From Topomyia yanbarensis (lineage: Eukaryota > Arthropoda > Insecta > Diptera > Culicidae): a stretch of DNA of 64,000 bases. The DNA lies in NCBI RefSeq assembly GCF_030247195.1, contig NC_080672.1, positions 191,671,810-191,735,809 on the forward strand. Reading direction: 5' to 3'. Each line of letters opens with the position of its first letter. Within the stretch, counting starts at the first letter, position 1. The position numbers and the translations under genes are program-made. Shown piece after piece: positions 1-64,000 of this stretch. The notes below the pieces were generated by a model. That model did no database searches. It was given only the letters and a program-made list of their open reading frames with translations, and was not told the origin of the DNA.

Positions 1-425
1 TTTTATTAAAAAATTGTATTTTGAACGATTTTTGCAGATAAATGTTTTGGTCCCTTTTGAAATATCGTACTGGTTTTGTGCCCTCTCCTATAATCCCTTT
101 TCGGCGAGACGTTAGCTTATAGTGCGTGCGGGTGAGCCCTTTTGTTTACAGCAAATGATTATGTGACGTTTATTTTGATCCCTTTCTTGGTGTTGCGATG
201 TTTTTGTTCCCTTTTCAAGTATAGTCTTTTTCATTAAGAAAAGGGCCCATAAACAAATTTTTCCGTTTTGTTGTTTGGTGTTTATGAGCCGTTAATTTTT
301 GAGGGGAAGTGAAAGGGAACATAAGCAAAACAAGTTATTTTGCTTATGTGCCTTTTCGATAATCTATTATTTCGCCAACAGCCAGGCTTCAGAATCGGCT
401 TATTTAAGGTGTGTATAAAGCTTTG
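1..425. repeat. Left copy of a 425-bp direct repeat
   Basis: This segment is repeated without visible mismatch at 1559-1983, exactly 1558 bp downstream. It ends at the shared AAGCTTTG, after which the two flanks differ. Its left end is cut by the window edge, so the true repeat may be longer. A TATAAA-like run lies near its right end (about 412-418). The pair could be LTRs of a small or internally deleted LTR element, or a local duplication. I see no convincing primer-binding site or polypurine tract at the inner edges, so the LTR reading is only a suggestion. Confidence 0.8.
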
Positions 426-1109
426 TTAGTGTCCATTTGAAGTAAGTATTAACCGGAATTGTTTACGTTTTGTTTATCGGCCCATTTTAAATGTTCTCGT
501 CGAAGAGTGCAATCACACAGCAAACTGGAATTATATCCAGCAATCCTATTCCAAGGCGTATTTACGGTTGGAGATAAAAAATGAAAGCGAAGTAAATAAC
601 TCCAAGCAACGGCGTAGCCAAGAGAAGGTTTTGGGGTTTAACACCAAACAACTCTCCCCCCCCCCCCATCACACAAAAAAAAATTGGATTGAAGTTGAAA
701 ATTTATTGATGCTGACTGATTTAATTCAATATCACAATAACAATTATCTGATCCGTACATTGATAACCTGTTGTTGTAAACATCATGAGGACTTTTGATA
801 AATTGTCGGAATGGGGTCCTGATATGTAACTGATCTATTGGTCTTGATTTCACAGTTGTCTAATAGCATCAATATCAAATTCCTGCCTGAAAACATTCCA
901 ATAGAAAATTGAGGAGTACAGAACTCCTCAATTTTCACAATCAATCATAATCCTCAGATTTCTTTTCAAATTGAGCTGGCTTTTGTAGAGATGCACTGTA
1001 ATAAGGGTCTTTATTTAATAGAAAGCGAAGTTAAAATTGATTTAATGTCTATGAAACACAGAACTGCTCAGCAAAAAAATGCATAACTTTCAACATTTGC
1101 TAAAAATGT
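426..1109. other. Interior between the direct repeats, no gene recognised
   Basis: AT-rich sequence with a run of twelve or so C residues near 656-667. Reading frames of 60-76 codons exist on both strands but show no recognisable family or codon signal. I call no gene here. Confidence 0.5.
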
Positions 1110-1400
1110 TTTTGCCTTTCTCATTCACTCTAAAATTCGTCAATCTAATCCCGACCCAGAGGGCCGAGTGTCATATGCCAATCGACTCAGTTCGTCGAGA
1201 TCGGAAAATGTATGTGTCTATGTGTGTGTATGTGTGTATGTGGAAAAAATGTGACCTTTGTTAATCAGAGATGGCTGGACCGATTTGCACAAAGTTAGTC
1301 TCAAATGAAAGGTACAACCTTCCCATCGGCTGCTATTGAATTTTTTTTATTGATTGGACTTCCGGTTCCGGAGTTACGAGTTGAAGACGACGTCAACATT
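1110..1400 (-). repeat. Hairpin-ended mosquito repeat, minus-strand fragment
   Basis: Reading the minus strand, this has the same order of blocks as the copies at 2.8-14.5 kb: a CCGGAACCGGAAG block, the CTTTCATTTGAGACTAA block, an ATCGGTCCAGCCATCTCTGA block, a short AC-rich microsatellite, the GATCTCGACGAACTGA block, GGCCCTCTGGG, and the terminal AGAAAGGC. It is diverged and incomplete. It lies inside the 425-bp repeat pair, so it was probably carried by, or inserted into, that unit. Confidence 0.7.
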
Positions 1401-1558
1401 TCATAAGGCATTATATACAATATGCTCATGTTGAGAAAATGGCGTCTGAAAAATTACCTCGTACTTTATATTCCCATTTATGAACAGGAGCTTGATTTAA
1501 GGAACAAAAAACTCAATGCCGTGTTAAATTAACCTATTTTTCCGAATAATATACCAGA

Positions 1559-1983
1559 TTTTATTAAAAAATTGTATTTTGAACGATTTTTGCAGATAAA
1601 TGTTTTGGTCCCTTTTGAAATATCGTACTGGTTTTGTGCCCTCTCCTATAATCCCTTTTCGGCGAGACGTTAGCTTATAGTGCGTGCGGGTGAGCCCTTT
1701 TGTTTACAGCAAATGATTATGTGACGTTTATTTTGATCCCTTTCTTGGTGTTGCGATGTTTTTGTTCCCTTTTCAAGTATAGTCTTTTTCATTAAGAAAA
1801 GGGCCCATAAACAAATTTTTCCGTTTTGTTGTTTGGTGTTTATGAGCCGTTAATTTTTGAGGGGAAGTGAAAGGGAACATAAGCAAAACAAGTTATTTTG
1901 CTTATGTGCCTTTTCGATAATCTATTATTTCGCCAACAGCCAGGCTTCAGAATCGGCTTATTTAAGGTGTGTATAAAGCTTTG
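1559..1983. repeat. Right copy of the 425-bp direct repeat
   Basis: Same sequence as positions 1-425, in the same orientation, with no indels (both ends keep the 1558-bp offset). Such identity means the duplication is recent compared with the decayed elements elsewhere in the window. The sequence to the right (from ACCAATTATATG) differs from that after copy one (TTAGTGTCC), which sets the right boundary. Confidence 0.8.
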
Positions 1984-2340
1984 ACCAATTATATGTATAG
2001 GTTAAATGTTCAAAAACAGTAATTTAAGGTCAAGATAGCATCATTTTGAAACCGCCAATTTCAGAGGTTTAGTATCTTTAATGAGTTTTACAAACGTTAA
2101 ACAGCGCATCATTTGATAAAATAATTTTGACGGTATATCGTCCAAGAAGTATTTATGGCGAATTTTCTCAGGTTAATATTCATGACTACAATAAAGTCTC
2201 AACAAATTCGCTAAAGACACGAACTCTGTTACTATTTTCTGAAAAATTAATTCTGTATAATTTTAAAACTTCTAAAATTACCGTTTGGACAGTAAGATCG
2301 ATTTTCACCAAACCCCCACCAATTGTAAAATTGGTATTGT

Positions 2341-2766
2341 AAAAACCTGTTTTAATCCACCTAGCGGTGCAATTGTGCCTTTCTCAATCATGAACACGTG
2401 AATGTTTGCGTTGTTTATATTCATTAAAAGCTTTCAAATGAATATATTACATTTTATTATTATACATGACATGACAAATATACAAGAAAAAATCACTATT
2501 CGAGTTCTAAAATTTTGTAAAAGAAAAAACAGCTACATTAATATTAAATTGAAAAACCTATTTTAATCCACCTAGCGGTGCAATTGTGCCTTTCTCAATC
2601 ATGAACACGTGAATGTTTGCGTTGTTTATATTCATTAAAAGCTTTCAAATGAATATATTACATTTTATTATTATACATGACATGATAAATATACAAGAAA
2701 AAATCACTATTCGAGTTCTAAAATTTTGTAAAAGAAAAAACAGCTACATTAATATTAAATTGAAAA
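2341..2766 (+). repeat. 211-bp tandem pair beginning with the repeat-family 5' end
   Basis: Two consecutive near-identical units of 211 bp begin with AACCTGTTTTAATCCACC or AACCTATTTTAATCCACC, followed by TAGCGGTGCAATTGTGCC and TTTCTCA. The same start is seen at 9821 and 11931 and, inverted, at 14497. The rest of each unit (AATGAATATATTACATTTTATT and so on) is particular to this place. The second unit runs straight into the 3-kb tandem unit at about 2769. Confidence 0.75.
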
Positions 2767-2768
2767 AA

Positions 2769-5700
2769 GGTGCGAAATCGGCAGTCCCAAAAAGTCGATT
2801 TTCATAAAAAAAAATTTTTCGAGATAACATAAAATCTCGACGTTTCATGCATTTTAAAGATGTTTGGCATCAAAAACGAATTTGATTTCTGAAATTTCAT
2901 GGGGTCCCCCCTTTGAAAAAAAATTTAGTTCCGGCTTATATGGGAATTTCATATGTGACCGGATGGATTAGTCTATATTTCCGGACGCATCCAAGCGATC
3001 CGTACGAAATTTTATAGACATCTGTGGGGATACTATAGCTATCATTTGGGACAGTGTTTGTGAAAATCGGCCCAACCATTTCCGGGAAACTGATGTGAGT
3101 ACGTCAATTTTGAAAGATGGCCGCTTTTCCCGGGCACTTCCGGAACCGTCTATGGTGGTCAATGTAGTCAACGAAAGTTTGGTTGGCCGTCGATGACCTA
3201 GAACAGCAAATTTAAGTTGTTTGAGAGGCATTTTAGCGAAATTTTTACCTTTTTTGCTTTCATCGGAGTATCGGTTTGAATCGCAATTTGCTATGTGATC
3301 GCACGCCACAACCTGTAACTCCGGAACCGGAAGTCAGATCGGGATGAAATTAAATAACCATTTACGAAGGCGCAACACCTTTCATTTGAGACTAAGTTTG
3401 GTTGAATCGGTCTAGCCATCTCCGGGAAACCGATGTGACTGTTATTCTGAATTTGGATACTTCCGCCGGGGCTTCCAGAACCGATGATGGTGGCCAATGG
3501 GGCCAAAAAGACTTTGAATGGATGTTAGTGACCTAATACTACAAATCGAAGCAGTTGTGGTCATATTTTGGAAAAAAATTCACCTTTATACATTCATTGC
3601 AGAATTTATTAAAATCGACATTTTCTGCGTGATCGTGCTCACCACCCTGTAATTCCGGAACCGGAAGTCGGATCCATCAGAAATTCAATAGCAGCCTATG
3701 GGAACGTTGTATCTTTCATTTGAGACTAAGTTTGTCAAAATCGGTTCAGCCAGCTCTGAGAAAAATGAGTGACATTTTTGGTCACATACACACACAGACT
3801 CACATACACACACATACATACATACACACATACATACACACGCTCAGACATTTGCCGAACTCGACGAACTGAATCGAATGGTATATGCCACTCGGCCCTC
3901 CGGGCCTCCGTTAAAAAGTCGGTTTTCAGAGCAATTGCAATACCTTTCTATTGAGAAAGGCAAAAATTTTACCTTTTTACATTCATCGCAGAATTCGTTA
4001 GAATCGAGATTTGCTGCGTGATCGTACGTATCACCCTGTAATTCAGGAACCAGAACTCGGATCCACACAAAATTCAACAGCAGCTGATGGACCTTTCATT
4101 TAAAATCAAGTTTGTCAAAATCGGTTCAGAAAATTCCGAGAAACCGATGTGGACAAATCAACAAATTTTGTTTTGTAATCATACTCTTCAACTCGTAATC
4201 CGGAACAAGATGTCGGTTGAAAATGAAATTCAATAGCAACCTATGAGAATAGTATACCTTTCATTTGAATCTTAGTTTCTAAAAATCGGTTCAACCATCT
4301 CCGAGAAACCGATGTGGACATTTTGTTAACAAATCCGCACATACACACACATACATACATACATACATACATACATACATACATACATACATACATACAT
4401 ACATACATACATACATACATACATACATACATACATACATACATACATGCACACATACATACGCACATACAAACACACGTACATACACACAGATATTTTG
4501 CGATCTTGGCGCACTGAGTCGAATGTTATATGAGACTCGGCCCTCCGGGCTTCGGTTAGGAAGTCGGTTTTTGGAGCAATTGCATAACCTTTCTATATGA
4601 GAAAGGCAAAACAATAGTATTTAATTACCTTAATCAGCATGAGTTCAATGTTATCTTCATGTAATTATATTTTGAAATGTTGGTGGAATGGGTTTGAAAG
4701 TGGAGGGAATGGGGGGTTAGTAGAGTGAGAGTGGAGGATGCGTCAGAAATCCTTCATCTTATTTCGGTATACGGGGTGGATGAAGGAAATGCGGGCGTGA
4801 GGGTGGTCCAAGGGGAGGGGAGTGATGAAGGAGGGAGGTGTAAGGGCAAGGCGGGGGTAGGAGGGGCGGCGACGTAATACTCAACTGCATATTTTGCCTT
4901 CCATTTGAGACTTGGTTTGAGAAAATCGGTTCAGTCATCACCGAAGAACCGGTGTGACTTTAATTGTGGAATATGCCCGGAATTCCGGACTTCCGGAATC
5001 GTCGATAGTGGACAATATATTCAAAGAATGTTTGATTGGCAATCAGTGATCTAGATCTGCGATTAGAAGTAATTTGGTGACCATTTCAATTGTTTTTAGC
5101 CTCTGAGGTATTACGATTGTACCGATTTATATGGGAAATTCCAGTGTATCCTTACTAACACCCCTGTAACTCCGGAAGCAAGAGTCAGAGCCGAATGAAA
5201 CTCAGCAGTAGTCAATGGTATTACTGTATCTTTCATTTGAAATCAAATTTGTAAAAATCGGTAGAGAATTCGTTGGGGAATGGGTGTGATATTAGCTTAG
5301 GAACTTGGCGGGTTCCCCGGGGGCGTCATGAACCGTCATAGGTGGCCAATGTGGTCAAAGCTGCTTTGATTGATCATTGGTGATCCAGACCCGTAAACTA
5401 GAGTAATGTAACATCAATTTTAATATGTTTTACATCATTTGAACATCATGGTGGTACCAGTTTATATGGGAATTTGCTGTGTGACCGCACTCTTCAACCC
5501 GTAACTCCGGAACCGGAAGTCGGATCAACTAAAAATTCAATAGCAGCTTATGGGAGCGTTATACCTTTCAGATGAAACTAAGTTTGCGAAAATCGGTTCA
5601 GCCATCTCTGAGAAAATTGTGTGAGTTTAAATGACACACACACACATACACACACACACACATACACACACACACATACATACACACACACAGACATTTG

Positions 5701-5815
5701 CCGATCTCGACGAACTGAATCGAATGGTGTATGACACTCGGCCCTCCGGGCCTCGGTTAAAAAGTCGATTTTTACAGTGATTGCATAGCCTTTCTTTATA
5801 TGAGAAAGGCAAAAA
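2769..5815 (+). repeat. Tandem 3-kb unit A of the hairpin-ended mosquito repeat
   Basis: It begins GGTGCGAAATCGGCAGTCCC and ends in the hairpin GCCTTTCT...AGAAAGGC followed by AAAA. The same start recurs at 5816, so units A and B are head-to-tail. Inside, a degenerate module of about 330 bp is repeated: CTCCGGAACCGGAAGTCGG, then TTTCATTTGAGACTAAG, then AAAATCGGTTCAGCCATCTC, then a spacer with ATGGTGGCCAATGTGG. Three short AC or ACAT tracts are each followed by GGCCCTCCGGGCC and a hairpin end. Reading frames rich in CMYV or HTYI come from the microsatellites and are not genes. Confidence 0.85.
4351..4448. repeat. (ACAT)n microsatellite, about 24 units
   Basis: Pure ACAT tetranucleotide tract inside tandem unit A. 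The matching tract in unit B (7397-7534) is about ten units longer although the flanks are almost identical. This makes it a directly visible length-variable locus. Confidence 0.95.
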
Positions 5816-7396
5816 GGTGCGAAATCGGCAGTCCCAAAAAGTCGATTTTCAAAAAAAAAAATTTCGAGATAACATAAAATCTTGACGTTTCATGCATTTT
5901 AAAGATGTTTGGCATCAAAAACGAATTTGATTTCTGAAATTTCATGGGGTCCCCCCTTTGAAAAAAATTTAGTTCCGGCTTATATGGGAATTTCATATGT
6001 GACCGGATGGATTAGTCTATATTTCCGGACGCATCCAAGCGATCCGTACGAAATTTTATAGACATCTGTGGGGATACTATAGCTATCATTTGGGACAGTG
6101 TTTGTGAAAATCGAACCAACCATTTCCGGGAAACTGATGTGAGTACGTCAATTTTGAAAGATGGCCGCTTTTCCCGGGCACTTCCGGAACCGTCTATGGT
6201 GGTCAATGTAGTCAACGAAAGTTTGGTTGGCCGTCGGTGACCTAGAACAGCAAATTTAAGTTGTTTGAGAGACATTTTAGCGAAATTTTTACCTTTTTTG
6301 CTTTCATCGGAGTATCGGTTTGAATCGCAATTTGCTATGTGATCGCACGCCACAACCTGTAACTCCGGAACCGGAAGTCAGATCGGGATGAAATTAAATA
6401 ACCCTTTACGAAGGCGCAACACCTTTCATTTGAGACTAAGTTTGGTTGAATCGGTCTAGCCATCTCCGAGAAACCGATGTGACTGTTATTCTGAATTTGG
6501 ATACTACCGCCGGGGCTTCCAGAACCGATGATGGTGGCCAATGTGACCAAAAAGACTTTGAATAGATGTTAGTGACCTAATACTACAAATCGAAGCAGTT
6601 GTGGTCATATTTTGGAAAAATTTTCACCTTTATACATTCATTGCAGAATTGATTAAAATCGACATTTTCTGCGTGATCGTGCTCACCACCCTGTAATTCC
6701 GGAACCGGAAGTCGGATCCATCAGAAATTCAATAGCAGCCTATGGGAACGTTGTATCTTTCATTTGAGACTAAGTTTATCAAAATCGGTTCAGCCAGCTC
6801 TGAGAAAAATGAGTGACATTTTTGGTCACATACACACACACAGACACACATACACACACATACATACATACACACATACATACACACGCTCAGACATTTG
6901 CCGAACTCGACGAACTGAATCGAATGGTATATGCCACTCGGCCCTCCGGGCCTCCGTTAAAAAGTCGGTTTTCAGAGCAATTGCAATACCTTTCTATTGA
7001 GAAAGGCAAAAATTTTACCTTTTTACATTCATTGCAGAATTCGTTAGAATCGAGATTAGCTGCGTGATCGTACGTATCACCCTGTAATTCAGGAACCAGA
7101 ACTCGGATCCACACAAAATTCAACAGCAGCTGATGGACCTTCCATTTAAAATCAAGTTTGTCAAAATCGGTTCAGAAAATTCCGAGAAACCGATGTGGAC
7201 GAATCAACAAATTTTGTTTTGTAACCATACTCTTCAACTCGTAATCCGGAACAAGATGTCGGTTGAAAATGAAATTCAATAGCAACCTATGAGAATAGTA
7301 TACCTTTCATTTGAATCTTAGTTTCTAAAAATCGGTTCAACCATCTCCGAGAAACCGATGTGGACATTTTGTTAACAAATCCGCACATACACACAC

Positions 7397-7534
7397 ATAC
7401 ATACATACATACATACATACATACATACATACATACATACATACATACATACATACATACATACATACATACATACATACATACATACATACATACATAC
7501 ATACATACATACATACATACATACATACATACAT
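7397..7534. repeat. (ACAT)n microsatellite, about 34 units
   Basis: Uninterrupted ACAT tract in tandem unit B, corresponding to 4351-4448 in unit A. The related element at 10545-10608 has a shorter tract with ACAC interruptions. Confidence 0.95.
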
Positions 7535-8096
7535 GCACACATACATACGCACATACAAACACACGTACATACACACAGATATTTTGCGATCTCGGCGCAC
7601 TGAGTCGAATGTTATATGAGACTCGGCCCTCCGGGCTTCGGTTAGGAAGTCGGTTTTTGGAGCAATTGCATAACCTTTCTATATGAGAAAGGCAAAACAA
7701 TAGTATTTAATTACCTTAATCAGCATGAGTTCAATGTTATCTTCATGTAATTATATTTTGAAATGTTGGTGGAATGGGTTTGAAAGTGGAGGGAATGGGG
7801 GGTTAGTAGAGTGAGAGTGGAGGATGCGTCAGAAATCCTTCATCTTATTTCGGTATACGGGGTGGATGAAGGAAATGCGGGCGTGAGGGTGGTCCAAGGG
7901 GAGGGGAGTGATGAAGGAGGGAGGTGTAAGGGCAAGGCGGGGGTAGGAGGGGCGGCGACGTAATACTCAACTGCATATTTTGCCTTCCATTTGAGACTTG
8001 GTTTGAGAAAATCGGTTCAGTCATCACCGAAGAACCGGTGTGACTTTAATTGTGGAATATGCCCGGAATTCCGGACTTCCGGAATCGTCGATAGTG

Positions 8097-9250
8097 GACA
8101 ATATATTCAAAGAATGTTTGATTGGCAATCAGTGATCTAGATCTGCGATTAGAAGTAATTTGGTGACCATTTCAATTGTTTTTAGCCTCTGAGGTATTAC
8201 GATTGTACCGATTTATATGGGAAATTCCAGTGTATCCTTACTAACACCCCTGTAACTCCGGAAGCAAGAGTCAGAACCGAATGAAATTCAGCAGCAGTCA
8301 ATGGCATTACTGTATCTTTCATTTGAAATTAAGTTTGTAAAAATCGGTAGAGAATTCGTTGGGGAATGGGTGTGATATTAGCTTAGGAACTTGGCGGGTT
8401 CCCCGGGGGCGTCATGAACCGTCATAGGTGGCCAATGTGGTCAAAGCTGCTTTGATTGATCATTAGTGATCCAGACCCGCAAACTAGAGTAATGTAACAT
8501 CAATTTTAATATGTTTTACATCATTTGAACATCATGGTGGTACCAGTTTATATGGGAATTTGCTGTGTGACCGCACTCTTCAACCCGTAACTCCGGAACC
8601 GGAAGTCGGATCAACTAAAAATTCAATAGCAGCTTATGGGAGCGTTATACCTTTCAGATGAAACTAAGTTATAGACAATATATTCAAAGAATGTTTGATT
8701 GGCAATCAGTGATCTAGATCTGCGATTAGAAGTAATTTGGTGACCATTTCAATAGTTTTTAGCCTCTGAGGTATTACGATTGTACCGATTTATATGGGAA
8801 ATTCCAGTGTATCCTTACTAACACCCCTGTAACTCCGGAAGCAAGAGTCAGAACCGAATGAAATTCAGCAGCAGTCAATGGCATTACTGTATCTTTCATT
8901 TGAAATAAAGTTTGTAAAAATCGGTAGAGAATTCGTTGGGGAATGGGTGTGATATTAGCTTAGGAACTTGGCGGGTTCCCCGGGGGCGTCATGAACCGTC
9001 ATAGGTGGCCAATGTGGTCAAAGCTGCTTTGATTGATCATTAGTGATCCAGACCCGCAAACTAGAGTAATGTAACATCAATTTTAATATGTTTTACATCA
9101 TTTGAACATCATGGTGGTACCAGTTTATATGGGAATTTGCTGTGTGACCGCACTCTTCAACCCGTAACTCCGGAACCGGAAGTCGGATCAACTAAAAATT
9201 CAATAGCAGCTTATGGGAGCGTTATACCTTTCAGATGAAACTAAGTTTGC
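8097..9250 (+). repeat. 577-bp tandem duplication inside unit B
   Basis: The stretch starting GACAATATATTCAAAG at 8097 recurs at 8674 with only a few differences. The duplication is absent from unit A, so it happened after the A/B duplication. Confidence 0.8.
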
Positions 9251-9470
9251 GAAAATCGGTTCAGCCATCTCTGAGAAAATTGTGTGAGTTTAAATGACAA
9301 ACACACATACACACACACACATACACACACATACATACACACACACACAGACATTTGCCGATCTCGACGAACTGAATCGAATGGTGTATGACACTCGGCC
9401 CTCCGGGCCTCGGTTAAAAAGTCGATTTTCACAGTGATTGCATAGCCTTTCTTTATATGAGAAAGGCAAA

Positions 9471-9820
9471 AACGTAAGGGCGATACTTCAATGCTGATAG
9501 GTGGGACCGAAAAAGTAAACAATCGCCAAAGGGGCGATACTATCATTTTGTCAATTTCAATAGCAAACACAAATTTTGATATAATAATTTCAAATATTTC
9601 ATGAAGTTTTGGGTTTCGATCACTGAATCATGCAATCTAGGATGCAAAAAAACAATAGTTCTTAAATAGGAAATAAAACCAAGTCTGGAAATATTCATTG
9701 TTGATTTTCTTTGAACGGTGTCACTACTAGTATCGCTTTTTTCAAGAAAAAGCATTGATTTCTTAGTTCTCAGTCACGTTGGAAATTTGAGTAAAGTATA
9801 AACTTCAAATCGATTAAAAA
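9471..9820. other. Unique spacer, no gene recognised
   Basis: About 350 bp between unit B and the next repeat copy, with two GGGCGATACT motifs (near 9479 and 9532). I see no coding signal and no clear terminal repeats. Confidence 0.4.
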
Positions 9821-11930
9821 AACCTGTTTTAATCCACCTAGAGGTGCAATTGTGCCTTTCTCATTTCTCCAAACAATGATACAATAGCTGGTTCGTACAA
9901 TATAACATTATGGAAATGTCTTTCATTCTTATTACACTTGGTAAGTATATATAAAAGCACCTTTTTGCATTCATCGCGGTATCGGTTTGAATCGGAGTTT
10001 TCTATGTGATCGCACTCCACAACCCATAACTCCGGAGCCGGAAGTCGGATGGAGATGGAATTTAATATCAGTTTCCGGGGACGCAACACCTTTCGTTTGA
10101 GACTAAGTTGATCAAATCGGTCTAGCCATTTTCGAGAAACCAATATAACCGTTATTCTGAATTTGGATACTTCAGGATCCGTCGATGGTGGCCAGTGTGA
10201 CCAAAGAGCCTTTGAATGACTGTTGGGGACCTAGATCTACAAATACAACAGTTGTGTACATTTTGGAAAAAATTTCACCTTTTTACATCCATCGCAGAAT
10301 TCGTTAGAATCGGGATTTGCTGCGTGATCGTACGTATCACCCTGTAATTCAGGAACCAGAACTCGGATCCACACAAAATTCAACAGCAGCTGATGGACCT
10401 TTCATTTAAAATTAAGTTTGTCAAAATCGGTTCAGAAAATTCCGAGAAACCGATGTGGACAAATCAACAAATTTTGTTTTGTAACCAGCCAACTCCGAGA
10501 AACCGATGTGGACATTTTGTTAACAAATCCGCACATACACACACATACATACATACATACATACATACATACATACATACATACATACATACATACATAC
10601 ATACATACACACATACATACACACATACATACACACAGATATTTTGCGATCTCGGCGAATTGAGTCGAATGTTATATGAGACTCGGCCCTCCGGACCTCG
10701 GTTAGAAAGTCGGTTTTTGGAGTAATTGCATAACCTTTCTATATAAGAAAGGCAAAAGAATAATATTTAATTAGCTTAATAAGCATGAGTTCAATGTTAT
10801 CTTCATGTGATTATAATTTGGAAAGGTTGGTGGAATGGGTTTGAACATGTAGGGAATGGGTGGTTAGTAGAGTGGGAGTGGAGGATGCGTCAAAAATCCT
10901 TCATCTTATTTCGGTATACGGGGTGGATGAAGGAAATGCGGGCGTGAGGGTGGTCTAAGAGGAGGGGAGTGATGAAGGATGGTGGCGGAAGGGCAAGGCG
11001 GGGGGAGGGGCGGCGACGCAATACTCAACTGCATATTTTGCCTTCCATTTGAGACTTGGTTTGAGAAAATCGGTTTAGTCATCACCGATGAACCGACGTG
11101 ACTTTAATTGTGGAATATGCCCGGAATTCCGGAATCGTCGATAGTGGACAATATATTCAAAGAATGTTTGATTGGCAATCAATGATCTAGATCTGCGATT
11201 AGAAGTAATTTGGTGACCATTTCAATAGTTTTTAGCCTCTGAGGTATTACGATTGTACCGATTTATATGGGAAATTCCAGTGTATCCTTACTAACACCCC
11301 TGTAACTCCGGAAGCAAGAGTCAGAACCGAATGAAATTCAGCAGCAGTCAATGGCATTACTGTATCTTTCAATCAATTCAAGTTTGTAAAAATCGGTAGA
11401 GAATTCGTTGTGTAATGGGTGTGATATTAGTTTAGGAACTTGGCGGGTTCCCCGGGGGCGTCATGAACCGTCATAGGTGGCCAATGTGGTCAAAGCTGCT
11501 TTGATTGATCATTAGTGATCCAGACCCGCAAACTAGAGTAATGTTACATCAATTTTAATATGTTTTACATCATTTGAACATCATGGTGGTACCAGTTTAT
11601 ATGGGAATTTGCTGTGTAACCGCACTCTTCAACCCGTAACTCCGGAACCGGAAGTCGGATCAACTAAAAATTCAATAGCAGCTTATGGGAGCGTTATACC
11701 TTTCAGATGAAACTAAGTTTGCGAAAATCGGTTCAGCCATCTCTGAGAAAATTGTGTGAGTTTAAATGACACACACACAAACACACACACACACACACAT
11801 ACACACACAGACATTTGCCGATCTCGACGAACTGAATCGAATGGTGTATGACACTCGGCCCTCCGGGCCTCGGTTAAAAAGTCGATTTTTACAGTGATTG
11901 CATAGCCTTTCTTTATATGAGAAAGGCAAA
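9821..11930 (+). repeat. Left arm of a ~2-kb inverted repeat (hairpin-family copy)
   Basis: A copy of the family with both ends visible. It starts AACCTGTTTTAATCCACC, then TAGAGGTGCAATTGTGCC, and ends at the hairpin GCCTTTCT...AGAAAGGC plus AAA. The order of modules matches units A and B. The reverse complement of this copy occupies 12474-14497, so the two form arms of a large palindrome separated by a partial third copy. Confidence 0.8.
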
Positions 11931-12440
11931 ACCTGTTTTAATCCACCTAGAGGTGCAATTGTGCCTTTCTCATTTCTCCAAACTATGATTTAATAGCTGG
12001 TTCGTACAATAACATTATGGAAATGTCTTTCATTCTTTTTACACTTGGTAAGTATATATAAGAGCACCTTTTTGAATTCATCGCGGTATCGGTTTGAATC
12101 GGAGTTTTCTATGTGATCGCACTCCACAACCCGTAACTCCGGAGCCGGAAGTCGAATGGAGCTGGAATTTAATATCAGTTTCCGGGGACGCAACACCTTT
12201 CATTTGAGACTAAGTTGATCAAATCGGTCTAGCCATTTTCGAGAAACCAATATAACCGTTATTCTGAATTTAGATGCCTCCGGATCCGTCGATGGTGGCC
12301 AGTGTGGCCAAAGAGACTTTGAATGACTGTTGGTGACCTAGATCTACAAATTCAACAGTTGTGTTTACATTTTGGAAAATATCACCCTGTAATTCATGAA
12401 CCAGAACTCGGATCCACACAAAATTCAACAGCAAAAAGGG
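11931..12440 (+). repeat. Partial repeat copy in the loop of the inverted repeat
   Basis: Begins ACCTGTTTTAATCCACC directly after the hairpin of the previous copy, so copies are joined head-to-tail with no gap. It follows the 5' part of the family to about 12440, then stops at CAGCAAAAAGGGG. It has the opposite orientation to the right arm. Confidence 0.7.
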
Positions 12441-12473
12441 GTTGTATATTGTACTGAGCCAAAAAATCGAATG

Positions 12474-14497
12474 TTTTGCCTTTCTCATTTAAAGAAAGAC
12501 TATGCAATCACTGTAAAAATCGACTTTTTAACCGAGGCCCGGAGGGCCGAGTGTCATACACCATTCGATTCAGTTCGTCGAAATCGGCAAATGTCTGTGT
12601 GTGTGTGTGTATGTGTGTGTATGTGTGTGTCATTTAAACTCACACAATTTTCTCAGAGATGGCTAAACCGATTTTCGCAAAAATAGTTTCATCTGAAAGG
12701 TATAACGCTCCCATAAGCTGCTATTGAATTTTTAGTTGATTCGACTACCGGTTCCGGAGTTACGGGTTGAAGAGTGCGGTCACACAGCAAATTCCCATAT
12801 AAACTGGTACCACCATGATATTTAAATGATGTAAAACATTAAAATAGATGTAACATTACTCTAGTTTGCGGGTCTGGATCACTAATGATCAATAAAAGCA
12901 GCTTTGACCATATTGGCCACCTATGACGGTTCATGACACCCCCGGGGAACCCGCCAAGTTTCTAAGCTAATATCATACCAATTCCCCAACGAATTCTCTA
13001 CCGATTTTTACAAACTTGATTTCAAATGAAAGATAAAGTAATACCATTGACTGCTGCTGAATTTCATTCGGTTCTGACTCTTGCTTCCGGAGTTACAGGG
13101 GTGTTAGTAAGGGTACACTTGAATTTCCCATATAAATAGGTACAATCGTAATACCTCAGAGGCTAAAAACTATTGAAATGGTCATCAAATTACTTCTAAT
13201 CGCAGATCTAGATCACTGATTGCCAATCAAACATTCTTTGAATATATTGTCCACTATTGACGATTCCGGAAGTCCGGAATTCCGGGCATATTCCATAATT
13301 AAAGTCACATCGTTTCAACGGTAATGACTGAACCGATTTTCTCAAACCAAGTCTCAAATGGAAGGCAAAATATGCAGTTGAGCATTCCGTCGCCGCCCCC
13401 CCCCCCCGCCTTGCCCTTACACCTCCCTCCTTCATCACTCACCTCCCCTTGGACCACCCTCACGCCCGCATTTCCTTCATCCACCCCGTATACCGAAATA
13501 AGATGAAGGATTTCTGACGCATCCTCCATTCTCACATATATCATTCGACTCAGTTCGCCGAGATCGCAAAATATCTGTGTGTATGTATGTGTGTATGTAT
13601 GTGTGTATGTATGTATGTATGTATGTATATATGTATGTATGTATGCATGTATGTATGTATGTGTGTGTATGTGCGGATTTGTTAACAAAATGTCCACATC
13701 GGTTTCTCGGAGATGGCTGAACCGATTTTTACAAACTAAGATTCAAATGAAAGGTATAATATTCCCATAGGTTGCTATTGAATATCATTTTCAACCGACA
13801 TCTTGTTCCGGATTATGAGTTGAAGAGTATGGTTACAAAACAAAATTTGTTGATTTGTCTACATCGGTTTCTCGGAATTTTCTGAACTGATTTTGACAAA
13901 CTTGATTTTAAATGAAAGGTCCATCAGGTGCTGTTGAATTTTGTGTGGATCCGAGTTCTGGTTCCTGAATTACAGGGTGATTCGTACGATCACACAGCAA
14001 ATCCTGATTCTAACGAATTCTGCGCTGAATGTAAAAAGGTGAAATTTTTTCCAAAATGTAAGCACAACTGTTGAATTTGTAGATCTAGGTCACCAACAGT
14101 CATTCAAAGTCTCTTTGGCCACACTGGCCACCATCGACGGATCCGGAAGCATTCAAATTCAGAATAACGGTTATATTGGTTCCTCGAAAATGGCTAGACC
14201 GATTTGATCAACTTAGTCTCAAATGAAAGGTGTTGCGTCCCCGGAAACTGATATTAAATTCCATCTCCATTCGACTTCCGGCTCCGGAGTTACGGGTTGT
14301 GGAGTGCGATCACAAAGAAAACTCCGATTCAAACCGATACCGCGATGAATGCAAATGCTCTTGTATATACTTACCAAGTGTAATAAGAATGAAAGACATT
14401 TCCATAATGTTATATTGTACGAACCAGCTATTAAATCATAGTTTGGAGAAATGAGAAAGGCACAATTGCACATCTAGGTGGATTAAAACAGGTTTTT
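12474..14497 (-). repeat. Right arm of the inverted repeat (hairpin-family copy)
   Basis: Minus-strand copy of the same family. It begins on the plus strand with TTTTGCCTTTCTCA (the reversed hairpin end) and finishes with AGGTGGATTAAAACAGGTTT (the reversed 5' end). Compared with the left arm it lacks about 200 bp at 13532, where the CATCCTCCATTCTCAC block joins directly to the ATTCGACTCAGTTCG block. Confidence 0.8.
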
Positions 14498-14507
14498 ATG
14501 AAATAAG

Positions 14508-15380
14508 TTGATCGCGAAAAACGACCTCTGCAGTGAATTATCGTCATCTAAAGTCATGTATGCTGACGGTCTGAAAATTTACCGTGTCATAAAAACTATG
14601 GTAGACTGTTGTGCATTGCAAATGGACGTCGATAGGATCATTGACTGGAGCGACAGAAACGGAATGAGTGTGAATATTCAAAAATGCAGTACAATCACTT
14701 TTACACGAGTACATACACCCATTAAGTGCGAATACTCAATGTGTTCTGCTCCCGTAGAACGAGTTGTATTCGTCAAGGACCTTGGTGTCATTCTCGACTG
14801 TAAGCTACGCTTTACAGCACATTACTCTTTCGTTACAGCTAAAGCCTACGCTGTACTTGGACTCATCAAACGCAACACTCGTGATTTCAATGATGTGTAT
14901 TGTCTAAAAACACTATACATTACACTGGTACGCAGTATTCTAGAATATGGCGTTACTATTTGGGCTCCGTATCACACCATACACATTAATCGTATGGAAC
15001 GGGTACAGAAGAACTTTATCAGGTTTGCACTTCGTCGGTTACCCTGACAAAACCGTTTTCAGCTTCCTCCATATGAAGATCGCTGTATCCTTATCAATCT
15101 CCCTGCGCTGCTAAACAGACGGATCTTTCTGCAACGACTTTTCATTTTCGACCTTCTGACGGACAACATAGACTCTCCTGCGATTCCAGCAAAACTCGAC
15201 CTCATCGTTCCGGGAAGATCTTTCCGAAAAATTGATTTTTTCCGACGCTCAACACATCGCACGCAGTACGGCCTGAATAATCCTTTGGATGTTTGCTGTC
15301 AACTCTTCAATAGTGTCTATCATTTGTTTGATTTTAATATTAGTAAAGAATCGTTTAAATTAAAAATAGGATTAAGTTAA
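14508..15380 (+). pseudogene. Non-LTR retrotransposon RT, C-terminal part (Jockey group), one nonsense codon
   Basis: The frame encodes the second half of a non-LTR reverse transcriptase. It has a degraded active-site box (YADG where YADD is expected), then the thumb with NIQKCSTITFTR, VKDLGVILD, LKTLYITLVRSILEYG and VQKNFIRFALRRLP, and ends at TAA 15378-15380. One stop (TGA at 15045) falls where the related element at 32.0 kb has Trp in RRLPW, so a single TGG-to-TGA change explains it. The frame is open on both sides of that stop. The 5' part of the element is missing; the sequence starts about 10 bp after the inverted-repeat arm. No tandem or poly(A) tail is obvious. The codon at 14508 is not a real start. 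Confidence 0.85.
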
Positions 15381-15920
15381 TGTTTAGTCTAAGTCTGTGC
15401 GATGTAACTTTTTTAAATCGAAAACAATACAATACAATTTCAAAACAAAAGAATAGAGCGAATAATCTATGAATTCCTTGTAATTGTTTACGTAAGTTTA
15501 TTAAGAATATGTGAAAGATTTATTACTTTATGAACTATATCATGAACAGTTTCACGAGCTCGACTGGTGAATCGTGTCTAACATATTAGGAATCAACTAT
15601 ATCTTGAAAGTGGAAGTGTTTTTGAATTTATGGACCATTCCACAAATGGTGAATTGAAACTTAAATGCTCGCAATCATACCCAGTTGACGAAGAGAGAAT
15701 GGATCCATGAATTATATTCCGAGTGTCGTGTAATTATTTTCGAGAAAATATCAAGACTTTGTTAATTTTGTGATCTAATTCACAACCACTAATACCAAAT
15801 AAAGATCAATATGTGATAAATCATGAATCAGTTAACGTCGTATATTCGGACCATAGACAATAATAATAGATTTGTGGATAAAATTATGAGTCAATGATTT
15901 TCGAGTTCGCAAATTGTCGG
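15381..15920. other. AT-rich intergenic stretch
   Basis: No open frame of note, no terminal repeats and no RNA gene seen. Confidence 0.5.
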
Positions 15921-15930
15921 CGTGAGAAAA

Positions 15931-15999
15931 AAGCGTCGGCGGCGCGCCGCCGATCTACCTTTCGGCGTCGGCGTTTATTGAAATTTATCGGCGGCGGCG
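15931..15999. other. GC-rich CGNCG-rich palindromic patch
   Basis: In an AT-rich setting this short patch holds GGCGGCGCGCCGCC (a perfect palindrome) and several GGCG/GTCGG repeats. The last five bases (CGGCG) sit directly before a CACAGTG Transib-like end. CGNCG is, from what I know, the kind of 5-bp site Transib elements duplicate. Confidence 0.6.
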
Positions 16000-16500
16000 C
16001 ACAGTGGGACCAATCCAAAAAAGGTGGGACAAAACCTATTTGAGGCCTTAGATGTCATTTTAGAGCCAGCATTTCTTCGTAGGATATGTTCACAATATTA
16101 TTCTGCAACTTTTTAAATAGAATATTTTGTTGTTGGACTAAAGTAGAGTATCCGAGCAAAAAAAATTTTTTCAAAAAATTGTTTTAGAGGGTCGATGTCT
16201 TCGACAAAGTTGTAGAATATTATGTTTTTATAACTTCTTCTAAGATACCACAGACATCAGACCTCAAATTTGAGGTAAAATGGTTGTTTTTTGAAAATAT
16301 TATCAAAAAAATCAGTTTTTCGATATTTCCATGCTAAAAACCTTAATTGATTAACTCAATATGTTCTACAAACTTGCAGGTAGCACTAAAATACAACTTT
16401 TTGTTGAAGGAACTAATAACCTAAAATCAATATTTTGGCTTCTAAAACAATTTTTCATATAAATTTACTCTATTTTCATCAAAGATTTCTGTTTTTAGGT
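16000..16500 (+). mobile_element. Possible Transib-like end and diverged body
   Basis: Starts CACAGTG (16000-16006), then a 22-bp spacer, then ACAAAACCT (16029-16037). These are the same heptamer and nonamer as at the well-defined element 37012-37877. It is preceded by CGGCG. I found no matching right end (CACTGTG preceded by AGGTTTTG) in the next few kilobases, so the element is truncated, decayed or ends in something I failed to see. The right coordinate is arbitrary. Confidence 0.45.
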
Positions 16501-17850
16501 GCACTTTTGTGCAGCTAAACTTTGGCTATTCCGATACTGTATTATTCGTAGAATAAAATTAATACTACATAGAAACAGGATATAGTTGGACGCGTTGTTT
16601 GGGTGACCATTCATGTACGACGGTTTATAACATAAAATGCGTTTATATTACGTATCGATTTTCTTGGCTATTTTCGGCAAATTTAAGGTTAAGAGAAACG
16701 AAAGCAATAAAATTGAAAGATGAGTAGATATTCTATAAATGATGGGGTTCTATACAGGTTCTATGAAAACTTAAATGTGTACCTTTCGATGACTTTGAGA
16801 TCGTTTTCAAGTGCCAGATTTTGCCAGACATTTTTAGTTGAACGGCCAAATTTTCTTTGAAAAATAGTGGCAACCCTGAGCGCAAGTCGCTGAACGGTGA
16901 TTGGTGGCACTGGCGGTCCGAATAGCCCCGCATGCTCATTTCACACAAAAGTGCGTCTTGAAAATATTTCCCCAAATAAAAATCATAATAGGAACCGCAA
17001 GCTTTCCAAACACTTACCTGTTATTTTTCACTTTTTTTGTTACTTTAATCACGATTTTGTCATTATAATTATTTTTGTTTTGAGGATGGTGAAAAAATAA
17101 AACGCGTATTTCTACGGGTAGATCACTTCTGATGTATTTTTAAAAATCAGCGAAATTAAATGCACTTCCTTCCATCAAAATAGAAATTCATCATGTATTT
17201 TGCGTTGCGTGCAGTGTATTTTGCGCTGCGTGTAATACGTTAATACCCTACAAAAATTTTGCCCTCCATTCAACAAAACATCGAACAGTCGATCAGCGTA
17301 GTACTTTGTTAAACAAACTTTTCTGCGAGGGAGTGCAAAGTTGATGCAAAAATGGAAATTAAATGCATTATAATTAATTTGATGCAATTTTGTTATATAT
17401 TCTTAGAGTAATCTGCCCCTAGTTGCATCTCCTTTCTAAAATTCACCTGTCAAAATTAATGTTTTAGAATGGTGAAATCGAGAGGATCTTAATTACCCCC
17501 ACGGTCTTAATAGCCCCGGGTTCCCTTATTTATTTTACAACTGTAATATTATAGTTTCGCAAAAAACCCAACTTTTAATCTCTTAAATATTTTAATGAAA
17601 GTATTACCCAATTATAAAACAAAACGCTATACTGTGGAAGTAATTGTTTTAGTTCCACTTTGTAACTCCTATATAAATATTGTTTCTTGGGCTGCTAGTT
17701 ATAATCGACTAATGCTAAGAGATAATTGATTAATTGAAATAAAAAAGTATAGTGGAGAGCATGGTGTTGTATTAGATTTTAAAATTTGGTTATTGCTAAG
17801 AACCGAATAATAAATTATGTTTTAAAGGCCTCCCTTTTAAAACACAATTT
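16501..17850. other. Gene-poor stretch
   Basis: AT-rich, with two similar phrases GTCCGAATAGCCCC (about 16917) and GTCTTAATAGCCCC (about 17502) in direct orientation. Small open frames on both strands (61-80 codons) show no recognisable family. I call no gene. Confidence 0.4.
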
Positions 17851-17853
17851 GTA

Positions 17854-18104
17854 CAGTCGTGATTCGCTGGTTGGACACTTTTTAACTGGACTGCTTTTTA
17901 GTTGGACCTCGGCTAGTTGGACCATTGTCCAACTAAAAAGCATCTGAACGTCAAAATCTTATGTCAAATTTACTTTGACAATCTATCTAACAATCTTTTA
18001 CACTACTAATGTCTTCTTTGAAGAGTTTTTGACATTTGTCAGTCGGTCCGAATCAAATTCGTTAGTTGGACAGATGTTATGGCCTCACTAGCGAATCACG
18101 ACTG
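17854..18104. mobile_element. 251-bp MITE with TA target duplication
   Basis: Terminal inverted repeats CAGTCGTGATTCGC and GCGAATCACGACTG are flanked on both sides by TA (17852-17853, 18105-18106), as expected of the Tc1/mariner/pogo superfamily. The TTGGAC motif recurs inside (GGTTGGAC, AGTTGGAC, GTTGGACAG). There is no coding capacity. Confidence 0.85.
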
Positions 18105-18109
18105 TAATA

Positions 18110-18346
18110 CCACAGATAACAGACGTTTAGGCTAGAACAAAATTTCTTAAACAAGCTGTGTAAACTTTCAAATTGATAAGCGTTGGGAATCCGTGTTTCA
18201 CAACTGCACTCCAACTGCATTGCGTCGATTACTCCCCCACCTACAAACGTTTGTTAAACGTGTTTCAGAGTCTGATTTATTTGGACTTTCAGTAGTGGGT
18301 ATTTACACACGTTTCGAATCGAGCCTAAACGTCTGTTATCTGTGGG
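18110..18346. mobile_element. ~237-bp MITE, CCACAGATAACAGACG ends
   Basis: Inverted ends CCACAGATAACAGACG with TTTAGGCT and their reverse complement (AGCCTAAA, CGTCTGTTATCTGTGG) are flanked by TA at 18108 and 18347. It lies 3 bp after the previous MITE. Its ends closely resemble those of the 6.4-kb structure at 19871-26249 (CCACAGACAAACAGACG), so the two are probably mobilised by related transposases. Confidence 0.8.
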
Positions 18347-18849
18347 TAACACTTGCATGAAAATATTTATTGCTTCGATAGTGACAAACGTGAATTAAAA
18401 TGCATGGGAAAATATATAAAGTTGAGATTTTGGAGAAACTATAATAATGAAGTTGTAAATAAAATCACATTTGATGCAGAGAAAATATGGGAGTAGTTTG
18501 TAGAAATTTGTTTAGATAGAGTGATGAGCCCATTTGCGCCATGTTTCTATTATCACCCTACCCATTTGAAGCCGTTGGTTAGAGCAGCGTCTGCCATCTT
18601 TGTTCAACGCATTGAGTCAAATGGTAGCGCAACAATAGGGGCACTCGATTCGAGTTTTCGTTGCGCTCAAACAGGAGAATTTCACTGTTTTCAGTGCATT
18701 TATGCTATTATATTGGTTCTTAACAACGAAGCAAAGCTGTTGATGTCAATTTTTACGTATTCAATTGATTGTAGGGCGAGAAATTAACGAATTAGTGAGG
18801 CACCTGACTTAGTATGGTGAAAATAGGCACGTCACCCTACTTATTTTTA

Positions 18850-19868
<1,019 letters not shown>

Positions 19869-21185
19869 TACCACAGACAAACAGACGTAACAGCTCGAAG
19901 AAAATTCTAAAAAAATCATCGCCCACGGTATACTAGCGACATCTGTTGAACACATTGCACAAAATGTGATTCTGGCAACCATGGGACAACATTTTTTTTT
20001 CATTGGAAGTACTGGCAACAATGCCCACACCGCTTGCCAATTACAAGATAGTAGATGAAAGGTAGGAGCATTGTTGCAGTTGGTATATTTGAAGAGCGAA
20101 ATAGAAAAATCGCCTATGTCACGTACTTAAATTTTCCATGGCATAATTGTTACGGGAAATTAAGCAACAACAAAATTGTTTTTCTTTTCGTGTGAAGAAA
20201 ACAATTTTTGTCGTCTGTGCTATCGAGGTCATCATTGGATCAAGATCACGGAGATACAACCCCTAAAATTTCCTTGCCAATATCAGGATCAATTCGCATC
20301 AACGATTTCATTTTTAACGCTTTCTGTAGGTGAAAACTCATTATGTAGGCTATGGAAGAGTTTAATTTTGTTACAACTTGGGGAACGTTCCGGTTGGTAG
20401 AAAGCTCATTCGCTTGAATGTGAATTGTTGGGTCTCCAATAGACCTTTCTCGTCCGACCTAACCCCCTTTTTTCTTATTTTTATTCAAAAGACTACACAT
20501 TTTTAAGAATATTTCCGCTGAAATGAGACTTTTTAGAGCTATCGTGATTTTTTAATGATTTTTTTAAATTTGAAAAATGCAAGAATGTTGAATATTTTTT
20601 TCACCTTTGCAAGAATGGTGGGACTCAAAATATGTGTTTGGGCAGCACTGTTTTGTATATTTTTGCTTGGCTTCCTGGCAACGCGGCAAATGAAGTGGTG
20701 AGTCGCGGTACAAAGTTCACTGGTTATGTAAACAAACTAAAGTGAACCTCTCGGTAGAGAACGTTGCATGGTAATGTTTAACCTCACTTTTTTGACAGTT
20801 CAATAAGATTGTTTACATGATCTTGGAATTTTTGTTGATTCGATCATAGTATGAGAAACTTGGTTTGGTTCGCTGCCAAATGTTAACACTTTCCCAACAA
20901 GGTCGCTCAGCTGTATTTTTTAATTGATGTCGGCATCATACATTGTTCCGTTAAATTTAACATTTTTACTTTTCTTGTACATGATTCATTGAAGAAGCAA
21001 GGAATTTCTAGCCAAACATTTGAAAAAGGCCTACTGCCAAATGCAAACAAATCGAATTTTGATGTTCTCTATTAAAATCCTGGGACAGAACCTGTGGATA
21101 GATGTTTTCTTTTTCTTTTTTCTGTTCATTTTATCTCTTGTCTTGCATAGCCACTCTTTCTTCCTCACATATTTTAAATGGACTG

Positions 21186-21268
21186 GCTACATTTGACAGT
21201 CCCCCCTGACTGCATTTGACGGTTCCGTTTGGCTGCATTTGACAGCTCCCCCTGGCTACAATTGACAT
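21186..21268. repeat. Short imperfect tandem repeat, GGCTGCATTTGACAG type
   Basis: Three to four copies of a ~25-bp phrase, GGCT(A/G)CATTTGAC(A/G)G followed by a C-rich run, in tandem. Confidence 0.65.
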
Positions 21269-21594
21269 TAGGTTTTTTCGTATCCACACGTTCCGTCCCA
21301 GTTAAAAACTATCTATCTGGCCATGTGCATAAACATAACGCAACAATGGATTATGAAGAATTTTGATAATGATTTTATAACAAACTATAAAAGAGCCCGG
21401 TTGATATAAAAGTCCTAACTAGCAATACACTTATTATAAAATGATTATATAAAGGATTATTGTAACTTATTCCAAAAGGATTATACAGGCAGTGAAATAC
21501 GTACTCAATGAACTAAACTTCTTTTGCTTTTTTCTCATTTTCAAATGTTTGAGTAGAATTTAGATTATTTTATCGTTGTTGCGATCAATTTCGT

Positions 21595-21984
21595 TTGGTT
21601 TGGTTAGTCGCAGAGCATTTTGGTGATCTATGGCAATTGATGACCTTTACACCCCATACTAGGTCCGGTCCTGTTGCAGCTGTTTCGCCCTGTCCGGCAC
21701 CAAGTCAACCGATGGTCCAACCTGCGCCGCACTCGTCTGTCGCTATGTCAATGGCAGGGACTTGGATTAAAGGCCAAAATTTCAACTACGGTGGGTGGTG
21801 TTGCTGCAATCGGTTTGCCTTTGGCCACGTTGGACATTCGGCTAACGGGAATATTCAGCGATTCCGATTCGAAGGAAGCAGCGCCAGTAGCAGACTGCTT
21901 CGGTTCAGCAATACGCTCCGGTATCGGACGAAGCTAACACTCCAACAGGACGAAGGTTTCAACGAGGGGCTCAGGCATAAGTAG
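21595..21984 (+). other. GC-rich exon-like segment, unidentified
   Basis: About 390 bp of markedly higher GC than its surroundings. Two overlapping frames are open. One contains a Pro/Ser/Ala-rich run (AAVSPCPAPSQPMVQPAP), the other GGVAAIGLPLATLDIR. This looks like a piece of a host transcript, but I do not recognise the protein, and neither frame has a convincing start. It lies 540 bp upstream of the DnaJ fragment within the same TIR-bounded structure, so both may come from one captured locus. Confidence 0.35.
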
Positions 21985-22521
21985 CAGAGTCCTTGCACTT
22001 CCTGCTTGTCGAGTGAACAATTCCGACGAAACCACTGCCGCTCTCGCCAAGTTTGATCACCGTAATAAGTGCGACGTCAGCGGTATAGTGCCAGGATTAG
22101 TCGAGAACAGTGCCAGGACTGACTTGCCAAGAGCTACAAGATTAAATAGCAATGCGTTTTTAAAGTGACCATAGTATAACGTAGAGGATTTAGCCAGATG
22201 ATTTATTCAGCAGAATAAGATAGCAAAATTACCCAAAACATAAGACCTGGCTGCCAAAGTGAATCCACACACATCGTCACCTACAGAGGCAAGCAATATT
22301 GGAACGCAGCGAAATTCCTCACAATGAATTGATCTCGTTAGGTGAAATTCCAGGAAGTACAATTTTCATAACACAATTTAGTCGACCGAAATTGTAGTCC
22401 TCAGTCGAGAGAGAAACTGATAGAGTAGCAGCAGCTAGGAATTTTCTTTCGAAAGCTAGCAGCGGTTTCGCGTATCCTGCGCTAAGTAGAGAGCGTTAAG
22501 ACAGATCTCGAAACATGTAAA

Positions 22522-22629
22522 GTGCTATCAGATGAGAAAAAACGTCGCATCTATGACCAGTACGACAAGGACGGTCTGCTGACCAACGGTTCCGTCCGAT
22601 ACCACCATAACACACGGCACCGGCGACAC
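22522..22629 (+). pseudogene. DnaJ (J-domain) fragment, DNAJB6/mrj-like
   Basis: The 36-codon frame starting VLSDEKKRRIYDQYDKDGL matches the end of a J-domain (helix III/IV, typically AYEVLSDxxKRxxYDxxG), followed by a short RYHHN...RHRR segment like the linker of insect DNAJB6/mrj-type co-chaperones. The upstream part of the domain, including HPD, is absent: the sequence before GTG is ACATGTAAA. After the last Arg-His the match ends in ATATATATTCAC. This is a gene fragment, perhaps one exon, without splice sites that I trust. It lies inside the 19.9-26.2 kb TIR-bounded unit, suggesting capture of host DNA. Confidence 0.6.
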
Positions 22630-23142
22630 ATATATATTCACAACATAATAATTACTTATCCTTCCGAAAAAGTAAATAAATTGACTATGCAATTTATTAT
22701 TCGCTGCCTAGTTATTTCCTGCCAATTTGAACACGGGAGCAGTTGCAGAAAGCTTTATTGCGGTACAAAAATTATGGCAACTCGGGTTATAATATAAATT
22801 TACATATAATTTCTCCTCCCTGATATTCTTCCAGAATGTATAATGCTCTGCATTCTTAACGACGAAACTTTTGCTGTAATGGAACTTGAACACGAATAAT
22901 AAATAATTGTTCCATTCGAAAGCGATAACCTTGTTGTCCTCATGTTTGCAGCTATCATACGCTGGTAGGCATTCTGACCAATGGAAACGTTTTTCGGTAT
23001 GGGCATTGAACGATCATTTCAACAACTTATCATCGACCGAATTCGTTACCTATAAAGTTCAGGTAAACTTCACCACCTAAAAATGAGTAATAAATCGGAT
23101 CATCTCGTTAGGACTTAACCCACGAGCAAACAAACAAATCGA

Positions 23143-23936
23143 CACAGATCTTTCATTAGGGCCTAAGTCGCAATGTACTCAAATGGAGAAAAGTCAGTTT
23201 CAATATTCGGCGACGCTTTTCTAAATAGTTTTTATTGTAGGTATAAATTACTTTGTGGTCATGTTTTTCCGGAAGCATCTTTGGTTAAACCTTATGACAA
23301 TATAACAAAGAATTTAATTCCTATGTGCTTTTAGTGGGTAGAAACTAAAAAAATGCTTACGCCCAATTTGCATCCCAGTCGTGATTTCGCCCTTCAGCAA
23401 CCACCATTTGCGAAAGGGCTAAACCGTTTACATAATTTTCAGAAGGGCGCGGTAAATGGGCTAAACTGACTCTGTCTTGCTGGGTAGGGCTGGGTAAATG
23501 GGCGAGCTTGACAGTATACTTTTTAATAGGGCTCAGCAAATGGGCGCATAGAAACCCAATGTAAATGAAAGAGCGTGTACATCCTTTCTTCAAATTTCAT
23601 GAAAATATCAAAATATTCGAATGTAGATATTGGTTATCATTTATATAATAGAACCGCCGTTTAAAGAATAATTTTGTGAATAATAACCGTACGCCCGGTT
23701 CTGTCTAAAATGTAAGTTTAGCCTTTATATTCGATATGAGAAGAAGGGTCTAAGTCGAAACCTTGAAGAAAATGCAAGTTTCGCCGTTTTGTTTTCTTTA
23801 ATTATAAATCGAACTAAAAACCATTTTAACTAATTTTCACCTCAATCTTGTAGTATTTTTGTTGCATAATGTCATAATAGCGAAAACGCAGTTTGTTTAC
23901 ATTAGCGATTTAGGCCCTAATGAAAGATCTATGTGG
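23143..23936. mobile_element. ~790-bp MITE with AGATCTTTCATTAGGGCCTA ends
   Basis: AGATCTTTCATTAGGGCCTA with AGTCGC at 23147-23172 is matched in inverted form at 23903-23930 (GCGATT, then TAGGCCCTAATGAAAGATCT). Between them is an imperfect series of AAATGGGC/AGGGC phrases (about 23400-23550). The target duplication was not resolved. Confidence 0.65.
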
Positions 23937-24362
23937 AAATGTGTACAAATCCTTATCCATCATCCAGAAAGCAATCGTTTTATAGCCCAATGCTTGATCT
24001 TACGATTCAACATATGCCACCGAGTTTTGCATCCAGCGCCGATTGGTCAATGTATAAATATAGGGGTGACATTACGCATCTCGAAACGAAAGGTTTATTG
24101 TATTCAAGCTTGTGTGAAAAGGTCGATTCGAATTGGTTGCATAATGTGGCACCAGGTTCCCATTGTTCCAATCCTCATCCCTCTTGAGTTGATAGTCTTT
24201 CAAAGAGCATCGAAAGTATTCAAGTAATGTAAATTTTAAAAGTCCATGTAAACAAGTCTTAGGTAAACAAGCACACTGAACTGTCAGAAAAGTGAGGTTA
24301 TACATTTTCATGCAATGCTCTATGTTTTTGACAGGTATATGAATGAACCATTTCAGCATTAG

Positions 24363-24612
24363 TGATGCCAGGTCTATTTAAACAATAGCCTGCAGTGAAA
24401 ATATAAAAGTCTGCAGATTGCTACAAAAATCTTCAATAAATTTGACATAGAAATGTAGTATGTATATATTTTAAATGATCAAAAATGTTGAAGGCTTGTG
24501 TATAAATTGGCTGGCATAGGCTTTGTTCTGCTAAATATTTGTAAACTGCAAAACATCTGCAGTGAAAATGCAAAATCTGCAGATTTACTAATATATATGC
24601 AGATCTGGCATC
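24363..24612. mobile_element. ~250-bp MITE with GATGCCAG ends
   Basis: GATGCCAGGTCT at the left and AGATCTGGCATC at the right are inverted ends. Two phrases CTGCAGTGAAAAT...TCTGCAGAT lie just inside each end. Flanks CATTAGT and TTTTAGT resemble a diverged 7-8-bp target duplication, which would fit hAT. Confidence 0.6.
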
Positions 24613-24903
24613 CTTTTAGTATTCCCCACAGGAAATTCATCCAAATGGTGTAAAAATACGGGGAAACAAGGCAAGATAGGTATTAAGAATATGGGGTTAA
24701 ATGAGCAGCTTGCACTATTTTTGATTTTTTCAATAGTTAGAGGTACCAAATCATCGCGGCAATCGGCAGTAACGAATTGGGGATAAAAAAGGAAGCATCC
24801 TATCATATAAAATTTTTTGATGAGAAAGGTCTATTGTCCAGTGGGTGCTTCGTCTTGGTTGGTAATGAGCAATCGCCGTAGGAAAATATAATTTAATTCT
24901 TTT

Positions 24904-24919
24904 GGTCCTGAAAATGACC
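24904..24919 (-). other. Degenerate histone-type 3' stem-loop
   Basis: On the minus strand it reads GGTCATTTTCAGGACC. This differs from the animal histone mRNA stem-loop pattern (GGYYCTTTTCAGRGCC) chiefly by A at position five. It is followed by AAAAGAATTAA. No histone coding sequence is recognisable upstream of it on that strand, so it may be chance or a last trace of a histone gene. Confidence 0.3.
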
Positions 24920-25013
24920 CTTTCGGCGATGCTGTTGGGTTCCGACGGATCATTAAATATATCTAGATTAAATAGGGTCTAAGCGTATCTTCAGTTTTCG
25001 TAACTCCTGCACC

Positions 25014-25316
25014 ATGCCAAAGTTGAATTTTTCCGTCAGTTCCGCGGATCGACAAATTCGAATCCATTGCATACATCCGGTTAGATTCGTTACGCCGAAC
25101 CAGTTAAATTGGCAAGATCCTAAAATGTATCTGCTCACCGATCAGCGTCGTGCAGGAAACTACGAAATGATTTTGAACAATTCTTGCCTTGGACACTTCG
25201 ACAGGAATGCATTTCACATTCTGGACCATTTTGTTTGTTTTGGTTTGCATAAAATGAAAATGGCGGTTATGTTTTCGGGCAAGACGATACAAGATGTCAC
25301 ATTGTTCCAAGTATAA
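25014..25316 (+). CDS. Hypothetical 100-codon open frame
   Basis: ATG in a fair context (CTGCACCATGCC) opens a 100-codon frame starting MPKLNFSVSSADRQIRIHCI. Its composition looks protein-like (mixed, Cys/His present) rather than simple repeat, but I recognise no family. GTATAAGT at 25311 resembles a splice donor, so this could be a first exon or exon fragment. It sits within the TIR-bounded 6.4-kb structure. Equally it may be a chance frame. Confidence 0.25.
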   Translation: MPKLNFSVSSADRQIRIHCIHPVRFVTPNQLNWQDPKMYLLTDQRRAGNYEMILNNSCLGHFDRNAFHILDHFVCFGLHKMKMAVMFSGKTIQDVTLFQV

Positions 25317-25560
25317 GTACTATTGCCATATTTCTTCGATAAAACCGATAAAACAAACGAAAAACATAAACAAACGGTAGTGGGCTCTTCTGTTGCCAGA
25401 GGTTTTAATTCGGTTCAGTCATAATTATTTTTATCGATAGTTTCGATATAAAAAGTGTCAAGAAGTGTTCGAATCGGAAGATCCGTGGTGAAGTTCAGCC
25501 TTTTCTCTCTTTTCATCGTGCGCTAAAGAATCAGGACGCTCGTTCGGATCTTTATGTTTA

Positions 25561-25982
25561 TTAAGTTTTATTTTTTGTGTTTCGAATTCATCTCGTCAGT
25601 AACTAGCACCATCTGGGTGTCTAGTTAGACGATGTATCTAAACTAGTACCCAAATTAGCACTAGTTAGACACAAAAAAATTCCAAACAGTTCACACGACA
25701 CATGTGAACGTTCAAAGCAACTGACTTGTCCCGAGTGATGTCCCGGGAAGCAAGCACAGAGGCTCAGGTTTGCTGACGAGAAAGCGAAAACGAACTCATG
25801 TCTTTTGGCTCGGGAGCCAAACGCCTTGCATTATGCAATATTATTTCCCATAAGGGAAAATTGGATTAAACTACTTTGCGCGTTAAGGGCACAAAACCTA
25901 ACTTAAATTAAGTTTTATTTTTTGTGTTTCGAATTCATCTCGTCAGTAACTAGCACCATCTGGGTGTCTAGTTAGACGATGT
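25561..25982. repeat. 75-bp direct repeats flanking 272 bp
   Basis: TTAAGTTTTATTTTTTGTGT through CTAGTTAGACGATGT occurs at 25561-25635 and identically at 25908-25982. Further shortened versions of the CTAGTTAGAC phrase lie just after the first copy. The arrangement could be a mini-element with direct terminal repeats or a local duplication. Confidence 0.75.
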
Positions 25983-26513
25983 TTACTTATTTTATGGGTC
26001 GTGGACACTTTGTTCCATTTGACATGTATAAAACTAATACACTTAAAAGTGACGAATGTTTCCACCTTTCTTTCCCTTCATCTTGGTTTTCGGGTGCTTG
26101 CGGTAACGAAGTTACACATTATGGCTATGTGTCAAAATCGCTTCACAAGCGCCATGCTCGGTGAAATGGCGCATTTTTCATAATTTAAATCGACCGTTTT
26201 TTCTGTGGGCGATGAAAATTCATCTCGTGTTACGTCTGTTTGTCTGTGGTATTACCTAAACAATGGGATGAAGCAACGTTGGTTAACATACACAAACTTT
26301 TATAATAAAGCTAACTTCAACATAAAATGAAGATGCTTGTTTTCTTCAACAGGTTTTGATATCACATCCCGTTTCACATTATTTTTTTAGCGTCTTTTCT
26401 ATTTCACTCAGAAGCAAAATAAAGACCGAAAGTTAAATTGCTCCCAGTAACGCTTGATACAATATTATTTTATTGTTTCAAGTCTCATGATTAGATAATA
26501 TTTTGACAGTTTC

Positions 26514-26852
26514 TTGCTTACAATTTCATCACCTGAGGAGCTGTTATGGGTTTACTTGTTAGCATTTGATCCCAGCACGACGGATGATGAAGTTTCTACC
26601 CTTGTGAATGATTGTCTGGGGGAGAATCTGCAACCGAGAATAGTTCGTCTAGTTCCTAAGGACAAGGATCTTCCATCTCTGAGCTTCATTACTTTCAAAG
26701 TTGGCGTTAGCAAATCATACAGGGATAAGGCTCTGTCCAAAGACTCTTGGCCGGAGAACATCTACTTCCGTGAATTTGTGACCAATTCAAAAATCCAACG
26801 ACCTATCATCAGGATTTCGGCGGAGAAGAATGCATCTGGTGGTGGACAGTAG
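26514..26852 (+). pseudogene. Retrotransposon ORF1 protein, 5' part
   Basis: Encodes a stretch containing LLWVYLLAFDPSTTDDEVS, IVRLVPKDKD, FITFKVGVSKSYRDKAL and WPENIYFREF. This is the pattern of the nucleic-acid-binding C-terminal domain of ORF1 proteins of CR1-like insect non-LTR elements (a chaperone that coats the element RNA). The N-terminal zinc-finger region is missing, and the leading MLTIS is not a real start. The frame hits TAG at 26850, two codons before the end of the target-site duplication of the insert. Continuing past it and across the insert keeps the same frame to 29199. Confidence 0.75.
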
Positions 26853-26864
26853 CGCCAAGCTATT

Positions 26865-28986
26865 AGCATAAGCATAAGCATAAGCATAAGAGATCGCCCG
26901 TAGTTGCTACTCCGTTATTGACCAGAACCAAATTAGGTTGCAAAATGTTCATTGGAACAACATGCTTGGGAATAACATGATGAGCCACATTGTACAATCT
27001 ATTCTGATCCCTGCATGCTGATCAATACCGACGCCGGCTACGTCCGAATGCAGATCTTCTGGGAAAGGAAGGAATGTTAGTCCGGTACATGTTGCTACTA
27101 GAGACCGAGGAATCCTCTGCATCTCCACATGTATCACGGGAAGGGGAGAGTTGTTAGTAAATGTGTCAGTAGCGTTATCATGTAATAATTGCTCTGGGCA
27201 GCCGGCTGCCGAGAATTTGGGAAATTTATCATTTGTTGAATTAATACGATTAGCAAAATGAGCACCTTGAACTCCGGATAGCCGTCTTTAAGGAGCACTG
27301 CTTATATTTTTTAATAATATTCAATCACACGACGAATTTGTTCGTGGTTTCTATCGTGTCGGTGCTGATTTTACCCGGCGATCGTTTGAATAAAATGCGG
27401 AATCTTATACAGAAGGTTCATCAGACTCTTCCATAGGTGTCGCGGAGTTAGTGGTTTGGAAGGGAATAGGGTCTAGGATTCGCTTCCAACCCCACACAGC
27501 CGACCGTGGGAGTATTGCCTAGAAAAGCTAATCTTATCTGCGTAATGGGCCGGATCACTATTTATTGCGACATTATTTGGACTAATTTTGCTATTCCGTC
27601 TCTACGATATATTTTTGGGTTGCAAACTACCGCGTGATAACACGTTATACAGACAAAGAGTTATGATAGTTCGAGATGTTATAAATCAACGAAAGTATTT
27701 CCTATTTTCCTTATTGGATTGTTTGTGAACACGTATACGAACGATTATATCGAACATTGAAGGGAAATCGTTAACCTGATGCATGGGCCTGTTACCAATA
27801 ACGGAACTTGAAATTAGACTTGCAAGATCACCAAAACAGATGCATCGAACCTTCAGTACGCATCGACCCGCGATCATCGACACCAGTCAAATCAAAGTCC
27901 CATTGGAGCCAACCCCCGAACAACAATTCGTCTTTACGGTATTGTCTTTCCGGCCAGATCCGCTCGCACCCCCTCACTCTGCCACCACCGGCAGAAGGCC
28001 GACAGCACTCAGTCGTCGCCTGTCCAAGGACCAAATGTCATCAATAGACCCAGACTCGCGTGGGGGCATGAGATAGAATTGAACGCTAACCAATGAACAT
28101 GACAGAAAAACACTTATTCTTCGTGCGGATATAAGGCCAACCGGTCCCCGATCCCTCTCGCGAATTGTCAATTCTCAAACATTATACATGATTGAAGTCA
28201 TCATTCCACTCAAATAAGGTCATGTGTTTTCCCTAAGCACATTGAATGTTCTGTGGATCAGTTCCCCCGTTGGTAAAACAAACCCCAAACAAACATAGAA
28301 ATTAGTTTGCTCAGTCCAAAGAAAAGTTAGCCGACCGGCGGATACGTGTTTTTTTCAGTGCCATCACATCAACGAACGCCCAAAATTTACATGCGACAAA
28401 ATATCTGCAATCCCGAATATAAAAGAATCAAAACCTCTACTCATTTGCAATAAAATAAGAAAGCAATAAAAACAGTTGAATATCCAAGGCGGCTCATATT
28501 CAAAGATAGCACCGCCGATGAAACACCCAATTAAAAATAGGTGACAAGGGACGAGGACGAAATTAACTGAGCACCGATCGGCTGGTTTGCCACCTATTTT
28601 TCAGGTGAAGAATTTTGGGGCGACACCTGGTAGTCGTTAGTCGCTGGTGAAACACCAATTATTTGAATGTCAAATTTTCTTATCGCCGTATTTTTTCACT
28701 TTTCGGATCGAATTTTATTTTCTGAAAAACCATTTTTCACTAATTTTAGAAAGTACACTGTGTTTCTAGATGTTTTCTGTGTACTTTTACTGTCCTTGCA
28801 TCGGGAATCGACGGCCCGTAATGCGAAGAAAAGATTTTTTTTTCATTTGCCGAAATTAGATTTTCACAAACTGTCACACCTCGCGTCAGTCGAAAAATGC
28901 TTTTATAAGCCACTTCACTTTGTATTTTCGTTAAATTGCATCGTTATTCACACTTTCGATAACCAAAAGGCAGTAAACTGTGCCGT
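26865..28986 (-). mobile_element. 2.1-kb insertion with 18-bp target duplication, probably non-LTR or SINE-type
   Basis: CAGTAGCGCCAAGCTATT occurs at 26847-26864 and 28987-29004, immediately outside the insert. The plus-strand left end is AGCATA repeated four times (26865-26890), which on the minus strand is a tandem 3' tail as many non-LTR elements have; hence a minus-strand insertion by target-primed reverse transcription. No RT or endonuclease is recognisable, and frames are under 100 codons. An inverted pair AAAAATAGGTG/CACCTATTTTT lies at 28533-28603. It may be a non-autonomous passenger of an RT-bearing element. Confidence 0.7.
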
Positions 28987-29004
28987 CAGTAGCGCCAAGC
29001 TATT

Positions 29005-29199
29005 CTGGATAAACTCGTCTGTCCAACTTCTTGTACCCCGGCGAGCGATCTCGGTCTACCTGACGAATCGGCGACTTCTTCTGTGTCAGGTAAATCCAAG
29101 AAGGGTGTATGTCCTTCCGAAGCAATACAAGATGCTGGCGCCCTCAATGTAAATTTCACTTACAGTCTGCTGATGAGCACAACTCTACCGCCACTGTGA
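29005..29199 (+). pseudogene. Retrotransposon ORF1 protein, C-terminal part
   Basis: Resumes the ORF1 frame right after the insert, with a Ser/Thr-rich linker (SATSSVSGKSKKG) typical of ORF1 tails in these elements, and ends at TGA 29197-29199. The larger frame that starts at 28667 and crosses the insert boundary is therefore not a gene. Confidence 0.55.
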
Positions 29200-29289
29200 A
29201 TCTTCAATGTCAAAAACAAAATTTTGATCCCATCGTAACGAGCACGTCTCTTCATAGCACATTCGGCTCTACAACGATCACAGAAGGAC

Positions 29290-32200
29290 TGAGCGCTCTA
29301 TGCTATGCTGGTATGACTCATCGCATCCTGGGACGCACTGCAGCTAGCACTATGGAAGCCCTTGATCCCCCTGCCACAGTCAAGCCATTGCAACCAGCGT
29401 TCACCAGTCGTCCCGGTCCTGTGTGCAGGAGTGGTGAAGTCGATACCAACGGCAAGTACGAACCTGATTTTGTTAATGCAAGCATTGATCAGCTCCTCGC
29501 TTCCAGTCAATCGCGGCATTCAACCCTACACATATATTATCAGAATGCCGGCGGTATGAATTCAGGAATCGACGATTATATGATAGCAAGTTCGGATGAA
29601 TGCTTCGACATAATCGCCCTCACAGAGACGTGGCTTAGCGATAGCACTCTATTACTGCAAGCATTTGGTGCAAACTACGATGTTTTCCATATTGATCGCA
29701 GCTCACACAACAGTCTTAAGGCTACCGGCGGCGGGGTACTTGTGGCTATCCATCGTCGATTGAAAGCGCAACTGATTGACGATACTTTGGGGGTCTGTGT
29801 CGAGCAGGTGTGGGTGCGAATCAAACTGGCTGGCTACGCACTTTTTCTTTGCGTGGTTTATCTTCCACCGGACCTCACTCGCGATTCGACATTGATTGAT
29901 TCACATACTGAATCACTGGAACGGCTTTTCGCTCTAACAAGCCCGGTTGATGAGATCCTGATTGTTGGCGATTTCAATTTCTCTGGATTAAAATGGCGCT
30001 CTGCTTCTGACGGATTTATGTTCGCTGATCCCGAACTGTCATCTTTTCATGATGGTATCACCAGTTTGCTTGACTGCTATAGTCTAAATCTACTGCGCCA
30101 AACGAATAATGTGGTGAACGAGAACAACAGAATCCTTGATCTCTGTTTTTCGAGCAAATCTGACTACGCGCCAAATGTTACCGCAGCACCATTCCCCCTG
30201 GTAAAGACTGTTAGACACCACCCTCCCCTGCATATAGTGCTTGAAGCGATTCGAGTGAAGCATGACTGCAATGCTTCTGACACCATAATTTTAGAAAAAC
30301 CGACTATAATAGGATTATTGACTTCCTGTCGAATATACACTGGACTGAAATTCTCGACAATGATGATGTCAACGTTGCAGTGCAGACCTTCTCCAATCTT
30401 ATGAGCTATGCCATCGATCGCTATGTACCCAAAAGAAGTGGCCTTCAATCTAAGCTTCCAGCGTGGCACACTGCCGAGCTGAGACGGTTAAAAGCGACTA
30501 AAAGAGCCGCTCTGAAGAAGTACTTCAAGTTTGGGGGCTACGTGCTGCGACAACACTACGTGCATGTTAACCAAGTCTATAAAAAGACATCGAAGCGTTG
30601 TCATGCCGATTACTTGCGAAACGTGCAACGTAAGTTGAAATCCGAACCTAAAACATTCTGGAAGCATGTAAACGAGCAAAGAAAGGAATCCGGGTTGCCT
30701 TCAACGATGAGCTATGGAGGACGTATGAGCTCTAGCTTATAGGAGATTTGCCAACTATTGAAAAGTTCGCGAGTGTTTTCTCCAACGAGAAACTGACACC
30801 AACCCTGGTTTCACGCGCGGCTCTTAATGTACCTCAATCATACCAGTCTTTGAACTCTATCAATATCGACAATAATATGGTACCACTGGCGATTGGCAAA
30901 ATGAAGGCTTCAACTTCGGCAGGCCCAAATCGTATACCAACTATTATTCTAAAATAATTGAACCTCTTTGTCATCTGTTTCAATTGTCGCTAACAACCGG
31001 AGTATTTCCCGAACTCTGGAAATCCTCCTTCATGTTTCCAGTTCACAAAAAGGTGATAAAAAGGTAGTTGATAACTACCGTGCTATTACAACGCTAAGCG
31101 CAGTTCCTAAGCTGTTTGAAATGGCTGTGTTGGAACCCATCTCCAGCCACTGCAAACAGTATATCTCCGAGACTCAGCATGGATTTATGCCGAAACGTTC
31201 AACATCTACGAATCTTCTGTCGTTCACAACATATTTTACAGATGCCATGTCGGACGGCCTTCAAACTGACGTTATCTACACGAATCTTTTAGCTGATTTT
31301 GACAAGATAAATCACGCTATTGTAGTGGCAAAATTGGATAGACTTGGCTTTGGTACTAATATTCTCCGTTGGATGCAATCGTATCTCAGTGATCGTCGTC
31401 TAGCAGTCAAGATAGGTGATTGTGCTTCCGAAGAGTTCTTTGCTTCATTTGGTATTCCACAAGGCAGCAATCTCGGTCCATTGATTTTTCTTCTGTATTT
31501 CAACGACGTCAACTTTTGTTTAGAAGGACCACGGTTGTCTTTCGCCGACGACCACAAGTTATACCATAGAATCCGGAATACTTATGATGCAGCTTTCCTT
31601 CAACGCCAACTGGTAACCTTTGCGGAATGGTGCGAGTTCAACCGAATGACCCTAAACCCCAAGAAATGTACGGTCATTGTGTTCTCGAGGAAAAAAGGCC
31701 AATTCGATTCGATTACTGTCTAGCTGAATTCACGATTGACAGAGCGAATTGTGTCAAAGATCTCGGAGTTTTTCTCGATGAACAATTGACGTTTAAACAG
31801 CATATCAGCTATATTGTCGCAAAAGCATCACGCTGTTTGGGGCTCATAATGAGAATATCTAAGCACTTTTCAGATATTTACTGCTTGAAATCTCTCTACT
31901 GCTCACTCGTTCAATCAACTCTGGAATATTGTTCAGTTGTGTGGAACCCCCATTATCTTAACGGTGTCCATCGAATTGAGACAGTACAGCGCACATTTGT
32001 TCGGTTTGCCCTTCGTCGATTGCCTTGGAGCTACCCTCACCAGCTGCCAAGTTACGAAAGCCGGGGTTTGCTTATTGGACTCGCTACATTGCAAGTGCGG
32101 CAGGATCTATTTCGTGCTATGACGATTTCGGATATTTTGCAAGATCGAATTGACTGTCCCGAGCTTCTCAGTGCGATAAATATGAACGTTCGCCCTCGCG

Positions 32201-32376
32201 CCCTTCGCAATACTTTATTCCTCCGATTACCTCTTCACCGGACTAACTATGGAGTAAACGGTGCCATCATTGGTTTGCAGCGGACCTTCAACAGAGTGTC
32301 ATCCGAGTTCGATCTTCACATTCCACGTAGCAGATTACAATTTGACTTTTTAAATAGATTAAGAAATTATCATTAG
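29290..32376 (+). pseudogene. Retrotransposon ORF2: endonuclease and reverse transcriptase, frameshifted
   Basis: Endonuclease (about 29520-30250): IYYQNAGG, LTETWL, VVYLPPD, IVGDFNF, RILDLCFSS and HHPPLHI follow the APE-like order, the last box being a worn SDHxPL. RT (about 31030-31560): FPVHKKGDK, DKINHAIV, GIPQGSNLGPLIFLLYFNDV and the active-site FADD. The thumb and C-terminal region run to LNRLRNYH and TAA at 32376. Frame changes occur near 30300, 30740, 30955, 31050 and 31690, so no long protein can be made. The element reverse-transcribed its RNA at a nicked target; this copy is dead. Confidence 0.85.
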
Positions 32377-32394
32377 GACCACACTGTGTCTGTT

Positions 32395-32435
32395 GATATC
32401 AATTATAAATAAATAAATAATAAATAAATAAACAG
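32395..32435 (+). repeat. AAAT-type 3' tail of the non-LTR element
   Basis: ATAAATAAATAAATAATAAATAAATAAA follows the ORF2 stop by about 30 bp, as in CR1/Jockey-group elements that end in a short tandem repeat rather than poly(A). It marks the 3' boundary. Confidence 0.7.
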
Positions 32436-33239
32436 GTTAGCTGGTGATACTATCGAAAATGTTCTGAAAATAAAATTAAATAAGGATCTTTTGGAACCAG
32501 CCGTACACGAAATGTTTAAAATATGATCTGATAATGTTGTTTTGTCATAATGATCTTTTTCTTATACTTTCATTTCATTTGAATTTTTGAAGTAACTAAT
32601 AAAAAACAAATATTAAACTCATCAAACTTTTCTTTTAATTCCGCCATCTATATCCTTGGTTCATAATAGCAAATAGAGGAATTTTCCGAAGATCCGTCCG
32701 AAAATCTTTATTATAATGACCAACCATCTTCGATTCCGATGAAACTTTACACGATTCACCGACATAGATAACTAAACATTTTTCACAGTCAATGAGATTA
32801 TTTTACGCAAGAGCATTTTTTTTAAAAGAGCGTAGAAGTTTTTGCATGCAGCATTTTCCAAAAAAAGATGGGTGGGTAATGTCAGAGACATAACCGGAGT
32901 GAAGTAGAATACACTTTAGACTGGTTATACAAATGCTACAATTTTGACTATCTTCTGATAGGTTGTATTAAAAGCAGTTATTTCGTTATTTCTAATGGAA
33001 ATACCGAAATATCGATACACGTACATCGAAATCTAAAATATTCGAACATATTTATCTATATGGTAATCCTAAAAAGAGCATTTAATGAATATTATTGTAA
33101 ATTGAATCATTACACGAAGCTGTCAACAAATCACACAAATGATAACTTTTTATTTCGTGCCATTTTACGACATGCCGACGATATTGTTCACAAGGGGCTC
33201 ACTTACTATCCAACGCTCTTGGCAAGTCACTTTCTGATG
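32436..33239. other. Histone-cluster flank, 33100-33239 duplicated at 39332-39472
   Basis: The first 600 bp show nothing recognisable. From about 33100 the sequence (TAAATTGAATCATTACACGA and onward) is a diverged copy of 39332-39472. Both lie just downstream of an H2B remnant, so this is old spacer of a histone repeat. Confidence 0.6.
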
Positions 33240-33247
33240 CTTGTAAT

Positions 33248-33810
33248 CAGGGATGCAAACGGTACCGATAAACTACATTTTTTTCGTTATATTTACATTT
33301 GCACAAGCCGTACAGCCCGCTACAGCGACGCATCACTACAGCTCTTGCCAGAACGGTAGCCAAACCGAGTAAATTTTCCCGTACAGCAGTAGAATACATT
33401 TTTGTTTTGCTGCTGTACTCCGACTGCTCGGTGAGAGTGTGGCGTAGTAAAGTTTGTTCTCTCGCTTTGTACATTTTTCTCTGCATAGTCAAAGGGAGAG
33501 GCCCGCACACGAAAGCGTTGATGCCGGCCGTGGCGTAAATGAGCCGCATTCATTGTAGTCATTTTTGAATAAAAATATTAAAAAGATTGAAAATATTAAA
33601 AAACGTAAAATAAGGAAAGAGAAGCTGTACCGCTCGCGTCTGGTGGCTGTACTGGGGACAGTAGTTTTTTGTCATGTTACTGCTTTGCACACAGGCAGCC
33701 GTACAGCGCTGGGCGTCCTGCACTAGCGAATGACAGCAGCATCGAGAGAGAAATGAGAATGTAGGCAGAAAAATTACAGCCGCAGAAAAGGTAGGCATTT
33801 TGCATCCTTG
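33248..33810. mobile_element. 563-bp hAT miniature element
   Basis: Imperfect inverted ends CAGGGATGCAAA and TTTGCATCCTTG are flanked by the 8-bp direct repeat CTTGTAAT (33240-33247 and 33811-33818). Both features are typical of the hAT superfamily. The homologous spacer at about 39465-39475 has a single uninterrupted CTTGTAAT, the empty site. Frames on either strand are under 100 codons, with no transposase. Confidence 0.9.
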
Positions 33811-33855
33811 CTTGTAATAACAAAACTTCAATTCGATTCTTTGCTGATAAATGAT

Positions 33856-33871
33856 GGCCCTGAAAAGGGCC
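33856..33871 (-). terminator. Histone mRNA 3' stem-loop
   Basis: The minus strand reads GGCCCTTTTCAGGGCC, a perfect six-base-pair stem and TTTC loop, matching the animal replication-dependent histone 3' processing signal bound by SLBP. It lies 25 bp downstream of the H2B stop. Confidence 0.9.
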
Positions 33872-33895
33872 TTTTGTTTGGGCAGTATTCGGAAT

Positions 33896-33972
33896 TTAGT
33901 TTGAGCTAGCGTATTTGTGCCATCTGAGACGGCGTGCTTGGTAAACTTTTCTGACAGCTACAAACGGACGGC
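33896..33972 (-). pseudogene. H2B: Histone H2B, C-terminal remnant (copy 1)
   Basis: The minus strand encodes the end of H2B: AVRL, a stop where Leu is expected (TTG to TAG), [14 protein letters not shown], then a small deletion that removes part of the AVTKYTSSK tail. The stop TAA is at 33896-33898. H2B is a core histone; only the last quarter is left here. Upstream, similarity ends at GCGGCCG, where the tandemly duplicated transposon flank begins. The canonical stem-loop follows. It was divergently paired with the H2A remnant at 36488, from which it is now separated by a 2.3-kb insertion. Confidence 0.85.
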
Positions 33973-33973
33973 C

Positions 33974-35318
33974 GCTTCTTCTTGTGTCGTTCAACAATGT
34001 TCGGAAACATTTAGATCGACGTAGGGTAACCAACCAATTTTGGACCCCTAGAGGAAGTGAAATTACGTGAACGTCAAAAAATATTTGCTTGCCTATGTTT
34101 TTTAATGCAATACATGCACGAATCTGCTCCAAAATTACTGTTCTTGAAAGAATACTGCCAATGGATGTTTTTTACATTGACATAAACTCGAAAATGACAT
34201 TTCTTCATAGCATGAATTTTCACATTTCGGGCCCTTCCACACTAATTTGGACAGTGTTCCAAGCATATTTTGGACACGCTGAATGTGACTGAATATATTT
34301 TGGAAACATTGAAGTTTTTTCTACTAAACTGACCTACTGACTCGTTCTTTTTGCAGTACATTTAATGCATGAAAGAAGAACATAAGCAAATCAGTGACTG
34401 CCAATCAAAATGGTACATTAATCTTTATATGGAAGGCTGACTGCATGAAGTATTTTTTTAGCTCTATCATTTTGAGAAATAGAAACACTTTCGGTACAAT
34501 TAGGTTACTGCAGACTTAACAAAGCAGCATTAAATGTTATGCAATAGAGTTAACAATAATATATTTCGTGTAACAATTCATCTGTAGCAGTATTATGGAG
34601 TAACATCCTCAAGTGGATGATAAATCAAGGTTCAAAGTTCGTCAGGCTTCTTCTTGTGTCGTTCAACAATGTTCGGAAACATTTAGATCGACGTAGGGTA
34701 ACCAACCAATTTTGGACCTCTAGAGGAAGTGAAATTACGTGAACGTCAAAAAATATTTGCTTGCCTATGTTTTTGAATGCAATACATGCACGAATCTGCT
34801 CCAAAATTACTGTTCTTGAAAGAAAACTACCAATGGATGTTTTTTACATTGACATAAACTCGAAAATGACAATTCTTCACAGCATGAATTTTCACATTTC
34901 TGGCCCTTCCACACTAATTTGGACAGTGTTCCAAGCATATTTTGGACACGCTGAATGTGACTGAATATATTTTGGAAACATTGAAGTTTTTTCTACTAAA
35001 CTGACCTACTGACTCGTTCTCTTTACAGTACATTTAATGCATGAAAGAAGAACATAAGCAAATCAGTGACTGCCAATCAAAATGGTACATTAATCTTTAT
35101 ATGGAAGGCTGACTGCATGAAGTATTTTTTTAGCTCTATCATTTTGAGAAATAGAAAAACTTTCGGTACAATTAGGTTACTGCAGACTTAACAAAGCAGC
35201 ATTAAATGTTATGCAATAGAGTTAACAATAATATATTTCGTGTAACAATTCATCTGTAGCAGTATTATGGAGTAACATCCTCAAGTGGATGATAAATCAA
35301 GGTTCAAAGTTCGTCAGG
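33974..35318. repeat. 672-bp tandem duplication across the transposon's left end
   Basis: CTTCTTCTTGTGTCGTTC at about 33975 recurs at 34647, and the following 670 bp match with a few substitutions. The joint at 34646 fuses GTCAGG to CTTCTTCTTGTG, while the unduplicated end reads GTCAGGAATCTTCTTGTAC. The shared TCTTCTTGT suggests a microhomology-based event. Confidence 0.85.
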
Positions 35319-36295
35319 AATCTTCTTGTACTAAATAATAATTTTAAATTCTTTTGTTTATGAGGTGGTTTCTTGTTATTCTTTCTAAGCTCAGTTTTTC
35401 TTTGTTTCTCTTCCTTTACTTTCCTTTTTTCTTCAGTTTTCGCCTTGTGGTATTGAACTGCTCGGCGCAATGTTAAAACAGCAGGACTATGTCGCTTGAA
35501 TCGTGATGTTCCTGTTCGTGTGAGTGTTTCAGGCGATTCTAGGAATTCAGCAAGCACACTCTTATTATCATTATTTAGCTGTGATATGTCTCTTAGATTT
35601 GTCAACATATAGCTCGTCGAATTCAACAAATTCGAACTACAAATGTTCTTCAACATGGATTTCACAAGTCTCCTCTTTGGTCATATTACGGTCTTCAATG
35701 AAATGTTCCTCAATTGTTTGATTTTCGACATCCATTGGTTTGAACATTTTCAAATAGTTTGACCAAAAAGAGCAGGCGATCTACCGTTACGAAATTTTTC
35801 ACTTTTTGATTATTCTAACTCGATAAACCAATAGCTGTCAAGTAAGAAAATCAAGGGGTGTCCAAAATAAGTTGATATCAATTTGTTAAGACATATTTTG
35901 GACACCATTTATTTAAGATTTTTTAGATAAAACATTACAAAGAAACCTTTTCAAACACGTAACATGCCTAATACCAAATCAGACAAACTAATTAAATTCA
36001 TAAAAAATATTATAATTGTTCATTTAAATCGTATTTTTAAAATGTATCATTTCCACCGGTTCCTCTTGGCTATCGTTGAAACATGAAACGTTTTCGGTGA
36101 TATTTTTGAAAACGGTGGATTCTGTTTAATTTTAAACAATTAGAGATGAACTAATGATATTGAAAGTTAATAGACAACCCAAGGAATGTAATTGCTGCAT
36201 CAAACCAAACAAATGCAGAGAAACTTGGCAGTGTAGGAGGCAAATATATTAACATGGTCCAAAATATGTAGGGGTCCAAATTAGGTTGGTTACCC
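34024..36295. mobile_element. TA-target DNA transposon remnant in the H2B-H2A spacer
   Basis: Ends GGGTAACCAACCAATTTTGG and (inverted) TTAGGTTGGTTACCC carry TA on both outsides (34022-34023, 36296-36297), the hallmark of Tc1/mariner/pogo elements. A lysine- and glutamate-rich protein tail is encoded on the minus strand at 35297-35760. A diverged, truncated copy lies inverted at 61315-62037. The left end is present twice because of the 672-bp duplication. Confidence 0.75.
35297..35760 (-). pseudogene. Transposase C-terminal tail, frameshifted
   Basis: Two minus-strand frames join: an upstream acidic one (VENQTIEEHFIEDRN) and a downstream one containing EEKRKVKEEKQRKTELRK. The highly charged KxEKxRK tail resembles the C-terminus of pogo/Tigger-like (CENP-B-related) transposases, but the DDE catalytic part is not present, so the assignment is by context and composition. 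The same tail is recognisable at 61315-61400. Confidence 0.45.
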
Positions 36296-36487
36296 TATAT
36301 GGTACGACGATACAAACAAACTGATATTGAGCAGCAGTATGCTAAGTTTTTATACCTGACTACAGCACAATGTAAGCTCGTCCTTTTTTGTGTTGTGCTC
36401 AATATGTGTTCTTCGTAGCTCCTCCCCTTCGTTGGTCGATACACAAGCAAATTGTGTTGAACGCGTCGGAGTGCCGTTTACTTAGTA

Positions 36488-36686
36488 GCTGTAATGGAAT
36501 ACCTTTCTGTTAAAGTGTTGAAATTGGAAGGAAATGCTGCCCGTGACAACAAAAAGACGAATTATCCCACGTCTTCAACAGCTGGCGATTCGTAACATCG
36601 AAAAGTTGAACAAACAAGTGACAATTGCTCAAAAACAAAACATCCAATCAGGAGTGCTGCCCAAGAAGACCGAAAAGAAAGCATAA
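36488..36686 (+). pseudogene. H2A: Histone H2A, C-terminal remnant (copy 1)
   Basis: Encodes [20 protein letters not shown], corresponding to [20 protein letters not shown] of H2A. A frameshift follows in the KKTRIIPRHLQLAIRN segment, then NIEKLNK, a deletion across [20 protein letters not shown], and PKKTEKKA with TAA at 36684-36686. The last residues are those of insect H2A. The 5' half, including the start, is missing. A second copy with the same leading substitutions is at 47143-47359, so both derive from one already mutated ancestor. Confidence 0.9.
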
Positions 36687-37006
36687 ATCGAACGCTGAAA
36701 CTCGCAAATGAAATGCATATAGCTGTAAAAACTATCTTTTGAGGACGATCACACATTTTTGATTATGAACAAAATTGAATGGGCCAATCGACGATATGCA
36801 TTTCTATCGAGCAAATTTACCCGCCAAAAACCATTTCCCGACAGGAAATTCTGTGCTGGAACAGAAATTTCTTTGCGATTTTGTCGTCTTTTCACATACA
36901 TAGTTTATTTGGAGTATTTTTGGAATTATCAAGTTGTCAATTTGCAACATTCTTTGAAAATATTGTTGAACTTTTATAAATGAAGACACGAAAACGAGCG
37001 TTTGAC
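36687..37006. other. Histone-cluster spacer
   Basis: AT-rich; no stem-loop is found after the H2A remnant. Similar sequence (CACATATTTTTGATAAAGAACAAAATTGA) follows H2A copy 2, showing common ancestry of the two spacers. Confidence 0.45.
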
Positions 37007-37011
37007 CGTCG

Positions 37012-37877
37012 CACAGTGGCGGCTCTTCAAACAAAAGTCGGACAAAACCTCAAATGTTACCTAATTTGGCTGAAAATTACAATTTAAGCTAATTTTGAGG
37101 TGCTGAGCTCATTTTTGATGCCAAAAGTCGTAAAATATTAAATGCATTTTTCCAAACAGTGTCATTGAACCTTTCTTATAACTATGATCCCGTTTTCATG
37201 GTAGATTTTCCGTTACTGTTCACCAATGTCAGCAATCTCATAAAAAATGAAGAACACTACTTTAAATCCATTGTATAATGTGTTGGTTTACTGTAGATTG
37301 TCTAACTATTTTACACAAAACACCATGTGTCTCCATATCAGCAACAAAGCTTCAAAATCGCCTTAAACCTTTTTGCGCACCTAGGCGCAGAACGAGACCA
37401 TGCTATTCGAAAAGTAGAGGTAATTTCACGTAGAATGTATACTATGTGACCGTTCCGAAATGATTCCGAAATTTGTACAGTATACATTAGTGAAAAAAGT
37501 ATTTTGGATCTGACCACCTTAAACATATTTAAACTAAAAAGTCATAGTTCCAAGCAAATTTACCAAATGTATTTTATTCATTAACAAAGTTCTTTCGTTC
37601 CTCTACACAATGAAACTAGTTGTGCTAAAATCGGACCAAAATCAAAAGAGCAACATGCATTTGAAATGAACAGAGCAATGGTGGTTTCGGAAATGAAAAT
37701 CATTAAAAAATCCGGACTTTGGTACGTTTAAACTCGTGTTAAAAATCGTGTTCTTATCCAATGATCATAAAATTTTGAATATATATCATTCAATACATGA
37801 GAAATTTAGGAAAAATGTAAAATATCAATATTTCAAAAATAAATTTTTGAGGTTTTGGCCAGCCTCCGGCCACTGTG
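37012..37877. mobile_element. Transib-like miniature transposon with RAG-signal-like ends
   Basis: Flanked by the 5-bp direct repeat CGTCG (37007-37011 and 37878-37882). The left end is CACAGTG, 23-bp spacer, ACAAAACCT (37042-37050). The right end, on the minus strand, is CACAGTG (37871-37877), 12-bp spacer, CCAAAACCT (37850-37858). A GC-rich 5-bp duplication and CACAGTG-type ends are diagnostic of Transib, the transposon family from which RAG1 is thought to derive. There is no transposase, so it is a non-autonomous element. It inserted in histone spacer just upstream of the H3 remnant. Confidence 0.8.
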
Positions 37878-37930
37878 CGTCGTCCTACTACCAGCATCAG
37901 AGAAGTAGCAGATCAGCATTTTTTCGCTAC

Positions 37931-38103
37931 ATGGCCCGTACCAAACATACCGCTCATAAGTCCACCGGAGGAAAGCCTCCCCTCAAGCAGTAAGCAACGA
38001 AGGCCGTGTAAAAGTGCCCCAGTCACGGTTGGCGTTAAGAAGCCTCATCGCTACCGAACATAAACTGTCGCCCTGCGAGAAATTCACAACTATCAGCAAT
38101 CAA
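37931..38103 (+). pseudogene. H3: Histone H3, N-terminal remnant
   Basis: Starts MARTKHTAHKSTGGKPPLKQ, close to the H3 tail [20 protein letters not shown], then has a stop (TAA for CTA/TTA, Leu), ATKAV, a second stop, and frameshifts through KKPHRYR and TVALREI to about YQ. Arg-8 has become His, and Lys-14 is followed by changed residues. The core fold and C-terminus are absent. The remnant is bounded on the left by the Transib-like element and on the right by a TA-target MITE. Its own upstream region contains no obvious TATA box within the 50 bp left before the transposon. Confidence 0.9.
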
Positions 38104-38168
38104 GCGGGCCTAAATTGTGACCCAAAATAAACCACAAACCAAGTTCTTTTCAGGACCAGCCAATTATA

Positions 38169-38828
38169 GGGTAAACAGCTCTAATACGCCCCCCTAAAGC
38201 AAAAATAACTATATTTCATCATTCGACATTATGATCTTCTCACTAAGTACCCTAATTTATTGTTATATTAGTGAGAAATTAGTACCCGTTTCATTTTTTA
38301 TTAAAAACATCCTGACACAAGTACTATTAAACATTTTTCAAAGATGCCCGAATTCTAATTTTTTCTTTCACCCAGGACAAAATGCCCCCGGTGAAAGTGT
38401 AGTATGCCCCACAACAAGAGGACGGTATGCCCCACAGCAATCGGTCAGTATGCCCCACAACATTGGGTGGGGCGTTTTGGCCGGTGATGAGCTGTTGTGA
38501 ATACATGAATAATTCTACACGCAACATAGTTTTAAGCCAAGCTAAAAACTAAGATAGTAACTATAATATTCTAGTAAGCTACTTGAAATAGTTCTATCGA
38601 ATCCGATTGTTTCTAATTAGTTGTAATGCTATTGGAAAAAGTGGGAGCTTACATCAAAGTAGCTCTTTTGAAACTTTTGTGTATATTGTTGTTTTGCAAC
38701 ATATTAAAAATACTAAACTAACTTCGTACGTTGATTTCATGAAACGATACTGTTATCAGTCATTTTTACATTTTAGATAATTCAGGAATCCTGGGAATCA
38801 GAGAGGGGCATATTATACACTTTTACCC
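38169..38828. mobile_element. 660-bp MITE with GGGTAAA ends and TA flanks
   Basis: GGGTAAACAGCTCTAATACG at the left matches GGGTAAAAGTGTATAATATG (minus strand) at the right, both followed by CCCC. TA lies on each outside (38167-38168, 38829-38830). Three direct repeats of GTATGCCCCACA lie in the middle at about 38402-38462. There is no coding capacity. Confidence 0.8.
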
Positions 38829-39331
38829 TATCCCAGTACGATAAAAATGAAATTTTCGTTTTTCATTGCCTTACAACGTTCCTCCACCTTTCCTACCGGC
38901 TTGAATTACTATCAATCTTGATGATGCTGTGCGGCGGGGGCACAGACAGTTTCCATTATAGTGGAAAATTTAGGTTTGCGCGTTTTTCCCAAAAGTTTTT
39001 TGGCTGTGCTGTTTCCAAGGAAGTTGTAGTTGAATTCAAAATAAAATAGTTTACTTCTATTGTCAAAGGTGGACCTTCCAACGAAAACTAGCCTGGCTCG
39101 CTTGGAATCGAATTGCACGGACCAACCACTGCTTTCACAAAATCCGTTATTTTCAGTAATTGTACATTCTACAGAATTAGTCACAACTATTTCCAATCAG
39201 CGCAAAAATCGAAGGTTTTCATTCAGTACAACAGCAGATTTTCACGTTTAAAAAAACAGGCAGCGTACTGGCCGAAAATTTTAAAACGGAGAACCTATAT
39301 CGAAACGTTCGAAAACTTTCGATTTTTGTAA
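38829..39331. other. Spacer, no gene recognised
   Basis: Frames of 63-94 codons on both strands show no family resemblance. Right of 39332 the sequence is histone spacer homologous to 33100-33239. Confidence 0.4.
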
Positions 39332-39516
39332 ATTGAACCATTACACTAAACTGTCTACAAATCACAAATAACTTTTGATTTTGTGTCATTCTACGTGAAA
39401 GCGACGGTATTGTTCACAAGTGGCTCATTTACATTCCAACGCTCTTGACAAGCCACTTTCTGATGCTTGTAATATTATTTAACAAAATTTCAATTTCATT
39501 CTTTGTCGATAAATTG

Positions 39517-39530
39517 ATGGCCCTGAAAAG
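39517..39530 (-). other. H2B: Histone stem-loop, half left of the hAT insertion
   Basis: GATGGCCCTGAAAAG ends exactly where the hAT element begins. It is one part of the stem-loop (minus strand CTTTTCAGGGCC); the other arm, GGGCC, lies after the element at 46834. CTGAAAAG is present on both sides as the target duplication. Confidence 0.85.
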
Positions 39531-39845
39531 TAAGGGTGGGCGAAAAGCGATTCTGGTCTATCCCACACTACTTTTACAGTAAACAGCAAGTTACGGCGGA
39601 TAGCCTAGAACAACGTTTCAATAGCCTACCGATCGCCAGCATCTAGTTTAACCAGCCTGTCCGCCATTTCGTTTACTGGGATGCTGTACGAAACGAAACG
39701 TATAACTCTTCCGTATTCTCTTAACGATACGAAACGAAACGAAATTGTAATAGTAGATTTTGTTCGTAACACGAAATTCTATTTTGACGAAAATATTTGC
39801 GAACTTTAGCGAAATTTTTCAAAAATCTTTTGATATAAGGAAAGC

Positions 39846-40284
39846 TAATTTTTTTAATACTTTTGTATAGCTGAATATGTCTAATTATGAAAAATGTTTT
39901 TAACTCATGGTAAGCGATCGGAGATTAAACAACTTTTTCAAAAATGTGTGACTGCATTTTTGTAAAAAATTGTCAGGAAAAGCCATATAGATTATTAGAG
40001 CGATTATCTCTTTTCGAGTTAGCCTAAGGCTTACTGGACCACAGAAGCAATCTAGCAAAACAAAATTATAACTCATTTAGTTTGCATTCTAGCGAATTCT
40101 GAACTGTTACATCTAAGCCTTTTTTGTTTTGATTATAGAAGTTTTAACTTTAGTCATTTGCATCTTTTACGGGTTAGAGAAAGTTCTAACCCTATGTGCG
40201 GAATTGGGACACGAAAGCAGGTCAGTTGCGTAGAAGGCCAACTACGCTATACCCGCCCCTATCAAAGCCTTGTTTGAGGCTCAA
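39846..40284. repeat. 439-bp direct repeat, copy left of the Lian-like element
   Basis: Matches 45261-45699 at a constant 5415-bp offset with at most a few differences (for example CTTTTACGGG versus CTTTTGCGGG). The Lian-like element lies exactly between the two copies. It contains a tRNA-derived SINE. The simplest reading is a very long target-site duplication made on insertion. Confidence 0.85.
40133..40262 (-). mobile_element. tRNA-derived SINE (Feilai-like), copy 1
   Basis: The minus strand begins GGGGCGGGTATAGCGTAGTTGG. TAGCGTAGTTGG fits the RNA polymerase III A box (TRGCNNAGYNGG), and CTTTCGTGTCCC lies where a worn B box is expected. A body with GGGTTAGAAC...TAACCC follows, ending in TTCTATAATC. 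Such tRNA-related SINEs (Feilai) are abundant in Aedes; the family name is from memory. It is also present in the other 439-bp copy (45548-45677), and a piece lies at 63860-63949. Confidence 0.6.
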
Positions 40285-40500
40285 TCAGGAATCAGAATAT
40301 ATTGGCTCAAATGGCACGTTCCCCGTACATAGTCGGGGATTTGTGCCTTGCCGTGTGTTTTCATCATTTCCTGAGCGGAAGGAAAGGACAAGGAGGTGTG
40401 GGGAAGTAGACTTGGAAGGGTGGGAAAAACAGCACAAAACAAAAAAATAAACAACAGGTAAGTTAAACTCACAAGTAGTTCAACTTGCCTGCGAATAAGC

Positions 40501-43500
40501 CTAAAGCTCTTTACCACATTGGATAAGAAACTTTAGTATGTCTCTGAGTTTCAGTCGACCAAACATGGTTTCGTCTATATAAGGACGGCTGAAGACTCGT
40601 AATCGCAATTGCGCTAGCGCTGGGCAGTTGCATATCAGATGATATGAAGTTCCGTAGTCGGATTCACAAAGATCACATGAAAAAGACTCAGCGCGCTGAA
40701 TAGTTGCCATGTGATAATTGAGTTTGCAGTGGCCGGTTAAAGCCCTGGTCAGCATGCCGCAGTGGAGCTTCGAAAAATGTAAGAGATTTTTCGAAACCAC
40801 TGGGCATGGTTGTTCTAGAAACGCCTTTGTTTGGCGACACGTTTGTAGATTTCTCCAATAATTGCGGTGCTCGGACGAAGCCCAGGACCGTATTTTTTCC
40901 CTTATCCAACTTGTCGAAATTGGCAGCGCGGGCTCAGGACCAACGAAGTCAATCGCTGAACCTGCCCTGGCCAATTCGTCAGCCCATTCATTTCCAGTAA
41001 TACCGCAATGTCCGGGCACCCAGACAAGGTAGATAGTGTTGACAATGCTTAGTTCTTCGATTTGGGTTCGGCACGCGATCACTAGCTTGGACCGGGATTT
41101 GTCTGAGCTAAGGGCCTTGATTGCAGCCTGACTATCGGAGCAGAAGTTTATAACTCTGCCGGACAAACTCAGTTGAAGGGCCGATTGCACCCCGCACATA
41201 ATCGCAAAGATTTCTGCTTGGAATACAGTACAGTATCTACCTAGTGAGTGAGATTGTTCCAGTCTCATTTCACGACAGTAGACACCAGCACCAGCACGTC
41301 CCTCCATCAGAGAACCGTCAGTGTAACAAACCACTTGCGTTTGTTGTTGTCTTTCCATAAAGCCAGACAACCACTCCTCTCGAGAGGGAATCTTAACATG
41401 GAATGTCCTGTAAGGAAAACTACAAGTGAGTGTAATATCGCTGGGAGCAAGAATATCTTCACCCCATGTAACCATTTTTGACCACAATCGTGTATGACTG
41501 GTAGCAAGATCAACATGATTACTGTTCCAAAGCCCAGTAACCTGCAGTCTGTATGCACATGATAGTGCTTCTTGTTTTAAGTGTATGTGTAATGGTTTGA
41601 TATTTAGAAGTGCCTCAAGAGCAGCAGTCGGAGTCGTGGTGAAAGCACCAGTCAACGCCATGAGCGCCATTCTTTGCAGATGGTTTAGCTTTGACTGGAC
41701 TGTCACCACCTCTCCCCTCTGCCACCACACAAGGCATCCGTATGACAGTATTGGACGTACAATTGTCGTGTAAATCCAATAGATGTATTTAGGTTTGAGA
41801 CCCCAGGTCTTTCCAAAAGTTCGTCTGCACTGCCCGAAGGCCATGCACGCTTTCTTGACTCTGAACTCAATGTGAGCAGACCAATTCAGTTTGGAATCCA
41901 ATATGACTCCAACGTATTTGACTTGATCTGCACACAGCAGCTCAGAATCAAAGAACTGCAAGGGACGAACCCCGGTTGTTATTCGCTTCTTCGTGAAAAG
42001 AACCATTGAAGTTTTGCTTGGGTTAACTGATAGTTTAACTTGTCGACACCACTGTTCGACAGCTCTTAATGCCTGTTGCATCAAGTCAAAGATTGTTCCG
42101 ATGCAAAATCCAGTAATTAGTATTTGGTAATCGTCAGCAAACCCGTACGTTGGAAATCCAAGCTCATTGAGTTTCTTCAACAAGCCGTCAGCTACTAAGT
42201 TCCATAACAAAGGTGACAGAACGCCGCCCTGAGGACAACCGCAAATACTCAACTTCCGTATCTCAGCCTGTCGCAGTGACGAGCAAAGTATGCGGTTACT
42301 AAGCATTGCGTTTATCCAACCTGAGATACATGCAGGTATCCCATGACCGCGCGTCGCTTCCAGAATAGACTGGAAGGACACATTGTCAAAAGCACCCTCA
42401 ATATCTAGGAATACACCCAAGCTAGATTGCTTGAGCGAGAAGGCTTTCTCAATGTTGTAAACAACATCGTGAAGCAGAGTGATCGTGGATTTCCCACACT
42501 GATATGCATGTTGCATTTTGTGCAGAGGATATTCAACTAAACTAACGTTCCTGATGTGATGATCGATTATCCGTTCCAAAGCTTTCAGAAGAAAAGAACT
42601 TAAGCTGATAGGCCTAAAACTCTTGGCTTCTTCATAGCTTGAGCGCCCCCCTTTGGGAATAAATCTAACAGTTATTTCTCGCCATGCTTTCGGGATATAC
42701 CCGGTAGCAAGACTGGAAAGCAAAATCTTTTTCAAGACATGTTTAAGAATATCAAATCCCTTTTGCAGTAGCACGGGAAGTATTCCATCTTTTCCGGGTG
42801 ATTTGTATGGAGCAAAGCTGTCAACTGCCCACTTGACCGATTCAGTGGAAACCAGTGTGCGTGCTAGCGCCCACGAGTCCGAATCACCAGAATGAGATCT
42901 GTGAACATTGATCAACTCCGGATCGATACAACCTGGAAAGTGTGTGTCGAAGAGACAATTAAGAACATCTTTTTCGTCTGTCACATAAACACCATCTCTG
43001 GTTTTCAAGGAGTTCATCTGAAAATCATTCGATTTGGAGAGAATTTTATTTAATCTGCTAGCCTCGTTCAGACTAGAGACATTAGTGCATAGGCTTTGCC
43101 AGCCAGCCCGTTCTGCAGATCTAAGACATTTCTTATATGCACTACGAGCTGACCTGAAAGCCCTGGAGTCATCACGCTGACGCCGGTTCCAAGCTCTTCT
43201 CATAACTTTCTTCATTCTATCAAGCTCAGCCCTTCACCAAGGGGTTCCCCTAGTCGATTTAACAGTACGAAGTGGACAAGCTTCTTCGTAGGATGCTAAT
43301 ATGAATGAGTTTGTCGTATCCACGACGTCATCTAAGTCGTCTAGTTGATTAATTGTTGGAAAATATCCATGAAATTTAGTCGCTAAGTTTTCCAAAAAGA
43401 GGTCCCAGTTTGTAGACTTAGGATTACGATATGTCACCACATTGAAGGTGACATCAAAATGCTCGAAAAATATATATTTATGAGCGGATAGAGACGGTTC

Positions 43501-44145
43501 AGTTTCATTTGGAACCTGCCAATTTCCCAGTTCATGCAAAATTCTATCAGAGCAAAGTGTTATGTCTAACACCTCCTCCCTCCCAGACCTCGCAAAAGTT
43601 GGTCGGTTTCCCACATTCAGAATATGGAGATTTGTACTACTTATGTACTCCATCAGTTCAGAGCCTCTCAGATTGATGTCTGAGCTGCCCCAAATGATGT
43701 GATGAGCATTCGCATCACTGCCGATAATGAGCGGAAGCCCATTTCTGCTACAATATGATACAACGCTTTTGAAATCATCAGAAGGAGATGATTCGTTATG
43801 CGGTAGGTATGCTGAACAATATATATATTTTTTGTCTACGTTTCCGACAGTCAATGTAACTGTGACAACACAGATATCGCGAGTTGTGAGCTCCGATATG
43901 AGACACGCGTCAATAGCCTTATTTGCAAGAATGCAAGCACGAGGCATTTCACGTGGGTTAGTCATGCCTGTCTTGTTGTAAGCAATGAAGGCAGTGTTAA
44001 GTAACTTTCCAAAATAGAAGTTTCCTTTATGGAAATACGGTTCTTGAACCAATGCTATGGAAGCTTTACCTTCCTGCATGAGTCGAGATAAATTCATAGT
44101 TGCTGTACGTTTATGTTGGAGATTGACTTGTGCTATTCTAACCAT
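40501..44145 (-). pseudogene. Lian-like polyprotein: endonuclease, RT, RNase H; one nonsense codon
   Basis: ATG at 44145 opens MVRIAQVNLQHKRT. Endonuclease (residues 1-230): VNLQH, LVQEPY, SAYLPHN, IGSDANAHH, LDITLCS. The last box is SAHKYI where SDHxYI is usual, so the Asp of the catalytic pair seems lost. A single TGA (43234-43236) interrupts PWW; the second copy reads PWWN. The frame then stays open for 904 codons: RT with FLDIEGAFDNV, CPQGGVLSPLLWNL and FADD (near 42140); RNase H with CYTDGS, AEIFAI, CSDSQA and GNEWADELA; and a C-terminal zinc motif CDLCESDYGTSYHLICNC. TAA at 40501 follows CGKEL. A young copy, inactive because of the stop and probably the endonuclease change. Confidence 0.85.
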
Positions 44146-45260
44146 TGTTGATTAGAGAACTGTACATTTCATCTCCAACACAAATTGCACAACAACTAGA
44201 GGACACCAAGCGAGTTGGGATGTTAACGCATTTAGCGAGCCATATCAGGTTTAAATGGGACATGATCATTTGATTCCCACGATTTGCGAAGAAAATAATG
44301 GTCCACTGTGTCAGAGATTCGCATAACACAGTAAGGGCAAAACCCAAAATGCTCCGTGCGCGACTGGCATATTTTAGACCCTCCAGTCATTAAGTCCTCG
44401 GCACGGAACTACACCTTGACTTAGGGTCTCCTACTTTCAGTCGCCTCCTACGACATGGCAGCAGGACTCCAGTGGCTCAATTCTAGGCCGGATACCACAC
44501 GGCCTCTGGGCAGGTTCATCTGTACACATCGAAATTTGATAATCGAGACTCAACAAAACTTCACCGAACTACCATCAGCCGAGAGTCTCTGCAAACCCCC
44601 AGCCAACAAAAATTCGGCAAAATTAAGTGGATCATCGGTGAAAAAAAATCGGTGTGTAGAGTGAACGTTCCGCTGCGTAATGCAGCGTACTGGGGAGTTC
44701 GCCCGACTCTTCCCAGGCTCCGTTCGCCATTGAGAATGTTTTGAACCCCCTCAACAATTTTACCCATAGCACGGGTCGCATGACACTATGGAATTGGGGT
44801 TCCCTGTTTGGTAGATTTTTACCACTGAAACAGGTAGTCCGTAGTGTAATTCTTAGCCGGTTGAAACAACCACTACCGACACTACATGGCTTATCTAGGC
44901 TGTTCGGTAAAAGAAGCTGACATTGAAGAACAGCTTCCATATTTAGATGGGCGAACAGCCGCAGAAGGAAGGAAGGAAGGAAGGATAACGGGAGGAGAGG
45001 GATTTGGGCTAAGCGCTTATTTAAAGGCGGCACTGGCTCGCCTTGTCAGGGCTGCTTTAGGGCATGTGGTATTTAGGCCTAGGACGTATAGGGCCCACTA
45101 CCTCGTCCTACCACACCCGCAGTCAGCCCCCGCTGCTGGTTCGGGTCGCGAATCACAACTAGTTGCTATCGCGATTAAGCATTATCCACCACCTATGACC
45201 CGCCCGGTTGCTTGCAGCTCAGCTTCCCACGTAGCGTACCTCCACCACCACGGGGCCCGG
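44146..45260 (-). other. 5' region of the Lian-like element
   Basis: About 1.1 kb upstream of the ORF on the minus strand, richer in G and C than the flanks. It has a GAAGG microsatellite at about 44967-44985 and no reading frame that resembles an ORF1/gag protein. It probably holds the internal promoter; I cannot point to specific elements. Confidence 0.6.
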
Positions 45261-45699
45261 TAATTTTTTTAATACTTTTGTATAGCTGAATATGTCTAAT
45301 TATGAAAAATGTTTTTAACTCATGGTAAGCGATCGGAGATTAAACAACTTTTTCAAAAATGTGTGACTGCATTTTTGTAAAAAATTGTCAGGAAAAGCCA
45401 TATAGATTATTAGAGCGATTATCTCTTTTCGAGTTAGCCTAAGGCTTACTGGACCACAGAAGCAATCTAGCAAAACAAAATTATAACTCATTTAGTTTGC
45501 ATTCTAGCGAATTCTGAACTGTTACATCTAAGCCTTTTTTGTTTTGATTATAGAAGTTTTAACTTTAGTCATTTGCATCTTTTGCGGGTTAGAGAAAGTT
45601 CTAACCCTATGTGCGGAATTGGGACACGAAAGCAGGTCAGTTGCGTAGAAGGCCAACTACGCTATACCCGCCCCTATCAAAGCCTTGTTTGAGGCTCAA
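45261..45699. repeat. 439-bp direct repeat, copy right of the Lian-like element
   Basis: Second copy of 39846-40284, same orientation. It begins directly after the element's 5' end (GGGGCCCGG) and includes the second SINE copy at 45548-45677. After TTTGAGGCTCAA at 45699 the sequence continues GCTCCTCAACC, which is the hAT interior. Confidence 0.85.
45548..45677 (-). mobile_element. tRNA-derived SINE, copy 2 within the right 439-bp repeat
   Basis: Same sequence as 40133-40262 (offset 5415), with one visible substitution. Its duplication came with the 439-bp repeat and does not represent a separate insertion. Confidence 0.6.
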
Positions 45700-46825
45700 G
45701 CTCCTCAACCTAAATTCAATGACGGGACAAGTATTCGTTTTCGGGTAATAATTGTTAGATTATAAACGATAAACTAGAAAAAAAAAACTCCAAATACGTA
45801 AAATGAAATTTCTTAGCATAAAAAGATTAGGTTTGAAGGGCATTTTGTGTAAAATTTCTACTGGAACTTCTATTACAGTTACAAGACCTCGAAATGGAGG
45901 ATCCTCAAAAACAGAATTATTTCGTAATATCCTATTTCATTCTATCGTTGGTTTTTGGTCCTTATTTCGTGTGAAATCTGTTTAAAGCACGTTCTTTTCC
46001 CAACAATATAAAATCACATGTAGAGTTACAAGCGACCACAGTCGAAATAAAAAATTAAGAATGGTCGAAAATTATACTTGTTACAGCTTAGTCGCATGAA
46101 ACCTTAATAAATTTATATTTGATCTACCCACTTTACACATTTTTGGAAAGGGTAGATCATTACCTTTCGAGCTGTGAGTCTGTTTCATCGGATTTTATTA
46201 CGAAATGTTGACGAATAAATGCAAAGACCATATAAAGCTTTTTAAAAAAATCTTGATAACACCTATTTTTAAGGAAAACGGGTATTGTTTTCGTGTTAAG
46301 CGACGCAAACTCGATTATGAAAACTTTTTTCTTAGCTTAGCTTATCCCAAAATTTGTAAACTAGTGTTATTAAATTTGTAAATTAGTCAACCTGATGCAG
46401 ACCTTTGAATAGGCCGTTAACGCTCGAGGTGGACGGCTTTTCTCTGCGATATAATTGTATAAAATGAATAAGCTGTACTTTGAATAAATTTTTCATTAGT
46501 GCACTATGTGCATGCCATATCAGGTAAATCATGCTCCTATCAGTTTTCGGAATCTGTCCAGTTATCACAAGTTATTATTTTTGTGTAAAATAGATTTAAC
46601 CAAGAAACAGTTATACAACGCTAAAATTAATTGAATATTGATAAATTTCGAAAAGTTTCGCAAACTTTGCGAAACAGGCAATAAAATTTCGCAAAATTTC
46701 GGCGAAATTTGCGGATTTAAACGAAATCTTCGTTAACGTTTCGTTTCGCAAAGTTTGCGAAAAATTTCGTTTCGTTTCGATTCGTTCCGACAATTTGCGA
46801 AAAAATAAAGTTTCGCCCACCCTTA
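45700..46825. other. hAT element interior, right part
   Basis: AT-rich sequence ending in a 150-bp zone of repeated TTTCGC/GCGAAA and GAAACGAAA phrases before the inverted end. Short frames (60-61 codons) are not convincing. Confidence 0.5.
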
Positions 46826-46861
46826 CTGAAAAGGGCCTTTTGTTTGGGCAGTGTTCGAAAT

Positions 46862-46970
46862 TTACTTGGAGCTGGTGTATATGGTAACAGTATTGGTGCC
46901 ATCTGAGACGGCGTGCTTGGTCAACTCTTCTGACAGCAGCAAACGGACGGCGGTTTGAATTTCGCGGGAG
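46862..46970 (-). pseudogene. H2B: Histone H2B, C-terminal remnant (copy 2)
   Basis: The minus strand encodes [20 protein letters not shown], then [15 protein letters not shown] and TAA at 46862-46864, intact for the last 35 residues of H2B with a few substitutions (EGTKAVTKY expected). The sequence upstream (GAGATGCTGCAAACGAACTG) is not H2B, so the rest is deleted. Its stem-loop, 20-35 bp downstream, is split by the hAT insertion. It sits about 170 bp from and divergent to H2A copy 2, the usual histone arrangement. Confidence 0.9.
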
Positions 46971-47142
46971 ATGCTGCAAACGAACTGAGCGTGAGCAACA
47001 GCATGCTGAGTTTTTATACCTGACTACAGCACAATGTAAGCTAATCTTTTTTGTGTTGTGCTCAATATGTGTTCTTCGTAGCTTCGTTGGTCGATACACA
47101 AGCAAATTGTTTTGAACGCATCGGAGTGTCGTTTACTTAGTA

Positions 47143-47359
47143 GCTGTAATGGAATACCTTCCTGTTAAAGTGTTGAAATTGGAAGGAAATGCTGCCCGTG
47201 ACAACAAAAAGACGAATTATCCCACGTCTTCAGCAGCTGGTGATTCGTAACAACGAAAAGTTGAACAAATTGCTCTCCGGAGTGACAATTGCTCAGGGCG
47301 ATGTGTTGCCAAATATCCAAGCCGTACTGCTTCCCAAGAAGACCGAAAGGAAAGCATAA
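47143..47359 (+). pseudogene. H2A: Histone H2A, C-terminal remnant (copy 2)
   Basis: Encodes [20 protein letters not shown], then a one-base frameshift at KKT/RIIPR. In the shifted frame it gives [40 protein letters not shown] and A, with TAA at 47357-47359. Only the second half of H2A remains, but it is better preserved than copy 1. It shares the VKVLKLEG changes with copy 1, so the two are duplicates of an already altered gene. No stem-loop lies immediately downstream. Confidence 0.92.
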
Positions 47360-47694
47360 ATCGAAAGCTGAGACTTACCGTCCTTTTCAGGATGACCACA
47401 TATTTTTTGATAAAGAACAAAATTGAAATTGTGTTTCCAATACGGAGATTATCGAACACTCATGGTAAAGAGAATCATTGAATACGGCACCTTGGAAAAA
47501 TGTTTGAGAATTGAAACCTTTTTTGAATGCACCTAGTAAAAATGTTTTCCACTTCACTCCAGTTTGTTTCTGACCATATTTGCAATTTGCGTACTGAAAT
47601 AAATCATAATTTAGGGTTTAACCCAAATTGTTCTCCAGAGAGAAAAAGTCCATGAAACAGAAAATGCAAACTTATTCTTTGAAATGATTTTGGT
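47360..47694. other. Spacer between H2A copy 2 and the H4 remnant
   Basis: No gene. It contains AT-rich sequence and, near 47670-47690, the minus-strand downstream flank of the H4 stem-loop (AAAGAATAAG, compatible with a histone downstream element). Confidence 0.5.
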
Positions 47695-47710
47695 GGCCCT
47701 GAAAAGGGCC
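47695..47710 (-). terminator. H4: Histone mRNA 3' stem-loop of the H4 remnant
   Basis: The minus strand reads GGCCCTTTTCAGGGCC, identical to the intact stem-loop at 33856-33871. It lies 33 bp after the H4 stop codon. Confidence 0.92.
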
Positions 47711-47742
47711 TTTTTTATATAATACAAGTGAGTTCTACCTTT

Positions 47743-47968
47743 TCAACTTCCAAATCCATACAAAGTGCGTCCCTGCCGCTTCACGGCATCTCGGATAGCA
47801 TTTTCCTGCACACCATCAGCATTCGTAGATTAAATCGGAGATGCAATATACACCACCACGACGAGCCAGACGCCGAATGGCGGATTTGGCGATTCCCTGG
47901 ATTTTATCACGAAGAACCTTGCGATGACGCGTGCGATGGTACGGGAACGCAAACATGATACCGCTCAT
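47743..47968 (-). pseudogene. H4: Histone H4 remnant with altered N-terminus and internal deletion
   Basis: The minus strand encodes [20 protein letters not shown] then [16 protein letters not shown], matching [36 protein letters not shown] of H4. A frame change follows, then ENAIRDAVKRQGRTLYGFGS and TGA at 47743-47745. The segment from TYTEHAKRK to VVYAL is deleted, joining DAV to KRQG. The glycine-rich tail is replaced by [13 protein letters not shown], starting at ATG 47968. A TATATATA run about 70 bp upstream (near 48040) could be the old promoter. The stem-loop is intact. Confidence 0.92.
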
Positions 47969-48918
47969 TGTACCGTCCGGACGAGCATGTTGCTCGTGTG
48001 GTAAGCGAGCACCCACGCTCGCGTAACCTGTATATATAACATTCCCGTATGTAATGAAACGCTTACATGCTCCTTTTTGACGGCTCTGCGTGAGATGTGC
48101 TTGCAAATTGCGCATTTTCCTCGCTGTTTTCGAAGGATTTTCTAAAAATCCTTGTTTTGGTTTATTTATAGTAGTCGCACTAATTCCGAAATTTAATACG
48201 AAATACGTGCACGAATTTCCGATCAGATATTGCAAAAATATTGCGATTTCGATCAGTAGAACGGAAGATATTCGCATATCAAACCTGTGAAAATTTCTCA
48301 ACTGAAATTTTTGAAACGGGCCTCATATTGAAACGTTAGAAGTATTCCACTTCAAAACTTCGATTACCGTATTTTAAACAGCAAAACTTTTTTGACATCA
48401 AGGCGATATTGACAACTACTTAAAAATTACAAGAAAACAATGAATATATGATAAAACCATATTATCTAAAGATTCAACCATGTAGGTGAATCATATGTTT
48501 ATTGTTTTCATGTAGCTTTCAAATGGTTTCGTTTTTGTGAAAAATGTCACATCTTTTTTTAGAGTATTTTTTTTCGTTCTGAAGTATCCATTTTCTGTAA
48601 CTCTTCCTGTAACCTTCTTCCACGCCCTTTTGAAAACTTGCTCCTGTGTCAAAATGTTCTAATTGCCATAGTAAAACATGGAGGTTCATAAACCGAATAC
48701 AACTGCAAAGTTTTGTTCGAATCGGTGATGGTCATATTTTATGGTCAGCCACTTTCTCATGGAATTCCTCAATATCGTAATAGTACAACATAGCAGACAT
48801 CCAGACATGTTACACATATTTAACCTCTCAAACTATGAGCCGCAACTCGGTGAGGTTGTGATACATAGCATTCAGGTAAAGTATATATGTATAACATTAT
48901 TTGAACAAACAGTTGTTT
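47969..48918. other. H4 upstream region and unidentified sequence
   Basis: The first ~100 bp hold a minus-strand TATATATA (near 48035-48043) upstream of the H4 ATG. Beyond that is AT-rich DNA with frames of 66-74 codons and no recognisable family. Confidence 0.4.
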
Positions 48919-48992
48919 GTCGATATGGCCTGAATGGTGAAGAGGCGCATTCAATGAGCAAGTGATTTTCGGTTCGAATCCAGGTATTACAA
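48919..48992 (+). other. tRNA-like sequence (worn Leu/Ser-type tRNA or SINE head)
   Basis: ATGGCCTGAATGGTGAAGAG resembles the D-arm region of Leu/Ser tRNAs (TGGCCGAGTGGTTAAGG), and GGTTCGAATCC is a perfect B box. The spacing of about 40 bp between the boxes is in the tRNA range. The acceptor stem does not pair well, so this is a pseudogene or a SINE head. It ends about 20 bp before the 3' end of the second Lian-like element. Confidence 0.4.
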
Positions 48993-49369
48993 GTTGACAT
49001 TCTTTTCCAGTCAGGAATCAGTAGCGTCTGGCTCAAATGGCACGTTCTCCATATTGATCGGAGATTTGTGCCTTGCCAAGAATCGTCTTTTAATCATTTT
49101 CCTGATGGGAAGGATTGGGGAAGTGGTAAGGTTAGGGGTAAGGAAAACAACGACACAGAACAATTAAAACAGAGCATTCTGCACCCCCGGAGTGATGCTG
49201 AACGATCTGCAGGTGCTACAACAGCAGGAATAAAACTTCCAACCCCCGGAGGGATTTAGAACCTCTACTCAAACAGTGAGCGGATATATCTACATCCCCG
49301 AGGGGATATTGAGATAACAGAACGACAACACCCCTGAAGAGATATTGTCATTCAAATACGGCTAAAAAA

Positions 49370-50335
49370 CTATAGCTCTTTACCACACTGGATTAGGAAC
49401 AAAAGCATATCCTTAAATTTCAGCTCTCTGTACATAGGTTCATCTATGTATGGAGAACCAAAAATCCGGATGCGCAATTGCATTAATACAGGGCAATTGC
49501 ATATCAAATTATATGATGTTCCGTAATCGGATTCACAAAGATCACATGAATAATACTCACCGCGCTGAATAGTAGCCATGTGATAATTGAGTTTGCAATG
49601 TCCAGTCAGTGCCCTGACCAGAATACTGCAGTTGTGCTTGGAAAAAGGCAACAAATTTCTTGACATTTTCGGACTCACATCCGGCAGAAAAGCCTTTGTT
49701 TGAACGCAAGTTTGCAAGCTACGCCAATGGTTGGCATGTTCGAATGCAGCCCAAGAGCGAATCTTGTGCGTTATCCAACTTATTGACAGTGGTAGAACTG
49801 GTTCTGGACCAACGAAATCAGTCGCAGCGCCAGCTCTAGCCAATTCGTCCGCCCATTCATTTCCAGTAATACCGGAATGACCGAGTACCCATAGAAGGTA
49901 GATAGCATTTGAAATGCTAAGTTCTTCGATTTGAGTTCGACATGCGATTACTAATTTCGATCTCGAATCTGCCGAACTAAGTGCTTTCAGGGTAGCCTGA
50001 CTGTCAGAGCAAAAATAGATTCTTTTACCGCAAATTCCCTGTTGAAGTGCGGATTGTACGCCACACAGAATCGCAAAGATTTCTGCTTGGAATACGGTAC
50101 AGTATCTACCAAGCGAATGAGATTGGTTTAATCTCATCTCATGACAATAGACACCAGCACCGGCTCGGCCCTCCAACAAAGAACCGTCCGTGTAACAAAC
50201 TACGTATTCTTCAAGTTGTCGCTCCATCCAGCCAGACAGCCATTCCTCACGAAGAGGAATTCTCACATTGAAAGTTTTAGAAGGAAAACTACATGTGAGT
50301 GTAAGGTCACTGGGAGCAAGTGTATATTCATCCCA
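49370..50335 (-). pseudogene. Lian-like RNase H and C-terminal zinc motif
   Basis: Open for 298 codons below 50266, with RNase H boxes CYTDGSLLEGRAGAGVY, AEIFAILCG, CSDSQATLKAL and GNEWADELARA (VLGHSG where the first copy has VPGHCG), then the C-terminal CDLCESDYGTSYNLICNC and TAA at 49370 after CGKEL. RNase H removes the RNA template during integration of LOA/I-type elements. The true start is lost with the deleted RT core; the methionine at 50266 is internal. It is followed by the 3' untranslated end to 49011. Confidence 0.85.
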
Positions 50336-50337
50336 AC

Positions 50338-50565
50338 AGGGTTGTTAATGCGATATATTTTTCACGATAATTTATCGGCGTTACTCGTTAACGATAATGT
50401 ATCGTCATCGGAAACTCCGTTAACGATAATGTGTCGTCGCCTTCATCGTCATCTTCGATGATTGTATCGTCGCTTTCATCGTCATCGTCGGTTCATCGGT
50501 TATCGCGATACATTTTGCGTTACTTCCCCGTTTATTGGAGTTGAAGTTGATGCGGCTAACTTTCA
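50338..50565. repeat. CGATAATG/TCATCGTC-rich filler replacing the RT core
   Basis: This 230-bp block interrupts the Lian-like ORF. It starts CAGGGTTGTTAATGCGAT and has many CGTTAACGATAATG and TCATCGTCATC phrases. The CAGGG start hints at a hAT-type MITE, but I could not match a right end or an 8-bp duplication, and the flanking RT sequence is missing, so simple insertion does not explain it. Confidence 0.55.
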
Positions 50566-51105
50566 ATTGTTTGGAAATATGCTTGAAGTGTTCATATCCT
50601 TTTTGTAGTAGAACTGGAATAATTCCGTCCTTTCCCGGAGACTTATACGGAGCAAAACTTTCAATCGCCCATTTGATCGATTCGGTTGTCACAATTCTAC
50701 GAGCAAATGCCCAAGAATCAGAACTGCCTGAAAAGAACTCAGGGGTAGTCGTCAGTGATGGCTCCGTACAACCTGGAAAGTGTGTGTCAAAAAGACAGTT
50801 GAGTACTACATCTTCGTCAGACGAGTATTCACCATTAGCAGTTCTAATGGAACTGACATGAAAGTCTTTCGATTTCGAAAGTAACTTATTTAATCTAATA
50901 GTCTCATTGAGACTTGAGACATTTGTGCAGAGGCTTTTCCAACCACTTCGCTCAGAGGATCGAAGGGCATCTCTGTATGCTTTGCGAGTCAAGTTAAATG
51001 CCTCCGACCCGTCCCTGCGTCTGCGATTCCAAGCTCTCCTACATAACTTTTTGAGTCGAACAAGTTCGGTATTCCACCAAGGGAAAAACTCCGATTTTCT
51101 CATAT
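50566..51105 (-). pseudogene. Lian-like linker and start of RT
   Basis: Encodes FPWWNTELVRLKKLCRRAWN, SLCTNVSSLNETIRLNKLLS, HFPGC and FAPYKSPGKDGIIPVLLQKG, matching the first copy from its PWW to just after KDGILPVLLQKG. Here the two Trp codons are intact, which is the evidence that the stop in the first copy is a mutation. The frame ends in the filler block. The upstream boundary near 51100 (RKSEFF) departs from the first copy. Confidence 0.8.
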
Positions 51106-51115
51106 AAAAATCCAT

Positions 51116-51720
51116 TTTTATTGGCCAAAATTGAGAAAATCTTCAAACTGTCATAAAAATCGACCCTGATCTGCTAGAAGCAAACCAAATACGTAGTTTT
51201 TCATCATTTCTCGTCTACTTCACGAAAAATTATGTTTGAACTCAGAATACTCAAGTTGGTTTTTTAGTGTTGTGCGCTTGCGATTTTATATGGGAAATTG
51301 CGGTTTTTTCTCTTCAAAACGGTGTATCTCAGGATGCGCTCATATTATATTGAGATGGTAAGTGTTTTTGATGTAAAAATGTCTGAGGAACGCGATGGCA
51401 TTAAAATTTTCAAAATTAAAATATGCGTATTTTGAGAAAAATTAACTTTTAATATTTAACTGATAAAATTGCATACTTGGCAACACTGTCGGCAAAAAAT
51501 AATATTTTTTATAGACTCCTTGAACAATTTTCTTCAAAAGCCATCCTGTGGTTTGATTCTAGAGTAAATAGAACCGGAGATATGATCAAAAGAAAATCAA
51601 GGGTTTTGACAATTTGCCAAAACGGGGGGTGCTCCCATGACCCGAGGGTTGGTTCAATTGTCACAAAAATTTGGGTTTTTATATATTGGCCCTAGATGAA
51701 CAATTCCTCTAAATTTTGTT
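51116..51720. other. Unidentified AT-rich repeat-like stretch
   Basis: Sequence of the style GCGATTTTATATGGGAAATTG and CGGTGTATCTCAGGATGCGC. There is no gene; it ends where gypsy similarity begins (about 51733-51780). Confidence 0.4.
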
Positions 51721-51754
51721 CAAATCCGTGGAGGTCGATTACACGTGCCTTGAT

Positions 51755-53689
51755 CACTTTGCATGGAATGACCCATATGCAGAAATCGAGGAAATGTTGA
51801 AGCAAGGCATTATTAAGCCCAGTAAAAGTCCATGGAATGCACCGGTTTTGTGCGTACCCAAAAAGGACGATGAAAACGGAAATAAAAAGTATAGAATCGT
51901 GGTTGACTTTAGAGTGCTGAATTTAATAACAAAACCGTTTGTATGTCCGATCCCACTGATCGACGAGATACTTGATAATCTCGGAGGAGCTAAATATTTT
52001 TCAACATTGGACCTGAAATCAGGTTTTTATCAAGTCCCAATTAACCCAAAAGATGCGGCTAAAACAGCCTTTTCAACCCCTAAAGGGCATTTTGAATTTA
52101 CAAGAATGCCTATGGGCCTTAGAAATAGTCCATCAACATTTCAGAAGTTGATGAACACAATATTGTATGAAATAGAAGGTGTGAAAGCTATCGTTTACCT
52201 AGACGATATTATCATTTACGCTTCAACTATTGAGGAACACAATGAAAACCTCATAAAAGTTTTGAAGACTATGCGCCGACACAATTTGAAAATTGAGGCA
52301 GGAAAATGCTAAATTTTAAGGACCAAAATTAAATATCTCGGACATGCAATTAATGCTGAAGGCATTCGGCCAATGGAGGATAATATAAAGGCCATGAAAG
52401 AAATGACTGTGCCAAAAACAGTTAAAGGAGTCCGTTCGTTTTTAGGAACGGTTAATTTTTGTGGTAAATTCATACCACAAATAGCAGAAAAACGTAAACT
52501 ATTGAACGATCTGCTAAAGAAAAATGTAAAATTTATTTGGACTAATGAATGTCAGAAAGCATTCGAAGAATTGAAAGATTTTTTAACTTCAAATACTCTG
52601 TTGGTAAGACCGAACTACAAAGATACGTTTGTGATCACAACAGATGCAAGCGAGTATGCCATTGGAGCAGTACTCTCTAATGAAAAATCCACCGATAGAC
52701 CCATAGCCTATGCGAGCAGAGGTCTAGTAGGTGCAGAAAGAAGATACCATACGATAGAGAAAGAATTACTCGCAATTGTATGGTCAGTGAACAGATTTAA
52801 ACATTTTATTTATAATCAGAAATTTATCGTCTACACAGATCATAGACCTTTAATCTCTATTTGGAGATTGAAGGAAACATCACCCACCCTGACACGACTT
52901 CGTTTAAAGCTCCAAGGGTTGGAAATGGACATACGCTACAAACAAGGAAAAGATAATGTTGTAGCAGATTTTCTATCAAGACTTAATCCTGATGCTGAGA
53001 TAGATGAAAAATCTCACACGGTCGCTGTAGTCACACGGCAACAGAAACTGCAACAACAGCAAGAAGAAGACGAAAAACTTGCCAAGCAAACCGAAACAAA
53101 GACCACGAAACAGATTACAGACCCATCGGGAAGATTTAGGCTATTCAAGGACACACAGCAATCCGAATGGAACCCTCACATGGACGGGCTAGAAAATATC
53201 GATTTTGAATGGGACGAAAAAGATGATCTAGAAGTAACAATCACACACGAAGATTTTGAAAATGATCTAGAGCAGGGACGTATAGATTTCAAACTATTAA
53301 AGTTTTCAAAAAGCAAGATCGACGAGAGCGAAACAGACGCCACATTCGTTATCGTTAATAGTAGATCAGCCTATAAAGAGCTGAGCGAATTGGTCGACCT
53401 CCCTCATGGGTTGAAAGATTTTTTAAATGGTAGAATATGTGCCATCCCAAACAGAAAAATATGGGGTATGATTCTAAATGGGTCAAGCCGATCAAGAGCT
53501 GACACAAAAGTATTTTTCCATGGATTAGTTGACGCGTTCAGGAACTGTCCCGAACACATGAAAGAAGATAAGAATATTCAAATTATCTCCTTTAGAAACA
53601 TACAAACGCCACCAGAAACAAACATTTTACGATTTATAGCAGGTAAATTTAATAAGGTATTCACCCTCTTTGCGCCAGAAAACCAGTAG
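51755..53689 (+). pseudogene. pol: gypsy reverse transcriptase and RNase H
   Basis: RT: EIEEMLKQGIIKPSKSPWNA, KYRIVVDFRVLN, FSTLDLKSGFYQV, FEFTRMPMGLRNSPSTFQ and the YLDD active site. An in-frame TAA (52310-52312) follows AGKC. The frame resumes with the connection domain (VRSFLGTVNF) and RNase H (FVITTDASEYAIGAVLS, IEKELLAIVWSVNRFKHF, YTDHRPL, DNVVADFLSR). A long charged linker (QQQQEEDEK and beyond) leads towards integrase and is open to 53689. The first residues before EIEEML do not fit gypsy RT and come from the junction. Confidence 0.9.
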
Positions 53690-54702
53690 AAGAAAGAGAA
53701 ACCGTTCAAAGAGTTTCATGATTCTCCGCTGGGAGGACATGTCGGCAGTAAAAGAATGTTGAAACGCATAAGCCCACTATTCGAGTGGAAAAATATGCGA
53801 CGAGATGTAGAGAACTACGTCAAACAATGTGATTCGTGCCAAAAGAACAAGATTGGACGATCCAACAAAATTCCAATGAAAATAACAACCACATCGTCCG
53901 AACCATTTGAAAAGTTATATATGGACATTGTGGTATTACCAGAATCCGATTGGGGTAACAAATACGGTCTAGTTATGCAAGACGACCTAACATGATACTT
54001 GATTGTAACACCGATGGAGAATCAAGAAAGCGCAACGGTCGCGCAAACATTTGTTGAGAATTATATCTGTAAATTTGGAGCTCCCTTGGAGTTAGTGACA
54101 GATAATGGAGCAAATTTTGTAAGCTCCCTAATGAAAAACGTCTGTAAAATTCTAAAAAATTAGAAAATCACTACGAGTACCTATCATTCACAAGCGAATT
54201 TAGTGGAGAGGTCGAACAGGGAACTTAAAATGTACTTGAGACAATATGTTGGAAATGCCCCGAAAACTTGGGACCAACATTTGCCTTTCTTTACATTCGA
54301 ATACAACACCACGTCAAACCCATCGACGGGCTATACACCATTTGAATTAGTATATGGTAAAACGCCAATATTCCTAATTCAATTTACAAATGGAACAATG
54401 ATGGGCTATATTACGAGGACTACGTCAACGAAATACGGTCCACGTTCAAACACCTGCACAAGAAAGCACGAGAAAACCTAATATTGTCAAAAGAAAAGAG
54501 GAAGGACCTATACGATAAAAACGCCAACGAGTGGCAGCCTATGTGGGGCGATATGGTACTGGTAAAATCCGTCCCCACGGGTACAGGGCAAAAACTGCAA
54601 GCTCTGTGGAGAGGCCCATATGAGGTCGTAGAACTCCCGAGTGAGTGCACGACCGTGATTAAAAACGGAAACAGATTAGAGAAGGTTAATAATAATTGAC
54701 TC
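53690..54702 (+). pseudogene. pol: gypsy integrase with GPY-like tail
   Basis: The zinc domain HDSPLGGH...CDSCQKNK gives the HHCC pattern. The catalytic core keeps D in MDIVVLPESD and in TDNGANF, and E in VERSNRELK, the DDE triad. Stops interrupt after ENQ (53687), after DDLT (about 53993), and after ILKN (about 54163). A frameshift near 54400 moves the frame to the one encoding YDKNANEWQPMWGDMVLVKS and LWRGPYEVVEL, the GPY/F module. Integrase joins the cDNA to the host chromosome; this copy cannot. Confidence 0.9.
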
Positions 54703-57700
54703 AAAAAGTATATGCATTAAACTACAGAAGCGAAAAATGTACATAGCTGTAGATACTAGTGTACATGTTTAAAATCAATAAATAGCTACTATTCCTCGTT
54801 TAAGGCTAGCCATTAAAATCAAACTGTCCTAAATAATAAAATAGTAAATAAAAACTTCATTGTATTAAATCAATCAATTATTAAAAACACTTCATATAAG
54901 AAAGACGAGGGATAAATAAAACAAGAATGCGATACGAAATAAATTGAAAAGAATAAGAAAATTTTAATAAGCAAGAGACATAATGCAAATTAAATGAACA
55001 TGATAATCGTTGTCATTAATTAACATGGATATAAGCAATTTACAATATGAGGAAAAGCGAAAGTGAAAGGAAAATAAAGAGTAAATAATCAACAGCGAGA
55101 ACATAAAATTTCGGAAATATGGGATTTTTTTTGTGAAAAAAAAATTAGATAAAGGTAAAGGTATACAAATATGATAAAAAGGAACAAAATTACCACGAAA
55201 TGGGTTATCGTTTGTTTGATACAAGATGAAGAAAAGCTTTTAAAATGCGAATACAAAAGAGGAGTGTAATTGACGAAAATATTTATTTGCAACTAATAAA
55301 GTTATATTTGCAGAGTCAAAGAGCCAGAAGCAAAAATATGGAAGAAACAAAAAACATACTACAATACAAGAAGGAAAAGATAACGACAGAATTTATTGAA
55401 AACTCATAGTTTATAAAGACACTACGGCGCAATATAAATGAGAGGTTAAAAGTATTGGAATGAAAAAGTATATCAGAAAAGCTGCAATAGAGGGAAGCGG
55501 GAAACGCCTGCGAGTAACGCAGAATTACAATGCATGATTTACAAATAATAAAAGATGGAGACTCACTCTGGAAATCATGAAGCAGAACCTAGACACAAAG
55601 AAAACATGGACAACAATATACGAAAAGAATGAACAATTTTTAATTGGAATTAATTTTTTTTCACCCTACGCTGGCCAGCGGATAAAACATGCAATATTGA
55701 TTAAGAATCATTTATATCACATAATACAAGTATGAAAGCTAATCCACATATGAGTGGACAAGGAAACCGGAACCCGGAATGAGTATGAATGTCTTTATTT
55801 TATGAACGTGATGACAAATTCAATTTACATGACGACTAAGAATCGCAGTCGAATTAAAATACATACGAAAAAGAAAAACGTAAAACATGAACGCAGCGAC
55901 AGAAGGACACAACAAGAAGAAACACAAATATAACAGGACCTACAGAGAAGATAATACAATGAAGAGAAAAAAAAGTTAAACAAGAGGAACGTTTAATTAA
56001 AGCGGTAAAAGTGATAAAAAACAATGCAATCATGAAAAAGCAAAGAAAGTATTCAAGGGGGGCTAAAGAAAACAAAATAGAAGGGTTAATAATAGGAAGC
56101 TTACATATTTCCGGGGAATAATATTTTTACGGTATCTTTATAGGATCACCATGGGTTGCCAAATTGAGAAGAATACGAATTTAGAGGTAAAAGATGAAAT
56201 GAAGAAAAGCGTCTGAGGGGAATAATTAAAGGACTAATGACATACAGGATACAGATGGAAAAACAATGGTTGAAGGAATGTTTCAACAAACACGTAAAAT
56301 ATATAAATAATACTGAGTACGAATCAATCAGAAACCCATGCCCAACAGCAGGAAACTTCATAGGACGAAATTAAATACTATAACAAAACACCTAACTAAC
56401 AACATATCGGGAAACGGGAAACAAGAGAAAAATAAATAAAGTGGAGAATTATGAATAAATAAATAAAACAAAATAATAAAGGAAGAATCTAAGTTTAATT
56501 TCAGTAAAACCAGGTTCCACCCGCAACCACCTTACTGGAAAGGGGGAGGAGGCCACACCAATCCAAACGAAGGATACCAAAATCTCGCCGAAAGAAGGAA
56601 ACATCGATAGCAGAGGTAACACTCAATAACATTTAATCACATTTACAGCGCACTAACAAACTAAGCTATTTACAACAATTCGAAGCATATTACTAACAAA
56701 CTACTATTTCTTCATAAAAAACACAGCATATTACTAACAAACGGTTATTCCTCCATATGAAAAAACACATAACATAACTAACATTACTAACCATTTGTTC
56801 GGAAAAACATAGATCAGATAGAATACCCGAACGTGAAGATAGATTAGATTGAATGCCCAAACGATAATATATGATTTGATAAGCGATGAAAGTTACATAA
56901 TAACATTAATAAGCGGATAAAATTACACAATTTAATATCAATTTATTATCCACAAAGAATTTTTTTTGAAAGCAACAAACAAACAAGTGAAATCTGAAGA
57001 TCAGGGACAAAAGAAATTTTTCACCCCCAGGAAGCCAACATAACCACATACTTTTGGTCTGAAAATTTATGATGACAAAGGACGAAACAGGCGGAAGACA
57101 GAGGGTTGAAGGTGTTGGGTTGTGACGGCAAGGGCGGAGCAACAGTGAAGGATGAGAACTGGACCAACTAACGAAAGGTCAAGACCGGAGCGAGCAAATA
57201 ATTCGAAGGTAGAGAATGGTCGCAAGACAAGCTGCAATATGAATCAAGAAAAAAAACCATGAAGAATCGGAGTCGCAACCACAAGAAAAAAAATCGACTC
57301 ACGCTGGACATACTGCCAGTCATTATGCAGTGTTCAGTAAAGCGCAGTCAGAACCGTCCAACTCTGGCTGGAGCAAAACAACAACAAAATATATAAACAA
57401 TGAACTAAAGAAACGCATCAACACCACATCATGCGGGAAGCATTTTTACAAACTAGATGGCAGGAATAAAGTAGCCATCAGGAAATCAGCAAGGCAAATT
57501 AAAACGTCAGCAGTAAGAATCCAGTAGGAAGGGTCGTAACACTAGCAAGTCAGCTACAGATTACGCATTGCAAAGACGACTGAGATAAGTTACACATCGC
57601 ATTTCGTCTGCAACATTATACAATTCACGAGGCAGGATAAGTCAAATATCCTATCCTCGACAACCACAAGAACAACAACAAACGAAGAAGACGGAGAGGA

Positions 57701-58077
57701 AGGAAACGAAGTAACGAAATCACATAATCCACTCGAAGTGGACGCAAACCAAGCTCCAGATGCAGCATAGATGAAGGAAGCTAAGGCAAACGAACGGAAA
57801 ACCAACCCCGGACTCACGAGATGGCAGCCGAAACACCCACACCCGATATCCAAAGTCGACCAATTGATAAGTCCCAAGATACACGGGTACAGGCAGTACT
57901 ATATGAACAATCAACCCAGAAGACGACATCCCAAGGCAGACTTCAAGCAACAGCAACTACAACGGCTTCTGGGAGGGCAGCATGATAACATATTTAGGAG
58001 AACAGTAAAGAAATTAATATAATACCAACACGTAACATTGATAATGATCTCTTCAAGATAATTATCAACTCATTAAC
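54703..58077 (+). other. Purine-rich, gene-less 3' part of the gypsy element
   Basis: The plus strand is strikingly A- and G-rich over more than 3 kb, as retroelement RNA strands often are. No envelope or other protein can be recognised, and frames are below 100 codons. A Lys/Thr-rich frame at 57330-57527 and a Gln/Arg-rich frame at 57771-58022 are the only ones that look at all protein-like, the second ending just before the purine tract. Confidence 0.4.
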
Positions 58078-58087
58078 AAAGGGGAGA

Positions 58088-58990
58088 TGAACAGCCCCAC
58101 AATTGTAAACACCTAAAATTGCGCAACCAACAATTCTAAGGTTGACGTGAAACAACTCGCCACTAGCGAATTTGCAAACGCAGCGGCTTAAGTCGCGGTG
58201 CACATAGCATAACGAATGTGAGTCATTGTGTTGATCGTAGAATTAATTATTGTTTATAGGTATCCACGGTAAATAATTGATTTCCAATGACACCGGCTGC
58301 AGGTGTTTTTATGATTGTATAGAATTTGGCTGTGCCAATATTAATTAAAGTAATTATTTACATAGGCGTGGCGTTTTCATGATTGTGAGCGCATCGATAC
58401 AAATGCATGATTATGTTTGGGAAATAGAGCGTTCAACTACTTACGAATAGCTTTAGTTAGAACAGGAGAACACGAGGTTCTAGCGAGAGCCGAAGGCTCA
58501 CTAACACTACACCAATTAGGAAGTACTCACGTTCGGGGATCTTCGGAAAGTAATAGAAGACAGCAAGAGTTACCTTAGGATAGAGGAGAATAGGAATACA
58601 TTGACACAAAAGTTACATACGAAGGAGAAAGATAGAAAGCCATGCGACACTAATACAATATAATGTCAATCGCATGCGGAACAGGGATAGATAGTTAATA
58701 ATTGTAATTTTTGCTGAAGTAATCAAGAATTTCACTATATAAACTTTAGAAGATTTAGAATCGGCGGCTTTTTTCCTTTTTCAATTAACTCGATCGAGGC
58801 CCATGTACTATGCGTACCTCTGGCTGCCAACAACCGAGATCAATTTAAGTAGTAGATTAATTAGGCGCGAAAGAATCGCACAGTTGGGTAGTTTAGGAAG
58901 TGAGATTGTGCAAGAAAAAGTAGGGAAAATATATAGTGTTTTTGTTTTTACAATCCGTTGTGTTTTTCTTTATTTCCGCGGATCCGGTAA
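58088..58990 (+). repeat. Candidate 3' LTR of the gypsy element
   Basis: Starts TGAACAGCCCCAC directly after the purine tract AAAGGGGAGA, as an LTR should (TG...). It contains CTATATAAAC (about 58735), a plausible TATA box. The right end is not defined and no 5' LTR is in the window for comparison, so the call rests on position alone. Confidence 0.35.
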
Positions 58991-59600
58991 CTAATTGGGC
59001 CGCGTTGCGTAATCGTTTTGCGCCGCAGTTGTACTGAATGGATTTAATCAAGTTCTTCGGTATTTTGTCGAAAATATTTGTAGCAATGTTGTATTAAATT
59101 TTGGAATATGTAGGACATTCATTATCAACGGAAAAATAGTGTTTTGAAAAATATTTCGAAAACGACTCGGAAAAGTGAAAATTTTCAGCCCATCCCGCAC
59201 AGAGCCGTCAATATGGTGCAGCAACCGAACAATAAAATAATGGAAAGTTTATATATAGGTCCACTACATGTTTGTTCCTATGATTATTCGTATTGGGTTA
59301 CTTGACGAGAGCAGTTGGTGGGGGAAACCGGCATATTAGTTTTGGTTATGCCACTAGAACGAGCGAGAAAGCGATCGTAGTGCATATTAGCGAAAGCGGT
59401 AAGTACATTTTGAACCTTAATAACTTTTCTTCTACTAAACGGATTGCCAATCTTGTTTCATAAATCGGAAGAAAAACGTTCAACGCTTGCTACCGATACG
59501 TTGTTTGCTATATAAAATTTGTTTAAATAGTTCAAAAACTACTTTAAATGAGAATCAACATTAATGATAAAACCTATAAATAGGGGTGTCGCAGCTTTTC
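58991..59600. other. Intergenic, no gene recognised
   Basis: AT-rich; no terminal repeats or coding similarity seen. Confidence 0.4.
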
Positions 59601-59654
59601 TCAAAGCCAGACGTGTGTAAGACGCAGTGCATAACAGACGAAGCTGCATCGGAC

Positions 59655-59830
59655 GACCAATCAAATCGGCTACCACCGGAGAGAAGAAAAACGTTGGTGG
59701 AGGTGGTGGCGGTGAGAAGGCCAAAAAGCCAAATGCTAAGAAACGCAGTCACTGAAAAGGCGGTAGTAACTGCCACTAAAAATGCCACCAAAACATCGAA
59801 GGCTGCAAAGCGTACTCATTCGGTGTGAAT
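59655..59830 (+). pseudogene. H1: Possible histone H1 C-terminal remnant
   Basis: Two overlapping frames give H1-like runs: TTGEKKNVGGGGGGEKAKKP followed by NAKKR, and after a frame change AVTEKAVVTATKNATKTSKA then AKR. Lys/Ala/Thr/Pro-rich tails of this sort are typical of linker histone H1, and the location in a decayed histone cluster supports it. The globular domain is absent. Low-complexity basic sequence can mislead, so confidence is modest. Confidence 0.4.
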
Positions 59831-60404
59831 TGCGAAAGGGGAAAGATCATATGTATGTACGCAGTAAAAACAATCGTCGACAAGGTTTGAATTGTTTTAA
59901 AAGATTCTCGTCTTGTATCAACATAGTTATCTACAAACCGTCCTTATTAGGACGAATGCAAAATGGAAAAAGAATTTAATTAGAAAGTTTCTTTTATTAA
60001 CTAGTATTAAGTTTGCGCTTGTTAATTCTGTACTTTTACCAGTGAATCATAATAAAATGTTTTTTCTAATCTACAAACCCGAAGGTTTTTGCAAATCCTT
60101 CCAAGAAAATCATTGAATGTGGCAACTCTGCCACCAAGCGAAAGCTACACCAAAACGAATGATGAAAATATTTTCATTTATCGAACAAAAGGATTGCGTT
60201 CCATCTGCATTGTAGTCAATAAATAGAAACGCCTTGATGCAAAGCGTGCTCATTCGGTGCGAGCTGCGAAAGGGGAAAGATCGTATGTATGTACGCAGTA
60301 AAAACAATCGTCGACAAGGTTTGAATTGTTTCAAAACATTCTCGTCTTGTATCAACATAGTTATCTACAAACCGTCCTTATTAGGACGAATGCAAAATGG
60401 AAAA
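59805..60404. repeat. 166-bp direct repeat pair (59805-59970, 60239-60404)
   Basis: GCAAAGCGT(A/G)CTCATTCGG through CAAAATGGAAAA is present twice, 434 bp apart, with about ten differences. The first copy continues the H1-like end. Each contains CGTCCTTATTAGGACG, a 6-bp stem with a TATT loop, perhaps a worn histone-type stem-loop, though the loop does not fit the consensus. Confidence 0.75.
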
Positions 60405-61110
60405 GATGGGTTGGTAATGTATATGACATAACAGGGGTGTCGTGACCACATTTCGAAGTTATTTCAAATCTTGCAAAGCATAAATTGACATAATTTCAAT
60501 GATTGTTCCTATATGAATGAAATGACAAATTTTCGGGTTAACACGGCAATAACTTTGCAATTTATAGAACAATTTTATATTTTTAGTTATCATATAATAA
60601 CTGTCATCTCTTCCACACAACTTAACCCTCTGCTGCCAACCCCGTGGTTTTGCGGGGTTAATGAGAATCATTGTAAAATGTCCAATACACGATTTTATGT
60701 TGTTACCTCCACTAAAATCACTTCAAAACACTCCCACCTGTCATACAAGTACATTGTCTGCTTGTTGAAATCATATAAAATTATTGACCTGTATTCAATG
60801 CGGAGAACTCGGTAATAAAATTGTTTTACTGAATAGGTTAACGAACGGGAATCCCAGGAATATTTTGCTGAGCCCGGTAAATCGAACTTAAAGCGTAAAA
60901 TTTAGCCATTTGAAAGAGATACAAGCAGAATTTTAAGAATATGATCATCGCGGTTATGTCCCGGACATTATCCGCCCCTAGTTTTTCGCTAAGCGTGATT
61001 CATTTCTGTACGCTAGGAAAAAGATTCCGATGGTTTACACATTCAAACATCCATATCTTGGAAACTAAACATCAGAATCAAAAACAAATTAATAGCGTTT
61101 TTACTGTTTG
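60405..61110. other. Intergenic; contains a GC hairpin
   Basis: AACCCCGTGGTTTTGCGGGGTT (about 60639-60660) can form a strong hairpin in otherwise AT-rich DNA. No gene is recognised. Confidence 0.45.
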
Positions 61111-61114
61111 ATAG

Positions 61115-61314
61115 GTCTTTCATTTAAAATTGGTTTGGAAAAGATCGGTTCAGCCATTGCTGAGAAACACGAATGAGAATTTGTCCGTTACATACACACA
61201 CAGATATTGTCCCAAATCGTCGAGCTGAGTCGATTGGTATATAAGACTTGGCCCTCGGAAAAAATCTTAAAAGTTTGAGCGAATTCTATACATTTCTTGT
61301 ATAAGAAATGTAAA
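61115..61314 (+). repeat. Diverged copy of the hairpin-ended mosquito repeat (3' part)
   Basis: Keeps the block order of the copies at 2.8-14.5 kb: TCTTTCATTTAAAATTGGTTT, GATCGGTTCAGCCATTGCTG, a short AC tract, CGTCGAGCTGAGTCGATTGG, TTGGCCCTCGG, and a terminal hairpin CATTTCTTGTATAAGAAATG plus TAAAA. Sequence identity is low, but the final hairpin still pairs fully with different bases. Confidence 0.75.
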
Positions 61315-62037
61315 AAGGAAAGTAAAGGAAGAGAAACAAAGAAAAGCTGAGCTTAGAAAGAATAACAAGAAACCATCTCGTAAACAAAAGAATTAAAAAT
61401 TAATATTTAGTACAAGAAGATTCCTGACGAACTTTGAACCTTGATTTAATTTGCACTTGAGATTGTTACTCCATAATACTGCTACAGATGAATTGTTACA
61501 CGAAATATATTATTGTTAACGCTATTGCATAACATTTAATGCTGCTTTGTTAAGTCTGCAGTAACCTAATTGTACCGAAAGTGTTTCTATTTCTCAAAAT
61601 GATAGAACTAAAAAAATACCTCATGCAGTCAGCCTTCCATATAAAGATTAATGTACCATTTTTGATTGACAGTCACTGATTTGCTTATGTTCTTCTTTCA
61701 TGCATTAAATGTACTGCAAAGAGAACGAGTCAGTTGGTCAGTTTAGTAGAAAAACTTCACTGTTTCCAAAATATATCCAGTCACATTCAGTGTGTCCAAA
61801 ATATTCTTGGAATACAGTCCAAATTAGTGTGGAAGGGTCCAAAATGTGAAAAATTCATGCTGTGAATAAATGTCATTATGTCAATGTATAAAACATCCAT
61901 TGACAGTTTTCTTTCAAGAACAATAATTTTGGAGCAGACTCGTGCATGTATTGCATTCAAAAACATAGGAAAGCAAATATTTTTTGACGTTCACGTAATT
62001 TCACTTCCTCTAGGGGTCCAAAATTGGTTGGTTACCC
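61315..62037 (-). mobile_element. Truncated, inverted copy of the GGGTAACC TA-target transposon
   Basis: From the transposase-tail sequence (GGAAAGTAAAGGAAGAGAAA) at 61317 through to TTGGTTGGTTACCC at 62024-62037, followed by TA. It matches 35,460-34,024 in the opposite orientation but lacks the 672-bp duplication, so it represents the unduplicated form. The left side is cut by the repeat hairpin at 61310. Confidence 0.8.
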
Positions 62038-62039
62038 TA

Positions 62040-63500
62040 ATAAGGGATGCGGACGAAAATAGCTGACCACCGCTTCTTCATTTTGATGATATATCTATAA
62101 TGATTAAATCCCTTTGAAGTGAGAAATCTTAAAGAACTTGTGTTTGTGAACATCTTTACTGAGGACGAAATAACGTGGCGAAGGGTCAAAATTAGCATAC
62201 ACACACGCGAAAATCGATTTTAAATAACACTAATTTACAGCATTTCTGAACTAAATCAGCTAGTGGTCATTTTCAATATAAAATCGTGTGCTGAATCCGA
62301 AAATGAGGTCCAGAAAATTTACAGTAGAACAGTTTTCGAGTTACAGTGAAAAGATGAATTTTTCCTTTAAATTTAAAAGTACGTTCAGTAAATATCTTCG
62401 GTTGTAGTGCATCGATATGAAGTATTATTATGTTGAATTAAAGGTAACTGAATGCACTTCCGATCGTTAGGACATTTTGTTTTAGTGCGACTACTGGTTC
62501 TGACGTCATTTACGAATCTATTGAACTTTTTCTTAATTTTTCGTTGTTTTTTGAACAAAAATGAGCGTGTGGTCAATATTTTCAGCAAGATAAAGCAATC
62601 CCAAAAATTGTATTTTTATGGGCAATTAAAGCCTGCCAATAACCAATGAAAATAAGCACTTGTTAGTTTGAATCCGATGAAAATTGCGAAAGTTATTCAT
62701 TTTTTTGTAACATGGCAATTTTTGTGTTTCTCTGGGTCAACTTATTGAACCATCTCGATATGAGGGACTCTCTGTCAGAATTCTGTTATACAAGTGAATG
62801 GAAGAATTTTGAAAGAATTTAATGTGGGGTAATATTCGAACTCGTTTATCAAAATGATTAAGGACTTCTGATAACAATAATTTCAGCCTCAGTGGAGTAA
62901 TGTCATTAAAAATTCGGCATTAAAAATACGCATAATATTTACATGTACTGAATCTTATATGTACAAAACACGTTGTAAACTGTACGCTCCACAATGCCTT
63001 AATACACGCATCGGAAGCCTATGACTGTGCAAAATGCTAAATTCGGGCACTAGTCTCACGAATGATGACTTATCCACCTATTTCGAGACGTTTTGTTCTA
63101 CTAACAATTTATTTTACGTTATTAAAATGTCTAGAAGTTTATAATTTGAAATTATGTTGGATTCATATTGGCTTCTATGATGTACCGATTTTACTGTACT
63201 GTACTGTTGGGTAAACTGTAACTCATTTTCGGATTCACCACGCAATTTTACATTAGAAATGGTGTTCGAATATTGAAGTTCAGATTTTTATTTTTATTTT
63301 GTAAACTAGTGTAATCTGAAAGAAGCACATTCCTGGTTGATTCTTGCTAATTGCATGCACCGAGCCGCAAATCTTGAACAGTTTTTGTTCGAAGATTCGC
63401 CTCTTTGACGTTGGAAGTAAATTGATTTTATTCGATGGCCAGCCTATTTGGTTTTGAACGAAAACTAATCCGGGTACAGAACTGGGGGTCGTTTGAGGCC
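62040..63500. other. Intergenic, no gene recognised
   Basis: AT-rich with frames of 62-67 codons lacking similarity. The last ~250 bp before 63503 contain only short frames; they may be the lost upstream part of the third H2A, but I cannot show it. Confidence 0.4.
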
Positions 63501-63502
63501 TA

Positions 63503-63709
63503 ATGGAATATCTCGCTGCCGAAATATTGGAGCTTGTAAGAAACGCACCCGCGGAAACAAAAAGACCAGCATTATCCCGTGTTAGCTGCAGCTGGCCATT
63601 CAAAATAACGGAGTTGAGAAAATTGCTCTCTGGCGTGGCTATTGCCCAGTATGGTGTGTTGCCTAGCATCCGCACCATTCTGCTGCTAAAGAACCCGAAC
63701 AGAAAGTAA
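63503..63709 (+). pseudogene. H2A: Histone H2A, C-terminal remnant (copy 3)
   Basis: Uninterrupted 68-codon frame: MEYLAAEILELVRNAPAETK (H2[21 protein letters not shown]), a scrambled RIIPRHLQLA segment (SRVSCSWPFKI), then ELRKLLSGVAIAQYGVLPSI and RTILLLKNPNRK with TAA at 63707-63709. The acidic-patch region and the docking domain are recognisable but with many changes. The leading ATG is the internal Met of H2A, so this is not a complete gene. It differs from copies 1 and 2 and does not share their VKVLKLEG changes. Confidence 0.85.
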
Positions 63710-63859
63710 TATCGAAATTGATCGTAGAAATGTTAAATTTACAACAGTTTTATTTGTTAACAACAGCTTTTCTTGTAACATCAATGTGCTTATGATGCAG
63801 TCCTGCATGCCTCCAAAACCTACAACGGAAAAACAATGTAAATCGATGTTTTTTTTTAT

Positions 63860-63949
63860 TTCGATTATAGAGCTTAAGGTCCTTAAGGTCATTCGCCTCT
63901 TCGGGTTAGAAAAATCTCCTATGAAAATTTTCTAACCCTATGTACGATG
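63860..63949 (-). mobile_element. SINE fragment (same family as 40133-40262)
   Basis: TTCGATTATAGAGC, GGTCATTCGCCTCTTCGGGT, and AGAAA...TTTTCTAACCCTATGT follow the 3' half of the SINE. The tRNA-like head is missing because similarity stops at ATGTACGATG. Confidence 0.6.
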
Positions 63950-64000
63950 TTTTTGATTTCAGAATGTATGGGAAAAGATCAATTTTTTTATTGTTACATC

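Follow-up and report, generated by a model that had tools for sequence, protein, structure and literature searches.

A non-coding transposon with unequal ends

The window analysed here is a stretch of 64,000 nucleotides from the mosquito Topomyia yanbarensis (contig NC_080672.1). Inspection of its sequence identifies an 866-bp non-coding DNA transposon, hereafter a member of family A, with ends that each consist of a heptamer, a spacer and an inner motif but are unequal in their spacers (Table 1). On the plus strand, the left end reads CACAGTG, 23 bp and then ACAAAACCT. The right end, taken on the minus strand, has the same heptamer followed by 12 bp and CCAAAACCT. The layout along the plus strand is CGTCG / CACAGTG GCGGCTCTTCAAACAAAAGTCGG (23) ACAAAACCT ... 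AGGTTTTGG CCAGCCTCCGGC CACTGTG / CGTCG. A preliminary description of this DNA had proposed these CACAGTG ends, their 23-bp and 12-bp spacers and the CGTCG flanks, and all are exact to the base. The longest stop-free frame of the element is 67 aa; a RAG1-like DDE transposase is absent from it, as expected for a non-autonomous element, and so are RAG1L and RAG2L genes, the element being non-coding.

Table 1. Coordinates of the transposon, its parts and neighbouring features in the window.
Feature	Position	Strand	Basis
Non-autonomous Transib-type DNA transposon, family A, 866 bp	37012..37877	+	Copies, target duplications, empty sites
Left target-site duplication CGTCG	37007..37011		Sequence; perfect 5-bp duplication in 36/40 copies
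Left heptamer CACAGTG	37012..37018	+	Invariant in 39/39 aligned copies, L172 excluded
Left spacer, 23 bp	37019..37041	+	Constant length in 39/40 copies; substitution rate like that of the interior
Left nonamer-like motif ACAAAACCT	37042..37050	+	Identical in 39/39 copies; 7/9 to vertebrate nonamer
Right nonamer-like motif CCAAAACCT	37850..37858	-	1 substitution in 39 copies; 6/9 to vertebrate nonamer
Right spacer, 12 bp	37859..37870	-	Constant length in 40/40 copies; 1,123 exact 12-bp sites genome-wide
Right heptamer CACAGTG	37871..37877	-	Invariant in 39/39 aligned copies
Right target-site duplication CGTCG	37878..37882		Sequence
Family B, one arm: CACAGTG, 22-bp spacer, ACAAAACCT	16000..16650	+	Genome copies; Transib-type
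Degenerate histone H2A-like sequence, upstream of the insertion	36470..36683	+	tblastn
Degenerate histone H3-like sequence; a high-copy repeat forms its flanks	37931..38105	+	tblastn

CACAGTG occurs 8 times in the window against 4.8 expected, and therefore the heptamer alone carries little weight. As a model of chance we used 300 simulated windows, searched for a heptamer matching at 6/7 or more and a nonamer matching the vertebrate consensus at 6/9 or more, with a spacer of 12 or 23 and less than 4 kb between ends. Facing heptamer/nonamer pairs arose in 46 of the 300, and pairs that also had an identical 5-bp flank in none. Given this result and the 39 of 40 genome copies that are intact (see below), a chance origin of the family-A ends was rejected. 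Pattern scans elsewhere returned 2 and 34 stretches of viral contigs and at least 119 of genome contigs, which we judged to be chance matches; the 80 titles among the matches listed for the genome-contig scan are all prokaryote records.

Degenerate histone sequences are found in two parts of the window, 36470-38105 (H2A, H3) and 46865-47929 (H2B, H2A, H4), with two Rfam histone stem-loops near them (33831-33876 and 47670-47715) and a further weak H2A-like match (47% identity) at 63500-63706. The histone-bearing repeat is of kilobase size and dispersed on all three large contigs (loci L216-L225 were fetched); a high-copy repeat carrying a broken histone cluster seems unusual. Non-LTR retrotransposon frames occupy 40501-44145 and 49370-51115. 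Of the named sequences related to a 904-aa retrotransposon frame, one from Aedes albopictus ranks first (67% identity over 67% of the query), and the best of the unnamed ones is 76% identical; the best named relative of the other retroelement protein of the window is from Culex pipiens pallens (57% over 98%).

Both ends are conserved across family A

The genome searched is a 1.168-Gb assembly of 1,044 contigs, three of them chromosome-sized. From 2,020 first-look candidates the best 40 copies of family A were scored, the window copy among them, a choice that favours intact copies. These are 96-100% identical to the window copy, and their mean divergence from the majority sequence is 1.5%, which is a lower bound because they were the best-scoring. 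The left end, CACAGTG-23-ACAAAACCT, is present in 39 of the 40, the exception (L172) being damaged there, and the right end, CACAGTG-12-(C or T)CAAAACCT, in all 40. The two ends stand at exactly 23 and 12 bp in 39 of the 40; spacing, heptamer and inner motif, for which the preliminary description had proposed a test on many copies, are thus all kept at both ends in these 39.

In the 39 copies that remain when L172 is excluded, the heptamers and nonamers together hold 1 substitution in 32 sites and the interior 480 in 759, and a count that low did not occur in any of 5,000 random sets of 32 interior sites. Counting singletons alone, there is 1 at these motifs against 7.5 expected (p 0.005). The left spacer has 16 substitutions in its 23 sites, or 0.018 per site and copy compared with 0.016 for the interior, while its length is fixed at 23. 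Only 1 substitution falls in the 12 sites of the right spacer, and the 20 bp just inside the left and right nonamers hold 1 and 7, respectively. Conservation in family A therefore peaks at the heptamer and nonamer but extends beyond both, and the low substitution inside the left nonamer and in the right spacer may stem from a more extended binding site or from descent from a small number of sources.

Target duplications and empty sites

A perfect 5-bp target duplication flanks 36 of the 40 copies; three more match at 4/5 and L172 is unpaired. The consensus from the 36 is C (32), G (28), any base, C (32), G (33), or C-R-N-C-G, which bears out the earlier proposal of GC-rich 5-bp duplications of the Transib type. 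Duplications of this length are described as typical of Transibs (PMC8355894). Family A combines termini that start with CAC, a CACAGTG heptamer and a GC-rich 5-bp duplication, the features by which Transib elements are recognised.

The window element is inserted in the 5' leader of the degenerate histone H3-like sequence. With its joined flanks as query, 1,707 first-look candidates were obtained, and all 40 places that were scored matched at 94-97%. At all 10 of the paralogous loci fetched, the element is absent and the leader uninterrupted, with a single CGTCG in 9 and CGTTG in 1. These uninterrupted empty sites fix the boundaries of the insertion and the 5-bp duplication. An empty site was also sought within the window, but the second histone block (~46.9-47.9 kb) yielded no match to H3.

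A symmetric family and a genome-wide census of ends

A second family, B, is represented in the window by an arm whose right end was not found there, because the window keeps only one arm of a near-palindromic element. Genome copies show the whole element to be ~1,970 bp long with 22/22 ends; at L197 it is a foldback of 1,970 bp with arms of ~650 bp. Three elements carry the same duplication on both sides (CGGCG, GGGTG and TGTCG at L197, L201 and L202), and the window arm with its flank has 3,866 first-look candidate relatives. A symmetric family B and an asymmetric family A, with heptamer and inner motif in common, are therefore present in one genome. A long tract of AT dinucleotides lies at 18850-19340 of the window, ~2 kb downstream of the family-B arm.

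We took a census of such ends with the pattern CACAGTGG, a spacer totalling 7-31 bp and (A or C)CAAAACCT; it needs exact motifs and leaves ends with a mutated motif uncounted. There are 2,809 matches genome-wide, compared with 1 for a reversed-pattern control, and 1,123 sites have a spacer of exactly 12 bp, compared with 0 for the reversed pattern. The first 100 places listed all lie on one contig (C1), up to 51.2 Mb, and their spacers are 12 bp in 45, 23 bp in 41, 22 bp in 11, and 10, 24 and 27 bp in one each. When neighbouring ends less than 8 kb apart are taken as facing pairs, 20 of these 100 places stay unpaired and the rest make 40 pairs, of which 35 are 12/23, one is 12/24 and four are 22/22; none of the 40 is 12/12 or 23/23. 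Of the 36 asymmetric pairs listed, 35 are 23/12, even though spacer sequences differ among them (for example, GCGGCTC with GCCGGAGG, GCGGGTC with GCTGGAGG).

Transib transposases in the same genome

A search with the RAG1 family PF12940 gave 66 places at E <=10, the best at 0.003 and none over the cut-off; their open frames range from 106 to 718 aa, and the 14 control genomes had no matches. When whole frames were compared with PF12940, all three proteins passed the cut-off. We fetched 16 loci around RAG1-family matches and saw both ends in 12 of them, as facing CACAGTGG ends 3.9-5.3 kb apart that are alike, and hence symmetric, in every case. Identical 5-bp flanks occur on both ends at 9 of the 16 loci: CAATG, CATTG and CACTG at three elements of ~4.2 kb, CGCCG, CGACG, CGTAG and CGTCG at four of 4.5-5.3 kb, and CAATG at both of two 4.19-kb elements. 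Three elements of 3.85 kb (L234, L240, L241) have facing ends and flanks that differ at one or two bases, and L229, L235, L236 and L237 have a single exact CACAGTGG end each. At L238 and L239 both ends read CACAGTG-23-ACAAAAACA, an 8/9 match to the vertebrate nonamer and an almost perfect 23-RSS. Near position 5583 of L237 (in transposase orientation) there is a Transib end with a 16-bp spacer followed by ACAAAAATG, possibly from another unequal pair; its partner was not found at this locus.

In the 4.5-5.3 kb group, a frame of 717-718 aa is open in three of the four copies. The 718-aa frame of L230 aligns over 492 residues (E 1.3e-116) with the chain of 6pqn, which we take to be the protein of H. 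zea (Hztransib); its alignments with RAG1L and RAG1 chains have E values of 2.4e-4 or worse. The entry 6pqx, of the same sequence as 6pqn, is given as Transib in PMC11844651. The frame of L231 has 545 relatives at E <=1e-30; the best 120 of these include no mosquito name, and their best named member, from Gryllus longicercus, is 57% identical.

The preliminary description had also asked for an autonomous Transib with matching ends. Transposase elements with the CACAGTGG terminus are present, but none whose inner motif and spacing are those of family A was found among the 16 transposase loci, two long 23/12-flanked intervals and the census of ends. Among the long 23/12-flanked intervals sampled, the frames of L243 and L244 are retroelement-like by inspection and L242 is without a long frame; on C1 below 51.2 Mb, none of 15 RAG1-family matches lies less than 26 kb from a listed end. 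Ends that start with CACAGTGGT and continue to the family inner motif number 44 genome-wide. Beyond the heptamer, the family-A ends match the four autonomous end types no better than shuffled sequence would allow, with at least 75 of 1,000 shuffles as good, whereas for the family-B ends only 3 and 2 of 1,000 shuffles were as good against the 4.5-kb and L238 types. In its C-R-N-C-G target, family A resembles the 4.5-kb type and differs from two others, which have CANTG, although counts are small. A ~30-bp stretch of the family-B arm matches subterminal sequence of L234, L235, L240 and L241 at 85-90%.

Since family A encodes no transposase, its membership of Transib rests on its ends and duplications, and one may ask whether its ends belong to another superfamily or reflect chance similarity of a short repeat. 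We consider this extremely improbable: the CACAGTGG terminus, the GC-rich 5-bp duplications and the inner motif are all recurrent, and the Transib transposase elements of the same genome have the CACAGTGG terminus too. It is close to certain that the window element belongs to a non-autonomous Transib family, and the Transib-like identity first proposed for it is borne out by its ends, its 5-bp duplications and the same-terminus transposase elements in the genome.

Register of the ends and resemblance to vertebrate signals

Compared with the vertebrate nonamer ACAAAAACC, the inner motif matches at 7/9 on the left and 6/9 on the right. The register is not unique in this comparison: the left end reaches 7/9 at 12 bp (ACAAAAGTC) and equally at 23, and the right end 7/9 at 11 bp and 6/9 at 12. 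We rejected the alternative in which the left end would be a 12-RSS, in that the motif at 12 bp is unchanged in 32 of 39 copies and that at 23 bp in 39 of 39. The conserved motif is common to both ends and therefore sets the spacers at 23 and 12. The absolute spacing depends on the register, but the 11-bp difference between the ends, equal to 23 minus 12, does not and is robust.

Like the 12-RSS and 23-RSS of vertebrates, family A has identical heptamers, an 11-bp difference in spacer and an A-rich inner motif; unlike them, its inner motif departs from theirs at 2-3 of 9 positions. By analogy, the end pair appears to resemble the arrangement that RAG needs. Common descent of these ends with the vertebrate signals, beyond a similar build, would be a stronger claim. 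The perfect heptamer and the offset of one turn speak for it, and a 12/23 Transib has been proposed as the seed of an antigen-receptor locus (PMC8355894). However, agreement of the inner motifs with the vertebrate nonamer is limited to 7/9 and 6/9 and the autonomous Transibs seen here are symmetric, so that the asymmetry may have arisen more than once; we regard such descent as very unlikely.

Relation to known asymmetric elements

Most Transib families are reported to have symmetric ends (PMC8289069). Asymmetric 12/23 ends have been described in Transib5 of D. melanogaster and in Transib2, N1, N2 and N3 of An. gambiae, with almost perfect heptamer-nonamer spacers of 12 or 23 +/- 1 bp (PMC8355894), and family A is like these, to judge from that description. 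It fits the 12/23 +/- 1 class in 39 of 40 copies and, with the 12/24 pair included, in 36 of the 40 facing pairs listed. What sets it apart from the Anopheles and Drosophila elements is a count of more than 1,000 12-bp ends in one genome and an invariance measured over 39 copies. According to PMC7728395, neotropical and New Guinean anophelines are without Transib. We did not find family A in the accessible Transib literature, a search that left Repbase and most subscription papers outside. As 12/23 Transib ends are already published, family A is a further case, large and young.

Two other systems provide useful comparisons. Hztransib of Helicoverpa zea is autonomous, has solved structures and offers a chain alignable with a transposase of this genome. 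Its ends are described as symmetric with little or no nonamer similarity (PMC8289069), in contrast to the non-coding, asymmetric family A. Amphioxus ProtoRAG shares with family A asymmetric bipartite ends and 5-bp GC-biased duplications, but differs in its 27/31-bp spacers, its RAG1L and RAG2L genes and a dissimilar end sequence (PMC8289069).

Proposed mobilisation of family A and possible origin of the asymmetry

Our main reading, which we put at a probability of roughly 0.88, is that family A is a large, young, non-coding Transib family with ends unequal by one helical turn, mobilised by a Transib transposase made elsewhere. In its many copies, 23- and 12-bp spacers separate a common CACAGTG from a common CAAAACCT inner motif. 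By analogy with accounts of Transib and RAG (PMC8355894, PMC6941560 and PMC11844651), a Transib transposase supplied in trans would bind the heptamer and inner motif at both ends, cut at the C of the heptamer, leading to cut-and-paste movement, and insert the element with a 5-bp stagger into a GC-rich C-R-N-C-G target. The source is probably one of the Transib transposases of the genome, or another that was not found in it; the inner motif is likely to be a protein contact, and the 11-bp offset may be kept because the unequal pair is the preferred substrate.

The asymmetry itself lends itself to two explanations. The 23/12 arrangement could be a historical accident in a single master copy, tolerated by the transposase, neutral and amplified by descent. 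All copies of family A presumably had one ancestor, and both the 22/22 family of this genome, which shares heptamer and inner motif with family A, and the like ends of the 12 transposase elements with both ends seen are in keeping with such an accident; equal ends evidently work for some Transibs, as these symmetric families suggest. Against it, all but one of the 36 listed asymmetric pairs keep 23/12 despite differing spacer sequences, the exception being 24/12, and 12/12 and 23/23 pairs are missing from the 40 listed. The absence of equal-length 12 or 23 pairs suggests either constraint or descent from one master copy, and we treat the accident as a serious alternative, though short of even odds.

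The other explanation is that a Transib transposase needs, or at least favours, a pair of unlike ends even in the absence of RAG2, which would amount to an insect pairing rule of the 12/23 type that may predate V(D)J recombination. RAG1 alone is reported not to favour 12/23 pairs over 12/12 ones, and 12/23 asymmetry is described as not followed by the RAG-like gene pairs of invertebrates, although a few Transibs appear to follow it (PMC8355894). We advance such a rule tentatively, as possible but on balance unlikely.

Whichever explanation applies, family A is a high-copy, low-divergence family with ends held at 23 and 12 while the sequence of the left spacer drifts. Because families A and B and open Transib transposase frames are present in one genome, a 12/23 rule in Transib is directly testable here, and family A bears on the origin of the 12/23 rule and on why the ends are unequal.
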